A DNA stretch of 64,000 nucleotides from an uncultured bacterium (GTDB taxonomy: Bacteria; Bacillota; Clostridia; Lachnospirales; Lachnospiraceae), in assembly GCA_945828315.1 (NCBI GenBank), contig CALZQA010000006.1:1-64000 (forward strand), read 5' to 3'. Both the position numbers and the translations under genes were made by a program. The notes below the pieces were generated by a model. That model made no database searches. It was not told the DNA's origin and saw only the letters and a list, made by a program, of their open reading frames with translations. This document shows positions 1 to 64,000 of this stretch, in pieces (within the stretch, counting starts at the first letter, position 1; each line of letters begins with the position of its first letter).

Positions 1-46
1 AGATAGCGTAGCGTCTCGTGGGCTCGGAGATGTGTATAAGAGACAG
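1..46 (+). other. Illumina Nextera i7 adapter/index remnant and Tn5 mosaic end (non-genomic)
   Basis: AGAT + 8-nt AGCGTAGC (index) + GTCTCGTGGGCTCGG + AGATGTGTATAAGAGACAG (19-bp mosaic end, 28-46). Confidence 0.98.
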
Positions 47-348
47 AAGTCATCCCGCAGCATTTTCATGCAGGCGCTGATGTCGCGGGCTTTGCTGTGA
101 CCGAGACCGCAGGGTTTGACGATGGCTTCGATATCTGCCACATCTGCGTCGGCAAGTGCTTCCACAGACGGGTATTTTTCATAGAGTCCCTGTACGACGA
201 CATTGACCCGTGCATCGGTGCACTGCGCCGCCAGACGGACGCTGACCAGCAGTTTCCACGCTTCGTTGTAGTCGAGTGTACAGCCTGCGTCGGGGTATTC
301 TTTTTTCAGACATTCAATGAGCGCGAGCGCTCGTTCTTTCTTTCGCAT
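47..348 (-). CDS. nth: Endonuclease III, N-terminal part, truncated at contig edge
   Basis: Minus-strand translation MRKKERALALIECLKKEYPDAGCTLDYNEAWKLLVSVRLAAQCTDARVNVVVQGLYEKYPSVEALADADVADIEAIVKPCGLGHSKARDI; Nth-type AQCTDxxVN; absent from the ORF track because it has no stop. Confidence 0.85.
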
Positions 349-466
349 GGTAGATTTCCTCGTTGTCAAATAATGAACGCTTTTAGTTTCTTAATTACTG
401 AATTTATGTTACACTAAACGTTAGGATTTTGCAATCGGCAGATGAGCGTGGGAGGTACGGGTATAC

Positions 467-858
467 GTGAAGAAAAAGATTTTGACAGGGATCACGTTTG
501 CTGTCGTTGTGTTAGTTACCATCTATACGGTGTTCATCTATTTTCTGGTGAGTGCATGCCTGGTGCCTTCTTTTATGGAAAAGCTGGATGTATTTGAGGA
601 GATTACAGAAAAAGGCTATTCTGAGCAGGTTCACACCTCTGACATCAGTGAGAACCGGAAAGAAGCACTCACGCAGACAAAGGAGTGGCTGGAAACGGCA
701 CAGGGACAAAAACTCAGGAAGAAAACGGAGGACGGCTATGAGCTGGCGCCGGACATGCACAGTCACAGGACAAGGCACCGGAGGACTATTTCGGTACGAT
801 CACACGTTTTTTTAGCAGATCACAGTCTGTGAAAAAGCTGTATTTAAAGGGAAAATAA
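467..858 (+). pseudogene. Alpha/beta hydrolase remnant (N-terminal TM + start of hydrolase domain fused out of frame to a C-terminal piece)
   Basis: Frame 1 gives ...TKEWLETAQGQKLRKKTEDGYELAPDM then loses coherence; another frame gives DKAPEDYFGTITRFFSRSQSVKKLYLKGK* (769-858). Confidence 0.55.
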
Positions 859-879
859 GAATCAGGAAGTGAAGGAAAA

Positions 880-2259
880 ATGAGCGAAGGAACAATGACA
901 ACCGCAGAGAGTAAACAGGCAGAACTGGGATACAAACCGATCACCGGGCTGATGGTGCGCATGGCAGTGCCGGGCATTATTGCGCAGCTGATCAACATTT
1001 TATACAGTATTATTGACCGCATTTACATCGGGCATATTCCGGGTGTGGGTGCGAATGCGCTGACGGGCGTGGGACTGACCTTTCCGATCATTACGCTGGT
1101 ATCGGCGTTTGCGATGATCGTGGGCGCAGGCGGTGCGCCTTTGGCTGCCATCGCACTGGGAAAAAAGGACCGTGATGAGGCAGAAAAAATACTTGGTACC
1201 GGTGTCTTTTTCCTTATTTGTTTTGCAGTGGGTGTCATGGCAGTCTTCTATATCTGGAAGCGTCCGCTGCTACGCATGTTCGGTGCCAGTGATGCCACGA
1301 TCGGGTATGCGGATACGTACATCAGCATCTATCTGATCGGTACGATCTCCGTATTATTGTATATGGGCTTGAATCAGTATATCATCGCACAGGGAAAATC
1401 TGTTACCGCCATGCTTTCCGTCGGGATCGGAGCGGTGCTCAACCTGATCCTGGATCCGATTTTTATTTTTGTATTCCATCTGGATGTGCGCGGTGCTGCC
1501 ATCGCCACCGTGATCTCCCAGACAGCAAGTGCACTGTGGGTCATCCGCACGCTGACGAATAAAAATGCTTCATTCACGCTGCGACTTTTGCTGATCCGTC
1601 CTTTCAAAAAGGAAATGAAAGATATTCTGGCACTGGGTGTGTCACCCTTTATCATGACATCTACGGAGAGCCTGATCAGTATCGTGATCAACCGGGGACT
1701 TTCCACATACGGTGGGGATCTGTATGTCGGTTCCTTCACCATCATCCAGAGCATCATGCAGATGATCTCAGCTCCGGTTCAGGGATTCACACAGGGTGTT
1801 CAGCCGATCATCAGCTACAATTACGGCGCAGGGGATTATGACCGTGTGCGCGGTACGTATCGCCGCCTGATCGGCACGACGTTTGCGTTTGTCACATTGG
1901 CTACACTGTGCACGATCCTGTTTCCGACCGTCTTTGCAGGCATGTTTACGAATGAGCAGCCGCTCATTGAGCTGGTGGGAGAGGTCATGCCGGTGTTTAT
2001 GCTGGGTATGCTGGTGTTCGGACTGCAGAACGGTATCCAGCCGACCTTTGTGGCGCTGGGACAGGCGAAAATATCGCTGTTTATCGCGGTGCTCAGAAAG
2101 ATCATCCTGCTCATTCCGCTGGCGATCATTTTACCGCACTTTTTCGGAGTCATGGGTGTGTACTATGCGGAGCCAATCTCGGATGTGCTCTCGGCGGCAA
2201 CCGCAACAACACTGTTTTTACTGAATATCAACCAAATTTTAGAAAAAACTTCTGATTAA
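880..2259 (+). CDS. MATE family efflux transporter
   Basis: 459 aa, 12-TM MATE-like sequence (IAQLINILYSIIDRIYIGHIPGVGANALTGVGLTFPI). Confidence 0.93.
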   Translation: MSEGTMTTAESKQAELGYKPITGLMVRMAVPGIIAQLINILYSIIDRIYIGHIPGVGANALTGVGLTFPIITLVSAFAMIVGAGGAPLAAIALGKKDRDEAEKILGTGVFFLICFAVGVMAVFYIWKRPLLRMFGASDATIGYADTYISIYLIGTISVLLYMGLNQYIIAQGKSVTAMLSVGIGAVLNLILDPIFIFVFHLDVRGAAIATVISQTASALWVIRTLTNKNASFTLRLLLIRPFKKEMKDILALGVSPFIMTSTESLISIVINRGLSTYGGDLYVGSFTIIQSIMQMISAPVQGFTQGVQPIISYNYGAGDYDRVRGTYRRLIGTTFAFVTLATLCTILFPTVFAGMFTNEQPLIELVGEVMPVFMLGMLVFGLQNGIQPTFVALGQAKISLFIAVLRKIILLIPLAIILPHFFGVMGVYYAEPISDVLSAATATTLFLLNINQILEKTSD

Positions 2260-2266
2260 AATGAAA

Positions 2267-2298
2267 AGCGGATATGCGTTTATCGACGCATATCCGCT
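2267..2298. terminator. Bidirectional intrinsic terminator
   Basis: Perfect 12-bp stem AGCGGATATGCG/CGCATATCCGCT between convergent genes, flanked by A- and T-rich tracts. Confidence 0.85.
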
Positions 2299-2315
2299 CT
2301 TTATTTACTGGCAAG

Positions 2316-2687
2316 CTATTTTTTAGAAACACTGCGCTTCATTGCTTCAAAACTCTCTTTACTGATCACATGCTCGATCTTGCATGCATCTTCTGCAGCG
2401 ATGTCAGCCGGCACACCCAGACTCTCCAGATAGGAGGACAGAAATTCATGGCGTTCATAGATCATTTCGGCGATCTTCCGACCTTCATCCGTCAGATAGA
2501 TAAAACCGGCATCTGTCACAGTGATATGGTTTTTCTCACGAAGATTTTTCATTGCGATGCTGACACTTGATTTTTTGTAATTCAGTTCGTTTGCGATATC
2601 TACGGAGCGTACGACAGGAAGCCGTTTGCTCAGGATCAGGATCGTCTCCAGATAATTTTCCGCTGATTCATTTACTACAAGACCCAT
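2316..2687 (-). CDS. DtxR/MntR-family metal-dependent transcriptional regulator
   Basis: 123 aa, SAENYLETILILSKRLPVVRSVDIANELNYKKSSVSIAMKNL, adjacent to feo genes. Confidence 0.9.
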   Translation of the reverse strand: MGLVVNESAENYLETILILSKRLPVVRSVDIANELNYKKSSVSIAMKNLREKNHITVTDAGFIYLTDEGRKIAEMIYERHEFLSSYLESLGVPADIAAEDACKIEHVISKESFEAMKRSVSKK

Positions 2688-2808
2688 TTATCGTTCCTCC
2701 TACTTACAGTCCGATTCCGATTTTTATAAATTATAATTTATCATAGCATAAAACAAACAAAAAAACAAATAAGTGGAAACTAAATTTTGTTTGCCATATC
2801 TTTAAAAA

Positions 2809-2841
2809 GTTATTGACAACTAACTAAAAACAGAATATACT
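2809..2841 (+). promoter_or_regulatory. feo promoter with overlapping candidate DtxR-type box
   Basis: TTGACA(2813)-17 nt-TATACT(2836); GTTATTGACAACTAAC at 2809-2824 overlaps the -35. Confidence 0.7.
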
Positions 2842-2886
2842 AACGAATGAACAAGGGAACGGGATTTCAAAAAGGAGGTCTGTGTG

Positions 2887-3096
2887 ATGCCCCTAACAAT
2901 GGCAAAATGTGGCGAGCCGAATACGATCAAGCGTGTCGGCGGAAAAGAAGAAACGAAAAAATTTCTGGAAAATCTCGGATTTGTCACCGGATGTGAGGTG
3001 ACGGTCGTGTCTACAGTGAGTGGAAATCTGATCGTGAATGTGAAAGATTCACGCGTTGCCCTCGGTAAGGATATGGCAAATAAGATCCTGGTCTGA
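2887..3096 (+). CDS. feoA: FeoA family ferrous iron transport protein
   Basis: ~70 aa FeoA/SH3-like; TVVSTVSGNLIVNVKDSRVALGKDMANKILV; first of two tandem FeoA. Confidence 0.85.
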   Translation: MPLTMAKCGEPNTIKRVGGKEETKKFLENLGFVTGCEVTVVSTVSGNLIVNVKDSRVALGKDMANKILV

Positions 3097-3123
3097 GTTT
3101 TTTCTAAAAGAATGGAGGAGTAT

Positions 3124-3345
3124 ATGAGCACGTTAAAAGATGCGAAGGTTGGTTCGCGGGTAAAAGTCGCGAAATTAAACGGAGAAGGTGCAGTCAAGAG
3201 AAGGATCATGGACATGGGCATTACCAAAGGCGTTGAGGTATATGTGCGAAAGGTTGCACCCCTGGGTGATCCGATCGAGGTGGAGGTCCGAGGCTATGAG
3301 CTGTCGCTGCGGAAGGCAGATGCCGAAATAATTGAGGTACAGTAG
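3124..3345 (+). CDS. feoA: FeoA family ferrous iron transport protein (second copy)
   Basis: RRIMDMGITKGVEVYVRKVAPLGDPIEVEVRGYELSLRKADAEIIEV is typical FeoA. Confidence 0.92.
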   Translation: MSTLKDAKVGSRVKVAKLNGEGAVKRRIMDMGITKGVEVYVRKVAPLGDPIEVEVRGYELSLRKADAEIIEVQ

Positions 3346-3363
3346 GCATATTTTTTTGGACAT

Positions 3364-3383
3364 AGGTTAGCATAGACTAACAT
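3364..3383. promoter_or_regulatory. Candidate DtxR-type operator upstream of feoB
   Basis: AGGTTAGCATAGACTAACAT; GTTAGnnnnnnCTAAC inverted repeat, shares GTTA-N6-ACTAAC with 2809-2824. Confidence 0.55.
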
Positions 3384-3403
3384 AAAATAGGAGGAACAAA
3401 TAC

Positions 3404-5566
3404 ATGGCTGTGAAAATTGCACTTGCCGGAAACCCAAACTCCGGTAAGACGACATTATTTAATGCACTGACCGGATCCAATCAGTTTGTGGGAAACTGGC
3501 CGGGTGTCACAGTTGAGAAAAAAGAAGGAAAGCTGAAGGGGCATAAGGATGTTGTGATCATGGATCTTCCGGGAATCTACTCTTTGTCACCCTACACCCT
3601 GGAAGAGGTTGTGGCAAGAAATTATCTGATCACGGAGCGTCCGGATGCAATCTTAAATATTGTGGACGGAACAAATCTGGAACGGAATCTGTATCTGACG
3701 ACACAGTTGTTAGAGCTTGGCATTCCCACTGTGGTAGCAGTTAACATGGCAGATCTCGTGGAAAAAAGCGGAGACCGGATCCATCTGAAAGAACTTGCAG
3801 AGAAACTGGGCTGCGAGGTTGTGGAAATCTCCGCGCTCAAGGGAACCGGTGTGCAGAAAGCAGCAGAAAAAGCAGTTGTTCTGGCAAAAGAGAAGGCAGC
3901 AGCGCCTGTTCCGGTATCCTATGGAACAGAACTGGAGGCGGCGATCGCTTCCGTATCTGCAAAGATTTCCGGTGTGGACGAGGCGCAGAAACGTTTCTTT
4001 GCGATCAAGCTGCTGGAGCGCGATGATAAGATCGCTGTAAACATGATAAATGTCCCGGATGTGGACGCCGAAATCGAAAAACTGGAACATGCGTTGGATG
4101 ATGATGTGGAGAGTATCATTACCAACGAGCGATATACTTATATTTCCTCTATCATCAGCGACTGCATGACGAAGGCAGGAGGAAAGGAGAAACTGACGGT
4201 CTCCGATAAGATTGATCGGATCGTGACCAATCGTATTCTGGCGCTGCCGATCTTTGCACTGATCATGTTTGTGGTTTATTATGTGTCGGTATCCACGGTG
4301 GGTGCTTTTGTGACAGACTGGACGAATGATGTGCTGTTCGGTGAGATCATTCCACCTGCCATCAAAGCGGGACTGAATGCGATTGGCTGTGCGGACTGGC
4401 TGCAGGGACTGTTCCTGGACGGAATCGTGGCAGGCGTCGGTGCAGTGCTTGGTTTTGTACCGCAGATGCTGGTATTGTTTATCTTCCTCGCATTTTTAGA
4501 GGGCTGTGGATATATGGCGCGTATCGCGTTTATCATGGACCGTATTTTCCGTAAGTTTGGATTGTCCGGTAAATCATTTATTCCAATGCTGATCGGTTCC
4601 GGATGCGGTGTGCCGGGTGTCATGGCCTCACGTACCATCGAGAATGACCGAGACCGCAAGATGACGATCATGACGACAACGTTCATCCCCTGCGGCGCAA
4701 AGCTGCCCATCATCGCCATGATCGCCGGTGCGTTCTTTGACAATTCCGGATGGGTGGCATGGAGTGCATGGCTGGTGGGAATCGCGGCAATCGTCTGCTC
4801 CGGGATTATCTTAAAGAAGACAAAAATGTTCGCGGGAGACCCGGCGCCTTTCGTTATGGAACTTCCCGCATACCATATGCCCACTGTTGGCAATGTGCTC
4901 CGCTCCATGTGGGAGCGCGGCTGGTCTTTCATCAAAAAGGCCGGCACGATCATTCTTTTATCGACGATCGTTCTGTGGTTTTTGATGAGCTTCGGCTGGG
5001 TAGACGGCAGCTTCGGCATGCTCGAGGCAGAGCAGCTGAATGCAAGTATTCTGGCTAAGATCGGCGGACTCATCGCATGGATCTTTGCTCCGCTCGGCTG
5101 GACAACGGCAGGCGAGGGTTGGAAGATGGCAGTTGCAGCCGTGACCGGATTGATCGCAAAGGAGAATGTTGTTGCAACCTTCGGTATGCTCTTTGGCTTT
5201 GCGGAGGTTGCAGAGGACGGCGCGGAGATCTGGGGCAATCTGGCACAGGTCATGACTCCTGTCGCAGCCTTCGGTTTCATGGTATTCAACCTGCTCTGCG
5301 CACCCTGCTTTGCAGCGATGGGCGCTATCAAGCGTGAGATGAACAACGCAAAATGGTTTTGGTTCGCGATCGGATATCAGTGCATTCTGGCTTATATCGT
5401 GTCCATGTGTATTTACCAGATCGGAACGGTATTTACGACGGGTGCATTCGGCATCGGAACGGTCGTTGCGATCCTGTTCGTGATCGCGCTGATCTATCTG
5501 CTGGTACGTCCGAAGAAGGAAAGCCAACATCTGAAAATGAATGTAAATATTGCAAAAACAAAATAA
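3404..5566 (+). CDS. feoB: Ferrous iron transport protein B
   Basis: 720 aa; GNPNSGKTTLFNALTGSNQFVGNWPGVTVEKKEG, DLPGIYSLSPYT, VNMADL, Gate domains. Confidence 0.98.
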   Translation: MAVKIALAGNPNSGKTTLFNALTGSNQFVGNWPGVTVEKKEGKLKGHKDVVIMDLPGIYSLSPYTLEEVVARNYLITERPDAILNIVDGTNLERNLYLTTQLLELGIPTVVAVNMADLVEKSGDRIHLKELAEKLGCEVVEISALKGTGVQKAAEKAVVLAKEKAAAPVPVSYGTELEAAIASVSAKISGVDEAQKRFFAIKLLERDDKIAVNMINVPDVDAEIEKLEHALDDDVESIITNERYTYISSIISDCMTKAGGKEKLTVSDKIDRIVTNRILALPIFALIMFVVYYVSVSTVGAFVTDWTNDVLFGEIIPPAIKAGLNAIGCADWLQGLFLDGIVAGVGAVLGFVPQMLVLFIFLAFLEGCGYMARIAFIMDRIFRKFGLSGKSFIPMLIGSGCGVPGVMASRTIENDRDRKMTIMTTTFIPCGAKLPIIAMIAGAFFDNSGWVAWSAWLVGIAAIVCSGIILKKTKMFAGDPAPFVMELPAYHMPTVGNVLRSMWERGWSFIKKAGTIILLSTIVLWFLMSFGWVDGSFGMLEAEQLNASILAKIGGLIAWIFAPLGWTTAGEGWKMAVAAVTGLIAKENVVATFGMLFGFAEVAEDGAEIWGNLAQVMTPVAAFGFMVFNLLCAPCFAAMGAIKREMNNAKWFWFAIGYQCILAYIVSMCIYQIGTVFTTGAFGIGTVVAILFVIALIYLLVRPKKESQHLKMNVNIAKTK

Positions 5567-5608
5567 CTGGCGGATAATAAGATAAAAATATAAAGGAGGG
5601 TATACAAA

Positions 5609-5740
5609 ATGGGAACAGTTCTTGTATTGATCGTGCTGGGCGCAGTGGTTGCCCTCATCATCCGCAGTATGATAAAAGATAAGAAAAACGGAAAGTCCTC
5701 TTGCGGCGGAGACTGCAGTCGCTGCAAGGGGTGTCATTAA
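5609..5740 (+). CDS. FeoB-associated Cys-rich membrane protein
   Basis: 43 aa MGTVLVLIVLGAVVALIIRSMIKDKKNGKSSCGGDCSRCKGCH with RBS aaaggagg; below ORF-track size cutoff. Confidence 0.85.
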   Translation: MGTVLVLIVLGAVVALIIRSMIKDKKNGKSSCGGDCSRCKGCH

Positions 5741-5805
5741 AAATTCACATTGCTATTTTCGACAAAAGGAGCTACAATATGCCTGGAAAGGCGGTATTTT
5801 AGCTT

Positions 5806-7458
5806 ATGGAAATCGACAAAACAGGTTTGGAAGATCGCATTTTTGAGGTGCTTTCACAGAGCATGGACGAGCGTGGCTATCTGTTCGTGTGCAACCGGGA
5901 TACGAATGTGACGCGCTGGTCGCCGAATGCCGTGGAATATTTTCATATGCCCGGTGAATATATGTATGATGTAGATTCCTTTTGGGATCAGCGGATCCAT
6001 CCGGACGATCTAGCAGAATACAAGCGAAAAATGAATAATGTCCTTTCCGGACGTCATAAATGGGAACATTTTGAATACCGGATCAGGAACAGTAATGATG
6101 AATATGTGGTATTTACCTGTAAATGTACGATCCTCAAGGGTGAGAACGGCAATCCGGATCTGTTTTCAGGCACGATCATCAACCGAGGGATCGGGGAGAT
6201 CATCGACCCGGTGACATTGTTACAGACAAACCAGCGCTTTGTGGATCATCTGGAGCGGATCGTAAAGGCGCGGTGGTCTGCGGTTGTGATGGATGTGGAG
6301 ATCAGCAAATTCAGCCGTATCAGTGTTCTTTACGGTTATGAAGCCGGAGATGAAGTGTTGCTGCATCTGGCAAATCTGATCCGGGAGGTCATTGGAGAAC
6401 GCGGGAATGCCTATCACCTGGATGGAGCAAAGTTTGTGTTGCTGTTGCCGGAAATGAAAATGTCGGAGGCAAATGAACTTTATGAAGAACTTCAGGAGCT
6501 TGCGAAGACAAAAATACAGATCGGAGGCAATCGTGTGGTACCGGTCAAGCTGTCCGGCGGAGCGACTGTTCTGGAGGATTTTGACGGTACAGCTGTGCAA
6601 GTGAAGAGTACACTTGTCTATGCGCTGACGCAGTCAAAATATGAAGGCAGAGGCGAGCTCGTGTGGATGGGGATCAACAGCGAGAAGGACAGGGACAATA
6701 ATATTGCGCTCTTGAGTCGTATTCACCAGAGTATCATGGATGGATGTCGGGGATTTTATATGTGTTATCAGCCGTTGGTGGACGTGCGGACGGAACAGAT
6801 CGTCGGAGCAGAAGCGCTCATTCGCTGGCACAGTGAAGAGGACGGAGAGGTGTCTCCGGGACGTTTTATTCCGTGGATCGAGGTGGATGCAGTTTATTAC
6901 GAACTGGGCAAATGGATCATGCGTCAGGCGCTCCACGATGCGAATGAGTTTCGAAAGGTGTTGCCGGGATTTATCATCAATGTCAATATCACAGCGTCTC
7001 AGCTGGAACGAAGGGAGTTTCGGGAGGATGTCTGCCGGATCGTGGAGGAGAGCGGCTATCCGCCGCAGCAGTTGTTTATGGAACTGACAGAGCGTTGTCG
7101 GCAGTTAGATTATGATTTCCTGAAAAAGGAGATGGCATTTTTTCATTCGAAAGGAATGAAGATTTCATTAGATGATTTCGGAACCGGTTCATCTTCGCTG
7201 GGGCTGGTCATGGAGCTTCCGATCGATGAATTGAAGGTGGACATGTCTTTTGTCAAAGATATTCAAAAGAAGCGTGTGAATCAGGCGATGGTGAAGCACA
7301 TCATCCAGTGTGCCAACAGCCTGGGACTGAAGACCTGTATTGAGGGTGTGGAAAATGAAGAACTGAGCATTTTCCTGCGTCCGAATGATGCGTCTTATTA
7401 TCAGGGATATTACTACTCCAGGCCGGTACTGGCGGAGGAGTTCCGGAAACTGCTGTAG
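5806..7458 (+). CDS. PAS - degenerate GGDEF - EAL domain protein (probable c-di-GMP phosphodiesterase)
   Basis: 550 aa; EAL signatures AEALIRW, ELTERC, LDDFGTGSSSL, KVDMSFV, EGVENEE, QGYYYSRP; GGDEF position reads DGAKF. Confidence 0.88.
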   Translation: MEIDKTGLEDRIFEVLSQSMDERGYLFVCNRDTNVTRWSPNAVEYFHMPGEYMYDVDSFWDQRIHPDDLAEYKRKMNNVLSGRHKWEHFEYRIRNSNDEYVVFTCKCTILKGENGNPDLFSGTIINRGIGEIIDPVTLLQTNQRFVDHLERIVKARWSAVVMDVEISKFSRISVLYGYEAGDEVLLHLANLIREVIGERGNAYHLDGAKFVLLLPEMKMSEANELYEELQELAKTKIQIGGNRVVPVKLSGGATVLEDFDGTAVQVKSTLVYALTQSKYEGRGELVWMGINSEKDRDNNIALLSRIHQSIMDGCRGFYMCYQPLVDVRTEQIVGAEALIRWHSEEDGEVSPGRFIPWIEVDAVYYELGKWIMRQALHDANEFRKVLPGFIINVNITASQLERREFREDVCRIVEESGYPPQQLFMELTERCRQLDYDFLKKEMAFFHSKGMKISLDDFGTGSSSLGLVMELPIDELKVDMSFVKDIQKKRVNQAMVKHIIQCANSLGLKTCIEGVENEELSIFLRPNDASYYQGYYYSRPVLAEEFRKLL

Positions 7459-7534
7459 GCATGTTACCATGCAGGTGAAAACTTAATATTCTTCGGATTT
7501 TTGAAAATCATCTTTACGAGAAAAAGAGAGGTGC

Positions 7535-7594
7535 TATAATAGTTGTCGATGTGGGGACAATGGCGTACCGGCTGGTATGTCATTGTCTTTTTTT
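7535..7594 (+). terminator. -10 element followed by a leader intrinsic terminator upstream of gabT-like gene
   Basis: TATAAT 7535-7540; GACAATGGCGTACC/GGTATGTCATTGTC stem (7556-7587) + T7. Confidence 0.75.
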
Positions 7595-7620
7595 GTGATT
7601 CTAAAGGAGGAAAAGAAAAA

Positions 7621-8982
7621 ATGTTGAGAACAGATTTACCGAAGATTATTACAGAGACGGTGCCCGGCCCGAAGGCACAGGCACTGATCGACCGAAGAAA
7701 GGCAGCGACACCCAGCGCGATCGGATGCGCGTATCCGGTAGCGATCGCACGCGGTGAGGGCGCGATGATCGAGGATCTGGACGGAAATAAATTTCTGGAC
7801 TGGATCGGCGGTGTCGGCGTACTGAATATCGGATATTCCCAGCCGGAAGTCGTAGAGGCGGTCAAGGCGCAGGCAGACAACTATTTTCATGGGATGTTCA
7901 ATATCGTGACACATGAGGGATATGTTGCACTTGCAGAAAAGCTTTCAGAGATCGCTCCGGTCAAGGGCGATAAAAAGAAAGCCTTTTTCGCAAACAGCGG
8001 CGCTGAGGCAGATGAGAATGCTGTCAAAGTTGCGAAGGCATTTACAAAGCGAAATAACATCATTGTATTTTCCGGTGCGTTCCACGGACGTACCCTGCTT
8101 ACGATGTCTATGACATCAAAGAAAGCATATGCGATCGGCATGGGACCTTTCCCGGATGGTATCTACCGTGCACAGTTCCCTTATTATTACCGCAATCCGG
8201 AAGGAATGCCTGCGGATAAGGCATGTGATTACTATCTGTCATCTATTTATGCTGTATTTGAGCAGTGTGCACCGGCAGACACGATCGCGGCGATCGTCGT
8301 AGAGCCGCTGCAGGGCGAGGGCGGATTTATCCCTGCACCCATTGAGTGGATCAAGGCTGTGCGCAAGATCTGTGACGAAAACGGGATCATGCTCATTGCA
8401 GACGAAGTACAGTCCGGATTCTGTCGTACCGGACGCATGTTTGCTTCCGAATACTGGAAAGAGGCCGGTGTGCAGCCCGATATCATTGCCACTGCAAAAT
8501 CCATCGCAGCAGGCGTACCTTTATCTGCGATCATTGCCAGAGAGGAGATCATGGAAGCACCTGCGAAGGGAACCATCGGCGGTACTTACTGCGGCAATGC
8601 GCTGGCATGTGCGGCTGCGCTGAAGACCATAGAGATCATGGAGCGAGACCATCTGGCAGACCGTTCACTGGAGATTGGTGAAAAGGTGACTGCACGCTAT
8701 AATGAGTGGAAAGAGAAGTACAACTGCATTGGTGACGTACGCGGACTGGGCGGAATGATCGGTCTGGAGCTGGTCAAGGACCAGACAACGAAGGAGCCGG
8801 ATGCGCCTTTGACAGCTGCACTGATTCAGGAGTGTGCAAAGAACGGTCTTCTGATCGAAAACGCCGGAACCTACGGTAACGTGATCCGCTTCCTGGCACC
8901 GCTTGTCATGACGGATGAGCAGTTGGAGGCAGGACTGGACATCATGGAAAAAGCACTTGTAAAGTGCATGAGTGAGGAATAA
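7621..8982 (+). CDS. gabT: Class III aminotransferase, 4-aminobutyrate aminotransferase-like
   Basis: SGAEADENAVKVAKAFT, IVVEPLQGEGGF, IADEVQSGFCRTG, ATAKSIAAGVPLSAI; start moved from 7543 (inside the leader hairpin region) to the RBS-preceded ATG at 7621. Confidence 0.8.
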   Translation: MLRTDLPKIITETVPGPKAQALIDRRKAATPSAIGCAYPVAIARGEGAMIEDLDGNKFLDWIGGVGVLNIGYSQPEVVEAVKAQADNYFHGMFNIVTHEGYVALAEKLSEIAPVKGDKKKAFFANSGAEADENAVKVAKAFTKRNNIIVFSGAFHGRTLLTMSMTSKKAYAIGMGPFPDGIYRAQFPYYYRNPEGMPADKACDYYLSSIYAVFEQCAPADTIAAIVVEPLQGEGGFIPAPIEWIKAVRKICDENGIMLIADEVQSGFCRTGRMFASEYWKEAGVQPDIIATAKSIAAGVPLSAIIAREEIMEAPAKGTIGGTYCGNALACAAALKTIEIMERDHLADRSLEIGEKVTARYNEWKEKYNCIGDVRGLGGMIGLELVKDQTTKEPDAPLTAALIQECAKNGLLIENAGTYGNVIRFLAPLVMTDEQLEAGLDIMEKALVKCMSEE

Positions 8983-8985
8983 ACG

Positions 8986-10110
8986 ATGCAGCAGTTAATG
9001 ATAAGACCGACAATCCATAAATTTGATACCGCAAAGGAATTTGCAAAAGAGTTTACACTGGGTGAGGGCGATCTGGTGCTCACAAACGCCTACATCTATG
9101 AGCCGTATTTTGGCAGTCTGAATCTGGGCTGTGACGTCATCTATCAGGAAAAATATGGTTCAGGAGAACCCTCTGATGAGATGGCAGAGGCGATCTATGC
9201 AGATATTTACGCCCCGGGAAAGACTGCGCCGAAACGGATCATTGCCATCGGCGGAGGCACGATCATCGATCTGGCAAAGCTCTATGCATTAAAACAGACG
9301 ACACCGATCCTGGATCTGTATGACGGGAAAATTCCGGTGGAAAAAGACAAAGAACTGATCCTCGTGCCGACAACCTGCGGAACAGGTTCCGAGGTGACAA
9401 ACATTTCTATCCTTGCGTTGAACAGCAGAGGAACGAAAAAAGGACTGGCAAATGACGCTATGTATGCGGATGCGGCCGTGCTGGTACCGGAGCTTTTAGA
9501 AGGACTTCCGGACTATGTGTTTGCCACAAGCTCTATTGATGCGCTGATCCACGCCATTGAATCCAGCCTTTCACCGAAGGGAAATGTGTATACGCGTATG
9601 TTCGGCTACAAGGCGATCGAGATGATCGTGAAGGGGTATAAGATCATTCGCGAGCAGGGCATGGAAGCGCGAAAACCGCTGCTTTCCGATTTTATGATCG
9701 CATCGAATTATGCCGGCATCGCATTCGGCAATGCAGGCTGTGCGGCCGTCCACGCGCTGAGCTATCCGCTGGGAGCGACCTATCATGTGGCGCACGGTGA
9801 GTCAAACTATGCGATGTTTACCGGTGTGATGAAAAACTATATGGAGATCAAAACAGACGGTGAGATCGCAAAATTAAATCGTTTCCTTGCAGATCTTCTG
9901 GAATGTCCGGTCAGATATGTTTATGAGGAACTGGAGAAGCTGTTAAATGTGCTGATCCCGAAAAAGGCGCTTCATGAGTACGGTGTTACCGAGGCGCAGC
10001 TGGCAGAGTTTACCGATTCCGTCATGGAAAATCAGGGCAGACTCATGGCGAACAATTTCGTGGAGCTTGATCGTGAGCGGGTGTATAAGATCTATAAAGA
10101 ATTGTGGTGA
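8986..10110 (+). CDS. Iron-containing alcohol dehydrogenase, 4-hydroxybutyrate dehydrogenase-like
   Basis: 374 aa; KFDTAKEFAKEF..GEGDLVLTNAYIYEPY, QEKYGSGEPSDEM, VPTTCGTGSEVTN, resembles clostridial 4HbD; coupled to aminotransferase. Confidence 0.8.
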   Translation: MQQLMIRPTIHKFDTAKEFAKEFTLGEGDLVLTNAYIYEPYFGSLNLGCDVIYQEKYGSGEPSDEMAEAIYADIYAPGKTAPKRIIAIGGGTIIDLAKLYALKQTTPILDLYDGKIPVEKDKELILVPTTCGTGSEVTNISILALNSRGTKKGLANDAMYADAAVLVPELLEGLPDYVFATSSIDALIHAIESSLSPKGNVYTRMFGYKAIEMIVKGYKIIREQGMEARKPLLSDFMIASNYAGIAFGNAGCAAVHALSYPLGATYHVAHGESNYAMFTGVMKNYMEIKTDGEIAKLNRFLADLLECPVRYVYEELEKLLNVLIPKKALHEYGVTEAQLAEFTDSVMENQGRLMANNFVELDRERVYKIYKELW

Positions 10111-10152
10111 TGAAAAATGTCAGCAGGTTGAACTGCGGCGGCAGACACACGC

Positions 10153-10905
10153 CTACAACCGCAGCAACTCCCATTTTGAGGTGACATTCAACTTGCGGAA
10201 CAGATTCTGCAGATGTTTTTGCAGCGTATTTTCGCGGATGCCCAGTGCATCCGCGATTTCTGCGTTTGTCTCAAAGCGGTAGAGATGGCTGAGGATCTCA
10301 ACTTCACGTCCGGTCAGACAGTAACGCTGCTTCATGTCGGACAGCCGTTTTTCGTCGGCAATGTGTCCGGTGCGGTCTGTGTCAAGCATCCGGTGCATCA
10401 CGGCATTCAGGTGCATACCGAGTGCGCGGAGAAAAAACATATCGTCCGTTGTGAAGGCACCATCTATACTCGTGCGGTATAAGGTCAAGAGTCCGAGCAG
10501 CCGGTTGCCGTGAACGATCGTAAACTGCATATCATCGTAGACATCAAATTTTCGGTAACAGTTTTTATAAAGCGGAGAGTTTAAACGTGTCTGTTCGTCC
10601 AGGATCGCGCTGGAGCGCAGCAGCTTAGACTCTTTTGCATAGAGGTTCCACAACATGTAATCAGCATCCGGTTCGTATGCGAGGTAAGCTTCCTCCGCTT
10701 CTAAAAAGGTTTCCGGATAGCAGATCGGATTGCATAGTGTCACATCCTCGGAATCAGGGTTTTTCTTTAATAAAATGCTGGCGTAGCTAAAGGGTACAAT
10801 AAGCTTCAGGCGCTGGAAGAAGTTTTCTTTAATATCTTCCAGTGAACGCCAGTTATACATGTCAAAAATAAGGTCGTTGATGACCAGAAACTGATTTTTT
10901 TCCAT
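10153..10905 (-). CDS. LuxR-type (GerE HTH) transcriptional regulator with GAF-like N-terminal region
   Basis: 250 aa; C-terminal LTGREVEILSHLYRFETNAEIADALGIRENTLQKHLQNLFRKLNV. Confidence 0.85.
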   Translation of the reverse strand: MEKNQFLVINDLIFDMYNWRSLEDIKENFFQRLKLIVPFSYASILLKKNPDSEDVTLCNPICYPETFLEAEEAYLAYEPDADYMLWNLYAKESKLLRSSAILDEQTRLNSPLYKNCYRKFDVYDDMQFTIVHGNRLLGLLTLYRTSIDGAFTTDDMFFLRALGMHLNAVMHRMLDTDRTGHIADEKRLSDMKQRYCLTGREVEILSHLYRFETNAEIADALGIRENTLQKHLQNLFRKLNVTSKWELLRL

Positions 10906-11056
10906 GAGAAGCCCCCCTTTTTGCTGTAATTTAACAGTTATGATAACATTATAAAATAGAATATACTTAAAAACAAGTAGAAGTAATGCTTTATAATTAG
11001 AAAGTGAATAAAAATAAGAATGGAAATCGTTGGTTAGAGATGTTAAACTATAACCA

Positions 11057-11118
11057 GCTCAAAAGAGCAGATACAAAGGCGTATCTGAGACAACAATCTG
11101 TCGCAGATGCGTTTTTTT
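11057..11118 (+). promoter_or_regulatory. Leader with mutually exclusive hairpins and terminator (attenuator/riboswitch-like) upstream of patA-like gene
   Basis: CAGATAC(11068)/GTATCTG(11081) overlaps terminator CGTATCTGAGACA(11080)/TGTCGCAGATGCG + T7. Confidence 0.6.
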
Positions 11119-11251
11119 AGTTCTGGCTGCTTATGCAGAGGCCTAGCATGAGATGAGACGGAACAGAGAAGCAAGAGGGATTAGATAACAAAAAAGAAAG
11201 GTGAAGCGCAGCTGGGAAATAACCGGAAGCTGTGGCAAAAAGGTGAACATT

Positions 11252-12622
11252 ATGGCAGATAAACAACAGGTAATTGCAGATCTTGATAAAGTGATCGGAT
11301 TGATCAAACGTGATACAAAGGATATTACACCGGAAGAGAAAAAAGAGATGGTAGCAGATACCATTAACTATTTTGACAACTATGTCAGCCCCGGATGGTT
11401 AAAATACCGCAAGTCCGTATCTTCCGATTCAGAGGGCGGCGCAGTGTTAGAGTGGTACGATGAGGGCGCTTACTGCTGTGGATTAAATGATGAGAAGTTT
11501 ATTGACTGTCTGGGCGGTTTCGGTATCTTTACCTGCGGACACAGAAATCCTGAGATTCTGGATGTGGTAAAGGCACAGTTAGACCATCAGGCGTTACATT
11601 CACAGGAGCTTTTGGATCCGCTTCGCGGATATCTGGCAAAGGCAATGGCTGACATTACACCTGGTGATCTGCAACAGTGCTTCTTTACAAATGGTGGCGC
11701 AGAAGCGGTCGAGATGGCATTAAAGCTTGCACGTATTGCTACCGGCGGAAGCTGGTATATATCTACGGTCGGTGCATTCCATGGAAAGTCCATGGGCGCG
11801 ATCTCCATGGGTGGTAAAGGAACCTATCGTGTTCCGTATCTTCCGATGGTACAGCAGGTACAGCATGTGGAGTACGGAAATGCAGAGGATATGAGAAAGG
11901 CAATTCATAATCTGCAGGCAGTCGGTGAGAAGGTTGCAGCCGTGATCCTTGAGCCGATCCAGGGTGAGGCAGGTGTTATCATTCCTCCGAAGGGCTATCT
12001 GGCAGAGGTACGTGAGATCTGTGATGAGACCGGTGTTGCACTGATCTTTGACGAGATCCAGACCGGTATGGGACGTACAGGTACCATGTGGCGTTGTGAG
12101 GCAGAAGGTGTAACACCTGATATCATGACATTCGGTAAGGCATTCGGTGGTGGTATCTTACCGATCACCGGTATCATCTGCAGACCGAAGATGTGGACAC
12201 AGGATCTGATCGATAACCCGTGGCTGCTGGGATCTCCTACTTTTGGCGGAAATCCGCTTTGCTGTGCGGCAGCACTTGCGACGATCAAATACATGCTGGA
12301 GAACGATATCCCCGGTGTATGTGCAAAGAAGGGTGAAGTATTAAAGGCAGGTTTACAGTCTCTGGCTGATAAGTATCCGGAGATCATTCAGGAGGTTCGC
12401 GGAACCGGTCTGATGCTGGCAGTGGAGTTCCGTTCCTGCGAGCTGGGTTATGAGACTTCCAAGGGTCTGTTTGCAAGAAAGGTCATGACAGCCGGAACTC
12501 TGGTAAATGCGAAGACGATCCGCTTCGAGCCTACCGCTGTATTATCCGATCAGGATATCAAGGACGTCATCAGCCGTATGGATGAGGCTTTGGCTGATAC
12601 GAAAAAAACATTTGATTTATAA
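11252..12622 (+). CDS. patA: Putrescine aminotransferase-like class III aminotransferase
   Basis: 456 aa; VSPGWLKYRKSV, FIDCLGGFGIFTCGHRNP, LHSQELLDPLR, VAAVILEPIQGEAGVIIPPKGYL, FGGNPLCCAAALATI closely resemble PatA. Confidence 0.85.
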   Translation: MADKQQVIADLDKVIGLIKRDTKDITPEEKKEMVADTINYFDNYVSPGWLKYRKSVSSDSEGGAVLEWYDEGAYCCGLNDEKFIDCLGGFGIFTCGHRNPEILDVVKAQLDHQALHSQELLDPLRGYLAKAMADITPGDLQQCFFTNGGAEAVEMALKLARIATGGSWYISTVGAFHGKSMGAISMGGKGTYRVPYLPMVQQVQHVEYGNAEDMRKAIHNLQAVGEKVAAVILEPIQGEAGVIIPPKGYLAEVREICDETGVALIFDEIQTGMGRTGTMWRCEAEGVTPDIMTFGKAFGGGILPITGIICRPKMWTQDLIDNPWLLGSPTFGGNPLCCAAALATIKYMLENDIPGVCAKKGEVLKAGLQSLADKYPEIIQEVRGTGLMLAVEFRSCELGYETSKGLFARKVMTAGTLVNAKTIRFEPTAVLSDQDIKDVISRMDEALADTKKTFDL

Positions 12623-12643
12623 GATTTAAAGATAAAGGAATGC

Positions 12644-12682
12644 AAAGGCGCATATCCCTGAAAAGGGATATGCGCCTTTTTT
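12644..12682 (+). terminator. Intergenic terminator between patA-like and nhaC-like genes
   Basis: Perfect 16-bp stem AAAGGCGCATATCCCT-GAAA-AGGGATATGCGCCTTT + T-tract. Confidence 0.88.
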
Positions 12683-12712
12683 CTTGATGAAAAAGAAAAG
12701 GGGGTCTGATAC

Positions 12713-14074
12713 ATGAACCTGAATCTGGGATTGGTTGCTATTTTTATTACACTTTTTATCATTATTGGAGCAGTCGCAACCAGACGATGCGTGGAGTGCA
12801 TGATCGTAGGATCTATGGTGGCTGCCATCTTTTTGGGTGGCACAGGTTTTCTCACCACATGGAGTGAATCACTCCAGAACATGCTGGCAGAGAATGTCTG
12901 GGTCATGCTTGTATGTCTGTTATTTGGAGGGCTCATCAGCCTGCTGACAGACTCGAAAGGAAGCTTTGGTTTTTCAAAGTACATATCGAAATTTTGTAAC
13001 AGTGAAAAGAAGACCCTGATGACGACTTTTGTCATGGGCATTTTAATATTTGTAGATGATTACCTCAATGTGTTGTCCATTGGTGCCTGTATGAAAAAGA
13101 TCAGCGACAAGCAGAAGCTGCCCCGTGAATCACTGGCATATATTCTGGATTCCACCGGTGCTCCGGTGTGTGTGCTGCTTCCGTTTTCTACCTGGGCAGT
13201 TTTTTATGCGAGTCTTTTCTATGAACAGGAAAGCGTGCAGGCGATCAGCGGTGTCACTAACGCAATGAGTGCTTATGTAAAGGCAATCCCCTTCTGTTTT
13301 TACCCGATCGTGGCACTTATCGTTGTATTTCTTTTTGCCATGGGCTGGATGCCGAAGCTGGGAGCGATGAAAAAGGCTTATAAACGCGTGGAGGAGACCG
13401 GAAAGGTGTACTCCGATGCCAGCAGAAAGTATAACCATGATGAATATGAGGATGATGAGGATGGAAACATCTGGAACTTCCTAATCCCCATGGGAGTATT
13501 GGTTGGAGTAGCAGTTGTGACCGGAGATATCCTTGTGGCAGTCATCATTGCACTGATCGTATGCTTTGTCATGTATGTACCTCGTAAGATCATCTCTATC
13601 GATGATTTCCTGAGTAGCATGATCCGCGGTTTCGGAGACATGCTTCCAACCTTAACGATGCTTCTTGTGACCTTCGTATTAAAGGACATTTCCGGGCAGA
13701 TGGGTATGACAGAGTACATTATCGAGCTGGCTGAGCCCTTCCTGTTTGCCTCTATTTTCCCGGCAATGGTATTTTTGCTGGGTGCGATCCTGGCGTTCAC
13801 CACCGGTTCCGACTGGGGAATGAGCTCCATCATCACACCAATCGTATTCCCGCTGGGCGCAGCGCTCGGTGCAAATCCGGTGCTGATCATGGCAGCGATC
13901 ATTTCCGGCGGTACCTTCGGAAGCCATGCCTGCTTCTACGCAGATGCAACGCTGCTTGCATCCCAGTCATCCGGTGTTGAGAATATGGAGCACGCGCTAT
14001 CACAGATTCCGTATGTCATCATCGCCAGCGTGATCTCGGTGGCGTGCTTTGTTGTAGCAGGGTTTATTGTATAA
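12713..14074 (+). CDS. Na+/H+ antiporter NhaC family transporter (copy 1)
   Basis: 453 aa; GILIFVDDYLNVLSIGACM, LAYILDSTGAPVCVLLPFSTW. Confidence 0.85.
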   Translation: MNLNLGLVAIFITLFIIIGAVATRRCVECMIVGSMVAAIFLGGTGFLTTWSESLQNMLAENVWVMLVCLLFGGLISLLTDSKGSFGFSKYISKFCNSEKKTLMTTFVMGILIFVDDYLNVLSIGACMKKISDKQKLPRESLAYILDSTGAPVCVLLPFSTWAVFYASLFYEQESVQAISGVTNAMSAYVKAIPFCFYPIVALIVVFLFAMGWMPKLGAMKKAYKRVEETGKVYSDASRKYNHDEYEDDEDGNIWNFLIPMGVLVGVAVVTGDILVAVIIALIVCFVMYVPRKIISIDDFLSSMIRGFGDMLPTLTMLLVTFVLKDISGQMGMTEYIIELAEPFLFASIFPAMVFLLGAILAFTTGSDWGMSSIITPIVFPLGAALGANPVLIMAAIISGGTFGSHACFYADATLLASQSSGVENMEHALSQIPYVIIASVISVACFVVAGFIV

Positions 14075-14090
14075 AAAGGAGGATGAGAGA

Positions 14091-14699
14091 ATGGATAAAT
14101 ATGTAGTGACGATCACCCGTCAGTTCGGAAGTCTGGGACGACCGATCGCAAAGCGCATGAGTGAGTTTTTAGGAATTGAATATTACGACAGAGATATCGT
14201 GGATCAGGCGGCAGAAAAATTAAAGCTGCCTGTGTCAGTCATTAATCAGGAGGAGGAAAAGGCGACGAAACAGACGATGAATCCCTTTTCACGCATGCAG
14301 TTTCCACTTGGTAAAGGAACGAACTCGACACAGGATAAGATCTTTGAGGCACAGGAAAATATTATAAAATTTCTGGCGGAAAAGAATAATTGCATCATTG
14401 TAGGGCGCTGCTCGGATTTCATCCTGAGTGAAGTGGAACGAAGCATGCACATCTACATCTACGCATCCTATGAGGCGCGCCTGAAGCATTGTATCGAAGA
14501 TCTACACATGGATGAGACGGAGGCGAGACGCATGATGAAGAGCGTGGATGAGGCCCGGGATTCCTACCATATGCAGTATGCAGGTTATCTGCCGGATGAT
14601 AAACGGCACAAGGATATCCTGATCGACAGCAGCCTGTTTGGAGTGGAGGGAACGGCAGAGTTCCTTGCAGAGGCTGTGAAACGCAAATTCCAGGCATAG
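14091..14699 (+). CDS. Cytidylate kinase-like family protein (copy 1)
   Basis: 202 aa; VVTITRQFGSLGRPIAKRMSEFLGIEYYDRDIVDQAAEK, CIIVGRCSDFIL. Confidence 0.85.
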   Translation: MDKYVVTITRQFGSLGRPIAKRMSEFLGIEYYDRDIVDQAAEKLKLPVSVINQEEEKATKQTMNPFSRMQFPLGKGTNSTQDKIFEAQENIIKFLAEKNNCIIVGRCSDFILSEVERSMHIYIYASYEARLKHCIEDLHMDETEARRMMKSVDEARDSYHMQYAGYLPDDKRHKDILIDSSLFGVEGTAEFLAEAVKRKFQA

Positions 14700-14786
14700 C
14701 GTATCTGACCTGGAATCCGTCGTTCTTGCAGGCGGCGGGCAAAACCAGAAAGCGGCAGAAGCCGTGTGACGAGAGGAGAAATAGAC

Positions 14787-16142
14787 ATGAATACTGGTTT
14801 GATCGCAATTTTTATTATTTTGTTTATTATTGTTGGAGCAATCTCAACAAAAAAGTGCGTAGAGTTTTTGATCGCAGGATCGCTGGTTGCGGCCTTGATC
14901 ATGTACAAAGGCAGTTTTATCACACAGTGGTGTACACTCATCCAGACTGCACTTGCTGATAATGTATGGATCATTGTGGTGTGTGGTCTGTTCGGCAGCC
15001 TGATCGCATTGCTTCAGGCGGCGAAGGGAAGTCTTGGATTTGCAAAGCTGGTAGATAAACTCTGTAATACGGAAAAGAAAACGCTGCTTACGACATTTGT
15101 TCTTGGTATTCTGATCTTCGTGGATGATTATCTGAATGTATTATCCATCGGTGTCTGCATGAAGGGCGTATTTGACAAGAAAAAGATCCCTCGTGAGACA
15201 CTGGCATATATGTTGGATTCCACAGCAGCTCCGGTGTGTGTATTATTGCCGTTCTCAACATGGGCAGCATTTTACGCCAGTCTGTTCTTTGAACAGGACT
15301 GTGTAGTAAATGCCGGATTTTCATCCGGAATCAACGCATATATGAGTGCGATCCCGTTCTGTTTCTATCCGATCATCACGTTAGTTATCGTTCTTTTATT
15401 CGCACTGGGCATTATGCCAAAGATTGGCGGTATGAAAAAAGCATACAAGCGTGTGGAAGAGACCGGAAAGGTATATTCTGACGCCAGCAGAAAGTACAAT
15501 CACGAGGAATATAAGGGATATGAAGAGGACGGAAATATCTGGGATTTCCTGATTCCGATGGGTGTGCTCGTCGGTGTCTGTGTTGCCACGAGTGATGTAC
15601 TTGTCGCAGTTGTGCTGGCGATCATCACCTGCTTTGTTATTTATGTACCTCGCAAGGTAATTAAATTTGATGAATTTTTTAATACGGTTGCCAAGGGATT
15701 TGCAGATATGATCCCGGTATTGATCTTATTAGTTGTAGCATTTGCAGTTCAGTCCATCGCCCAGGAAATGGGTCTGGCGGACTACATCATTGAGCATATG
15801 ACACCGCTGCTGTCCGCAGCAACATTCCCGGTGCTTACCTTTATTCTGGTAGCAGCGCTTGGATTTACCACCGGTTCTTTCTGGGGCATGTGTGCAGTAG
15901 TTACACCGATCGTGTTCCCGCTGGCTTCTGCGCTGGGTGCAAATCCGGTGCTCGTTATGGGTGCGATCGTATCCGGCGGCGCGTTCGGAAGCCATGCATG
16001 CTTCTATGGTGATGCGACGGTACTGGCATCGACAGGTGCATGTATCGACAACATGGAGCACACCGTTTCACAGCTGCCTTATGTGCTGATCGCCAGCGCG
16101 ATTACCATCGTAGGTTATCTGATCTGCGGATTTGTCATGTAA
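14787..16142 (+). CDS. Na+/H+ antiporter NhaC family transporter (copy 2)
   Basis: MNTGLIAIFIILFIIVGAISTKKC...; strong paralogue of 12713-14074. Confidence 0.85.
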   Translation: MNTGLIAIFIILFIIVGAISTKKCVEFLIAGSLVAALIMYKGSFITQWCTLIQTALADNVWIIVVCGLFGSLIALLQAAKGSLGFAKLVDKLCNTEKKTLLTTFVLGILIFVDDYLNVLSIGVCMKGVFDKKKIPRETLAYMLDSTAAPVCVLLPFSTWAAFYASLFFEQDCVVNAGFSSGINAYMSAIPFCFYPIITLVIVLLFALGIMPKIGGMKKAYKRVEETGKVYSDASRKYNHEEYKGYEEDGNIWDFLIPMGVLVGVCVATSDVLVAVVLAIITCFVIYVPRKVIKFDEFFNTVAKGFADMIPVLILLVVAFAVQSIAQEMGLADYIIEHMTPLLSAATFPVLTFILVAALGFTTGSFWGMCAVVTPIVFPLASALGANPVLVMGAIVSGGAFGSHACFYGDATVLASTGACIDNMEHTVSQLPYVLIASAITIVGYLICGFVM

Positions 16143-16217
16143 CTGGCAGCAGGCATTCACCATGAGCAGCCGGTTTGGCTGATGGTGTAATGAATGTAAG
16201 GAAGGGGATACAAAGCA

Positions 16218-17840
16218 ATGAAGCGATACATCATAAAGAGTAAACAGGTATTTACAGGTCTGACAGATACGCCGCAGCCAATGCTGATCGTCGTGAATGA
16301 TAAGAAGATCGAGGCGGTGCTTCCTGCAGACGCAGATCTGGAAGCATACGGAGATCTTCCGGTGAAAGATTATGGTGACAGCCTGATCATTCCGTCCTTT
16401 TTAGATGCGCATACACATATGTTTTCCGGCGCGATCGATGCCAGTGATTATGTATGTGATACGCTGGGCGAGTGCAGATCGCAGGAGGAGTGCGTGGAGC
16501 GCATCAAAGCATATGCGGAGGAGCATCCGAATCAGCGCCGTATCCGTGGTGTGGGCTGGTTTGTAGGAGCCTGGAATGATGCGCCGCTGCCTGATAAGCG
16601 AAGTCTGGATGCAGCGATCCCGGATCGCCCGGTCTATCTGCTCTGTGCGGATTCCCACAGCATGTGGCTGAATACAAAAGCAATGGAGGAGGTCGGATTT
16701 GCACCTGATTTCAATGTGGAAAACGGAGAGGTGTGCAGATTTGCGGACGGCTCTTTCACCGGGCTTTTTATCGAACCTGCAGCTTATGCGCCTGCGATGG
16801 AAAAATATATGGAGTTTTCCGAGACAGAAATGCTGGGTATTCATCGGAACTTCCAGAAAACGCTGGCTTCCTATGGTGTTTCGGCAGTCAGCGAAATGTT
16901 TGCGGACGATTATACAGAGGATACAAAACAGCGTTATGAGCAACTGGTTCAGTTGGATGAAGAGGAAGGGCTGTGTGCACAGACATTCATCTACACAAAG
17001 CTGTTTGACTATACGGATTTTACTCCCTTTTTCAAGATAAAAGAGGAAGTGAGCTCTGATCATGTGCACATTGCCGGAGTGAAAGGCTTTATTGACGGCG
17101 TGACGGAGACTTATACGGGGCTTCTTCTGGAGCCCTATACGGATAAACCGGAAACTTGCGGAGAGGTGCTTCCCCTGCATCCAAAGGAGCTGATGCAGCA
17201 GGAGATCATCGCGGCAAACCGCGCCGGCATTCAGGTGCGTCTCCATTGTATCGGAGACGGAGCGGTGCGAATGGCGCTGGATATGTATGAGGAAGCGGAA
17301 AAACAGACCGGGGTGAAGGATCTGTGCAACACCATCGAACATATCGAAAATATCCATCCGGATGATATTGACCGGTTTGCAGAGCTGGATGTCATTCCTT
17401 CCATGCAGCCCTATCATGTGACCCTCTCAAACGGTGGAAAAGTATGGCGGCTGGGCGAGGAGCGGTGCAAACTGGAATTTCCGATCCGCACGATCTTTGA
17501 CCATGGCGGAAAAATAGCGATCGGAACGGATTATCCGGTAGTGACGATCAATCCGTTCTATACGATCTATGCGGCGGCGACACGCTGTGACGATGAGGGA
17601 AAGCCCACCGGGTGTAATCCGGATACGGAAAAACTACCGTTGGCAGAGATCTTAAAAGCCTACACGGCAGGAGCGGCCCGGGTTTACCATTCTTTAGACA
17701 GCATGGGAACGATTGAGCCGGGGAAACTGGCAAATATACTGGTGTTATCAAAAAATTTGTTTGAAATTCCGACAGAGCAGATTCGTGATACAAGAGTTTC
17801 AGTCAATTATTTTGAAGGAAGAGAGGTATATCATGAGTAA
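16218..17840 (+). CDS. Amidohydrolase family 3 (YtcJ-like)
   Basis: 540 aa; PSFLDAHTHMFSG, RLHCIGDGAVRMALD, NTIEHIEN, AIGTDYPV metal-ligand motifs. Confidence 0.88.
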   Translation: MKRYIIKSKQVFTGLTDTPQPMLIVVNDKKIEAVLPADADLEAYGDLPVKDYGDSLIIPSFLDAHTHMFSGAIDASDYVCDTLGECRSQEECVERIKAYAEEHPNQRRIRGVGWFVGAWNDAPLPDKRSLDAAIPDRPVYLLCADSHSMWLNTKAMEEVGFAPDFNVENGEVCRFADGSFTGLFIEPAAYAPAMEKYMEFSETEMLGIHRNFQKTLASYGVSAVSEMFADDYTEDTKQRYEQLVQLDEEEGLCAQTFIYTKLFDYTDFTPFFKIKEEVSSDHVHIAGVKGFIDGVTETYTGLLLEPYTDKPETCGEVLPLHPKELMQQEIIAANRAGIQVRLHCIGDGAVRMALDMYEEAEKQTGVKDLCNTIEHIENIHPDDIDRFAELDVIPSMQPYHVTLSNGGKVWRLGEERCKLEFPIRTIFDHGGKIAIGTDYPVVTINPFYTIYAAATRCDDEGKPTGCNPDTEKLPLAEILKAYTAGAARVYHSLDSMGTIEPGKLANILVLSKNLFEIPTEQIRDTRVSVNYFEGREVYHE

Positions 17841-18447
17841 GAGCAGATATGTGATCACGATCACGAGACAGTTTGGCAGTCTGGGACGTCCGATCGCAAA
17901 AAAAATGAGTGAATTATTGGGTATTGAGTTTTATGACAGGGATCTGGTGGATCAGGCAGCGGAAAAATTGAAGCTTCCAAAATCTGTTGTGGATGAGGAG
18001 GAAGAAAGTGCAGAAGTGACGACACCGTTCTATCTTCGTCGTATGCAGTTCCCGTTGGGAAAGAACACAAACAGTCGTCAGGATGAGATCTTTGAGGCGC
18101 AGCAGAACATCATTAAATTTCTGGCGGATGAGGAAACCTGTATCATCGTAGGACGTTGCTCGGATTTCATCTTATCCGAGATGGAAAATGCGATCCATAT
18201 CTATATTTATGCGCCTTATGAGAAGCGTGTGGAAAACTGTGTAAAGGATTTAAAGATGGATGTAAAAGAAGCACGTAAGCTGATCGTCGATGTGGACGAG
18301 GCGCGTGATTCTTACCATATGCATTATGCCGGCTATTATCCCGATGACAAGCTTCACAAGGACATTATGATCGACAGCAGCGTGCTGGGTGTAGACGGAA
18401 CGGCGGAGTATCTGGTGGATCTGATTAAACGGAAGTTTGGAGAATAA
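17833..18447 (+). CDS. Cytidylate kinase-like family protein (copy 2)
   Basis: ITITRQFGSLGRPIAKKMSELLGIEFYDRDLVDQAAEKLKLP; overlaps preceding CDS; real start 17833. Confidence 0.85.
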   Translation: MSKSRYVITITRQFGSLGRPIAKKMSELLGIEFYDRDLVDQAAEKLKLPKSVVDEEEESAEVTTPFYLRRMQFPLGKNTNSRQDEIFEAQQNIIKFLADEETCIIVGRCSDFILSEMENAIHIYIYAPYEKRVENCVKDLKMDVKEARKLIVDVDEARDSYHMHYAGYYPDDKLHKDIMIDSSVLGVDGTAEYLVDLIKRKFGE

Positions 18448-18450
18448 TGT

Positions 18451-18921
18451 ATGTTTCGAGAGATGCGATTAACAAAACAGCAGTTGTCCGATGAAGAGGC
18501 ACGTACTATCTTGGAAAAGGGTGGAACCGGGACTCTGGCACTTTTGGGTGATGAGGGTTATCCGTATTCCGTTCCAATCAATTACATGTATGAGGATGGA
18601 TGCATCTATTTTCACAGTGCAAAGAACGGACATAAAGTGGATGCGATTGCCAGAGAGTCAAAAGCGTCTATGAGTGTGATTGCAAAAGATGTTTTGATGC
18701 CGGAAAAATACACCACAGATTATTGCAGTGTTATTGTTTTTGGGAATATTACACAGATTGCGGATGGCGAAAAAAAGCGCCGAAAGATATATTCTTTTAC
18801 GAAAAAGTTTTGCAGTGAATATGAAAACGGTATTGACGCAGAAATTGACGGAGCATGGGATCGCTTGCATGTATATGAATTAAAAATTGAGCATATGACC
18901 GGAAAGAGGGCAATGCCATAA
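18451..18921 (+). CDS. Pyridoxamine 5'-phosphate oxidase-related / NimA-like flavin protein
   Basis: 156 aa; GTGTLALLGDEGYPYSVPINYMYEDGCIYFHSAKNGHKVDAI. Confidence 0.85.
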   Translation: MFREMRLTKQQLSDEEARTILEKGGTGTLALLGDEGYPYSVPINYMYEDGCIYFHSAKNGHKVDAIARESKASMSVIAKDVLMPEKYTTDYCSVIVFGNITQIADGEKKRRKIYSFTKKFCSEYENGIDAEIDGAWDRLHVYELKIEHMTGKRAMP

Positions 18922-18939
18922 TAATGGAGGAATGAAGTG

Positions 18940-19794
18940 ATGAGAAACGTAACCGTGGCTGCAACGCAGATGACATGCAGCTGGGACAGAGAGGCAACTT
19001 TGCAGAAGGCAGACAGGCTGGTGCGCGAGGCAGTGGCAAAGGGTGCAAACATTATTTTATTACAGGAGTTATTTGAAACACCGTATTTCTGCCAGAAACA
19101 CGAGTTTGAACATATGGAGCTGTCCATGCCCTTGGAGAAAAATCCGGCAGTGGCTCATTTTAAACAGGTGGCAAAGGAGCTGGATGTGGTGTTGCCGATC
19201 AGTTTTTTCGAGCGCGCGGGAAATGTGATGTACAACAGTATCGCGATCATTGATGCAGACGGCACTGTGTTGGGCGTGTATCGGAAAACACATATTCCGG
19301 ACGGAGCTCCCTATGCGGAAAAATTTTATTTTTCACCCGGAGATACCGGATTTCAAGTATGGAAGACGAAATACGGGACGATCGGCGTCGGTATCTGCTG
19401 GGATCAGTGGTTTCCGGAGACCGCGCGGTGCATGGCACTGATGGGCGCGGAAATTTTGCTGTATCCCACCGCGATCGGTTCCGAACCGACGCTGGATATC
19501 GATTCCAAGCCCCATTGGCAGCATGCGATGCAGGGACATGCGGCGGCAAATATCATGCCGCTTCTGGCATCCAACCGCGTAGGCTATGAGAAGCAGGGCG
19601 ATTCCGAGATGACCTTCTATGGATCATCGTTTATTGCAGATGAGACCGGAGAGATCGTCGAGGAGGCCGATCGGGAGTCTGAGACGGTGCTGGTGCATAC
19701 CTTTGATCTGGACGCGATCGATGTGAAGCGCAGACAGTGGGGCGTGTTCCGTGACCGCAGACCGGAAATGTATGGAACATTATTAACAAAATAA
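18940..19794 (+). CDS. aguB: N-carbamoylputrescine amidase
   Basis: VAATQMTCSWDREATLQKAD, LLQELFETPYFCQ, GICWDQWFPETARCMALMGAEILLYPTAIGSEP are AguB signatures. Confidence 0.93.
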   Translation: MRNVTVAATQMTCSWDREATLQKADRLVREAVAKGANIILLQELFETPYFCQKHEFEHMELSMPLEKNPAVAHFKQVAKELDVVLPISFFERAGNVMYNSIAIIDADGTVLGVYRKTHIPDGAPYAEKFYFSPGDTGFQVWKTKYGTIGVGICWDQWFPETARCMALMGAEILLYPTAIGSEPTLDIDSKPHWQHAMQGHAAANIMPLLASNRVGYEKQGDSEMTFYGSSFIADETGEIVEEADRESETVLVHTFDLDAIDVKRRQWGVFRDRRPEMYGTLLTK

Positions 19795-19814
19795 AAACGG
19801 GAGGGGAATCAGAT

Positions 19815-21296
19815 ATGATGACGAAAAAATTATTTATTGACGGCGCATGGGTAGACGGCAGTGAGGGAAAGACATTCAAGTCCATCAATCCTGCAACCGG
19901 AGAGGTGATCGCAGAGGTAGCGGAGGCCACTGTTGATGATGCACGCAGAGCCATCGCAGCGGCAAAGAAGTCTTTCTATGAGACAAGAGAGTGGCGAGAC
20001 ATGGATTCACAGGCACGCGGCGATATGCTTCTTAAGATCGCGGATGCCATCGAAGCAAACAAGGACGAACTGGCAAGACTGGATGCCATTGATATGGGTA
20101 AACCCTTACGTGAGGCAGAGTGTGACATTGATGATGGCATTCACTGCTATCGTTATTATGCCAGCCTGATCAAGGCACCTTACGGTGGCTGTTATGATGT
20201 AAATTCCGGCTTTGGTCAGATGCACAGCTATACGGTACATGAGCCGGTGGGCGTGTGTGCGGAGATCACTCCCTGGAACTATCCGTTTTTGATGGGCGCA
20301 TGGAAGATGGCACCTTCACTGGCTGCAGGAAATAGTGTGGTGTTTAAACCGGCTACGGTATGCGTACTTTCCAGTATCAAGATGTTTGAGATCTTCGAGG
20401 AGTGCGGTCTGCCCAAGGGCGTGGTCAATCTCGTGATGGGCCCCGGCGGAACCATCGGTGATGAGCTGGCGGGAAACAAGGATGTAGACATGGTGACCTT
20501 CACCGGAAGTACCGAGGTGGGACAATCCATCATGCGTCAGGCAGCCAGCAATGTGAAAAAGGTCGGTCTGGAGCTGGGCGGAAAGTCACCGAACGTGATC
20601 TTTGCAGATGCAGACCTGGACGGCGCTGTGGAATGGGCAATGGTCGGCATTTTTTTCAATCAGGGCGAGGTCTGCTCCGCAGGCAGCCGCATCATCATTG
20701 AGGAGAGTATCCATGATGAGTTTGTAAAACGACTGGCGAAGAAAGCCAATGCCATGACCATTGGAAATCCTCTGGATAACCCGGACATGGGAGCGATGGT
20801 TTCCGAGAGCCATATGAACAAGGTGCTGGCATATATCGAAAAAGGAAAGGCAGAGGGTGCAACTCTGGTATGCGGCGGCGAGCGCTATACCGAGGGCGAG
20901 TGCGCGAAGGGATATTTTATCCGTCCGACAATCTTCGACAACTGCACACCCGATATGACTATCGTAAAGGAGGAGATCTTCGGACCTGTTGTGACCGTGC
21001 AGAGCTTCAAGACCGAGGAGGAGGCGATCGCTATGGCAAACGATACCCCCTACGGACTGGCAGGCGCTGTATTTACCGCAGACGGAACGAGAGCGCTCCG
21101 CGTCATCAAGGAGATCCGCGCCGGTATCACATGGATCAACTGCTACAATCCGACCTTCAATGAGGCACCCTGGGGCGGCTATAAGATGAGTGGTATCGGC
21201 AGAGAGCTGGGCGTGCACGGACTGGAGGAGTATCAGGAGATCAAGCAGATCAACATCAATCTGACTCCGGGCGTGATCGGCTGGTATGAGCACTAA
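19815..21296 (+). CDS. NAD(P)-dependent aldehyde dehydrogenase (gamma-aminobutyraldehyde/betaine-aldehyde type)
   Basis: 493 aa; FTGSTEVGQSIM, LELGGKSPNVIF, GEVCSAGSRIIIEE. Confidence 0.9.
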   Translation: MMTKKLFIDGAWVDGSEGKTFKSINPATGEVIAEVAEATVDDARRAIAAAKKSFYETREWRDMDSQARGDMLLKIADAIEANKDELARLDAIDMGKPLREAECDIDDGIHCYRYYASLIKAPYGGCYDVNSGFGQMHSYTVHEPVGVCAEITPWNYPFLMGAWKMAPSLAAGNSVVFKPATVCVLSSIKMFEIFEECGLPKGVVNLVMGPGGTIGDELAGNKDVDMVTFTGSTEVGQSIMRQAASNVKKVGLELGGKSPNVIFADADLDGAVEWAMVGIFFNQGEVCSAGSRIIIEESIHDEFVKRLAKKANAMTIGNPLDNPDMGAMVSESHMNKVLAYIEKGKAEGATLVCGGERYTEGECAKGYFIRPTIFDNCTPDMTIVKEEIFGPVVTVQSFKTEEEAIAMANDTPYGLAGAVFTADGTRALRVIKEIRAGITWINCYNPTFNEAPWGGYKMSGIGRELGVHGLEEYQEIKQININLTPGVIGWYEH

Positions 21297-21325
21297 GAGT
21301 GAAGATCAGATATTTATTTCGTTAG

Positions 21326-21469
21326 GCGAAAGATGTCGAAAATCTAATAATATTAGCAATATCTGGGGTTGTTTGTGTCGGAGATGAAGTTGAAAAAGGA
21401 CAGCTTCTGGCGCGGATCATTGATTGTTCGCACCGGTTGAGACATGACGACTTATTATGGATGACATGA
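21326..21469 (+). pseudogene. Short decayed coding fragment with biotinyl/lipoyl-hairpin-like motif
   Basis: Open frame AKDVENLIILAISGVVCVGDEVEKGQLLARIIDCSHRLRHDDLLWMT*, no start codon or RBS; preceded in frame by TAG. Confidence 0.35.
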
Positions 21470-21576
21470 GAAAAGTTTTGCATTAGAATGAAAAAACCTA
21501 ATTTTATAAAGTAGACAAATAAAAGTCCGAGTGCTAATGTATTATGTGGTTAAAACATAAACGACATGACATGAGC

Positions 21577-21611
21577 AAAGGCGCTTATCCCAAGGGATAA
21601 GTGCCTTTTTT
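21577..21611 (+). terminator. Leader terminator upstream of third aminotransferase
   Basis: AAAGGCGCTTATCCC/GGGATAAGTGCCTTT + T-tract, arms similar to 12644-12682. Confidence 0.85.
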
Positions 21612-21661
21612 GCTTTCTCATGAAGATCATGCCAAATATATATCTACAGGAGGATTTAGAA

Positions 21662-22879
21662 ATGAGATTAAAGGACACAGGATTAACCGCACAGGACATT
21701 AAGGACAAAGTAAACAAATATATGATCGAGACCTATGAGCGTTTCGATTTTCTTGCAGAGACTGCAAAGGATATGTATCTCTATGATGAGAACGGTGAGG
21801 GCTATCTGGATTTTTACGCAGGTATCGCAGTAAATAGCGCCGGAAGCTGTAATGAGAAGGTCGTTGAAGCTGTGAAGGATCAGGTCGGTGATATTATGCA
21901 CACCTTCAACTATCCTTATACGATTCCTCAGGCACTTCTGGCTGAGAAGGTCTGCACGACCATCGGCATGGATAAGATCTTCTTCCAGAATTCCGGTACT
22001 GAGGCAAATGAGGCAATGATCAAGATGGCACGTAAGTACGGTATCGAGAAATACGGCCCGAACAAGTATCACATTGTGACCGCAAAGATGGGCTTCCATG
22101 GAAGAACCTTCGGCGCCATGTCAGCAACCGGTCAGCCCGGAAATGGCTGTCAGGTAGGTTTCGGACCGATGACCTACGGTTTCTCTTATGCACCCTACAA
22201 TGATCTGGAGGCATTCAAGAACGCATGTACCGAGAACACCATCGCCATCATGATCGAGCCGGTACAGGGCGAGGGCGGTGTACATCCCGCTACCATGGAG
22301 TTCATGAAGGGCCTTCGTGAGTTCTGTGATGAGAAGGGCATGCTCCTTCTGATCGATGAGGTACAGACCGGATGGTGCAGAACCGGTGCAGTCATGAGCT
22401 ACATGAACTATGGCATCAAGCCCGATATCGTATCTATGGCAAAGGCTCTGGGCGGCGGAATGCCCATCGGTGCGATCTGTGCAACAGAAGAGGTTGCAAA
22501 GGCATTCTCAGCAGGAAGCCACGGAACAACCTTCGGCGGACATCCGGTATGCTGTGCTGCTGCTCTGGCTGAGGTCAATGAGCTTTTGGACCGCGATCTG
22601 GCAGGAAATGCAAAGAAGATGGGCGATTACTTCTCAGCAAAGCTGGAGACTCTGCCTCACGTAAAAGAAGTCAGACATCAAGGTCTGTTAGTCGGTGTAG
22701 AATTTGACGATACCATCAGCGGCGTGGATGTGAAGCATGAGTGTCTGCACAGACATCTGCTGATCACTGCCATCGGTGCACACACCATCCGTATGGTTCC
22801 GCCCCTGATCCTGACCGAGGAGGATTGCGACAAGGCAGTAGCGATCATCAAGGAGTCTGTAGAGGCATTATCAAAATAA
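21662..22879 (+). CDS. Class III aminotransferase (acetylornithine/4-aminobutyrate aminotransferase-like)
   Basis: NSGTEANEAMIKMARKYG, IEPVQGEGGVHPA, IDEVQTGWCRTG, SMAKALGGGMPIGAI. Confidence 0.87.
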   Translation: MRLKDTGLTAQDIKDKVNKYMIETYERFDFLAETAKDMYLYDENGEGYLDFYAGIAVNSAGSCNEKVVEAVKDQVGDIMHTFNYPYTIPQALLAEKVCTTIGMDKIFFQNSGTEANEAMIKMARKYGIEKYGPNKYHIVTAKMGFHGRTFGAMSATGQPGNGCQVGFGPMTYGFSYAPYNDLEAFKNACTENTIAIMIEPVQGEGGVHPATMEFMKGLREFCDEKGMLLLIDEVQTGWCRTGAVMSYMNYGIKPDIVSMAKALGGGMPIGAICATEEVAKAFSAGSHGTTFGGHPVCCAAALAEVNELLDRDLAGNAKKMGDYFSAKLETLPHVKEVRHQGLLVGVEFDDTISGVDVKHECLHRHLLITAIGAHTIRMVPPLILTEEDCDKAVAIIKESVEALSK

Positions 22880-22901
22880 CACACTTAAGGGGACACGATA
22901 G

Positions 22902-23507
22902 ATGAAACATATGGTAATTACCATCGGTTGTGAGTATGGTGCCAGAGGAAACGCAGTCGGGAGAAAGGTTGCGGAGGATCTGGGCATCAGATTTTACGAC
23001 CGTGAACTTGTGGACGCTATTATCGATGAGGTAGGCGTTCCGAAAGATATCATGGAAAAAGTAGAGGAGGGAGTTACGATCGCAGGTAAGGGCGTTCAGG
23101 GTCAGGAGCGCGGTAACTTTTCAAAGTACGCCGACCTGACGGAGCGCGCGATCCATGTACAGAAACAGATCATCCGAAAGCTGGCGGACCGGGAGTCCTG
23201 CGTGATCATCGGACGGTCTGCGGATTATATCTTAAAAGACCGTGAGGATGTGCTCCGGATCTTTATCTATTCACCCAATGAGGTTCGCATCAAAAACGTG
23301 ATGGAGAGTCACAATCTGTCTGAGCCGGATGCAAAGCTTTTGATCAGCGAGAAAGATAAGCGCTATCACAAGCGTCATCTGGCGCTGACCGGAAGTAACC
23401 GTGGTGACCGTCACAACAGAGATCTGCTTATTGACAGCAGTCTGCTTGGTGTAGAGCGCACAGCAAGCTATATCGAGACGCTGGCAAAAGAGCTGTTTGC
23501 GGAGTAA
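22902..23507 (+). CDS. Cytidylate kinase-like family protein (copy 3, divergent)
   Basis: VITIGCEYGARGNAVGRKVAEDLGIRFYDRELVDAII, CVIIGRSADYIL. Confidence 0.85.
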   Translation: MKHMVITIGCEYGARGNAVGRKVAEDLGIRFYDRELVDAIIDEVGVPKDIMEKVEEGVTIAGKGVQGQERGNFSKYADLTERAIHVQKQIIRKLADRESCVIIGRSADYILKDREDVLRIFIYSPNEVRIKNVMESHNLSEPDAKLLISEKDKRYHKRHLALTGSNRGDRHNRDLLIDSSLLGVERTASYIETLAKELFAE

Positions 23508-23522
23508 GGGGGATAGATACAT

Positions 23523-25052
23523 ATGGATAAGAAACAATCTGAATTTGACAAAGTATTTAGTGCATGGGACATCTTAGTCATTGCATTTGGAGCGATGATC
23601 GGTTGGGGATGGGTGGTATCCTCCGGCAGCTGGATCGGAAAGGGCGGCGTGCTTGGAGCGGCGCTCGGCTTTGTGCTGGGCGGCATTATGATCTTCTTTG
23701 TAGGTCTGACCTACGCAGAATTGACGGCGGCCATGCCGCAGTGTGGTGGTGAGCACGTGTTCAGTCACCGGGCAATGGGACCGACCGGATCTTTTATCTG
23801 TACATGGGCCATTATTTTAGGCTACGTCAGTGTTGCATGCTTTGAGGCGTGTGCATTTCCGACGATCCTGACATATTTGTTTCCGGGCTTTTTAAAGGGT
23901 TATCTGTATACGGTGGCGGGTTTTGATATTTATGCCTCATGGTTGGCAGTGGCGATCATTCTGGCGTTTATCATCATGCTTATCAATATCATGGGAGCAA
24001 AAACGGCGGCTGTTTTACAGACGATACTCACACTGATCATTGGCGGATCCGGTATCTTGTTGATCGTTGCATCCGTGTTTAACGGCACCGTGGATAACTT
24101 AAACGGTCAGATGTTTGTGGGCACCGGCGGCGGATCTGTATTGAAGAGCATGCTGTCCGTAGCAGTGATGACACCTTTTTATTTTATTGGATTTGATGTC
24201 ATTCCGCAGGCGGCGGAGGAGATCAATGTTCCGCTGAAAAAGATCGGAAAAATGCTGATCCTTTCCGTTGTGATGGCAGTTGTTTTCTACGCTCTGGTCA
24301 TCGTGGCAGTGGGTCTGGTGATGAATTCCGATGCGATCCTGGCTTCCGAGAGCGGAACCGGACTTGTGACCGCAGATGCAATGGCGGCGGCATTTCATAC
24401 ACCTGTGATGGCAAAGGTCATTATTGTCGGCGGTATGTGCGGAATCGTGACGTCCTGGAACTCTTTTATGATCGGCGGTTCCAGAGCGATGTATTCCATG
24501 GCAGAGTCTTACATGATCCCAAAGACCTTTGCAAAGCTTCATCCGAAGTACAAGAGCCCCATCAACTCCCTGATCCTGATCGGAGCGCTGACAATGCTTG
24601 CTCCTTTAGCGGGAAGAAAGATGCTGGTGTGGATCTCCGATGCGGGAAACTTTGGATGCTGTCTGGCGTATTGTATGGTTTCTATTTCCTTTTTGATCCT
24701 GCGCAAAAAGGAGCCGGAGATGGACCGTCCTTATAAAGTAGCTCCCTGGAAGTTTGTCGGCACGATGGCCGTGCTCATGTCCGGATTTATGGTGGCGATG
24801 TATCTGATCCCGGGAAGCGGATGCAGTCTGGTGGCACAGGAGTGGCTTGCAGTTGGCAGCTGGAGTTTACTGGGCGTTGTATTTTACGTGATATGTAAGC
24901 GCAAGTATAAAGAAGAATTTGGCATGCTGGTAGAGCTGATCTCCGATGAGGACGCAGCAAGCCTGATGCCGGAGGCAGACGACGAAGAACTTGACAGTGT
25001 AATAGACGCTGCGATCGAGCGTGTATTTGCAAGGCTCGAACAGGTGGCATAA
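23523..25052 (+). CDS. APC family amino acid/amine permease
   Basis: 509 aa; FGAMIGWGWVVSSGSWIGKGG, TYAELTAAMPQCGGEHVFSHRA. Confidence 0.9.
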   Translation: MDKKQSEFDKVFSAWDILVIAFGAMIGWGWVVSSGSWIGKGGVLGAALGFVLGGIMIFFVGLTYAELTAAMPQCGGEHVFSHRAMGPTGSFICTWAIILGYVSVACFEACAFPTILTYLFPGFLKGYLYTVAGFDIYASWLAVAIILAFIIMLINIMGAKTAAVLQTILTLIIGGSGILLIVASVFNGTVDNLNGQMFVGTGGGSVLKSMLSVAVMTPFYFIGFDVIPQAAEEINVPLKKIGKMLILSVVMAVVFYALVIVAVGLVMNSDAILASESGTGLVTADAMAAAFHTPVMAKVIIVGGMCGIVTSWNSFMIGGSRAMYSMAESYMIPKTFAKLHPKYKSPINSLILIGALTMLAPLAGRKMLVWISDAGNFGCCLAYCMVSISFLILRKKEPEMDRPYKVAPWKFVGTMAVLMSGFMVAMYLIPGSGCSLVAQEWLAVGSWSLLGVVFYVICKRKYKEEFGMLVELISDEDAASLMPEADDEELDSVIDAAIERVFARLEQVA

Positions 25053-25082
25053 TTGATATCGTGAATAGGTAGGAGGAGCTTC

Positions 25083-26267
25083 ATGAACGAATTTTCATTT
25101 TCTGTACCGCAAAATATCGTTGTGGGCAGAGGTACGATGGCGAAATTGCCTGAAATTGCAAAAAAACTGGGCGGAAGCCATGCGCTGATCATATCAGGAC
25201 CGAATCTGAAAAAGATGGGAATCGTGCAGCGGGCAGCTGATTATTTAAAAGAAGCAGGAATACAGTCTGACAGTTTTACAGATACGGAGGCAAATCCGTC
25301 TGTAGATACCGTTCAGAAGGCGGCAGAGACATTTAAAGCATGCGGAGCAGATTTCCTTGTTGCATTAGGTGGCGGTTCTCCGATGGATGTATCTAAGGCG
25401 GTGGGCGTTCTGGCAAAGTATGGCGGAAATATTACAGATTATGAGGGTGCACATAAGGTGCCCGGAAAGATCGTGCCGCTGATCGCACTGCCTACGACTG
25501 CAGGCAGCGGTTCAGAAGTGACGGCATTTTCTGTCATTACCGACCACAGCAGAGATTACAAGCTGACCGTATTCAGCTATGAGCTGTTCCCGGACTATGC
25601 GATCCTGGACGCAGAGCTGATCATGAGTGCGCCGGCATCTGTGGCAGCCGCCTGCGGCATTGATGCCTTTATCCACGCGGAGGAGGCCTACATCTCTACT
25701 GCGGCATCACCTTTCTCCGATGCAATGGCAGAGAAAGCCATGGAGCTGATCGGAGGAAATATCCGTCGTTTTGTGGCAAACCGTATGGATGCCGAGGCTG
25801 CAGAAGCAATGATGACAGGTTCCCTGTTTGCGGGTCTGGCGTTCTCCTTTGCGAGACTCGGAAATGTTCATGCCATGAGTCATCCCATCAGCGCATATTT
25901 CAACGTGCCTCACGGCGTGGCAAATGCCGTACTTCTCCCGGTCATCGCTGAGTACAATGCGCTGGCTGACCATGGCAGATATTTAAAGATCTACAATTAT
26001 ATCAGCAAGATTCCTGCTTACGAGGGTGAGTTTGAGCCGATGATGCTGGTGGAGGCGATCCGTTCCTTATGTGCAGATATCGGAATCCCGGCAGGTATCA
26101 TAGAGGCAGTGAATAATGCCAGCAGAACCGGTGCAATCTCTAAAGAGGAAATCGAGGGAAAGATCCCGGCCATGGCTGCAGATGCCATGAAGAGCGGAAA
26201 TATCGCGGTGAATCCGCGGGCATCCAGACAGTGCGATATTGAGATGTTGTACAAACAGGCGTTGTAA
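25083..26267 (+). CDS. Iron-containing alcohol dehydrogenase
   Basis: 394 aa; VALGGGSPMDVSKAVGVL, LPTTAGSGSEVTAFSVI, GNVHAMSHPISAYFNVPHGVANAVLLP. Confidence 0.92.
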   Translation: MNEFSFSVPQNIVVGRGTMAKLPEIAKKLGGSHALIISGPNLKKMGIVQRAADYLKEAGIQSDSFTDTEANPSVDTVQKAAETFKACGADFLVALGGGSPMDVSKAVGVLAKYGGNITDYEGAHKVPGKIVPLIALPTTAGSGSEVTAFSVITDHSRDYKLTVFSYELFPDYAILDAELIMSAPASVAAACGIDAFIHAEEAYISTAASPFSDAMAEKAMELIGGNIRRFVANRMDAEAAEAMMTGSLFAGLAFSFARLGNVHAMSHPISAYFNVPHGVANAVLLPVIAEYNALADHGRYLKIYNYISKIPAYEGEFEPMMLVEAIRSLCADIGIPAGIIEAVNNASRTGAISKEEIEGKIPAMAADAMKSGNIAVNPRASRQCDIEMLYKQAL

Positions 26268-26279
26268 AATAGACAATAA

Positions 26280-26396
26280 GAAAGGCTGTGCCTGACGAGA
26301 GTCTGGCATGGCTTTTTTATTTCATAGGAAATTCCGCCGAATTTCCCATGAAACAAAATGCTCCGCAAGGATGCGCAAAGCGCATTCTTTTTTATT
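26280..26396 (+). terminator. Three consecutive hairpins including two terminator-like structures
   Basis: GGCTGTGCC..GGCATGGCTTTTTTA; TTCATAGGAAATTC-CGCC-GAATTTCCCATGAA; GGATGCGC-AAA-GCGCATTCTTTTTT. Confidence 0.65.
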
Positions 26397-26424
26397 TTTT
26401 GGGAATGTTTCATACCGTAAAAAA

Positions 26425-26453
26425 TTGACACTCCATACGATAGCACCTATAAT
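26425..26453 (+). promoter_or_regulatory. Consensus sigma-A promoter for HD-domain gene
   Basis: TTGACA 26425-26430, 17-nt spacer, TATAAT 26448-26453. Confidence 0.85.
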
Positions 26454-26476
26454 GGGGAATGGAGGTATCGAATATT

Positions 26477-26944
26477 ATGGAGTTGACTGCGGAAGAACGA
26501 TCACAATTGGACGCGTTGCTGCAGCGTTACCGGCAGCATGCGAAGATACAGGAAATGAAGCGCTATATCCAGCATGGGTCGATCACGACCTATGACCATG
26601 TGGAGCGGGTGACACAATTATGTTTTCTTTTAAATCGAAGATGGCATCTGGGCGCGGATGAACGGGCGCTGGTGATGGGTGCATTCATGCACGATTTTTA
26701 TCTGTATGACTGGCATGAAAATGACCGGTCGCACCGGTTACACGGCTATCATCATCCGGAGCGTTCCTGCGCCAATGCGGTTGCTTATTTTCAGATCGGG
26801 GAGCTGGTGCAGCAGATGATACGGACACACATGTGGCCCCTCACGATCACAAAGCTGCCACGTAGCAGAGAGGCATGGATCTTGTGTCTGGTAGACAAAT
26901 ATATTTCAACAAAAGAGACATTTGCAATGAGGAAACGGGGATAA
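26477..26944 (+). CDS. HD domain phosphohydrolase
   Basis: TTYDHVERVTQLC...ALVMGAFMHDFYLYDWHE...HPERSCANAV. Confidence 0.8.
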   Translation: MELTAEERSQLDALLQRYRQHAKIQEMKRYIQHGSITTYDHVERVTQLCFLLNRRWHLGADERALVMGAFMHDFYLYDWHENDRSHRLHGYHHPERSCANAVAYFQIGELVQQMIRTHMWPLTITKLPRSREAWILCLVDKYISTKETFAMRKRG

Positions 26945-26949
26945 ATTTT

Positions 26950-27765
26950 ATGTGGATCAGTAAGTATTTTGTATATTTCGTGATTTTCAGCGTGATGGGC
27001 TGGATCTATGAATCGGCATTCTGTACGATCAAGACCGGAAAGTGGCAGAACCGGGGATTTCTTTACGGACCGCTCTGCCCGATCTATGGTGTGGGGGCAA
27101 CAGCGATCACCTTTATTGTGGATCAGGCCGAAGCCCATGGATTGTCTGATATGGAATGGTGGCAGATCTTTCTGATCGCATTTTTCGGAAGCATTGTACT
27201 GGAATACGTGACTTCATATGTGCTGGAAAAATTATTTCATGCGTATTGGTGGGATTACAGTGATGTACCGTTAAACATTAACGGGCGTGTGTGTCTGCCG
27301 GCGTCCATCGGATTTGGTGTTGCGGGCCTCATCGTGGTTTACGGCATTGCGCCGCTGACCAAGCAGATGATCGGCTGGATCTCTCCGGCATGGATGGAAG
27401 CGCTGTCCCTGGTTTTTATGGCAGTGGTCGCAGCAGATACGACACTGACAGTATCCGTACTGACACATTTCGAGCAGAATGTGATCGCAATGGAATCAAC
27501 GTTGAACCAGCATATGGAGGAATTTGTGAGCTCCATTCAGGAAAAAACGCAGGAAGCAAGTGCCAATTTCGCCGAGGAGCGTGCGCGCTTCTCACGTGAA
27601 AATCTGGAGCGATCCATACAGAATATGGAAAAGACCCATCGTCTGGCTTTGAGACGTGTGCAGGGCTTCCGCAGCACTGATAAAGAAAAGGAAAAACGGG
27701 TATACTCAAGGGAGATGGTACTGGAATCGATCAAGAAATATATCAGTACCGGCAGGAGATCCTGA
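26950..27765 (+). CDS. Putative ABC transporter permease family membrane protein (CmpB/DUF1113 type)
   Basis: FSVMGWIYESAFCTIKTGKWQNRGFLYGPLCPIYGVGA. Confidence 0.8.
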   Translation: MWISKYFVYFVIFSVMGWIYESAFCTIKTGKWQNRGFLYGPLCPIYGVGATAITFIVDQAEAHGLSDMEWWQIFLIAFFGSIVLEYVTSYVLEKLFHAYWWDYSDVPLNINGRVCLPASIGFGVAGLIVVYGIAPLTKQMIGWISPAWMEALSLVFMAVVAADTTLTVSVLTHFEQNVIAMESTLNQHMEEFVSSIQEKTQEASANFAEERARFSRENLERSIQNMEKTHRLALRRVQGFRSTDKEKEKRVYSREMVLESIKKYISTGRRS

Positions 27766-28229
27766 TGAGAGAAGACCGTTACTGGAAAATTGTTTCGCGT
27801 TCATTAAAAATAGCAGTCGGAAGCAGCCTGGCAATTTTTGTTGCTTATCTGCTGAGACTGCAAAACGCAACTGCAGCAGGCATCATCACGCTGATCACGA
27901 TCGTAACGAGCCGTCACGAGACGGTACAACTGTCGTATCAGCGGGTGATGACTTTTTTTCTGTCTGTAGCGCTTGCCTGCGTCATCTTTCAGGCAATCCC
28001 GTGGGCTTGGGTAGACTATGGGATCTATATTTTTGCAATGGCAGTCATCTGTCAGCTCTTACACTGGGATTCGACCATATCTCTCAATGCGGTCATCGGG
28101 ACGCATTTTCTTGTAAGTCAGGATTTTTCACTTGAATTTATCTTAAATGAATTTTCCCTCGTACTGATCGGGATCATATTTGCGATCCTGCTCAACTTTT
28201 ATCCCCGTGTGCCGAAGGATCTCGCATAA
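27765..28229 (+). CDS. Aromatic acid exporter-like TM domain protein (N-terminal module only)
   Basis: 154 aa; SLKIAVGSSLAIFVAYLLRLQNATAAGIITLITIVTSRHETVQLS; no C-terminal domain. Confidence 0.65.
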   Translation: MREDRYWKIVSRSLKIAVGSSLAIFVAYLLRLQNATAAGIITLITIVTSRHETVQLSYQRVMTFFLSVALACVIFQAIPWAWVDYGIYIFAMAVICQLLHWDSTISLNAVIGTHFLVSQDFSLEFILNEFSLVLIGIIFAILLNFYPRVPKDLA

Positions 28230-28237
28230 TGAAAACC

Positions 28238-28261
28238 GGGCGTGGAAGTGATTCCACGCCC
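28238..28261. terminator. Convergent-gene intrinsic terminator
   Basis: GGGCGTGGAA-GTGA-TTCCACGCCC. Confidence 0.8.
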
Positions 28262-28277
28262 GATTGTTATGTATGCA

Positions 28278-29105
28278 TTATTTTTCGTATAAAAACCGTT
28301 CCGGCAGTTCTACCTGAAAGGCTTTCGCCAGCTCACGGAACTGATCCGGCTGGATCGTCTGGCGTTTCTGGGGTGCCATGGAGAGTACCTTCACCAGAAT
28401 TTCAGCAGATTTTTCAATCGTGTGCATCAGGCCGAAGGTGTTGTGTGCGCCCTCGCCGGCGCAGAAAATGCCGTGGTGTGCCCAGATGGCTGCGTCGTAT
28501 TTCTCCATAAGCTTACTGGTAGCTTCGGCGATCTCGCGTCCGCCGGGTACCATCCATCCTACGACACCGATGCCGTCCGGGAACACGACCGGACACTCGG
28601 TTGCCATCTCCCACAGCTCACGGGTGAAAACTTCGTCCTCCAGCGGAAGAACAAAAGTCAGTGCGATGATGTTTGCGGGATGTGCATGGTAGATCACGCG
28701 GTATCTGCCGTTTGTCACACGTTTTTTCACAGCGTGGTTCATCAGATGGCTGGGCAGTTCACTGGTAGGTTTGCCGCCTTCTACCAGTCCCCATTTCAAC
28801 TGATAATTTTCCCCTTTATCGTCCAGTTCGATGATCGCCAGTGTCGCTTCCGGGTCATCCTTGATATCGCGGAAAAATTTACCGCTTCCGGTGACAAGGA
28901 AAAATTCCCCAGCCAGATCAGGTACGCTTGCGCCGATCGGCACCCACGGACCATCATTTTTTAAACGATTCTTAATCAATTCGATCTCTTCCGGCTTGAT
29001 GCGGTAGGAGAGATTGCCGCCGTTTCGCTCATGCCAGCCAAGGCGGAAACCATCGTCTGCCATGCGGATAAAACCCTGTACAAATGTCATATCTAAAACC
29101 TTCAT
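28278..29105 (-). CDS. rhaD: Rhamnulose-1-phosphate aldolase
   Basis: VQGFIRMADDGFRLGWHERNGGNLSYRI, FLVTGSGKFFR, TSELPSHLMNH, VVFPDGIGVVGWMVPG resemble RhaD. Confidence 0.92.
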   Translation of the reverse strand: MKVLDMTFVQGFIRMADDGFRLGWHERNGGNLSYRIKPEEIELIKNRLKNDGPWVPIGASVPDLAGEFFLVTGSGKFFRDIKDDPEATLAIIELDDKGENYQLKWGLVEGGKPTSELPSHLMNHAVKKRVTNGRYRVIYHAHPANIIALTFVLPLEDEVFTRELWEMATECPVVFPDGIGVVGWMVPGGREIAEATSKLMEKYDAAIWAHHGIFCAGEGAHNTFGLMHTIEKSAEILVKVLSMAPQKRQTIQPDQFRELAKAFQVELPERFLYEK

Positions 29106-29333
29106 CGAAAAATACCTCCTTTTCTCGCCATACATATATATGTGTGCTTATTTTTATAGTAATCAATCATAGCGGGTTTGTCTACCGGAAATGAGAGCGT
29201 GGGTGGTAGCATTTTGCATAAACTTATGAAAGATGCAGGATATATGTCCCATAAAGGAAAAAATGTGGTATAATTTACACATATTTGGCGAGATATGCAG
29301 ATATCATCTGAAAAAGAGGAGGAGTATATTCTT

Positions 29334-30743
29334 ATGAAGAAATGGAAAGACGTGAGTATCCGGGTGAAGGTACTGATCCCGATCGTGTTGATGCTGGTGA
29401 TGATGTTGGTCTATATGGTGGGAAGTCTGTATGGAATGGAGCAGATGCACCAGGATATTGTATCCCTTGCAGAGCAGAATACGGCTTTGATGGAGCAGGC
29501 ACGAGTGGATGATGAGGAGACACTCGCGCAGGTGGCGGAGCTTGCTGCTGAAAGACAGGCATCTTACCAGACAACAGTGATCAGTTGCATTGTGAGTGGA
29601 GTGATCTTTGTTCTGATCTTTATTTTCTGTGTGATCAATTTAGATCGTAAGGTGACATGGCGCCTGCGCAGACATATTGAAAAGCTGGATGAGATCATAG
29701 AATCCATTGAAGAGGGTCATGGAGATCTGTCAAAACGTCTGATGGTGCTGAATCAGGATGAGATGGGCCGGCTGGCGGCGGATGTCAATCGCTTTATCGA
29801 TATTCTGGAGCGGATCATGAAGAAGATCAATCTGGATTCCAATTCGCTGGCGATGATCGTGCAGGATGTGACGGAAAAAGCGGACAATTCAAACAGCAGT
29901 GCATGCGATGTGTCTGCGGTGGCAGAGCAATTGTCGGCTACGATGGAAGAAGTATCAAGCACTGTTTCCAATGTGGATGAGAATGCGAACCGGGTGATGG
30001 ACGAACTCACAAAACTGCAGAAGACAACAGAAGAGATTCTGAAGTATTCGGATGAGATGAAGGCGCGTGCTGATGAACTGGAAGAATCCGCACAGAACAA
30101 TAAGGCTGAGACCGGAAGAATGATCGCACCGATCATTGAGAAGATCAAGCGCGCGGTGGAGAACAGCAAAAATGTTGAGAAAGTCAATGAGCTGACCGAC
30201 GAGATCCTATCTATTTCCAGTCAGACAAACCTGTTATCTTTGAATGCTTCGATCGAGGCTGCCAGAGCAGGAGAGGCAGGACGGGGATTTGCAGTAGTTG
30301 CAGATGAGATCCGTCTGCTGGCAGATTCCAGCAAGGAGACAGCCAGCAATATTCAGGGGATCAACAGTATGGTCATTGAACTGGTGCGCGAGCTGATCGA
30401 CAACTCCAATGAGATCCTTCATTATGTAGAGAATACGATCCTGCCGGATTATGACAACTTTGTTTCCAGCGGCAGGCATTACAGCGATGATGCGGCCCAT
30501 ATCAATGAACAGATGATCCATTATGCGGAGCGTTCACATGAGATCGTTGGAATGGTTTCTGATATGGTCGATTCGATCAACGGTATCACAGATGCGGTAG
30601 AGGAGGGAGCAAACGGTGTGAGCAGTGTTGCAGACAGCATACAGACACTTGTATCAGAAATATCCGTGATCAATACAAAGATGACTGAGAATCAGGAAAT
30701 TGCAGGAAGTCTGCAGGAAGAAGCAAAGATGTTTCAGATGTAA
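29334..30743 (+). CDS. Methyl-accepting chemotaxis protein with short extracytoplasmic segment
   Basis: HAMP + signalling hairpin [44 protein letters not shown]. Confidence 0.93.
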
Positions 30744-30764
30744 AAAACAGTAGTGAAATGATAA

Positions 30765-30804
30765 AAAAGAGGTAAGTCTGATCAGAATCAGGCTTACCTC
30801 TTTT
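30765..30804. terminator. Bidirectional terminator
   Basis: AAAAGAGGTAAG / CTTACCTCTTTT between convergent genes. Confidence 0.85.
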
Positions 30805-30815
30805 GGTGTATACAT

Positions 30816-32345
30816 TTATTTTGCAGCCTCAAATTCTTTCAACTGTTCTTCGCCCGGGGCAGCAGTCAAAAGGCTGACCACGATGATGAATAACAGTGAT
30901 ACAAAGAATGCAGGCAGCAGCTCATAGATGTTCCATGCGCCGCCCAGGGGACGCACAAGGTATTTCCAGATAAATACGGTAGCACCGCCGGAGATCATAC
31001 CGGCAAGTGCCCCCCACTTGTTGGAACGTTTCCAAAACAGGGAGCACAGCATAACTGCACCAAAAGCGCCGCCAAAGCCGGCCCATGCGAAAGAAACGAT
31101 ACCGAAAACAGAAGAGTTCGGATCTCTTGCAAGGAAAACGCCTAGGATCGCGATCGCGGCGATCGTGATACGTGCAATAAAAAGGCTCTGCTTTTCTGAA
31201 AGTTTTATATGGAAGAAGTCCTGCAAAACGTTCTGTGAGACACTGGATGCAGCTGCAAGCATCTGGCTGTCTGCAGTAGACATGGTGGCTGCCAGAATAC
31301 CAGCGAGAATGACACCGGCAATAAGTGCCGCCAGTATGCCATGCTGGCTGATGAGCCCTGCAATCTTTACAATGAGCGTCTCGCTGGAGCTTCCCTCCAG
31401 AAATCCGAGCGCACCGGCGTTTGTCATACCTAGACCAACGATACCGATGATAATGGCAACGGCCATGGCGATAAATACCCAAACCGTTGCGATCCGCCGG
31501 GACAACACGAGCTTCTTCTCGTCCTCGATCGCCATGAAGCGCAGCAGGATGTGAGGCATACCGAAGTATCCGAAGCCCCATGCCATACAGGATGCAATGG
31601 ATAATGCGCCATAGGGAATGGCGTTTCCGGTGGCAGGATCATGTGATGCTGTCAGTGAGAGATATCCGGACAGGGACTGTGCGTTCTCAACGACAGCACC
31701 CCAGCCGCCGGCGCTGCTGATACCGTATGTAAGAACGGTAACGAGAGCCACTGTCATGACGATACTCTGGATCAGGTCAGTGGTGGATACGGCACCGAAG
31801 CCGCCCATGATCGTGTAGCCGACAATGACAAGTGCCGCAACGATCATTGCAACCGTGTAATTGACACCAAACAGGCTGTTAAACAGCTTGCCGCAGGCAG
31901 CGAAGCCGGATGCGGTGTAAGGAATAAAAAAGATGATGATCACGATCGCTGCAAGTGCATTTAAGGTATTGCTCTTGTCGTGATAGCGCTTGGAGAAAAA
32001 CTCCGGAACAGTGATGGCACCGATATTCTGGGAATAGCGGCGCAGTCTGCGGGATACGAAATACCAGTTGAGCCAGGTACCGATACCGAGACCGATGGCT
32101 GTCCATGCAGCATCCGCTACACCGGAGAGATAAGCGACTCCGGGCAGTCCCATCAAAAGCCAGCTGCTCATGTCGCTGGCCTCGGCACTCATCGCGGTCA
32201 CCAAGGGTCCCATTTTTCTGCCGCCCAGATAAAAGTCTTCCGAATTACTGGTGCGTTTGCTGAAACGAAAACCGACCACAAGCATCATCAGCAGATAAAT
32301 GACGATCGCTGTGATGATCAGAAAATTTGTCGTGTTCATTTTCAT
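30816..32345 (-). CDS. putP: Sodium/proline symporter
   Basis: 509 aa SSS family; SKRTSNSEDFYLGGRKMGPLVTAMSAEASDMSSWLLMGLPG. Confidence 0.93.
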   Translation of the reverse strand: MKMNTTNFLIITAIVIYLLMMLVVGFRFSKRTSNSEDFYLGGRKMGPLVTAMSAEASDMSSWLLMGLPGVAYLSGVADAAWTAIGLGIGTWLNWYFVSRRLRRYSQNIGAITVPEFFSKRYHDKSNTLNALAAIVIIIFFIPYTASGFAACGKLFNSLFGVNYTVAMIVAALVIVGYTIMGGFGAVSTTDLIQSIVMTVALVTVLTYGISSAGGWGAVVENAQSLSGYLSLTASHDPATGNAIPYGALSIASCMAWGFGYFGMPHILLRFMAIEDEKKLVLSRRIATVWVFIAMAVAIIIGIVGLGMTNAGALGFLEGSSSETLIVKIAGLISQHGILAALIAGVILAGILAATMSTADSQMLAAASSVSQNVLQDFFHIKLSEKQSLFIARITIAAIAILGVFLARDPNSSVFGIVSFAWAGFGGAFGAVMLCSLFWKRSNKWGALAGMISGGATVFIWKYLVRPLGGAWNIYELLPAFFVSLLFIIVVSLLTAAPGEEQLKEFEAAK

Positions 32346-32467
32346 AACCTCCTTTAGATTACTTTCTTATGGTACAGTGCAAAAACACTATCGTTGCCTA
32401 TTTTATCATGTTTTTCCGCAAAGGTAAACAAAATATTGAAGAATCCGGGATTTTCAGTAAAAATCTG

Positions 32468-32520
32468 TTGACAGTGTGCAACGATGGTGCTATCATGAAC
32501 ATATGAACAATTACTCATAT
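32468..32520 (+). promoter_or_regulatory. Promoter and ArsR/SmtB-type operator
   Basis: TTGACA 32468-32473, 17-nt spacer, TATCAT 32491-32496; imperfect palindrome ATATGAACAA-TTACTCATAT 32501-32520. Confidence 0.8.
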
Positions 32521-32559
32521 GAAAAGATGATGCAAGGAGCGGGAAGGAGAGCAGAAACG

Positions 32560-32919
32560 ATGGCAATGAATGATGTAGAGATCTGTGAGGATAAATGTAT
32601 CCATGCAGACCGGCTGGAAAAGGTACGGGCAGGATTGCCGGATGAGGATGAACTGTATGATCTGGCGGAATTGTTCAAGGTGTTCGGGGATTCCACACGC
32701 ATCCGTATTTTATATGTGCTGTTTCAGTCTGAGTTGTGTGTCTGCGATCTGGCGGAGGCACTTCAGATGACGCAGTCAGCCATCTCACACCAGCTCAAGA
32801 TCTTAAAGCAGGCAAAGCTTGTGACCGGCAGGCGCGAAGGAAAATCCGTGTTTTATGCGCTGGCGGATGACCATGTGCGGTCCATCATCGATCAGGGCAG
32901 AGAACACATTGAGGAGTAA
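32560..32919 (+). CDS. ArsR/SmtB-family metalloregulator
   Basis: LAELFKVFGDSTRIRILYVLFQSELCVCDLAEALQMTQSAISHQLKILKQAKLV; start set downstream of operator with RBS gggaaggag. Confidence 0.93.
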   Translation: MAMNDVEICEDKCIHADRLEKVRAGLPDEDELYDLAELFKVFGDSTRIRILYVLFQSELCVCDLAEALQMTQSAISHQLKILKQAKLVTGRREGKSVFYALADDHVRSIIDQGREHIEE

Positions 32920-32945
32920 AATAAAAAAGGGAGGATATCTTAATT

Positions 32946-33164
32946 ATGAAGAAAAAATTCAAATTACAGGATCTGGATTGTGCAAACTGTGCGGCAAAAA
33001 TGGAGGAAGCAATCAAAAAGATTGAAGGAGTGAATGATGCCAGCATGAGCTTTATGACACAGAAGCTTACCATCGACGCAGCAGATGACCGTTTTGATGC
33101 CATCATGGATGAGGTTGAGAAGGTCTGCGCAAAGGTTGAGCCTGATATGAAGATTCTGCGGTAA
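32946..33164 (+). CDS. Heavy-metal-associated (HMA) domain protein
   Basis: 72 aa; LQDLDCANCAAKMEEAIKKIEGV. Confidence 0.92.
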   Translation: MKKKFKLQDLDCANCAAKMEEAIKKIEGVNDASMSFMTQKLTIDAADDRFDAIMDEVEKVCAKVEPDMKILR

Positions 33165-33167
33165 TAC

Positions 33168-33192
33168 AAAGCAGCCGTGCGGCTGCTTTTTT
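33168..33192 (+). terminator. Intra-operon terminator/attenuator between HMA and P-type ATPase genes
   Basis: AAAGCAGCC-GTGC-GGCTGCTTT + T-tract. Confidence 0.7.
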
Positions 33193-33212
33193 ACCCGGCT
33201 AGGAGGAGCATT

Positions 33213-35105
33213 ATGACAAAAAAACAAAAACAGATGGTCGTGCGTATTGCGGTGGCATTTGTGATGCTGGTATTGATCATGATCGGAGAGCATACCGGAT
33301 GGTTAGATCGTATACAGCCCCATCTGCTGTTGGCGTTGATCTGCCTGATCCCGTATCTGATCATCGGCTATGACATTTTATATAAGGCAGCACGCAATAT
33401 TAAAAACGGTCAGGTGTTTGATGAGAACTTTCTGATGATGATCGCCACATTCGGAGCATTCGGCGTGGGAGAGTATTCCGAGGCGGTGGCAGTTATGCTG
33501 TTCTATCAGGTGGGCGAGTTGTTCCAGAGTTATGCGGTAGGAAAATCGCGTCAGTCCATCTCTGACATGATGGATATCTGTCCGGAATACGCCAATGTTG
33601 AGGAAGACGGTGTGCTCACACAGGTGGATCCCGATGATGTGGAGGTCGGTACGATCATCATCATCAAGCCCGGTGAACGTGTGCCGTTGGACGGTGTCGT
33701 GGTGGAGGGCGAATCCATGATCGACACGGCGGCGCTGACGGGCGAGTCAGTCCCGCGCAGAGCGGCTGTCGGGGACGACATCATCAGCGGATGTGTCAAT
33801 GGCAGTGGTACGCTCAAGGTACGCACTACGAAGGAATTTGATGATTCTACGGTGGCACGTATTCTGGAACTGGTGGAAAACGCCTCTTCCAAAAAGGCGC
33901 ATGTGGAAAACTTTATTACAAGATTTGCAAAATATTATACACCGATCGTTACGATCGGAGCGGTGATCCTGGCCTTTGTGCCGCCGACCGTGCTGACACT
34001 GGCAGGTGCAGGCAGCTTTGGTGCGCTTCTGGGCGACTGGCTTTATCGCGCATGTACATTTCTGGTCATCTCCTGTCCGTGTGCATTGGTCATCTCGGTT
34101 CCGCTGGGATTTTTTGGTGGTATCGGAGCTGCGTCAAGGATCGGTGTGCTGGTGAAGGGAAGCAATTACCTGGAAGCAGTTGCCGAGATGGATACCATTG
34201 TCTTTGATAAGACCGGTACGCTGACAAAGGGCGAATTTAAAGTAAGTGAAGTACTTCCGGTACATCTTGCACCGGAACAGATGCTGGAGCTGGCAGCGCT
34301 GGGCGAGGGCTATTCAACTCACCCGATCGCAGCATCTATCCGTGAGGCTTACGGAAAGCCACTGGCTATGGAACGCGTGGCGGATACAGAGGAGATCTCA
34401 GGACATGGTATTCACACATTTATTGACGGAAAGGAAGTACACCTCGGAAATGCAAAATTGATGGAATCTTTGCAAATTCCCTTTACAAAATCGGACAGTG
34501 CGGGTACAGTAGTGTATATAGCGCTGGAACGTGAATTTGCAGGAACTATTGTGATCGCGGATTCCGTGAAGGAAGGCGCAAAGGAAGCGCTGGCAGCCAT
34601 GAAACGCGTGGGCGTGAAAAAGACGGTCATGCTGACCGGAGACCGCAGGGAAGCAGCGGAGTCTGTTGCGAAGGAACTCGGCATCGATGAGGTGCATTAC
34701 GAGTTGCTTCCGGATGATAAGGTGTCCAAGGTGGAACAGTTGCTGGCGGAAGAACCGTCGAAAGCGCGGCTTGCATTTGTGGGTGACGGTATCAATGATG
34801 CCCCGGTGCTCACGAGAGCGGATGTGGGTATTGCGATGGGAAGCATGGGCAGCGATGCTGCAATTGAGGCAGCGGATGTGGTGCTTATGGATGACGATGT
34901 GCGAAAGATCGCCAAGGTAGTAGGTATCGCGCGCAAGACGCTTCGTATTGTCAAACAAAATATCGTCTTTGCACTGGCGGTGAAATTATTGGTACTCATT
35001 CTGGGTGCCACCGGTTATGCGAATATGTGGGCGGCGGTGTTTGCCGATGTCGGTGTATCGGTGCTTGCGATTTTGAATTCCATGCGCACATTGCGTGGAA
35101 AATGA
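33213..35105 (+). CDS. cadA: Heavy metal-translocating P-type ATPase (Cd/Zn/Pb-type)
   Basis: ISCPCALVISVPLGFFGGIG, VFDKTGTLTKGEF, MLTGDRREAAESVAKELG, GDGINDAPVLTRADVGIAMG. Confidence 0.95.
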   Translation: MTKKQKQMVVRIAVAFVMLVLIMIGEHTGWLDRIQPHLLLALICLIPYLIIGYDILYKAARNIKNGQVFDENFLMMIATFGAFGVGEYSEAVAVMLFYQVGELFQSYAVGKSRQSISDMMDICPEYANVEEDGVLTQVDPDDVEVGTIIIIKPGERVPLDGVVVEGESMIDTAALTGESVPRRAAVGDDIISGCVNGSGTLKVRTTKEFDDSTVARILELVENASSKKAHVENFITRFAKYYTPIVTIGAVILAFVPPTVLTLAGAGSFGALLGDWLYRACTFLVISCPCALVISVPLGFFGGIGAASRIGVLVKGSNYLEAVAEMDTIVFDKTGTLTKGEFKVSEVLPVHLAPEQMLELAALGEGYSTHPIAASIREAYGKPLAMERVADTEEISGHGIHTFIDGKEVHLGNAKLMESLQIPFTKSDSAGTVVYIALEREFAGTIVIADSVKEGAKEALAAMKRVGVKKTVMLTGDRREAAESVAKELGIDEVHYELLPDDKVSKVEQLLAEEPSKARLAFVGDGINDAPVLTRADVGIAMGSMGSDAAIEAADVVLMDDDVRKIAKVVGIARKTLRIVKQNIVFALAVKLLVLILGATGYANMWAAVFADVGVSVLAILNSMRTLRGK

Positions 35106-35218
35106 CAGGATATGGAAAAAGAATCTCATAAAAGAATCTCTCATTGATGGGGTTCTTTTTTCTTGCGTATGGGAAATGGACAAAATTGCCATGCCGGGAA
35201 ATAGTTACGGAGGGGATC

Positions 35219-36616
35219 ATGGAACAACTGAAGAGAAAATTTATCGGAGACAGAAAATTTTATGCAATGGTTTTGGCAGTGGCGGTGCCGATCATGCTGC
35301 AAAACGGGCTGACGAATGTGGTGAGCCTTCTTGACAATTTAATGGTGGGACGTGTCGGTACGGATCAGATGTCCGGCGTGTCCATCGTCAATCAGCTGAT
35401 CTTTATCGTATATCTGAGCCTGTTTGGAGGCATGGCGGGCGCCGGTATTTTTACAGCTCAGTATTTTGGAAAAAAGGATGAAAAGGGCGTACAGGATATT
35501 TTCCGCATCAAGATCGTCATCGGAATGGTGCTGGCGGCCATCGGTATATTTGTGCTGTGGTTCTGGAGTGAGCCGCTGATCGGCATGTTTTTGCATGAGG
35601 GTGATGCATCTCTGTCCGTGGATGCAACGATGCTGTATGCAAAGCAGTATCTTGGTATCATGCTTATCGGACTTGTGCCCTTTGCACTCTCACAGTGTGT
35701 AGCGAGCACACTGCGCGAATGCTCCCAGACGGTATCACCCATGATCGCCAGCGTGGCGGCCGTGTTTGTAGACCTTGTGTTTAACTATATTTTGATCTTC
35801 GGAAAATTCGGTGCACCTGCACTGGGCGTAAGGGGTGCTGCGGTTGCCACGGTCATGTCTCGTTTTGTCGAGTGCGCGTTTCTACTCATCTGGACCTGGA
35901 AGCATAGAGCGCAGTACAGTTTTATCACCGGTTTATTTTCTCGAAAGCCCATTGCAGGTATTCTCTGGAAGCAGTCCATTTCCAAAGGCATGCCGTTACT
36001 CATCAACGAGTTTTTGTGGTCTCTGGGTGTGACGATGCAGGCACAGTGTTATTCCACCCGTGGGCTGGAGGTCGTTGCGGGACTGAATATCTGCAACACA
36101 TTAAACAATGTGTTTAATATTGCATTTCTTGCAATGGGAAATGCAGTGGCGATCATTATCGGACAGATGCTCGGTGCAGGAAAAATGGAGGAAGCGAAGG
36201 ACACAGACACAAAGCTGATCTTTTTCTCGGTTGTTATGTGTATCGGCATCGGTGCGCTGATGGCGCTGGCTGCACCGTTTTTCCCGCTCACCTATAATAC
36301 GACACCGGCTGTGCAGCAGCTGGCGACAAGCTTTTTACTTGTGATGGCCTTTATGATGCCCTTCTGTTCCTTTACAAATGCTTCTTATTTTACGCTCCGC
36401 TCCGGCGGATGCACCGGTATCACGTTTTTGTTTGACAGTATGTATATGTGGTGTCTGGTGGTTCCGTTGGCCTTCGTACTCTCGCGGTTTACAGATATCG
36501 AAGTTGTACCTTTATACATGCTGGTGCAGGGCACGGAGCTGATCAAAGCCATCATCGGATATATGCTTGTGAAAAAGGGTGTATGGCTGCGAAATCTGGT
36601 CTCGGAGGAGGTCTGA
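35219..36616 (+). CDS. MATE family efflux transporter
   Basis: MEQLKRKFIGDRKFYAMVLAVAVPIMLQNGLTNVVSLLDNLMVGRVG. Confidence 0.93.
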   Translation: MEQLKRKFIGDRKFYAMVLAVAVPIMLQNGLTNVVSLLDNLMVGRVGTDQMSGVSIVNQLIFIVYLSLFGGMAGAGIFTAQYFGKKDEKGVQDIFRIKIVIGMVLAAIGIFVLWFWSEPLIGMFLHEGDASLSVDATMLYAKQYLGIMLIGLVPFALSQCVASTLRECSQTVSPMIASVAAVFVDLVFNYILIFGKFGAPALGVRGAAVATVMSRFVECAFLLIWTWKHRAQYSFITGLFSRKPIAGILWKQSISKGMPLLINEFLWSLGVTMQAQCYSTRGLEVVAGLNICNTLNNVFNIAFLAMGNAVAIIIGQMLGAGKMEEAKDTDTKLIFFSVVMCIGIGALMALAAPFFPLTYNTTPAVQQLATSFLLVMAFMMPFCSFTNASYFTLRSGGCTGITFLFDSMYMWCLVVPLAFVLSRFTDIEVVPLYMLVQGTELIKAIIGYMLVKKGVWLRNLVSEEV

Positions 36617-36619
36617 CGA

Positions 36620-37471
36620 ATGGATGAGCGGACGCTGGTGGTCGTGCGGGGCGCAGGTGATCTTGCCACCGGAACCATTGTAAAACTGGTAAAATGCGGA
36701 TACGCTGTCATTGCGCTGGAGACGGAAGCGCCGGCTGCGATCCGACGGACCGTGGCATTTTCGGAGGCGATATATACCGGAAAACAGCAGGTGGAGGATA
36801 TGTGCGGAGTGTGCGCACAGACACTGCAGGAGGCGTATGCGCTTGCAATGCAGGGAATGCCGGCGATCCTTGTAGATCCTGAGGGGGAGAGTGCCCGACA
36901 GCTGCATCCGGCCGCGGTTGTGGATGCCATTCTTGCCAAGCGAAATCTCGGGACAGAACGGACAATGGCGCCCTTTACGGTGGCGCTGGGCCCCGGCTTT
37001 ACGGCAGGCAGGGATGTGGACGTTGTCATTGAGACAAAACGCGGACATGATCTCGGCCGGCTGATCTATGAGGGAGAGGCAGCTGCAAACACAGGTATTC
37101 CGGGGATGATCGCGGGCTATGGCGCAGAGCGTGTCATTCATGCACCGGCGGCGGGTGTTTTGCGGGTGTGTGCACAGATTGGAGATATGGTGGAAAAGGA
37201 CTCGGTAATAGCGGTGATCGAACCGGAGTGTGAGACGGAGGGCAGAGGGTGCGCTTCGAAGAAGCCTGAGGCGGTGCCGGTGCATGCGAGTTTGACCGGA
37301 CTTTTACGGGGCCTGATCCGTGACGGCTATCCGGTGACCGCGGGCATGAAGATCGCGGATATCGATCCGCGGGCAGAGGAGTACGATAACTGCTTTAAAA
37401 TATCGGATAAAGCGAGATGTATCGCAGGCGGTGTGTTGGAAGCGTTGCTTCATGCGGGGGTGATGCCATGA
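36620..37471 (+). CDS. yqeB: Selenium-dependent molybdenum hydroxylase accessory protein YqeB (EF2563 family)
   Basis: VVVRGAGDLATGTIVKLVKCGYAVIALE...; YqeB/YqeC order. Confidence 0.85.
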   Translation: MDERTLVVVRGAGDLATGTIVKLVKCGYAVIALETEAPAAIRRTVAFSEAIYTGKQQVEDMCGVCAQTLQEAYALAMQGMPAILVDPEGESARQLHPAAVVDAILAKRNLGTERTMAPFTVALGPGFTAGRDVDVVIETKRGHDLGRLIYEGEAAANTGIPGMIAGYGAERVIHAPAAGVLRVCAQIGDMVEKDSVIAVIEPECETEGRGCASKKPEAVPVHASLTGLLRGLIRDGYPVTAGMKIADIDPRAEEYDNCFKISDKARCIAGGVLEALLHAGVMP

Positions 37472-38037
37472 TCGTTGCGGTGGTGGGAAGCGGAGGCAAG
37501 ACAACCTATATCAGAGAACAGGCGGTTCGTTATCTCGCGCAGGGAAAAAAGGTATTGGTTACGACAACTACGCATATGTATGCAGAGGAGGACACGTTAT
37601 TTACGAATGACGCGGTGGAAATCTGTGCATGCTTACAGACAAAAGGTTACTGTATGGCAGGACAGCCTGCCGAGGATGGGTCCGTAAAGATCCGGGGGCT
37701 GTCCCCGGATGTGCTGGCGCGGGCGGCACAGTGTGCCGATGTGGTGCTTGTGGAGGCGGATGGGTCAAAGCGAAAGCCTGTCAAATTTCCGGCGGAACAT
37801 GAGCCGGTCATACCTGACGGCACAGACATGATCGTGATCATCATGGGATTTTTTGCGGCGGGACGGACCATTGCAGAAGCATGCCACAGGCAGGAGCTGG
37901 TGTGCCGTTGTCTGGACGCTTCACCTGACCATCGCCTGACGGAGACAGATCTGCAAAAGCTTGTGGAGGAAGGCTATCGCAAGCCTCTGGCGCGCAGGTT
38001 TCCGCAGGCAGAAATTATTTTAAAAAAATCATTGTAG
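37468..38037 (+). CDS. yqeC: Putative selenium-dependent hydroxylase accessory protein YqeC
   Basis: VVGSGGKTTYIREQAVRYLAQGKKVLVTTTTHMY; ATGA overlap with yqeB. Confidence 0.85.
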   Translation: MIVAVVGSGGKTTYIREQAVRYLAQGKKVLVTTTTHMYAEEDTLFTNDAVEICACLQTKGYCMAGQPAEDGSVKIRGLSPDVLARAAQCADVVLVEADGSKRKPVKFPAEHEPVIPDGTDMIVIIMGFFAAGRTIAEACHRQELVCRCLDASPDHRLTETDLQKLVEEGYRKPLARRFPQAEIILKKSL

Positions 38038-38137
38038 AATCAGGTAAATTCCGCTATAGTAAATATATTATTTTATAAAGAAGAGGGTAATCGTTCAGGA
38101 CAGAAGGTGTTGAACAGTTACGAAGAGGGATCTGCGC

Positions 38138-39070
38138 ATGCATATGTTAATTGAGCTTGTACTTCTGGTGATCGGTTTTGTCATGCTGATCAAAGGTGCT
38201 GATATTTTTGTGGAGGGAGCCGCCGGAATTGCAGCCAAATTTGGCATTCCACAGCTGGTGATCGGATTGACGATCGTGGCAATGGGAACGAGTGCTCCGG
38301 AGGCAGCGGTGAGTATTGCCGCTGCATTTAAAGGAACGGCCGACATCACCATTGGGAATGTTGTCGGCAGTAATATTATGAATATTCTTGTGATACTGGG
38401 TGTGACGGCGCTCATTGTGGCGGTGGCGGTACAGCAGTCTACGGTCCGCTATGAGATCCCTTTTGTCATACTGGTTACCATTGTTCTGTTGGTGATGGGA
38501 GCGCTGGACGGAAAGATCGGCCGACTGGACGGCGTGATCCTCTGGGCGTTGTTTATCGTATATCTGATCTATCTTTTCCTGATGGCCAAGCATGGAAGGG
38601 AAGAGGAAGAAGCGCAAATGGATGCACCGGTGTGGAAACTGATCCTGTTCGTCATCATCGGCGCTGCGCTGATCGTGATCGGTGCCGATGTAAGTGTGGA
38701 TGCGGCTTCTGAGATCGCACGTGTGATCGGGCTGAGCGAACGGTTTATCGGACTGACGATCGTTGCCTTGGGAACAAGCCTGCCGGAGCTTTGCACTTCC
38801 GTTGTTGCTGCCAGAAAAGGAAATGCAGATCTGGCGATCGGAAATATCGTCGGAAGCAATATTTTTAATATCTTATTTGTCGTGGGAACGACTTCACTGA
38901 TCATTCCGGTGCCCTTCAATCCGGCGTTTGTGGTGGATACGGCGGTTGCGATCGGTGCTGCTGTGCTGTTGTGGATCTGTGTATTGCGGAAGAAAAAGCT
39001 GACCCGTCCGGGCGGTGTCCTGATGCTGGCAGCCTATGCCGGGTACTTTGCATATCTGATGATGAAATAG
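38138..39070 (+). CDS. Calcium/sodium antiporter (CaCA family)
   Basis: Duplicated GTSAPEAAVSIAAAFKGTADITIGNVVGSNIMNI / GTSLPELCTSVVAARKGNADLAIGNIVGSNIFNI. Confidence 0.93.
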   Translation: MHMLIELVLLVIGFVMLIKGADIFVEGAAGIAAKFGIPQLVIGLTIVAMGTSAPEAAVSIAAAFKGTADITIGNVVGSNIMNILVILGVTALIVAVAVQQSTVRYEIPFVILVTIVLLVMGALDGKIGRLDGVILWALFIVYLIYLFLMAKHGREEEEAQMDAPVWKLILFVIIGAALIVIGADVSVDAASEIARVIGLSERFIGLTIVALGTSLPELCTSVVAARKGNADLAIGNIVGSNIFNILFVVGTTSLIIPVPFNPAFVVDTAVAIGAAVLLWICVLRKKKLTRPGGVLMLAAYAGYFAYLMMK

Positions 39071-39124
39071 GGAAACGGGACTAAAAAAAGGGGAGAGATC
39101 GTTCCGAAAGTAGGAGTTTTGAGA

Positions 39125-40414
39125 ATGAAGAAAAATTACAGACAGGTCATTCGACTGATCTGTGTTGGAATCTTATTTGCCGCAGTGTTTGTGGTGCTGG
39201 TGCATAAGGGTGCGATCCCCAGATTCTGGGAGCAGACCGCGGAGGTCATGCAGCCGGCAGAACAATTAGAGACCATTGAGATACCCGGACCGCAGGAGGA
39301 AGAAGAAAATGATGTACAGCAGGTACAAGCTGAGCCGGAGCCGCAGGAAGAACCGGAGCTGTCTTCAGAGGAATTGCTGAATGAATATCTTGCGGATGAT
39401 CCGCGCACGCCGGTGCAGGTAAAGGGTATTTTTGTCACCGGCGCAGTGGCAGGAACAGAAAACACAATGCCGGCGTTGACGCAGATGGTGGAGGACAGCT
39501 CACTCAATGCCATGGTGATCGACATCAAAAATGATGCCGGAGAAGTGACTTATAAAATGGGCTTACCGTTATCACAGGAGATCGGTGCGGAAGTGCGTTA
39601 TGTATCGGATATGCCACGGCTGATCCGGCAGTTGAAGGAGAAGGGCATCTATCTCATTGCGCGTATCGTGGCATTTAAGGATCCGATCCTTGCGGAGAAA
39701 AAGCCGGAGTACGCGGTGAAAAATGCAGACGGCAGTGTCTTTCATGACAACAACGGTCTGGCTTGGGTCAATCCCTATAACGAGGAAGTCTGGGATTACC
39801 TGATCGATCTGAGCAGACAGGCGGCGGCGCTGGGGTTTGACGAGATCCAGTATGACTACATCCGTTTTTCGACAGCGAAAGGAATCTCTGAGGCGGATTT
39901 TAGCCCGGAGTCGGAGGGAAAGACGAAACAGGAGGCCATCAACGGCTTTTTGACGAAGGCCTATGAGACGCTGGCTCCGATGGGCGTGTATGTATCGACA
40001 GATGTGTTCGGAACGATCATCTGCAATGAATCGGACGGCAAACTGATCGGGCAGGATTATGTGGAGATGGCAAAACATTGTGACTATATCTGTCCGATGA
40101 TATATCCCTCCCACTATGTGAATAACGCCTATGGGATCGCAGTGCCGGACGCAAAGCCCTATGATCTGATCTATGCGGCAGTGGCAGACGGAGAGGCAAA
40201 GCTTGCCTCGGCACTGGAAGAAGATTCATCTTTACATATCGCAAAGCAGCGTCCGTGGCTCCAGGCATTTACCGCCACATGGGTGCAGGGGCACATTCCA
40301 TATAAAGGAAAACAGCTTCAGGATCAGATCCGGGGAGCCGCCGATGCAGGGGTGCAGGAATGGCTGCTGTGGAATGCATCGAACAATTATGATAACGTGA
40401 AAAGCAGTATATAA
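39125..40414 (+). CDS. Putative glycoside hydrolase (DUF4015-type TIM barrel), membrane anchored
   Basis: VKGIFVTGAVAGTENTMPALTQMVEDSSLNAMVIDIKNDAGEVTY ... LGFDEIQYDYIRF ... CPMIYPSHY. Confidence 0.85.
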   Translation: MKKNYRQVIRLICVGILFAAVFVVLVHKGAIPRFWEQTAEVMQPAEQLETIEIPGPQEEEENDVQQVQAEPEPQEEPELSSEELLNEYLADDPRTPVQVKGIFVTGAVAGTENTMPALTQMVEDSSLNAMVIDIKNDAGEVTYKMGLPLSQEIGAEVRYVSDMPRLIRQLKEKGIYLIARIVAFKDPILAEKKPEYAVKNADGSVFHDNNGLAWVNPYNEEVWDYLIDLSRQAAALGFDEIQYDYIRFSTAKGISEADFSPESEGKTKQEAINGFLTKAYETLAPMGVYVSTDVFGTIICNESDGKLIGQDYVEMAKHCDYICPMIYPSHYVNNAYGIAVPDAKPYDLIYAAVADGEAKLASALEEDSSLHIAKQRPWLQAFTATWVQGHIPYKGKQLQDQIRGAADAGVQEWLLWNASNNYDNVKSSI

Positions 40415-40430
40415 TGCCAGACAGCACGAA

Positions 40431-40468
40431 AAAAGGAGCTCTGCACCGAAGTACGGTGCAGGGCTCCT
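40431..40468. terminator. Convergent-gene terminator
   Basis: Perfect 14-bp GGAGCTCTGCACCG/CGGTGCAGGGCTCC stem flanked by A/T tracts. Confidence 0.88.
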
Positions 40469-40490
40469 TTTATTTTACTGTGCTCAAAAG

Positions 40491-41828
40491 TTATTTATTG
40501 GAACGTCTCCAGATCTTCATTTTTTCTGCCTCGGCGATCAGCTCATCGCGGAAATCCGGATGTGCGATGGAGATCAGAGCTTCCGCTTTCTGCCAGGTGG
40601 ACATACCCTTGACATTTACCATGCCATACTCTGTAACAACGTAGTGTGTGTTGGCACGGGTATCGGTGACGATGGATCCATTTGCCAGTGTCGGACGGAT
40701 GCGGGAATGCATTTTTCCCTCTTTGTCTGTAAAGGTGGAAGAGCAGCAGATAAAGCTCTTACCGCCGTTGGAGAGATAAGCGCCCAGCACAAAGTCCAGC
40801 TGTCCGCCGGCACCGCTGATCTGCTTGATTCCGGAGGACTCAGAGCTGATCTGTCCAAACAGGTCGATGTCTACACAGTTGTTAATGGAAATAAAGTTGT
40901 CTAGTGCGGCGATGGAACGGATATCATTTGTGTAGCTGACCGGGGCACTCATCATTTCCGGATTTTCATCGAGATAGTCGTACATCTTCTTTGTTCCGCA
41001 TCCAAAGCCGTAGGTCTGGCGGTAGCGGTCGATATTTTTCTTGGAGCCGTTGATCTTACCGGCTTTCGCAATATCAACGAAGGCATCCACATACATCTCG
41101 GTATGAACGCCCAGATCTTTCAGATCCGATTCTGCGATCATGGAGCCGACCGCATTGGGCATACCGCCGATACCCAGCTGCAGGCAGGCACCGTTGGGAA
41201 TCTGCTCAACGATAAGCTTTGCGACAGCCTTGTCCACATCCGTGGCAGGACCGCCGGCACCGAGCTCTCCGATGGGAGGATTGTCACCCTCTACAATGTA
41301 GTCTACATCACTGATATGTACATTGTTTTCAAAACCACCGAGACAGCGGGGCATATTTTCATTGACTTCAACGATGACCGTCTTTGCCATCTCGCATGCG
41401 GCAGCCAGATGAGATGCATTCGGCCCGAAATTGAAAAATCCGTGTGCATCCATCGGGGCACAGGTGATCATAACCACATCAGAGCAATTTCCGTCCCTGT
41501 AATAGCGGGGCAGCTCAGAATAACGGATTGGCGAATAATAGGCGCATCCGCGGGCGATCAGCTTACGCTCGATCCCGGACATATGCCAGGAATTCCAGCA
41601 AAAATGCTCACCTGCATCTTCGCGCTCAAATACTGCCAGAGGCTTTAACAGGATACCACCGCGGAGTTTGACGTCCTTTAATTCGTCCGTCCGCTTTGCC
41701 AGTGCCTTATCCAGTGCGTCGGGAGTGCCGTTACACCAGCCGTAGTCTACCCAGTCACCGGACTTGACAACTTTGACAGCCTCATCTGCAGTTACTAATT
41801 TCTGCTTGTATTCGTCCTGAAAACTCAT
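40491..41828 (-). CDS. but: Butyryl-CoA:acetate CoA-transferase
   Basis: 445 aa; [106 protein letters not shown] closely match Roseburia/Faecalibacterium But as remembered. Confidence 0.88.
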
Positions 41829-41862
41829 GGAAAAACCCTCCTTAGAATGTGAATGAAAAAAG

Positions 41863-41880
41863 TTGTTAAATTATTAACAT
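41863..41880. promoter_or_regulatory. Candidate Rex (NADH/NAD+ sensing repressor) operator upstream of but
   Basis: TTGTTAAATTATTAACAT matches TTGTTAAnnnnTTAACAA except last base. Confidence 0.75.
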
Positions 41881-41934
41881 GATTTATCTCTATACTAACA
41901 CTTTATTTCCTATTTCGCAATGTTACAGAACAAA

Positions 41935-41968
41935 AAAAGAGACCGGTTTACCGATCTCTTTTTGTCAG
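41935..41968. terminator. Terminator downstream of rsgI
   Basis: AAAAAGAGACCGG-TTTA-CCGATCTCTTTTT. Confidence 0.8.
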
Positions 41969-42002
41969 TATAGGAAATCCTATAGCTTATGTGGGAAATA
42001 GC

Positions 42003-43313
42003 TTAAATAGCCATGCTGCATGCAATGATACTGTCGTCTGTTACGGGAATTCCATCCGGGTCTGCCGGAAATTCGTCGGGATTCTCAATGTCCAGATCAC
42101 TGTTGGTCTGCTGGCTGCTGTCTTCGGTAACTTCGTCTTTCTTCTCTGAAGACGAAGTAGAGCCTTTTTTATCAGATGAACTTGTTGATTCATCCTTCTT
42201 TTCAGAGGAAGTCGTTTCTCCCTTGGATGGTGATGAAACCGACTCATCTTTCTTCTCGGAAGAACCATTTCCGTTCTTATCTCCACCGGCTGCATTGGAA
42301 GCAGAATTGGAGCCTGAGTTCGAATTTGCATTTGCAGCTGAACCGGTTGCCTTATCGCTATTGGCGGAAGTGGTATCAGTGGAAACAGCCGGTTCTGTCG
42401 AAGCGGCAGCAGGAGTGCCTTCCTCGGAAGGTTTTTCTTCACTTGTCTCGTTCTTCTTCGCAGAAGCGGTGCTCACCGCATCATCTGCCGGTTTGCTGTC
42501 GGAAGCAATGGCATTTGGATCAACCGGAACTTCGGGATCAGCAGATTCTTTTGAATCAGGTGTAACAGCTGCAACAGCCTCGGGTACAGAAGCTCCGGAA
42601 GCGGCAGCGGTTTTTGTCTGTTCAAGCTCTGCGACAGTCAGATCCGCGAGAGCTGCAGGATCAACTTCCTTTGGATCCGTTGCAACACTGGCAATCTCAT
42701 TGATCAATTCCATTTTACCGGCGGTAATACCGTAGGAATCAGCAGATTCTTTTGTCTCTTTTGAAACATTGACAGTCGTGATGGAACAAGTCTCCACGGA
42801 ATTTGCAGTAAACTCATCTACTGTAGACATCAGGGCATCTGCCTTGGAATCTTTATCGGAATAGACACCGATGATCATGTAGTTGGTGTTCTCTGCATCG
42901 AGATAAGCTTCTGTGGATAATTGTTCGACAGTGATCGTAAGTGCGGTGGTAATATCTGTATTTTTGAGCGAATCACCGATCACATCTACGATGGCAGCTC
43001 CCTCGTCATTCATGCCGTCAACAGCAATGACGCGGTTAAACTCATTGAGTGAGTAAGCAATAGAAGGATTGATGTCCAGACTGACGTATGAGATCGGATT
43101 GCTCCAGGTGTATGAACCCATACCACCACATGCAGCAACAACGACCGCAGCAGAGGCAGCGATGGCAGCCTGTTTCGGAAAACGGATAACCTGAGACTGT
43201 ATCGTAAGTTCCTGTCCGATGGTGTAGTTTTTGTTTTTGATCTTTTCAAACTGACCATCGTCACGAAGTGCAACAGCATCGTTCCCGTTTAAATCAACAA
43301 TAACGGCCTTCAT
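42003..43313 (-). CDS. rsgI: RsgI-family anti-sigma factor with long low-complexity extracytoplasmic tail
   Basis: MKAVIVDLNGNDAVALRDDGQFEKIKNKNYTIGQEL; TM; ISYVSLDINPSIAYSLNEFNRVIAVDGMNDEG; Ser/Lys/Glu-rich repeats; paired with sigI. Confidence 0.85.
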   Translation of the reverse strand: MKAVIVDLNGNDAVALRDDGQFEKIKNKNYTIGQELTIQSQVIRFPKQAAIAASAAVVVAACGGMGSYTWSNPISYVSLDINPSIAYSLNEFNRVIAVDGMNDEGAAIVDVIGDSLKNTDITTALTITVEQLSTEAYLDAENTNYMIIGVYSDKDSKADALMSTVDEFTANSVETCSITTVNVSKETKESADSYGITAGKMELINEIASVATDPKEVDPAALADLTVAELEQTKTAAASGASVPEAVAAVTPDSKESADPEVPVDPNAIASDSKPADDAVSTASAKKNETSEEKPSEEGTPAAASTEPAVSTDTTSANSDKATGSAANANSNSGSNSASNAAGGDKNGNGSSEKKDESVSSPSKGETTSSEKKDESTSSSDKKGSTSSSEKKDEVTEDSSQQTNSDLDIENPDEFPADPDGIPVTDDSIIACSMAI

Positions 43314-43349
43314 CGTTCCTTCTCCTTTCTAACTAGCTTTTGACTAGAA

Positions 43350-44048
43350 TTATTTAATATATTCCTGCAGCAGCGGGAAATCATTACATAGGATCTCCGC
43401 GGCTGTTATTATATATTTACGATGTCGTTCCAGAATTTTTCGGGGTACCTTGGTATTTTCTGTAATATTTTTTATCGGAAACAGTCTGGTATCACGCATC
43501 TTTTCTACCAGAGCGGGATGTTCCCTTATGTAAGAAACCGCCTGAAAGCAGGCACTTTTGGTCTTGGCTGCCTTCGGAGAGCAGCTGGTCAGATCCATAA
43601 AAGTGATGTCATAAGCGGCCAGGATCTCATTCAAAGCCAGGATTTCATCGCGGATGGGATTTTCGTCGCTGGTGCTTGTGGCACGCACAATGTGCAGCTG
43701 GTAAGCAGAGTTGTCGGAATCTTCATCTACAGTTCCTTCAAATACGTAAGGTTCCATAGACTGTTCGCTGGAAAAACGCGCCTGTGAGCGAATGTAATCG
43801 GTCAGCCTGCGCTCAATCAGGAGCCTTGCGTAAGACTGAAAGTTGCCCTTTTCCGCATCATAGGTGTCCATTGCGTTGGAAAAAGCGATCAGAGCGATCG
43901 ACCATTCGTCATCACTCTTGGTGATAAAACGTTTGGTGAACCGATTGGCACATCCGATGATGAACTTTTCATTCCGTGTAATAAAAGCGCTGCGTCCGTC
44001 CTCTGTTTTTACGGCTTCTAACGCTTCCTCCCCCATATTGGAAAACAT
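43350..44048 (-). CDS. sigI: RNA polymerase sigma factor SigI family
   Basis: NEKFIIGCANRFTKRFITKSDDEWSIALIAFSNAMDTYDAEKGNFQSYARLLIERRLTDYIR. Confidence 0.88.
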   Translation of the reverse strand: MFSNMGEEALEAVKTEDGRSAFITRNEKFIIGCANRFTKRFITKSDDEWSIALIAFSNAMDTYDAEKGNFQSYARLLIERRLTDYIRSQARFSSEQSMEPYVFEGTVDEDSDNSAYQLHIVRATSTSDENPIRDEILALNEILAAYDITFMDLTSCSPKAAKTKSACFQAVSYIREHPALVEKMRDTRLFPIKNITENTKVPRKILERHRKYIITAAEILCNDFPLLQEYIK

Positions 44049-44095
44049 AGATTCTCCTTAAAAATCGTTGTTTACAAAAAAGACGTTCAGCTCTG

Positions 44096-44123
44096 ACTAT
44101 ACCATGTTTGAAAAAAATGTCAA
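44096..44123 (-). promoter_or_regulatory. sigma-A-type promoter for sigI-rsgI
   Basis: Minus strand TTGACA-16 nt-TATAGT. Confidence 0.65.
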
Positions 44124-44241
44124 GTTTTCGCATGCGCTGATGCTATAAGGTGCACAAATTCAAAAGAAAAAAGGTTGTCGATTTTCAAGCTATGTGATAG
44201 GCTATACTAAGAATTTTATGTATCAGATGCGAGGAATGATT

Positions 44242-45546
44242 ATGGATAACGAGCAAAAGGTCTGTCCGGTGGCAAAAAAATGCGGCGGCTGTCAGCTTCA
44301 GGGAGTTCCTTATAAAAAGCAGTTGGAGAAGAAGCGTCAGCTGGTGAAACAGTGCATGGGTGATGTGCGCGTACTGGCGCCGATCGGCATGGAGGAACCG
44401 GAGCATTACCGCAATAAGGTACATGCGGCATTCGGCAGAGACCGGAAAGGTAACGTGATCAGCGGAGTATACGAGAGCGGAACACACCACATCGTGCCGG
44501 TGGACAGATGTATGATCGAGGATGAGCAGGCGGACGCCATCATTGCCACGATCCGCGGACTGCTAAAGTCTTTTCGTATCAAAACCTACGACGAGGACAG
44601 CGGTTACGGGCTGCTTCGCCACGTGATGGTGCGCACGGCACACGCGACCGGTGAGATCCTGGTGGTGCTTGTGCTGGCCTCACCGATCTTGCCGGCGAAA
44701 AACAATTTTGTAAAAGCGCTGCGGGCGGCGCATCCGGAGATCACATCCATTGTGATCAACGTGAATGACCGGCACACCAGTATGGTACTTGGAGAGAGAA
44801 ATATCCTATTATATGGGAAGGGGTATATCGAGGACGAGCTGTGCGGAAATCGCTATCGGATTTCACCCAACTCCTTTTATCAGGTCAATGCGGTGCAGAC
44901 AAAAGTGCTCTATGAAAAAGCGGTGGAATATGCGCATCTGACAGGCAAGGAAACAGTCATTGATGCATATTGTGGTATCGGAACGATCGGAATGACGGCG
45001 GCTGCCCATGCAAAGCAGGTGATCGGTGTGGAGCTGAATCCGTCGGCAGTCAAGGATGCGATCGCAAACGCCAGACGAAATGACTGTAAAAATATTTCTT
45101 TTTATAATGAAGACGCCGGTGTATATATGCGAAAACTGGTAGCTGCGCCCGCCGGCGAACGCGTACCGGTGGATGTGGTATTTATGGATCCGCCCAGAAG
45201 CGGCAGCAGTGAAACTTTTCTGGAAGCTGTGACACTGTTGTCACCGAAACGGGTGGTATATATTTCCTGTGATCCCCATACGCTCGGCAGGGATCTGGAT
45301 TACATGAGAAAACATGGCTACAGACCGGTCGAATGTCAGCCGGTTGATATGTTTCCGTATACGGATGACATCGAAAATGTAGTTTTATTAGAGAGGACGA
45401 GGCAAGGACATGAATCACAAAGACAATCAGGCACTGTTAAACCAGGCAATTACAGATATTCAAAAGAATTACGCAAAGTACGAACTGCTGCGAGCGGTCG
45501 AGGACCGAAGACTTCCAAACCGCAATCAGGTAAAAGATCTCATTAA
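44242..45546 (+). CDS. rlmD: 23S rRNA (uracil-5-)-methyltransferase RlmD/RumA family
   Basis: CPVAKKCGGCQLQGVPYKKQLEKKRQ Fe-S Cys cluster; VIDAYCGIGTIGMTAA; VVFMDPPRSGSSE; VVYISCDPHTLGRDL. Confidence 0.92.
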   Translation: MDNEQKVCPVAKKCGGCQLQGVPYKKQLEKKRQLVKQCMGDVRVLAPIGMEEPEHYRNKVHAAFGRDRKGNVISGVYESGTHHIVPVDRCMIEDEQADAIIATIRGLLKSFRIKTYDEDSGYGLLRHVMVRTAHATGEILVVLVLASPILPAKNNFVKALRAAHPEITSIVINVNDRHTSMVLGERNILLYGKGYIEDELCGNRYRISPNSFYQVNAVQTKVLYEKAVEYAHLTGKETVIDAYCGIGTIGMTAAAHAKQVIGVELNPSAVKDAIANARRNDCKNISFYNEDAGVYMRKLVAAPAGERVPVDVVFMDPPRSGSSETFLEAVTLLSPKRVVYISCDPHTLGRDLDYMRKHGYRPVECQPVDMFPYTDDIENVVLLERTRQGHESQRQSGTVKPGNYRYSKELRKVRTAASGRGPKTSKPQSGKRSH

Positions 45547-46303
45547 GGAGCTGAGATGTGTCATGTTCGCAGGCTATATGGAACAGGAGGACTGTCTGCA
45601 GAGCAATCTGGACGATTATGTTGCATATAAATGCAGCAATGCGATCCACAAGCTTCGTGAGCTGATCGTGACTGCATTGGAATGTGCGGATCATAAGCAG
45701 TGCGCACATGAAGAACTGATCCGACAGGCAGAGGATATCAGCTGCCGGTTTGCGGCGCGCATGCCGGCGCTGCAGGAGCTGTTGTTAAAGGATGTGCAGG
45801 CGGGCTTTGATGGAGACCCGGCGGCAAAGAGTAAGGAAGAGATCATTTTCTGCTATCCCGGATTTTTTGCAATTTTTGTGTATCGGCTTGCCCACGAGCT
45901 GTATGTGAGCAATGTGCCGTATATTCCCCGTATGATGACGGAGTACGCACACTCCGGCACCGGAATCGATATCAATCCCGGAGCAACGATCGGTGAATAT
46001 TTCTTTATTGACCACGGAACCGGCGTCGTGATCGGCGAGACGACAGAGATCGGCAATAATGTGAAATTGTATCAGGGCGTGACCCTCGGTGCGCTTTCTA
46101 CAAGAAAAGGTCAGATGTTATCGAATGTCAAGCGCCATCCGACCATTGGAAATAATGTGACTGTTTACTCCAACGCGAGTATTCTCGGTGGAGAAACGGT
46201 GGTGGGTGATAACTCCACCATTGGAGGCGGGGCTTTCATCACATCGTCCGTACCGGAAAATACCCGCGTGCAGGTGGGTCCGACAGATTCCGGTAATTCA
46301 TGA
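45410..46303 (+). CDS. cysE: Serine O-acetyltransferase
   Basis: EYAHSGTGIDINPGATIGEYFFIDHGTGVVIGETTEIGNNVKLYQGVTLGALS hexapeptide repeats. Confidence 0.92.
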   Translation: MNHKDNQALLNQAITDIQKNYAKYELLRAVEDRRLPNRNQVKDLIKELRCVMFAGYMEQEDCLQSNLDDYVAYKCSNAIHKLRELIVTALECADHKQCAHEELIRQAEDISCRFAARMPALQELLLKDVQAGFDGDPAAKSKEEIIFCYPGFFAIFVYRLAHELYVSNVPYIPRMMTEYAHSGTGIDINPGATIGEYFFIDHGTGVVIGETTEIGNNVKLYQGVTLGALSTRKGQMLSNVKRHPTIGNNVTVYSNASILGGETVVGDNSTIGGGAFITSSVPENTRVQVGPTDSGNS

Positions 46304-46320
46304 AACTATGAAATATGTTT

Positions 46321-47130
46321 TTAGCCAGCCTGCGTTTTTGGCTGTTTTACCGTTACTTTACAGGTACGGCTGACACCGTCTACCTTTGCCGTGATGGTGG
46401 CAGTTCCCTTCTTTCGGGCGATGATCCGTCCACTCTCGTCCACGCTTGCGACAGCGGATGAGGAGGAGCGGAAGGTAAGCGGTCGGTTTGAGGAACAGTT
46501 CGCCACGAGCTGAAAGCTTTCTTCCGGATAGAGGCTGATGGAGGAACGATTCAGCGAAAGAGATGGCTTTTTGACCGTGACCTGGCATTTGGCACTGACA
46601 CCGTCTGCGGTGGCGCGAATGATCGCGCTGCCGCATTTTTTAGCGGTCAGGATGCCATCTTCGTCCACGGACACGATGGCAGAGGACGAAGATTTCCAAC
46701 TGACCTCATGACCGGTGGATACGGTGGCGGAAAGTCTGGCGCTCTCGCCGTTTTCCAGCGTGATGCGGCTTTGACTGATGGTTACGACAGATTTTTCCAC
46801 TGTCACCCGGCAGGATGCCTCTGCGCGCCGGATCTTGGCGGTGATCGTACAAGTGCCGGACTTTTTGCCGGTGACGACACCATAGGTGTTTACACTCGCA
46901 ATGGAAGAACTGCTGCTTTTAAAGGTGGGCAGGCTGCCGTTTGAAGTGAACGCGATCAGCAGAAACTGTCCGTCAATGGGAATGGACTGACGATAGCATG
47001 AGAGCACAATAAAGGGGAGTGAGTTGTCTGCGGCGGCATTTGTGATATTGGTCTGTGACAGCACCAGGGTGCATGTCAAAAGAATTGTCAGCAGGAACTG
47101 ACGGATATGATGATTGAAATGAAAGGTCAT
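46321..47130 (-). CDS. Secreted protein with three bacterial Ig-like (Big_2) repeats
   Basis: Signal-like N-terminus; repeated FKSSSSSIASVNTYGVVTGKKSGTCTITAK / WKSSSSAIVSVDEDGILTAKKCGSAIIRAT / FRSSSSAVASVDESGRIIARKKGTATITAK. Confidence 0.88.
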   Translation of the reverse strand: MTFHFNHHIRQFLLTILLTCTLVLSQTNITNAAADNSLPFIVLSCYRQSIPIDGQFLLIAFTSNGSLPTFKSSSSSIASVNTYGVVTGKKSGTCTITAKIRRAEASCRVTVEKSVVTISQSRITLENGESARLSATVSTGHEVSWKSSSSAIVSVDEDGILTAKKCGSAIIRATADGVSAKCQVTVKKPSLSLNRSSISLYPEESFQLVANCSSNRPLTFRSSSSAVASVDESGRIIARKKGTATITAKVDGVSRTCKVTVKQPKTQAG

Positions 47131-47343
47131 AGAAATTCCTCCTTGATACATAGATGTGAGGAATCTGTCGGACCCTGTTCCCAGAATAACATCTCAGGCC
47201 AAGAAAGTAAATTGGACAAAATGACGAAGCGAAACTGGCAGTGCTGTGCAATCTGCACAAAGGAAGAAAACTGCGGGGTGAAAATAAATTGGACTTTTTA
47301 TGGATTTTGGTGTATTCTATTGTACATAAACGGGGTGAAGACA

Positions 47344-47574
47344 ATGCGGGAAATGGAGTTCAAAATGGAGCGTACCGGGCTGGTGAAGGAAGGCGATGTT
47401 CTGCCGGTCACGGAAGGAAGATTGCCGAATTCTTATTATTATACACTTGGCAATGCCTATGCGATGTCAGCAAATTACACCTTCCGGGAGCGCCTGACCA
47501 GCAGGGAAGGCACTGTAAAAGAGATCAAGGAGACGCCGAAGGGCTTTTTCGTCACGGTACAGTTTGACGAATAA
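47344..47574 (+). CDS. Small hypothetical protein
   Basis: 76 aa; coding frame upstream of yjbQ with ggggtgaag upstream; no recognised domain. Confidence 0.6.
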   Translation: MREMEFKMERTGLVKEGDVLPVTEGRLPNSYYYTLGNAYAMSANYTFRERLTSREGTVKEIKETPKGFFVTVQFDE

Positions 47575-47601
47575 CAGTCCGGACAGGGGAGTTTACAAAA
47601 A

Positions 47602-48009
47602 ATGGGAGCACTCTATACGTTATACATACAGACAGAAGGACATATACAGATGCTGGATATCACCGGAGATGTGCAGCGGCTGGTGAGCGAGTGCGGCATC
47701 AGCTCCGGTATCTGCGTGCTTTTTCTGCCGCACACCACAGCGGGACTTATGATCTCAGAAAAAAGTGACCCATATCTGGCGGTGGATTTCACAAAGGCGA
47801 TCCACGCGCTGACCGGTAGGGAAGAGGAGTATCGCAATCTCGAAGGAAACTTTGCAGCACACCTGAGTTCTGCACTGACCGGTGTTTCCCTGACAGTTCC
47901 GGTCGAGGATGGCAGGCTCGCGCTTGGTGCATGGCAGAGCATATATCTGATGGAATTTGACGGGAGCAGAAAGCGCAAGATCCGTGTCAAATTTATGGAA
48001 GATGTGTAA
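47602..48009 (+). CDS. yjbQ: YjbQ family (UPF0047, secondary thiamine-phosphate synthase) protein
   Basis: CVLFLPHTTAGLMISEKSDPYLAVDF; NFAAHLSSALTGVSLTVPVEDGRLALGAWQSIYLMEFDGSRKRKI. Confidence 0.9.
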   Translation: MGALYTLYIQTEGHIQMLDITGDVQRLVSECGISSGICVLFLPHTTAGLMISEKSDPYLAVDFTKAIHALTGREEEYRNLEGNFAAHLSSALTGVSLTVPVEDGRLALGAWQSIYLMEFDGSRKRKIRVKFMEDV

Positions 48010-48054
48010 GGGTTATTGTGAAGCTACGGAACAGTTACATGTAAGGTTTAATGT

Positions 48055-48627
48055 ATGGTGAATCAGAGCAGAAATAACAACACGACGGATCAGATCCTGG
48101 CAGACAGCCTGAAGGCATTGGTTTTGCAAAAACCGGTGGAAAAGATCACGATCAAGGAGATCACAGATAAAGCAGGTGTGATCCGTCCGACATTCTACAA
48201 TCATTTTCAGGATAAATATGAGCTGTTGGAGTGGATCATCCGGGAGGAGATACTGTCACCGACACACCCGTTGATCCGCAACGGTCTGACCAATCAGGCA
48301 GTGCTGCTCGTTTTTACGAGCCTGTTGCGTGAGAAAGAATTCTACAGCCGGCTGAGCCGCATGGACGGTCCGATCACCTTTGAGGACCTGGTGGTCAAGT
48401 GTATCAAAGAAATGCTGGTAGAAATCTTTGCCGAGCGTTTGCGCAACAAAAACGGACGTTTCCCATGGATGACGGATGATATGCTGGCAGAGTATTATGC
48501 GCGGTCCATGTGCTTTGCGGTCAAGGTATGGATCCGGCAGGGCATGACGGTTCCTGCGCAGGAGATGGCAGATGTGTACGAGTATCTGATGAGTCATTCG
48601 ATGGAGCAGGCAATCCGCGAGGTGTAA
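48055..48627 (+). CDS. TetR/AcrR family regulator
   Basis: TDQILADSLKALVLQKPVEKITIKEITDKAGVIRPTFYNHFQDKYELLEWI. Confidence 0.9.
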   Translation: MVNQSRNNNTTDQILADSLKALVLQKPVEKITIKEITDKAGVIRPTFYNHFQDKYELLEWIIREEILSPTHPLIRNGLTNQAVLLVFTSLLREKEFYSRLSRMDGPITFEDLVVKCIKEMLVEIFAERLRNKNGRFPWMTDDMLAEYYARSMCFAVKVWIRQGMTVPAQEMADVYEYLMSHSMEQAIREV

Positions 48628-48668
48628 TAGGAGAAACGCCTGACCGGAAGGCAGGTATCGTTCGTTTA

Positions 48669-48694
48669 TTATACAAACATCCGGAAATGTATAA
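48669..48694. promoter_or_regulatory. Candidate TetR operator
   Basis: TTATACA-N12-TGTATAA perfect inverted repeat between TetR and MMPL genes. Confidence 0.4.
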
Positions 48695-48743
48695 CATTCA
48701 TAACAAACCTCAAAAAGTGTATAGGCAGCAGTGACAGCAAAAA

Positions 48744-48779
48744 AGGATTGAATATGGAAGCATTCAATTCTTTTTTTTA
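48744..48779 (+). terminator. Terminator upstream of MMPL gene
   Basis: GGATTGAAT / ATTCAATTC stem + T8. Confidence 0.75.
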
Positions 48780-48829
48780 TACTCTTTTTCAGACGAAATA
48801 CCGGATATCTGTCCGGTAAAAAAGAAAGG

Positions 48830-50917
48830 GTGAAAAAAATGAAGAAATTTGGAAAGGGAGTCGTAAAGTGCAGGGTATTGATCCTGATCTTATCCGCTGT
48901 GCTTTTGGTTCCCTCAGCAATCGGTTACTTTCACACGAGAGTCAACTATGATATCCTCTCCTATCTTCCTGATGAGATCGAGACGATGAAGGGTCAGGAG
49001 ATCTTAAAGGATGACTTCGGGATCGGCGCATTTTCACTGTGTGTCGTAGAGGGCATGGAGGATAAGGATGTCTGTGAACTGGAAGACAAGATCGAGGACA
49101 TTCCGCATGTAAAGAAAGTTGTCTGGTATGACACTATTGCGGATCTGTCGCTTCCGATGGAGGTGCTTCCGGATGACATCTACAAGATCTTTAACAACGA
49201 TGATACGGATTCCACACTGCTTGCGGTGTTGTATGACACCGGAATGTCAGAGGATGAAACGATGGATGCGGTGAAGGAGATCCGGAAGCTTGCAGACGGA
49301 CAGTGTTTCGTCAGTGGTATGTCAGCAGTCATTACCGATATCAAGGAGCTGTCAGACCGGGAGGTTCCGATCTATGTGATCATCGCCGTGGTTCTTGCGA
49401 TCATTGTTCTGTCGCTGACTATGGATTCTGCGATCGTTCCGGTATTTTTCCTTCTGAGTATCGGAATGGCGATCATATACAACCTGGGAACAAACATGAT
49501 CAAGGGAGAGATCTCCTATGTGACGCAGGCGCTGGCGGCAGTGCTCCAGCTCGGTGTCACAATGGACTACTCCATTTTCCTGTGGCACAGCTATGAGGAT
49601 GAGTGTACAAGGATCGATGATCACAAAGAGGCGATGGCAGCGGCGATCGCCAATACGATCACTTCTGTTGTGGGAAGTTCCGTCACGACAGTTGCCGGAT
49701 TTATTGCCCTGTGTTTTATGAGCTTCACACTCGGCATGGATCTGGGAATCGTTATGGCGAAGGGCGTGGTATTCGGCGTGATCGGCTGTGTTACCATCCT
49801 GCCGTCCATGATCCTTGTATTTGATAAAGCAGTGCAGAAGACGAAACACCGACCGATCCTTCCGGATCTGGGACGGATCGCCGGATGGATCACAAGACAT
49901 TACAAATGGTTTGTGGCAGCGTTTATCCTTATTCTGTTCCCTGCGATCTACGGTTACACCCATACGGATGTCTATTATGATCTGGCAGGCACACTGCCGA
50001 AGGATCTGCCCAGCATCGTGGCAAATCAGAAGCTGGAAGACAATTTTGACATGAATGCCACACATATTTATCTTGTGGACAGCTCACTGCCGGCCAAGGA
50101 TGTCGCACACATGATCGATGAGGTCAATGAGGTGGACGGTGTCAAGGCGACCATCGGACTGGAAGCGATCCTGGGAGCCGGTTTCCCGAAGGAGATGCTG
50201 CCTGCGGACCTGCTCTCTGTGGTGCAAAATGATGAGTATGAGCTTTTGATGGTAAGCTCCGAATACGCGGTGGCTTCCGATGAGGTCAACGCCCAGTGCG
50301 AAAAACTGGATCAGATCCTGGATAAGTATGATACAAAGGGCATGCTGATCGGTGAGGCGCCCTGTACCAAGGATCTGATCAATATTACGGATGAGGATTT
50401 CAAGCGCGTCAGCGCCGTATCGATCCTGGCGATCTTTGCGATCATCCTCCTGGTGTTCAAGTCCATTAGCCTGCCCATCATTCTGGTGGCAGTCATTGAG
50501 TTTGCGATCTTTATCAACATGGGTATTCCGGCGTACACCGGAACAGTAATTCCGTTTATCGCGTCTATCGTCATCGGAACGATCCAGCTGGGCGCGACCG
50601 TGGATTATGCGATCCTGATGACAAATAAATATAAACTGGCGCGCCACAACGGAATAGAGAAAAAAGAGGCGATCACACAGGCGCTGGAGGGTTCCATTCA
50701 GTCCATCATCGTCAGTGCTTTGAGCTTTTTCTCGGCAACATTCGGTGTGGGCGTTTACTCAAATATCGATATGATCAGCTCCTTGTGCATTTTGATGTCA
50801 AGAGGCGCCATCATCAGTATGTTTGTAGTTATCTTCATTCTGCCCTCCATGTTCATGATCTTCGACAAGGCGATCGTAAAGACCAGTATGGGATTCTGTA
50901 GACGTGAGGGAAGGTAA
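48830..50917 (+). CDS. MMPL/RND superfamily transporter
   Basis: 695 aa; two halves each with SSD-like TM blocks; LQLGVTMDYSIFLWHSYEDE / IQLGATVDYAILMTNKYK. Confidence 0.9.
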   Translation: MKKMKKFGKGVVKCRVLILILSAVLLVPSAIGYFHTRVNYDILSYLPDEIETMKGQEILKDDFGIGAFSLCVVEGMEDKDVCELEDKIEDIPHVKKVVWYDTIADLSLPMEVLPDDIYKIFNNDDTDSTLLAVLYDTGMSEDETMDAVKEIRKLADGQCFVSGMSAVITDIKELSDREVPIYVIIAVVLAIIVLSLTMDSAIVPVFFLLSIGMAIIYNLGTNMIKGEISYVTQALAAVLQLGVTMDYSIFLWHSYEDECTRIDDHKEAMAAAIANTITSVVGSSVTTVAGFIALCFMSFTLGMDLGIVMAKGVVFGVIGCVTILPSMILVFDKAVQKTKHRPILPDLGRIAGWITRHYKWFVAAFILILFPAIYGYTHTDVYYDLAGTLPKDLPSIVANQKLEDNFDMNATHIYLVDSSLPAKDVAHMIDEVNEVDGVKATIGLEAILGAGFPKEMLPADLLSVVQNDEYELLMVSSEYAVASDEVNAQCEKLDQILDKYDTKGMLIGEAPCTKDLINITDEDFKRVSAVSILAIFAIILLVFKSISLPIILVAVIEFAIFINMGIPAYTGTVIPFIASIVIGTIQLGATVDYAILMTNKYKLARHNGIEKKEAITQALEGSIQSIIVSALSFFSATFGVGVYSNIDMISSLCILMSRGAIISMFVVIFILPSMFMIFDKAIVKTSMGFCRREGR

Positions 50918-51007
50918 CCATGTAAGCAACAGTTCCGCTATCGGGAACTTTGAAGCAGTTCAACACAGTTAGAAATAAATTGAAGAAAAAACCAGGAGGT
51001 TTCTATC

Positions 51008-53128
51008 ATGAAGATGAAAGAATTACAGAAAAAATTTCAAAATAAATTTGCGATCCGTATGATGGCAGGTGTGCTTGTCGTAGCAATGGTGGGTGGAAGC
51101 TTCGCCGCAGGCTATGTGCAGGGCGCAGGGCAGCAGGCGATCACTGCGGAAGCAGCAGAAAAATCAGAGCTTGAGGAAAAGATCGGTGAGCTTGTAAATA
51201 AAAAATCGGGCGTGGACGACACGACAAAGGATGAGACGGTTTATGTCATCTCGGATGCAAAGGGCCAGTCAGGCAAGGTCATCGTGGAGGAGTGGCTGAA
51301 AAACCGTGACGGGGCAGCAACTATTGAGGATGTCTCTGATCTGAATGACATCACAAATATCAAGGGGGACGAGACGTTCACACAGGATGGAGAAAAACTT
51401 ACCTGGCAGGCAAACGGCAGTGATATTTATTATGAAGGCACAACGGATAAACAGGTGCCCATCAGCGAGAAGATCACCTATTATCTGGACGGTGAGGAGA
51501 TCGAGCCGGAGCAGCTGGCAGGAAAGAGCGGAAAGGTTACCATCCGTTTTGACTATGAGAATCATGAGAAGACAACGATCGACAAGGATGGAAAGAGCAT
51601 TGAGGTTTATGTGCCTTTTACCGTGATGACCGGTATGATCGTGAGTGATGATTTTACAAATATTGAAGTGACTAACGGAAAGGTCATCTCCGATGGAAAA
51701 AATAATATTGTTGTGGGAATGGCAATGCCCGGACTGCATGAGAGTCTGCAGAAAGAGGATGGAGACTTTGACAGTGAGATCGAGTTTCCGGATTATGTTG
51801 AAGTGAGTGCGGATGTAGAAAATTTCTCGCTGGAAATGACAGCATCCGTTGCCATGAGCGGACTGCTCTCTGATATGAACTTGAGTGATGTGGATCTGAC
51901 GGATCTGGAAAATTCCATTAATGATCTCTCCGACGGCAGCGAGCAGTTGGAAGACGGAAGTAAACAGATCAAAGACGGACTGGGAACTTTAAAGGACAGC
52001 ATGGGTGAGTTTACCAGTGGCGCATCAGATCTGAGCAGCGGGATCAAGGATTATACGGATGGCGCGAAAAAGTTAAACGACGGTCTGAGTACTTTGAATG
52101 CCAGCGTCGGCACACTTTCCAAAGGCGCAGAGACACTGAATACCAGTGCAAAGACAATCGCTGCAGGTGTCAAGACGCTGGATGAGGCGCTCAACACGGA
52201 GATGAGCGACAAGGAAAAGGAGGCTGCGAAAAAGCAGGTGTCTGCCCAGTTTGCGGAGGACGGTGCCACCTACAAATTGATCTATAAAGCGGCAGCGGCC
52301 AATTTTACGAACACAATGACCAGCGATGCGACGGTGGGACAGATCCAGTCCGGTATTTCCGGTATGGGATTGACCAGCAACGGCGTGATCGCTGCACTGG
52401 CACAGTATTATGCAGAGAATGGTTTTACGGATGTAACGAGCGGGAAAAAATACAGCGCCGAGCAGTGTCAGGCGACTGTTCCCGGAACAGGCACGACCTA
52501 TGCGGCTTATTTTGCAAGTGCTGTATTAAAGGGCGGACTTGCACAGGGAATTGCAGGAGGCATTGCGTCGAACGGTTCCGATGCAGTCGGAAAATCAGTT
52601 GTCTCCGCATGTGAGAGCGCTGCACAGACAGCGGCGATCCAGGGTGCGGAAAATGCCAAGAAGACGATTGCATCGCAGATCGAGGCGGTTGACAAGAAGA
52701 GTGGATACAGTCTCGTGAGTGGAACTTCTGCACTCAGCAAGGGCATCTCCACATTGGCAGCTGGTGTGCCTGATCTTGTATCCGGTGTGAATCAGCTGGC
52801 GAGCGGTGCAAGTACGCTTGTCGCAAACAACGAGAAGCTGAAGAATGGTGCGTCCGATCTGTCTGACGGTGCAAGTAAAATTGCAGATGGTGTAGATAAG
52901 CTGGACGACGGAGCAGATGAGTTGTATAATGGAGTTGTGAAGTTTAACGAGGAAGGAATCTCCAAACTGGTAGACGCGTTCAATGGTGATGCAAAGGATC
53001 TGATCGACCGCATCGATGCTGTCGTACAGGCGGGAGAGAACTACACAACATTTACGGGACTTGCAAAGGAACAGGTTGGTAGTGTAAAATTTATTATAAA
53101 AACAGATGCAGTCAAGGTATCTGAATAA
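51008..53128 (+). CDS. Secreted/anchored protein with YhgE/Pip-like coiled heptad repeats
   Basis: 706 aa; N-terminal TM; LSDGSEQLEDGSKQIKDGLGTLKDS, SDLSDGASKIADGVDKLDDGADELYNGV. Confidence 0.75.
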   Translation: MKMKELQKKFQNKFAIRMMAGVLVVAMVGGSFAAGYVQGAGQQAITAEAAEKSELEEKIGELVNKKSGVDDTTKDETVYVISDAKGQSGKVIVEEWLKNRDGAATIEDVSDLNDITNIKGDETFTQDGEKLTWQANGSDIYYEGTTDKQVPISEKITYYLDGEEIEPEQLAGKSGKVTIRFDYENHEKTTIDKDGKSIEVYVPFTVMTGMIVSDDFTNIEVTNGKVISDGKNNIVVGMAMPGLHESLQKEDGDFDSEIEFPDYVEVSADVENFSLEMTASVAMSGLLSDMNLSDVDLTDLENSINDLSDGSEQLEDGSKQIKDGLGTLKDSMGEFTSGASDLSSGIKDYTDGAKKLNDGLSTLNASVGTLSKGAETLNTSAKTIAAGVKTLDEALNTEMSDKEKEAAKKQVSAQFAEDGATYKLIYKAAAANFTNTMTSDATVGQIQSGISGMGLTSNGVIAALAQYYAENGFTDVTSGKKYSAEQCQATVPGTGTTYAAYFASAVLKGGLAQGIAGGIASNGSDAVGKSVVSACESAAQTAAIQGAENAKKTIASQIEAVDKKSGYSLVSGTSALSKGISTLAAGVPDLVSGVNQLASGASTLVANNEKLKNGASDLSDGASKIADGVDKLDDGADELYNGVVKFNEEGISKLVDAFNGDAKDLIDRIDAVVQAGENYTTFTGLAKEQVGSVKFIIKTDAVKVSE

Positions 53129-53151
53129 ATAAAAGCCTGTGAGGAATGATC

Positions 53152-53727
53152 ATGAACTGGTTAGAAACGACTCTGGTAACGCTTGGTGTCTCATTAGATA
53201 TTTTTGCCGCTATGGCGTGTAAAGGTGCCCAGCTTTCAAAAATTGAAAAAAAACCTCTGGTGATATTGTGTGTGCTGTTTGCCGTCTGGCAGACAGTGGC
53301 ACTTTACATCGGCAGTGCGGCAGGCGCTTTTTTGCGCATGCGAGAACTGAGTTCGGAGAGTGGAAATATGCAGATCATCGCGGTGGCGATCTTTGGAGTG
53401 CTGGGGATCCTGATGATCCGGAAAGCGTGGAAAAATGAGCCGATCGTAGAACGTCGGGATGACAGATATGCATGGAAAGGATTGATCGCAAGGCTTGCGC
53501 TGATCAGTACCTGGACGCTGGTGCTGGGCGCGGCGCTGGGCTTTCTGGGAACCGGAACTGTTACGTTGCTCACGGTGATCTCAGCGGCAACAGTCTTTGT
53601 GGTGATCGCCGGATTGTACGTGGGCTATCACATGGGATATGAGCAGAAAACAAAGGCGTATGCCATCGGTGGCGCACTTTTACTTCTGGGCGCTGTGGAT
53701 ACGGTTTTCCGGTTTGTGATGGTCTAG
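53152..53727 (+). CDS. MntP-like putative manganese efflux pump
   Basis: TTLVTLGVSLDIFAAMACKGAQLSKIEKK; six-TM paired repeats. Confidence 0.7.
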   Translation: MNWLETTLVTLGVSLDIFAAMACKGAQLSKIEKKPLVILCVLFAVWQTVALYIGSAAGAFLRMRELSSESGNMQIIAVAIFGVLGILMIRKAWKNEPIVERRDDRYAWKGLIARLALISTWTLVLGAALGFLGTGTVTLLTVISAATVFVVIAGLYVGYHMGYEQKTKAYAIGGALLLLGAVDTVFRFVMV

Positions 53728-54419
53728 AGATGAAGGAGTTTCTCGATCAGTCGTGACGCTTCACTGCGGGTGAGGTGATCGATATCGACTGGTTTAGACA
53801 ATTTGTCAGGATTTTCAGACAGCAGCCGCTGGAGCTGTTCCCTTTGGGGAATGGTGACGGGCTGCTGTTTTTTGATGTTTACGCGAAGGGGTCGGGGAGC
53901 AAAGGCTTCGGGCTCTGCTTCGCCGTACTCTGTAAACAGCCGCTCATAGACCAGTGCCGCTGCATAGGCGTCCGAAACGGCGCGGTGGACAGTTCCGGTG
54001 TCAATAGCATACAGCGCGCGAAGCTCGGTGAGCTTCTTTTTCTGCTCCTCCGGCAGAAATCTGCGGGCAAGCTTTAAAGTGTCGATACCGGTTCGCTCAA
54101 AGGAGAGTCTTGCATTGACAAAGGCCTGCTTTAAGAAGCTGTAGTCGAAGCTTAAGTTGTGTCCTAACAGAGGCAGATCTCCTGAAAAATCCAGGAAGTG
54201 GGGAAGAACGTCAGACAGTTCCTCGCCATCATCCGCCATCGCCTGTGTGATGCCGGTCAGATCCGTGATCGTCTCGGGAACCGCGCAGTGGGGGTTGATG
54301 AGTGCCGAAAACTCGCCGGCGGGCCTGCCGTCCTCCATGCGCAGTGCGCCGATCTCCAAAATACGGTCGGTTTTTACGTTCAGTCCGGTCATTTCCAGAT
54401 CAATTGCCAGGTAAGTCAT
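53724..54419 (-). CDS. DnaQ-like 3'-5' exonuclease
   Basis: MTYLAIDLEMTGLNVKTDRILEIGA, LLGHNLSFDYSFLK, AVSDAYAAALV. Confidence 0.9.
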   Translation of the reverse strand: MTYLAIDLEMTGLNVKTDRILEIGALRMEDGRPAGEFSALINPHCAVPETITDLTGITQAMADDGEELSDVLPHFLDFSGDLPLLGHNLSFDYSFLKQAFVNARLSFERTGIDTLKLARRFLPEEQKKKLTELRALYAIDTGTVHRAVSDAYAAALVYERLFTEYGEAEPEAFAPRPLRVNIKKQQPVTIPQREQLQRLLSENPDKLSKPVDIDHLTRSEASRLIEKLLHL

Positions 54420-54439
54420 TTTTTATATCCTTTCAGTTG

Positions 54440-56164
54440 TCAGAGTTGTTCCACCTCCGCCTGATACGTCAGCGGATCACGCACCTCGTAGTTGAAGCGG
54501 TAAAACAGTGGTTCGTCAGTACGTTGTGGCAGCGCGTTTATGAGATCACTGTCCCGCAGCGGAAACGCATAATGAAATATCTCTGTGTGGCGCAGGCTGC
54601 CCTTGTTTTCGGGGTTTCGCCCACGGATCTCCCGCTTGTAGGCCGCAAGGTCGCATGCCCAATCCGGGCGGCGCTTGCAGTTTTCACGCGCATAGAGATC
54701 ATAGACCAGCGCTTCGCGAAATAGCGCCAGGAGGTCGTCCGCGTTTCCGGAGATCACACCATTTTTCAGCTCATCCTGCAAGAAATCAAGCAATATCTCG
54801 CAGCGGGCCGGACGGGAGTGGCTGCAGCCAAACAGTCCGTGCTTGTCATAGTAGTCGCCCAGACGCTGAAAAAGTTCAAATGCACTTTTGTAAATGCAGG
54901 TGAGCAGGCGGACAGTGAGCGCATACTGCCAGCTGTTGTAGTAGACTTCCACCATCTCCTCCACGCGTTTGATGCGCAGCAGGTCATCGAAGGAGAGCCA
55001 CTTTGTCGACAGCACTTCATAGGGGGCAGTCTCATGACGGAGAATGCCATACTCTTTTGCATGTTCATACATGTAGGAACCTTTCAGTACCTTCAAAAAG
55101 CCCAGCTGAAGCTGGCTGGGCGCCAGTGCGAAGATCTCATCAAAGGACCTTGCAAAGGTATCATAATCCTCGTAAGGCAGCCCGGCGATCAAATCCAGAT
55201 GAAGGTGGATGTTGTGCCATTTGCGGATGCGGGTCACAACTTCCTTCAGGCGGGGCAGATCCATCTGCCGGTGAATCTCCTTGATCGTTGCGGGATTGGT
55301 GGACTGGACGCCGATCTCCAGCTGAACGAGACCGGGGCGAAAGGTGGAGAGCAGCTCCAGTTCATCCTCCCGGAAAAGGTCTGCGCTCACTTCAAAGTGA
55401 AAATTTGTCTTTCCACGGTCGATAGACCGGATGTGGCGCCAGACCGTCATGGCATGTTCGTGGTTGCAGTTGAAGGTACGGTCAACGAATTTGACCTGAG
55501 GGATCTCCTGATCCACAAAAAAGGAGAGCTCTTTCTTTACCAGCTCCGGACTGCGGAAACGAAGTGTTTTTTCCAGCGAAGAGAGGCAGTAACTGCATCG
55601 GAACGGACAGCCGCGGCTCGATTCGTAATAGACGATGCGGTGCGCCAGGTCATCTGTTTTTTCGTAACAGAAGGGAATGCGATCAAGTGAAAGGGGGATG
55701 GCTTCACCGGTCTGCACAAGAGCTTCGTTTTGGCGGAAGACCAGTCCGGGAATATCCTCAAGGTATTCCGGTGAGCCGTAAACATAATATCTTGCCAGTG
55801 AGGAGAAGGTGTCTTCGCCCTCGCCGCGCATGATGCCAGTCACTTCCGGATGGGAAGAAAGAAAAGCCTTCGACTCAAAGGAGACCTCCGGACCTCCCAG
55901 CCAGATGGGAACCTGGGGCAGCAGTTTGTGAAACTCACGGGTAAGCATTTCAACATAGGAGATATTCCAGATATAGCAGGAGATACAGAGCACATCCGGA
56001 TGTTCACGATAGATGCCCTGCAGGATCTGATCCGGTGCGTGGTTGATGGTGTACTCCTTTAAGACCAGATGATCGGCGCAATCTGCAGTGTACGCCATGA
56101 AATTCCGCAGCGCCGGATTGGAATGGATATATTTTGCGTTGATGGCTGTCAGGACGATCTTCAT
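54440..56164 (-). CDS. B12-binding domain radical SAM protein (DUF4080 type)
   Basis: YYESSRGCPFRCSYCLSSLEKTLRFRS; N-terminal cobalamin-binding-like domain. Confidence 0.92.
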   Translation of the reverse strand: MKIVLTAINAKYIHSNPALRNFMAYTADCADHLVLKEYTINHAPDQILQGIYREHPDVLCISCYIWNISYVEMLTREFHKLLPQVPIWLGGPEVSFESKAFLSSHPEVTGIMRGEGEDTFSSLARYYVYGSPEYLEDIPGLVFRQNEALVQTGEAIPLSLDRIPFCYEKTDDLAHRIVYYESSRGCPFRCSYCLSSLEKTLRFRSPELVKKELSFFVDQEIPQVKFVDRTFNCNHEHAMTVWRHIRSIDRGKTNFHFEVSADLFREDELELLSTFRPGLVQLEIGVQSTNPATIKEIHRQMDLPRLKEVVTRIRKWHNIHLHLDLIAGLPYEDYDTFARSFDEIFALAPSQLQLGFLKVLKGSYMYEHAKEYGILRHETAPYEVLSTKWLSFDDLLRIKRVEEMVEVYYNSWQYALTVRLLTCIYKSAFELFQRLGDYYDKHGLFGCSHSRPARCEILLDFLQDELKNGVISGNADDLLALFREALVYDLYARENCKRRPDWACDLAAYKREIRGRNPENKGSLRHTEIFHYAFPLRDSDLINALPQRTDEPLFYRFNYEVRDPLTYQAEVEQL

Positions 56165-56829
56165 GGCGTACTGTCCTCCTCTGCACCTGCGTCGGCAGGG
56201 GAATCCGGGCCCGCATTTCCGTCGGCGGCGAGATATTCCTCCAGCTTCCGCAGGATAGAATTTCTTCTGATGGAAGTAATTTTCTCTGCGGATTCATAAA
56301 GTGCATTAATTTTTTCAGGCTGTCCTTCGTAATCATATATAGTAGCAAGCAACTCATAGGCCTTGCCCACATCTGATCCAAGCGAAAGCGAGTATTCCAA
56401 TACCTGCTTTGCTTCTTCGGGATGAGACAGCTCAAAAAGTTTTTCGCCATAGTTTGCCAAAAGTGATACGAGCGTGCTATAATTGGTGTCGCACTGACTG
56501 AGCGCATTCAGATTGGCAGCGCCGTAGCGCAGTTTCAGGTCTGTGTTGGAGATGCCGTTCAAGTTGCAGATCGGCTGGGTGGACAGATCGCGGAGCGCGC
56601 CCTCATAGCTTGCCAGTACCTCATCATCAAATCTGCCCAGCGGAAGTGTATCCAGCGGCAGCTTGATATAGGCAAGGTTAGAAATATCCTGTTTGCGCGT
56701 CCAGTTGGCTTCCTGCTCCCGCTCACGAAAGTCATTCCAGACTTTTTCTTCCGAGCGCATGGCAGAGCTCCTTCGGATGGCAATATAGATCGTCACAATG
56801 ATAATTATAGCTAAAAAAGGTAACAGCAT
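56161..56829 (-). CDS. Membrane-anchored TPR-like hypothetical protein
   Basis: N-terminal TM, helical repeats AKQVLEYSLSLGSDVGKAYELLATIYDYEGQPEKINALYESA; overlaps next CDS by ATGA. Confidence 0.65.
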   Translation of the reverse strand: MLLPFLAIIIIVTIYIAIRRSSAMRSEEKVWNDFREREQEANWTRKQDISNLAYIKLPLDTLPLGRFDDEVLASYEGALRDLSTQPICNLNGISNTDLKLRYGAANLNALSQCDTNYSTLVSLLANYGEKLFELSHPEEAKQVLEYSLSLGSDVGKAYELLATIYDYEGQPEKINALYESAEKITSIRRNSILRKLEEYLAADGNAGPDSPADAGAEEDSTP

Positions 56830-56869
56830 AAATAAATCCTTTCCAATAAAAAACAAAGAGGTGAAAACC

Positions 56870-56983
56870 ATGAAAAACTCAAAAACTCAAAAAAATAATA
56901 AACGTCAGATCGCTGCCGGGATCATCGCGATCGTACTGGTGCTTGCCATGGTGGTTCCCATGGTGCTGAGCGCGCTTCTCTGA
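56870..56983 (+). CDS. 37-aa single-TM small protein
   Basis: MKNSKTQKNNKRQIAAGIIAIVLVLAMVVPMVLSALL with RBS aaagaggtg. Confidence 0.7.
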   Translation: MKNSKTQKNNKRQIAAGIIAIVLVLAMVVPMVLSALL

Positions 56984-57166
56984 CGACAGATGAACCCCGT
57001 CCGGAATCGTTAATAATATACTAAAATCCGTAATTTCTGTCAATTATTCTGGCTGTTTTTGCGTATTGAAAAATGCGGGAGAGGTAGTATATAATTAAGA
57101 TTCGAAATAATATGGGAAATGATACATAAAACTCAAAGACTGACAGCGTGAAATGAGGTTATTATA

Positions 57167-58783
57167 ATGAAAAAAAAGAAATCAAATCTGGGATGGAAGA
57201 TCGGTGGTGCACTTGTTGCGGCTGTGGTCTGCGCGGCAGGCATTTATGTTGGAACGACGGTGCATGCGCAGGAGAACGGAGAGCATCTGATCGCTGACAA
57301 TATATATATCGGTGATATTGCCGTGGGAGGCATGACTGAAGCGCAGGCCAATGAGGCTGTAGAGTCTTATGTGGAGTCTCTGGGAGATACACAGTTCACA
57401 CTGACGGTAGATGACAAGAGTGTGACTGCCACAGCAGCAGACTTTGGCGTGTCATGGTCAAATCCCGTGATCGTGAAAGATGCTGCCGGTGTCGGCAGAA
57501 CCGGAAACCTGATCGAGCGATACAAATCAAAAAAAGATCTCGAACATGAGAATCTGGTGTTTGATATCACATACACTGCGGATAAAGAAAAAGTAAAGAG
57601 CTTTCTGGAGGCGAACGCTCAGGATATGGATCAGGAAGCGGTCAACTACGGACTGATCCGGGAAAATGGTGGATTTACGATCACAGACGGACAGAACGGT
57701 GTTGCTGTGGATGTAGACAAGTCTGTGGATGAGATCGTGTCATATATCGAAGAAACATGGACGCAGACAGACGCGTCTCTGGAGCTTGCAGCCACTGTGG
57801 TGGAACCTGAGGGCACCAAGGAGCAGTTGGAGCGCGTGACAGATGTTCTGGGAACGTTTACTACTGATTTCGGAACTTCTTCCGCAGGACGTGCACAGAA
57901 TGTGCGAAACGGTGCCAGCAAGATCAATGGAACGGTATTGTACCCTGGAGAGCAGTTTTCCGTGTATGAGGCAGTCAATCCGTTCACTGCGGAGAATGGC
58001 TATGAGCTGGCCGGTTCCTACGAGAACGGAACGACAGTTCAGACTTACGGCGGTGGTATCTGTCAGGTATCAACGACGTTATACAATGCTGTGATCCGTG
58101 CGGAACTGGCAATAGATGAGCGTTTCTGTCATTCTATGATCGTCAGCTATGTAAAGCCATCGATGGATGCAGCGATCGCAGGTACTTACAAGGATCTGAA
58201 ATTTACGAATAATTATGATTTCCCGATCTATATCGAGGGATATACGAGCGGCATGCAGATTACCTTTACCATTTATGGGGAGGAGACGCGTGATCCCGGC
58301 AGAGAGGTCATTTTTGAGAGCGAGACCACCAGCACAACGGAGCCGGAAGTGAAATTTGAGACTGCTGCAGATCAGCCCATTGGCTATGTACAGCAGACAC
58401 AGAGTGCACATACCGGTTACACGGCAAAATTGTGGAAGATCGTCAAGGAGAACGGTGTGGAAGTGAGCCGCGAGCCCTACAACAACAGTACTTATAATGC
58501 TTCTCCGAAGATCATCACGGTCGGTATCAAATCAGACAATAAGGAAGCGGTAGCAGCTGTAAAGGCAGCAATCGCAACGAAGGATGAGGCAGCTGTCCGC
58601 GCGGCAGCAGCGGCAAATTCTGCAGAGGCATTAAAGAAGCAGGAAGAAGCAGAAAAGAAACAGCAGGAAGAGGAAGAGAAGAAAAAGGAAGAAGCGGAAA
58701 CTTCCTCAAAACCGGAAAAACCGGCAAAAGAGGATAAAGAGGAGGCACAAGATCCGGCAAAGGAGGAGACCGGGGAGGAGTGA
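57167..58783 (+). CDS. VanW family protein (peptidoglycan-binding-like + VanW domain)
   Basis: YPGEQFSVYEAVNPFTAENGYELAGSYENGTTVQTYGGGICQVSTTLYNAVIRAEL. Confidence 0.93.
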   Translation: MKKKKSNLGWKIGGALVAAVVCAAGIYVGTTVHAQENGEHLIADNIYIGDIAVGGMTEAQANEAVESYVESLGDTQFTLTVDDKSVTATAADFGVSWSNPVIVKDAAGVGRTGNLIERYKSKKDLEHENLVFDITYTADKEKVKSFLEANAQDMDQEAVNYGLIRENGGFTITDGQNGVAVDVDKSVDEIVSYIEETWTQTDASLELAATVVEPEGTKEQLERVTDVLGTFTTDFGTSSAGRAQNVRNGASKINGTVLYPGEQFSVYEAVNPFTAENGYELAGSYENGTTVQTYGGGICQVSTTLYNAVIRAELAIDERFCHSMIVSYVKPSMDAAIAGTYKDLKFTNNYDFPIYIEGYTSGMQITFTIYGEETRDPGREVIFESETTSTTEPEVKFETAADQPIGYVQQTQSAHTGYTAKLWKIVKENGVEVSREPYNNSTYNASPKIITVGIKSDNKEAVAAVKAAIATKDEAAVRAAAAANSAEALKKQEEAEKKQQEEEEKKKEEAETSSKPEKPAKEDKEEAQDPAKEETGEE

Positions 58784-58828
58784 TCCATCCGGTTTGTGAT
58801 AGAAAAACTTAAAAGAGGATAAATAATT

Positions 58829-59812
58829 ATGAAAGTAGGCAAAGTACCGGAGGCAGTACTGAAAAGATCTGTGTTAAAACAAATACGAACCAACCGCCCG
58901 GAAGTGCTTCTTGGCGCTTCCGTAGGGGAAGATTGCGCGGCAGTGGCGTTGCAGGAGGATGAAATGTTTGTTTTATCAACCGATCCGATCACCGGCACAG
59001 TCAAGGATATCGGACATCTGGCGATTCAGATCACGTTAAATGACCTTGCGAGTGCGGGAGCAGAGCCCATCGGTGTGATGCTTACTTTTCTTTTGCCTGA
59101 AAAATTGTCTGAGGCGAAGCTGCGTACGATGATGGAACAGGCGGAAGCTGCGGCGCATGCTGCAAATGTGCAGATCATGGGTGGGCATACAGAGGTGACG
59201 CGGGTGGTCAATCAGCCGGTGATCTCCGTTGTCGGTGTCGGAAAAGCAAAAAAAGGGCGTCTGATCTCAACAGCAGGCGCACGTCCCGGCATGGATGTGA
59301 TCGTCACGAAATGGGTCGGTCTGGAAGGAACGTCGATCATAGCAAAGGAAAAAGAAGAAGAGCTTCTGACCCGCTATCCGCAGGCCCTGGTGGATGCGGC
59401 AAAGGAATTTGACGCGTATCTTTCTGTGCTGCCGGAGGCCGCAGTCGCGGTGGAGTCCGGCGTAAGCGCCATGCATGATGTGACCGAAGGGGGCATATTC
59501 GGTGCACTTTGGGAAATGGCAGAGAGCGCAGGCGTCGGACTGGAGATCGACCTGAAAAAGATTCCGATCCGTCAGGAGACGGTGGAGGTCTGTGAGTTTT
59601 TTGATATCAATCCGTATGAACTGATCAGCAGCGGCAGTATGCTGATGGCGGCGTCCGACGGGAATGGTCTGGTGCGGGCGCTGGCGGCGGCGAATATACC
59701 TGCTGTGTGCGTCGGCAAGGTAACGGAGGGCAATGACCGGGTGCTGTTATCCGGTGAGGAACGCCGGTTTTTAGAGCCGCCGAAGGCAGATGAGCTATAT
59801 AAAGTTGTTTGA
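58829..59812 (+). CDS. AIR synthase-related protein (HypE-like), orphan
   Basis: 327 aa; GEDCAAVALQEDEMFVLSTDPITG, HDVTEGGIFGALWEMAE. Confidence 0.85.
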   Translation: MKVGKVPEAVLKRSVLKQIRTNRPEVLLGASVGEDCAAVALQEDEMFVLSTDPITGTVKDIGHLAIQITLNDLASAGAEPIGVMLTFLLPEKLSEAKLRTMMEQAEAAAHAANVQIMGGHTEVTRVVNQPVISVVGVGKAKKGRLISTAGARPGMDVIVTKWVGLEGTSIIAKEKEEELLTRYPQALVDAAKEFDAYLSVLPEAAVAVESGVSAMHDVTEGGIFGALWEMAESAGVGLEIDLKKIPIRQETVEVCEFFDINPYELISSGSMLMAASDGNGLVRALAAANIPAVCVGKVTEGNDRVLLSGEERRFLEPPKADELYKVV

Positions 59813-59872
59813 ATGATGTTTTTTCATTGGAACGGTAAAGAAACGGAACAGTTATAAAAAAGGAGTAAACAT

Positions 59873-60355
59873 ATGCGAGAGAAAATATTGACATTTATCG
59901 AGAAAAACAGTCGCGTGGATCTGCGCGATCTGGCCGTACTTTTGGGCGTGGATGAACAGATGGTTGTAAATGAGCTTGAGGCGATGGAGGCAGAGCATGT
60001 GATCTGTGGCTATCATACACTGATCGACTGGGATAAGACCGATGTGGAAAAGGTGACTGCGATGATCGAGGTGCGCGTTACCCCGCAGCGTGATATGGGA
60101 TTTGACAAGGTGGCAGAGCGCATTTACAATTACCCGGAGGTAAATTCCGTATACCTGATCTCCGGCGGCTTTGACCTGATGGTCACACTGGAAGGAAAGA
60201 CGCTGCGCGATATCTCCACATTTGTAACGGATAAGCTCTCAACACTGGATTCCGTGCTCAGCACGAAGACAAATTTTATTCTGAAGAAATATAAAGACCA
60301 TGGTACGGTCATGGCAGAAGCACCGAAGGATGAAAGGATGTTGATGACACCATGA
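59873..60355 (+). CDS. Lrp/AsnC family transcriptional regulator
   Basis: RVDLRDLAVLLGVDEQMVVNELEAMEAEHVICGYHTLIDW; RAM-like C-terminus. Confidence 0.9.
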   Translation: MREKILTFIEKNSRVDLRDLAVLLGVDEQMVVNELEAMEAEHVICGYHTLIDWDKTDVEKVTAMIEVRVTPQRDMGFDKVAERIYNYPEVNSVYLISGGFDLMVTLEGKTLRDISTFVTDKLSTLDSVLSTKTNFILKKYKDHGTVMAEAPKDERMLMTP

Positions 60356-61530
60356 GAAATCCGCTGAACGAAAAGATTACAACGATAAAACCATCCGGGA
60401 TCCGAAAATTTTTTGACATCGTGAGTGAGATGGAGGATGCTATCTCTCTTGGTGTAGGTGAGCCGGACTTTGATACGCCCTGGCACATTCGTGACGAGGG
60501 TATCTATACATTGGAAAAGGGACGTACCTTTTATACATCCAATGCAGGCTTGAAGGAGCTGCGCATTGAGATCGCAAAATACTTAGACCGCAGATTTCAT
60601 CTTCAGTATGATCCGTTAAATGAGATTCTGATCACTGTAGGCGGCAGCGAGGGTATTGACAACGCCTTCCGCGCGATGATCGATCCGGGTGACGAGGTGC
60701 TGATCCCTCAGCCCAGTTATGTATCCTATGGGCCCTGCTGTGTACTTGCGGGCGGTGTTCCGGTCATTATCGAATTACAGGAAAAAGACCAGTTTCGGCT
60801 GACACCGGAGGCACTGGAGGCAGCCATCACACCGAAAACAAAAATTCTTGTGCTGCCCTTCCCCAACAATCCGACCGGGGCTGTTATGGAAAAATCAGAT
60901 CTGGAGGCGATCGCTGAGGTCGTGATCAAGCATGACCTGTTTGTGCTTAGCGACGAGATCTATGCGGAGTTGTGCTATCTTGAGGAGCACACATCCATCG
61001 CATCTCTGCCGGGCATGCGTGAGCGCACGATCGTGATCAACGGATTCTCCAAATCTCATGCGATGACGGGTTGGCGGCTTGGCTATGCCTGCGGTCCAAA
61101 AGTCATCATGGACCAGATCTTAAAGATCCATCAGTTCGCCATCATGTGCGCCCCCACCAATAGCCAGTATGCGGCTGTGGAGGCGATGCGCAACGGAGAC
61201 GAGGATGTTGCCATGATGCGTGAGCAGTACAACCAGAGACGGCGTTTTCTGGTGCATGAGTTTGAGCGCATGGGACTGCAGTGCTTTGAGCCCTTTGGAG
61301 CGTTTTACATTTTCCCTTCTATCAAGGAGTTTGGCATGAGCTCCGACGAGTTTGCCACCAGACTGCTTCAGGAAGAAAAGGTGGCAGTCGTTCCCGGTAC
61401 GGCATTCGGCGACTGCGGAGAAGGTTTCCTTCGCATTTCCTATGCATATTCGCTGGATAATCTGAAGGTGGCGCTTGGCAGACTGGAGAAGTTTATTACA
61501 AGACTGCGCGCGGAGGCAAAGCAGGCATGA
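60352..61530 (+). CDS. Class I/II pyridoxal-phosphate aminotransferase
   Basis: SLGVGEPDFDTPWHIRD, PFPNNPTGAVM, GFSKSHAMTGWRLGYACGP. Confidence 0.93.
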   Translation: MRNPLNEKITTIKPSGIRKFFDIVSEMEDAISLGVGEPDFDTPWHIRDEGIYTLEKGRTFYTSNAGLKELRIEIAKYLDRRFHLQYDPLNEILITVGGSEGIDNAFRAMIDPGDEVLIPQPSYVSYGPCCVLAGGVPVIIELQEKDQFRLTPEALEAAITPKTKILVLPFPNNPTGAVMEKSDLEAIAEVVIKHDLFVLSDEIYAELCYLEEHTSIASLPGMRERTIVINGFSKSHAMTGWRLGYACGPKVIMDQILKIHQFAIMCAPTNSQYAAVEAMRNGDEDVAMMREQYNQRRRFLVHEFERMGLQCFEPFGAFYIFPSIKEFGMSSDEFATRLLQEEKVAVVPGTAFGDCGEGFLRISYAYSLDNLKVALGRLEKFITRLRAEAKQA

Positions 61531-62018
61531 TCAATATCGTTTTATTAGAGCCGGAGATCCCGGCAAATACAGGAAATATCGGGCGTACCTGCGTGGCAAC
61601 CGGCACCAGGCTGCACTTGATCGAGCCGCTGGGCTTCTCCTTGAGTGAAAAGGCGTTAAAGCGCGCCGGAATGGATTACTGGTCAGATCTGGACGTGACG
61701 ACCTATGTGGACTATGAAGATTTTCTTGCGCGCAATCCGGGCGCGAAGCTCTACTTTGCGACGACGAAAGGGCGTCACATCTATTCTGATGCACACTACG
61801 AGGATAACTGTTACATTATGTTCGGAAAAGAGAGTGCGGGCATCCCGGAGGAGATTTTAAAGGAGCATCCGGACACGTGCGTGCGCATTCCGATGATCGG
61901 TGAAACGCGCTCGCTCAATCTGTCCAACTCTGTGGCGATCGTTTTATATGAAGCTCTGCGCCAGCAGGGTTTTGCACATATGAAGACAGAGGGAGAACTG
62001 CACCGGCTGCACTGGTAA
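61527..62018 (+). CDS. trmL: tRNA (cytidine(34)-2'-O)-methyltransferase
   Basis: IVLLEPEIPANTGNIGRTCVATGTRLHLIEPLGFSL; VRIPMIGETRSLNLSNSVAIVLYEALRQ. Confidence 0.95.
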   Translation: MINIVLLEPEIPANTGNIGRTCVATGTRLHLIEPLGFSLSEKALKRAGMDYWSDLDVTTYVDYEDFLARNPGAKLYFATTKGRHIYSDAHYEDNCYIMFGKESAGIPEEILKEHPDTCVRIPMIGETRSLNLSNSVAIVLYEALRQQGFAHMKTEGELHRLHW

Positions 62019-62042
62019 AACCGGTTGAAAGGTCGAAAACGT

Positions 62043-62903
62043 ATGGCAACAATGATGGTAAAAGCAAGACAACTGGTACATGAGTACATCCGCCGCGATG
62101 AGGAGGGAAATCCCATTGCAACGCAGGCGGCGCTGGATCATGTGGATATCGATATCGAACCCGGCAGCTTTGTGGCGATCTTAGGGCACAACGGCTCCGG
62201 AAAATCCACGCTGGCAAAGCATCTGAATGTGCTGCTGAGTCCGACGGAGGGGACACTGTGGGTGGACGGAAAGGATACCTCCGACATGGACAACCTTTGG
62301 AAGATCCGCCAGAATACAGGCATGGTATTTCAGAACCCCGATAACCAGATCATCGGAAGCATCGTGGAGGAGGATGTGGGTTTCGGGCCGGAAAATATCG
62401 GCGTCCCTACGGATGAGATCTGGCAGCGGGTGGAGGACAGCCTACGGGCGGTGGGTATGTTAAAATACCGCAGCCACTCTCCGAACAAGCTTTCCGGAGG
62501 ACAGAAGCAGCGCGTGGCAATCGCGGGCGTTGTAGCCATGCAGCCGAAGTGTATCGTTTTGGATGAGCCCACCGCGATGCTGGATCCCAACGGCCGAAAA
62601 GAAGTCCTGCGCACGGTACATGAGCTGAACCGGAAGAAGGGTGTAACGATCATTCTTATCACACATTATATGGAAGAGGTCACAGACGCGGATTACATTT
62701 ATGTCATGGACAGTGGTTCCGTGGTGATGCAGGGTACGCCCCGGGAGATCTTTTCCCGTGTGGAATCCTTAAAAGCACACCGTATGGACGTGCCTCAGAT
62801 CACACTGCTGGCGCATGAACTTAAGCAGGCGGGACTGAATCTCCCGGACGGGATCCTCACAAGGGAAGAATTGATAGAAGCGTTGGAAAAGTTACAGGTA
62901 TAA
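62043..62903 (+). CDS. ecfA1: Energy-coupling factor transporter ATPase 1
   Basis: ILGHNGSGKSTLAKHLN, PNKLSGGQKQRVAIAGVVAMQPKCIVLDEPTAMLDP. Confidence 0.92.
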   Translation: MATMMVKARQLVHEYIRRDEEGNPIATQAALDHVDIDIEPGSFVAILGHNGSGKSTLAKHLNVLLSPTEGTLWVDGKDTSDMDNLWKIRQNTGMVFQNPDNQIIGSIVEEDVGFGPENIGVPTDEIWQRVEDSLRAVGMLKYRSHSPNKLSGGQKQRVAIAGVVAMQPKCIVLDEPTAMLDPNGRKEVLRTVHELNRKKGVTIILITHYMEEVTDADYIYVMDSGSVVMQGTPREIFSRVESLKAHRMDVPQITLLAHELKQAGLNLPDGILTREELIEALEKLQV

Positions 62904-62906
62904 AAT

Positions 62907-63755
62907 ATGTCAATCATTTTAGATAAAGTAAATTACATCTATGGACAGGGTACTGCCTATGAGACGTATGCGTTAAAGGATATCAATCTGGAGATCAAAG
63001 ACGGCCAGTTTATCGGCGTCATCGGTCATACGGGTTCCGGAAAATCCACACTGATCCAGCATCTGAATGGGCTTTTGCGAGCCACAAGCGGAACTATTTA
63101 TTACAACGGTGAGGATATTTACACGGAAGGATACAGCATGCGTGCGCTGCGAAGCAAGGTGGGACTAGTCTTCCAGTATCCCGAGCACCAGCTGTTTGAG
63201 ACAACGATCCTCGATGATGTGTGCTTTGGTCCGATGAATCAGGGTCTGGATAAAAATGCGGCACAGCTGAGGGCCTTTGAAGCGCTGCACAGCGTCGGCA
63301 TACCGGAAGAATTGTTCGATCAGTCACCGTTCGACCTCTCCGGCGGGCAGAAGCGCCGTGTGGCGATCGCAGGTGTACTGGCGATGAAGCCGGAGGTGCT
63401 GATATTGGATGAGCCGACCGCGGGACTTGACCCGAAGGGTCGGGATGAGATCCTGGACCAGGTGGCTGAGCTTCACGCAAAGCAGCATATTACAGTCATT
63501 CTTGTCTCTCACAGCATGGAGGATGTGGCAAAGTATGTGGAGCGTATTATTGTCATGAATCAGGGCAGTGTGATGTACGATGATACGCCGAAGAATGTGT
63601 TCCGCTATTACAAGGAACTGGAACAGGTCGGACTGGCAGCTCCGCAGGTGACCTATCTGATGCACGAGCTGCAGGAGAAAGGCTTCCCGGTGAGCTGTGA
63701 TGCCACGACGGTAGAGGAAGCAAAGCAGGAGATCCTGAGTGTCATGCGTAGCTGA
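62907..63755 (+). CDS. ecfA2: Energy-coupling factor transporter ATPase 2
   Basis: VIGHTGSGKSTLIQHLNGLL, PFDLSGGQKRRVAIAGVLAMKPEVLILDEPTAGLDPKG. Confidence 0.93.
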   Translation: MSIILDKVNYIYGQGTAYETYALKDINLEIKDGQFIGVIGHTGSGKSTLIQHLNGLLRATSGTIYYNGEDIYTEGYSMRALRSKVGLVFQYPEHQLFETTILDDVCFGPMNQGLDKNAAQLRAFEALHSVGIPEELFDQSPFDLSGGQKRRVAIAGVLAMKPEVLILDEPTAGLDPKGRDEILDQVAELHAKQHITVILVSHSMEDVAKYVERIIVMNQGSVMYDDTPKNVFRYYKELEQVGLAAPQVTYLMHELQEKGFPVSCDATTVEEAKQEILSVMRS

Positions 63756-63796
63756 ACTGTCGGGCGGACATTGCATGGCCGCGCTGGAGGAATTTT

Positions 63797-64000
63797 ATGT
63801 TAAGAGATATTACGATAGGACAATATTATCCGACCGGGTCCGTGATCCATCGGATGGATCCGCGGGTAAAGCTGTTCGGAACACTGGTATTTCTGATTTC
63901 CGTATTTGCATATAAAGGCATTGTGGGATTCGCGATCGTTACGCTGTTTCTGGCGGCGCTGATCAGTATTTCAAAGGTACCGTTCCGATACATGATCAAA
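63797..64000 (+). CDS. ecfT: ECF transporter transmembrane protein, partial (window end)
   Basis: MLRDITIGQYYPTGSVIHRMDPRVKLFGTLVFLISVFAYKGIVGFAIV; no stop before 64000. Confidence 0.9.
   Translation, partial: MLRDITIGQYYPTGSVIHRMDPRVKLFGTLVFLISVFAYKGIVGFAIVTLFLAALISISKVPFRYMIK

Follow-up and report, generated by a model that had tools for sequence, protein, structure and literature searches.

A putative ANTAR-type transcription attenuator with a single hexaloop upstream of a putrescine aminotransferase gene in Lachnospiraceae

Introduction

The leader of a putrescine aminotransferase gene in an uncultured Lachnospiraceae bacterium contains an RNA segment that can pair in two ways. Is this leader a genuine regulatory switch, and what might read it? 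The window, the whole 64,000-nucleotide stretch of DNA analysed here, carries a putrescine/GABA cluster that comprises aminotransferases, an aldehyde dehydrogenase, Fe-alcohol dehydrogenases, an amidohydrolase and NhaC-type transporters. The reading that we favour, with a probability of about 0.78, is that the leader is an ANTAR-type transcription attenuator read by an ANTAR protein linked to glnA, and that the same protein acts at further sites in the cluster and at amtB.

Structure of the leader

Three hairpins can be read directly from the plus strand. GCTC (11057-11060) and GAGC (11065-11068) form a small hairpin around an AAAA tetraloop. It is followed by the antiterminator, a simple 7-bp stem in which CAGATAC (11068-11074) pairs with GTATCTG (11081-11087) around the loop AAAGGC (11075-11080); C11068 is common to both hairpins. 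The intrinsic terminator (11075-11118) pairs a 5' arm, AAAGGCGTATCTG (11075-11087), with a 3' arm, CAGATGCG (11104-11111), over 13 bp, and runs into T7 at 11112-11118. Because GTATCTG is an arm of both the antiterminator hairpin (11068-11087) and the terminator, the two structures are mutually exclusive. The first-pass annotation had proposed these alternative pairings and the small upstream hairpin, and the sequence bears out both, though the small hairpin is not conserved. It lies outside the conserved element and was otherwise found only in the nearest relative, with the loop AAGAA.

The computed energies are -20.5 kcal/mol for the terminator, -7.3 kcal/mol for the antiterminator and -4.0 kcal/mol for the small hairpin. 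The terminator is thus the stable form, and expression therefore requires a factor that holds the first of the two exclusive hairpins. Plus-strand folding of the leader region is better than that of shuffled sequences (z = -4.0; 0 of 200 shuffles).

The gene downstream, on the plus strand at 11252-12622, encodes a class III putrescine aminotransferase (NCBIfam NF008570, 681 bits against a cut-off of 612). Its open reading frame opens with GTG at 11201, yet homologues align only from residue 13-18; the ATG at 11252, which follows AAAGGTGAA, is the likelier start by sequence comparison.

Two further attenuators lie on the plus strand of the same cluster. The second (12640-12685), in the gap between the aminotransferase and an NhaC-type transporter gene, consists of ATGC-AAAGGC-GCAT (hairpin at 12644) overlapping a 16-bp terminator. 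The third (21571-21611), between the aldehyde dehydrogenase and an argD-type aminotransferase, consists of ATGAGC-AAAGGC-GCTTAT (hairpin at 21577) overlapping a 14-bp terminator. They score 49.4 and 33.1 bits, respectively, with the search model described below, whose building alignment included both sites.

Distribution of the element

A search model was built from the aminotransferase leaders and the two other window sites, and was then run on other genomes. Outside the window, the amtB leader is the good match in the bacterium's own genome that has a hexaloop stem. In 150 genomes of the family, matches that pass the hexaloop-stem filter precede glnA, glnN, gltB, glnB, amtB, asnB, purF, pyrG and carA as well as amino-acid ABC transporter genes; some of these gene names were checked with Pfam and the remainder were read from translations. 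The operon of glnA and the ANTAR gene is itself attenuated in five genomes. In the bacterium studied here, the stretch scanned at this operon contained no attenuator of this type. The model also matched plain terminators, which the hexaloop-stem filter removed (eleven loci serve as examples). Two matches in ANTAR-less genomes of the class sample were among those lost on filtering.

Several other arrangements were observed. Tandem attenuator pairs precede amtB at two loci (L136, at 1583 and 1528 on the minus strand; L162, at 1564 and 1649 on the plus strand). A second hairpin form recurs between glnB/glnK and amtB (L131 at 2125, L132 at 2124, L134 at 1075 on the minus strand, and L159 at 2045), with arms of the TTATC-AAAGGA-GATAA type and loops such as AAGGTG, AAAGAC and AACGGA. 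Two further types of gene, neither with an evident part in nitrogen metabolism, are likewise preceded by attenuators, at three loci each: one encodes a long protein starting MAAFDKVKSGI and the other an ATP-grasp-like protein. These genes are possibly unrecognised members of the regulon.

The loop keeps a pattern close to R-A-N-G-R with a closing C-G pair, both in the orthologous leaders and at dozens of sites elsewhere. At 68 filtered sites, position 2 is A in 68 and position 4 is G in 68, numbers to be read with a filter that demanded A or T at position 2 and G at position 4 and with a terminator pairing that also demands part of the loop conservation. Position 1 is A in 61 sites and G in 7. 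The closing C-G pair is present in 68/68 sites, and the stem pairs are of many types.

The ANTAR protein and a single hexaloop

The genome contains exactly one ANTAR gene, and it lies directly downstream of glnA. A clostridial antiterminator gene in that position, NitR, has reportedly been proposed earlier. The ANTAR domain of the protein is well supported (PF03861, 60.7 bits against a cut-off of 27.3), and the best matches to its AlphaFold2 model (pLDDT 90) are Rv1626, EutV and AmiR. The receiver domain gave no Pfam match, and the sequence IIVSNYKLIDG of this receiver-like domain is without the acceptor Asp position. A conserved, strongly basic stretch (for example RWRKKMRAKPKVR; noted at L086, 6010-6552, minus strand) directly precedes the ANTAR domain in glnA-linked proteins, at the place where EutV has a coiled coil.

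The published ANTAR rule specifies a hexaloop with A1 and G4 in a hairpin, P2, that overlaps the terminator, and the targets are mainly nitrogen genes (PMC3369931). In the dual-hexaloop motif, a second hairpin, P1, is located about 5-12 nt upstream of P2, and P1 is essential for EutV (PMC3369931). The hairpin at 11068-11087, with A1 and G4 in its loop, is of the P2 type. An upstream P1 hexaloop was found in 7 of the 68 upstream flanks, against 7.4 expected by chance, so that none is in excess. The hairpin GCTC-AAAA-GAGC was considered as P1 and ruled out, as it has a tetraloop and is not conserved. Where the promoter is strong (33 sites), the -10 box and the P2 hairpin are separated by a median of 10 nt, which places the start of the hairpin only a few bases into the RNA. 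There is no space for P1, because the hairpin usually starts about 10 bases past the -10 box. In the window, this gap is about 18 nt and is occupied only by the tetraloop hairpin. A hairpin at the 5' end that folds and is bound early enough may dispense with a recruiting hairpin.

The missing P1 is one reason to consider that a different RNA-binding factor runs the same switch, with the ANTAR protein as a frequent companion only. Another is the set of contacts to RNA: compared with EutV, the protein retains K143, K149, E160 and M172, whereas Y164 is replaced by H and both R142 and K147 by Q (numbering fitted to Y164/M172), so that several EutV RNA-contact residues are changed. The loop itself speaks for the ANTAR protein, since the pattern it follows (six bases, A or G at position 1, G4) is that of ANTAR targets. 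So does the occurrence of an ANTAR gene inside the attenuated operon in the five genomes mentioned above.

Co-occurrence bears on both possibilities. In the family sample, 48 of 136 ANTAR-positive genomes have hexaloop sites as opposed to 0 of 14 ANTAR-less genomes (p=0.003); in the class sample the counts are 12 of 117 and 0 of 99 (p=0.0005). The positive counts (48 and 12) come from manual tallying of the filtered matches, and the genomes counted are not phylogenetically independent. Altogether, 0 of 113 ANTAR-less sampled genomes (14 + 99) had a hexaloop site, which argues against a different factor. Among genomes with orthologous leader regions, an ANTAR gene was detected in 27 of 30 leader-positive genomes (including one Treponema MAG and two MAGs labelled Acholeplasmatales) versus 11 of 20 leader-negative ones. 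The three leader-positive genomes in which no ANTAR gene was detected would suit a different factor; all three are MAGs, whose incompleteness touches both presence and absence calls. We consider a different factor unlikely, with roughly one chance in eight. An antiterminator of the BglG/LicT type finds no counterpart here, as the neighbouring genes scanned include no PRD-type regulator and the simple stem is without the internal loops of a RAT.

Conservation and covariation

Another alternative is an ordinary terminator with a 5' flank that pairs only by coincidence. It draws some support from the abundance of AAAGGC...GCCTTTT terminators in these genomes and from the model matches that proved to be plain terminators without the hairpin. 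Orthologous aminotransferase loci (80 retrieved) provided a direct comparison. The same arrangement is present in many Lachnospiraceae, several Clostridium, two MAGs labelled Acholeplasmatales and two Treponema MAGs. In the orthologous leaders, 26 of 39 terminators have their 5' arm in common with a six-base-loop hairpin, against an expectation of 6.0 +/- 1.5. The terminators in this test were found without reference to the hexaloop, and the loop sequence played no part in the choice of sites.

The upstream arm also covaries, as the first-pass annotation had proposed to check. In the orthologous leaders, 92% of the cells in the antiterminator stem are paired, with 31 double-side changes against 8.7 in shuffles (0 of 500); over 64 sites, 94% are paired, with 71 double-change cells against 20. 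The 26/39 test is the cleaner proof, because the covariation sets were partly chosen by the presence of the stem. Compensating stem variants include GATAC/GTATC, GTGC/GCAC, GAAGC/GTTTC and TGTC/GACA, and covariation is seen in both exclusive helices, terminator included. A DNA similarity search with the leader returned only short chance matches in coding DNA, at three loci. The excess of shared arms, the covarying upstream arm and the placement between promoters and nitrogen genes make an ordinary terminator very improbable. At the level of comparative sequence, the leader is confirmed as a real RNA on/off switch of the terminator/antiterminator kind, the geometry that had been read from this one sequence.

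Promoter region and alternative ligands

The promoter of the window is weak by consensus. The probable -10 box is TAAACT (11044-11049, plus strand), as judged from consensus scoring and its position in relatives, with a weak -35 element upstream; transcription would start near 11056. A LuxR-type regulator with a GerE HTH (Pfam PF00196, E=1e-13) is encoded divergently on the minus strand at 10153-10905. Between the two genes, the palindrome TACTTAAAAACAAGTA (10964-10979) occurs only once in the genome when up to 1 mismatch is allowed, similar palindromes occur upstream in eight relatives, and it is a likely DNA site of the LuxR-type protein.

With palindromic DNA near the start site, ATAC-N6-GTAT could itself be an operator for the LuxR-type protein or another DNA-binding repressor. 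Its arms vary in a compensating manner while the non-palindromic loop is fixed, which is the reverse of an operator, and TACTTAAAAACAAGTA fits a LuxR operator better. We consider an operator at this place very improbable. The earlier suggestion that the LuxR protein or another RNA-binding factor acts on the leader survives in its second half, through the co-occurring ANTAR protein; its first half does not, as the LuxR-type protein has its own candidate operator in DNA.

Least credible is a polyamine- or amine-sensing riboswitch, the ligand idea suggested by the position before a putrescine aminotransferase and by the terminator/antiterminator layout. The only conserved fold is one hairpin of 4-7 bp whose loop has six bases, and it is too small to serve as an aptamer. 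The element is also found in front of genes of nitrogen assimilation that have no connection with polyamines (glnA, amtB, asnB, purF, pyrG). Consistent with the absence of a recognised class in the first-pass annotation, Rfam gave no match at the gathering score (the best relaxed one being a miRNA far below cut-off).

Proposed mechanism and significance

In the ANTAR mechanism that we propose, the nascent RNA would fold by default as the terminator, and transcription would end near 11118. Under nitrogen shortage, the active ANTAR protein encoded beside glnA would bind the AAAGGC loop through this one hexaloop and keep the upstream hairpin closed. The closed hairpin would withhold the arm 11081-11087 from the terminator, preventing termination, and polymerase could continue into the putrescine aminotransferase gene. 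The two further cluster attenuators and the amtB leader would be controlled by this protein as well, so that putrescine and GABA breakdown would be tied to the glutamine or nitrogen state of the cell. The LuxR-type protein may supply pathway-specific control at the promoter, and the operon would then need both its own inducer and the permission of nitrogen control.

The leader thus probably ties polyamine use to nitrogen supply. Together, the single-loop sites make a concrete candidate for how nitrogen is controlled in Lachnospiraceae, and they connect the catabolism of putrescine and GABA, two metabolites of relevance to the gut host, with the supply of nitrogen. We also lean toward a broader proposal, in which these sites form an ANTAR attenuator class of their own, with one hexaloop near the 5' end and served by an ANTAR protein that is linked to glnA and whose receiver cannot be phosphorylated; this class would provide nitrogen control in many Clostridia and reach gut polyamine and GABA catabolism. 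If this class is real, ANTAR antitermination does not always depend on the P1 'recruitment' hairpin. The two-hairpin rule becomes testable with these sites, which include dozens of natural single-loop attenuators of about 55 nt that are easily transcribed in vitro.

Comparison with known ANTAR systems

A literature search that covered few subscription journals did not turn up any description of single-hexaloop ANTAR attenuators in Clostridia. The closest known systems are the dual-hexaloop RNAs of EutV and other ANTAR proteins (E. faecalis eut, NasR-nasF, AmiR-amiE; Ramesh 2012, PMC3369931). The leader resembles them in its six-base loop with A1 and G4, the overlap of the hairpin with the 5' arm of the terminator, the presence of an ANTAR protein in the genome and the nitrogen-related targets. 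Unlike them (PMC3369931), it has one hexaloop, usually near the transcript start in this group, and no P1; G is allowed at position 1; and the receiver-like domain of the protein neither matches a Pfam receiver nor contains a phospho-acceptor motif. The leader is not filed in the dual-hexaloop RNA family, because the second hairpin was looked for and not found; its sequence features place it as a putative single-hexaloop variant that would work like a dual-hexaloop ANTAR RNA.

For Desulfotomaculum and others, the predicted ANTAR nitrogen regulons likewise include P-II, ammonium transporters and glutamate/glutamine synthases among their targets (PMC3369931). Those regulons were found with a dual-hairpin model (PMC3369931), in contrast to the single sites described here in Lachnospiraceae and other Clostridia, where the set of targets extends to asnB, purF, pyrG, carA and putrescine/GABA catabolism. 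A single hexaloop is bound by EutV, and the definition of the minimal site has been revised to one loop (Walshe 2022, PMC8934654). Walshe et al. did not settle how widely ANTAR regulation relies on single hexaloops and anticipated such sites where the polymerase imposes no time limit (PMC8934654), whereas the single sites described here are found in transcription attenuators.
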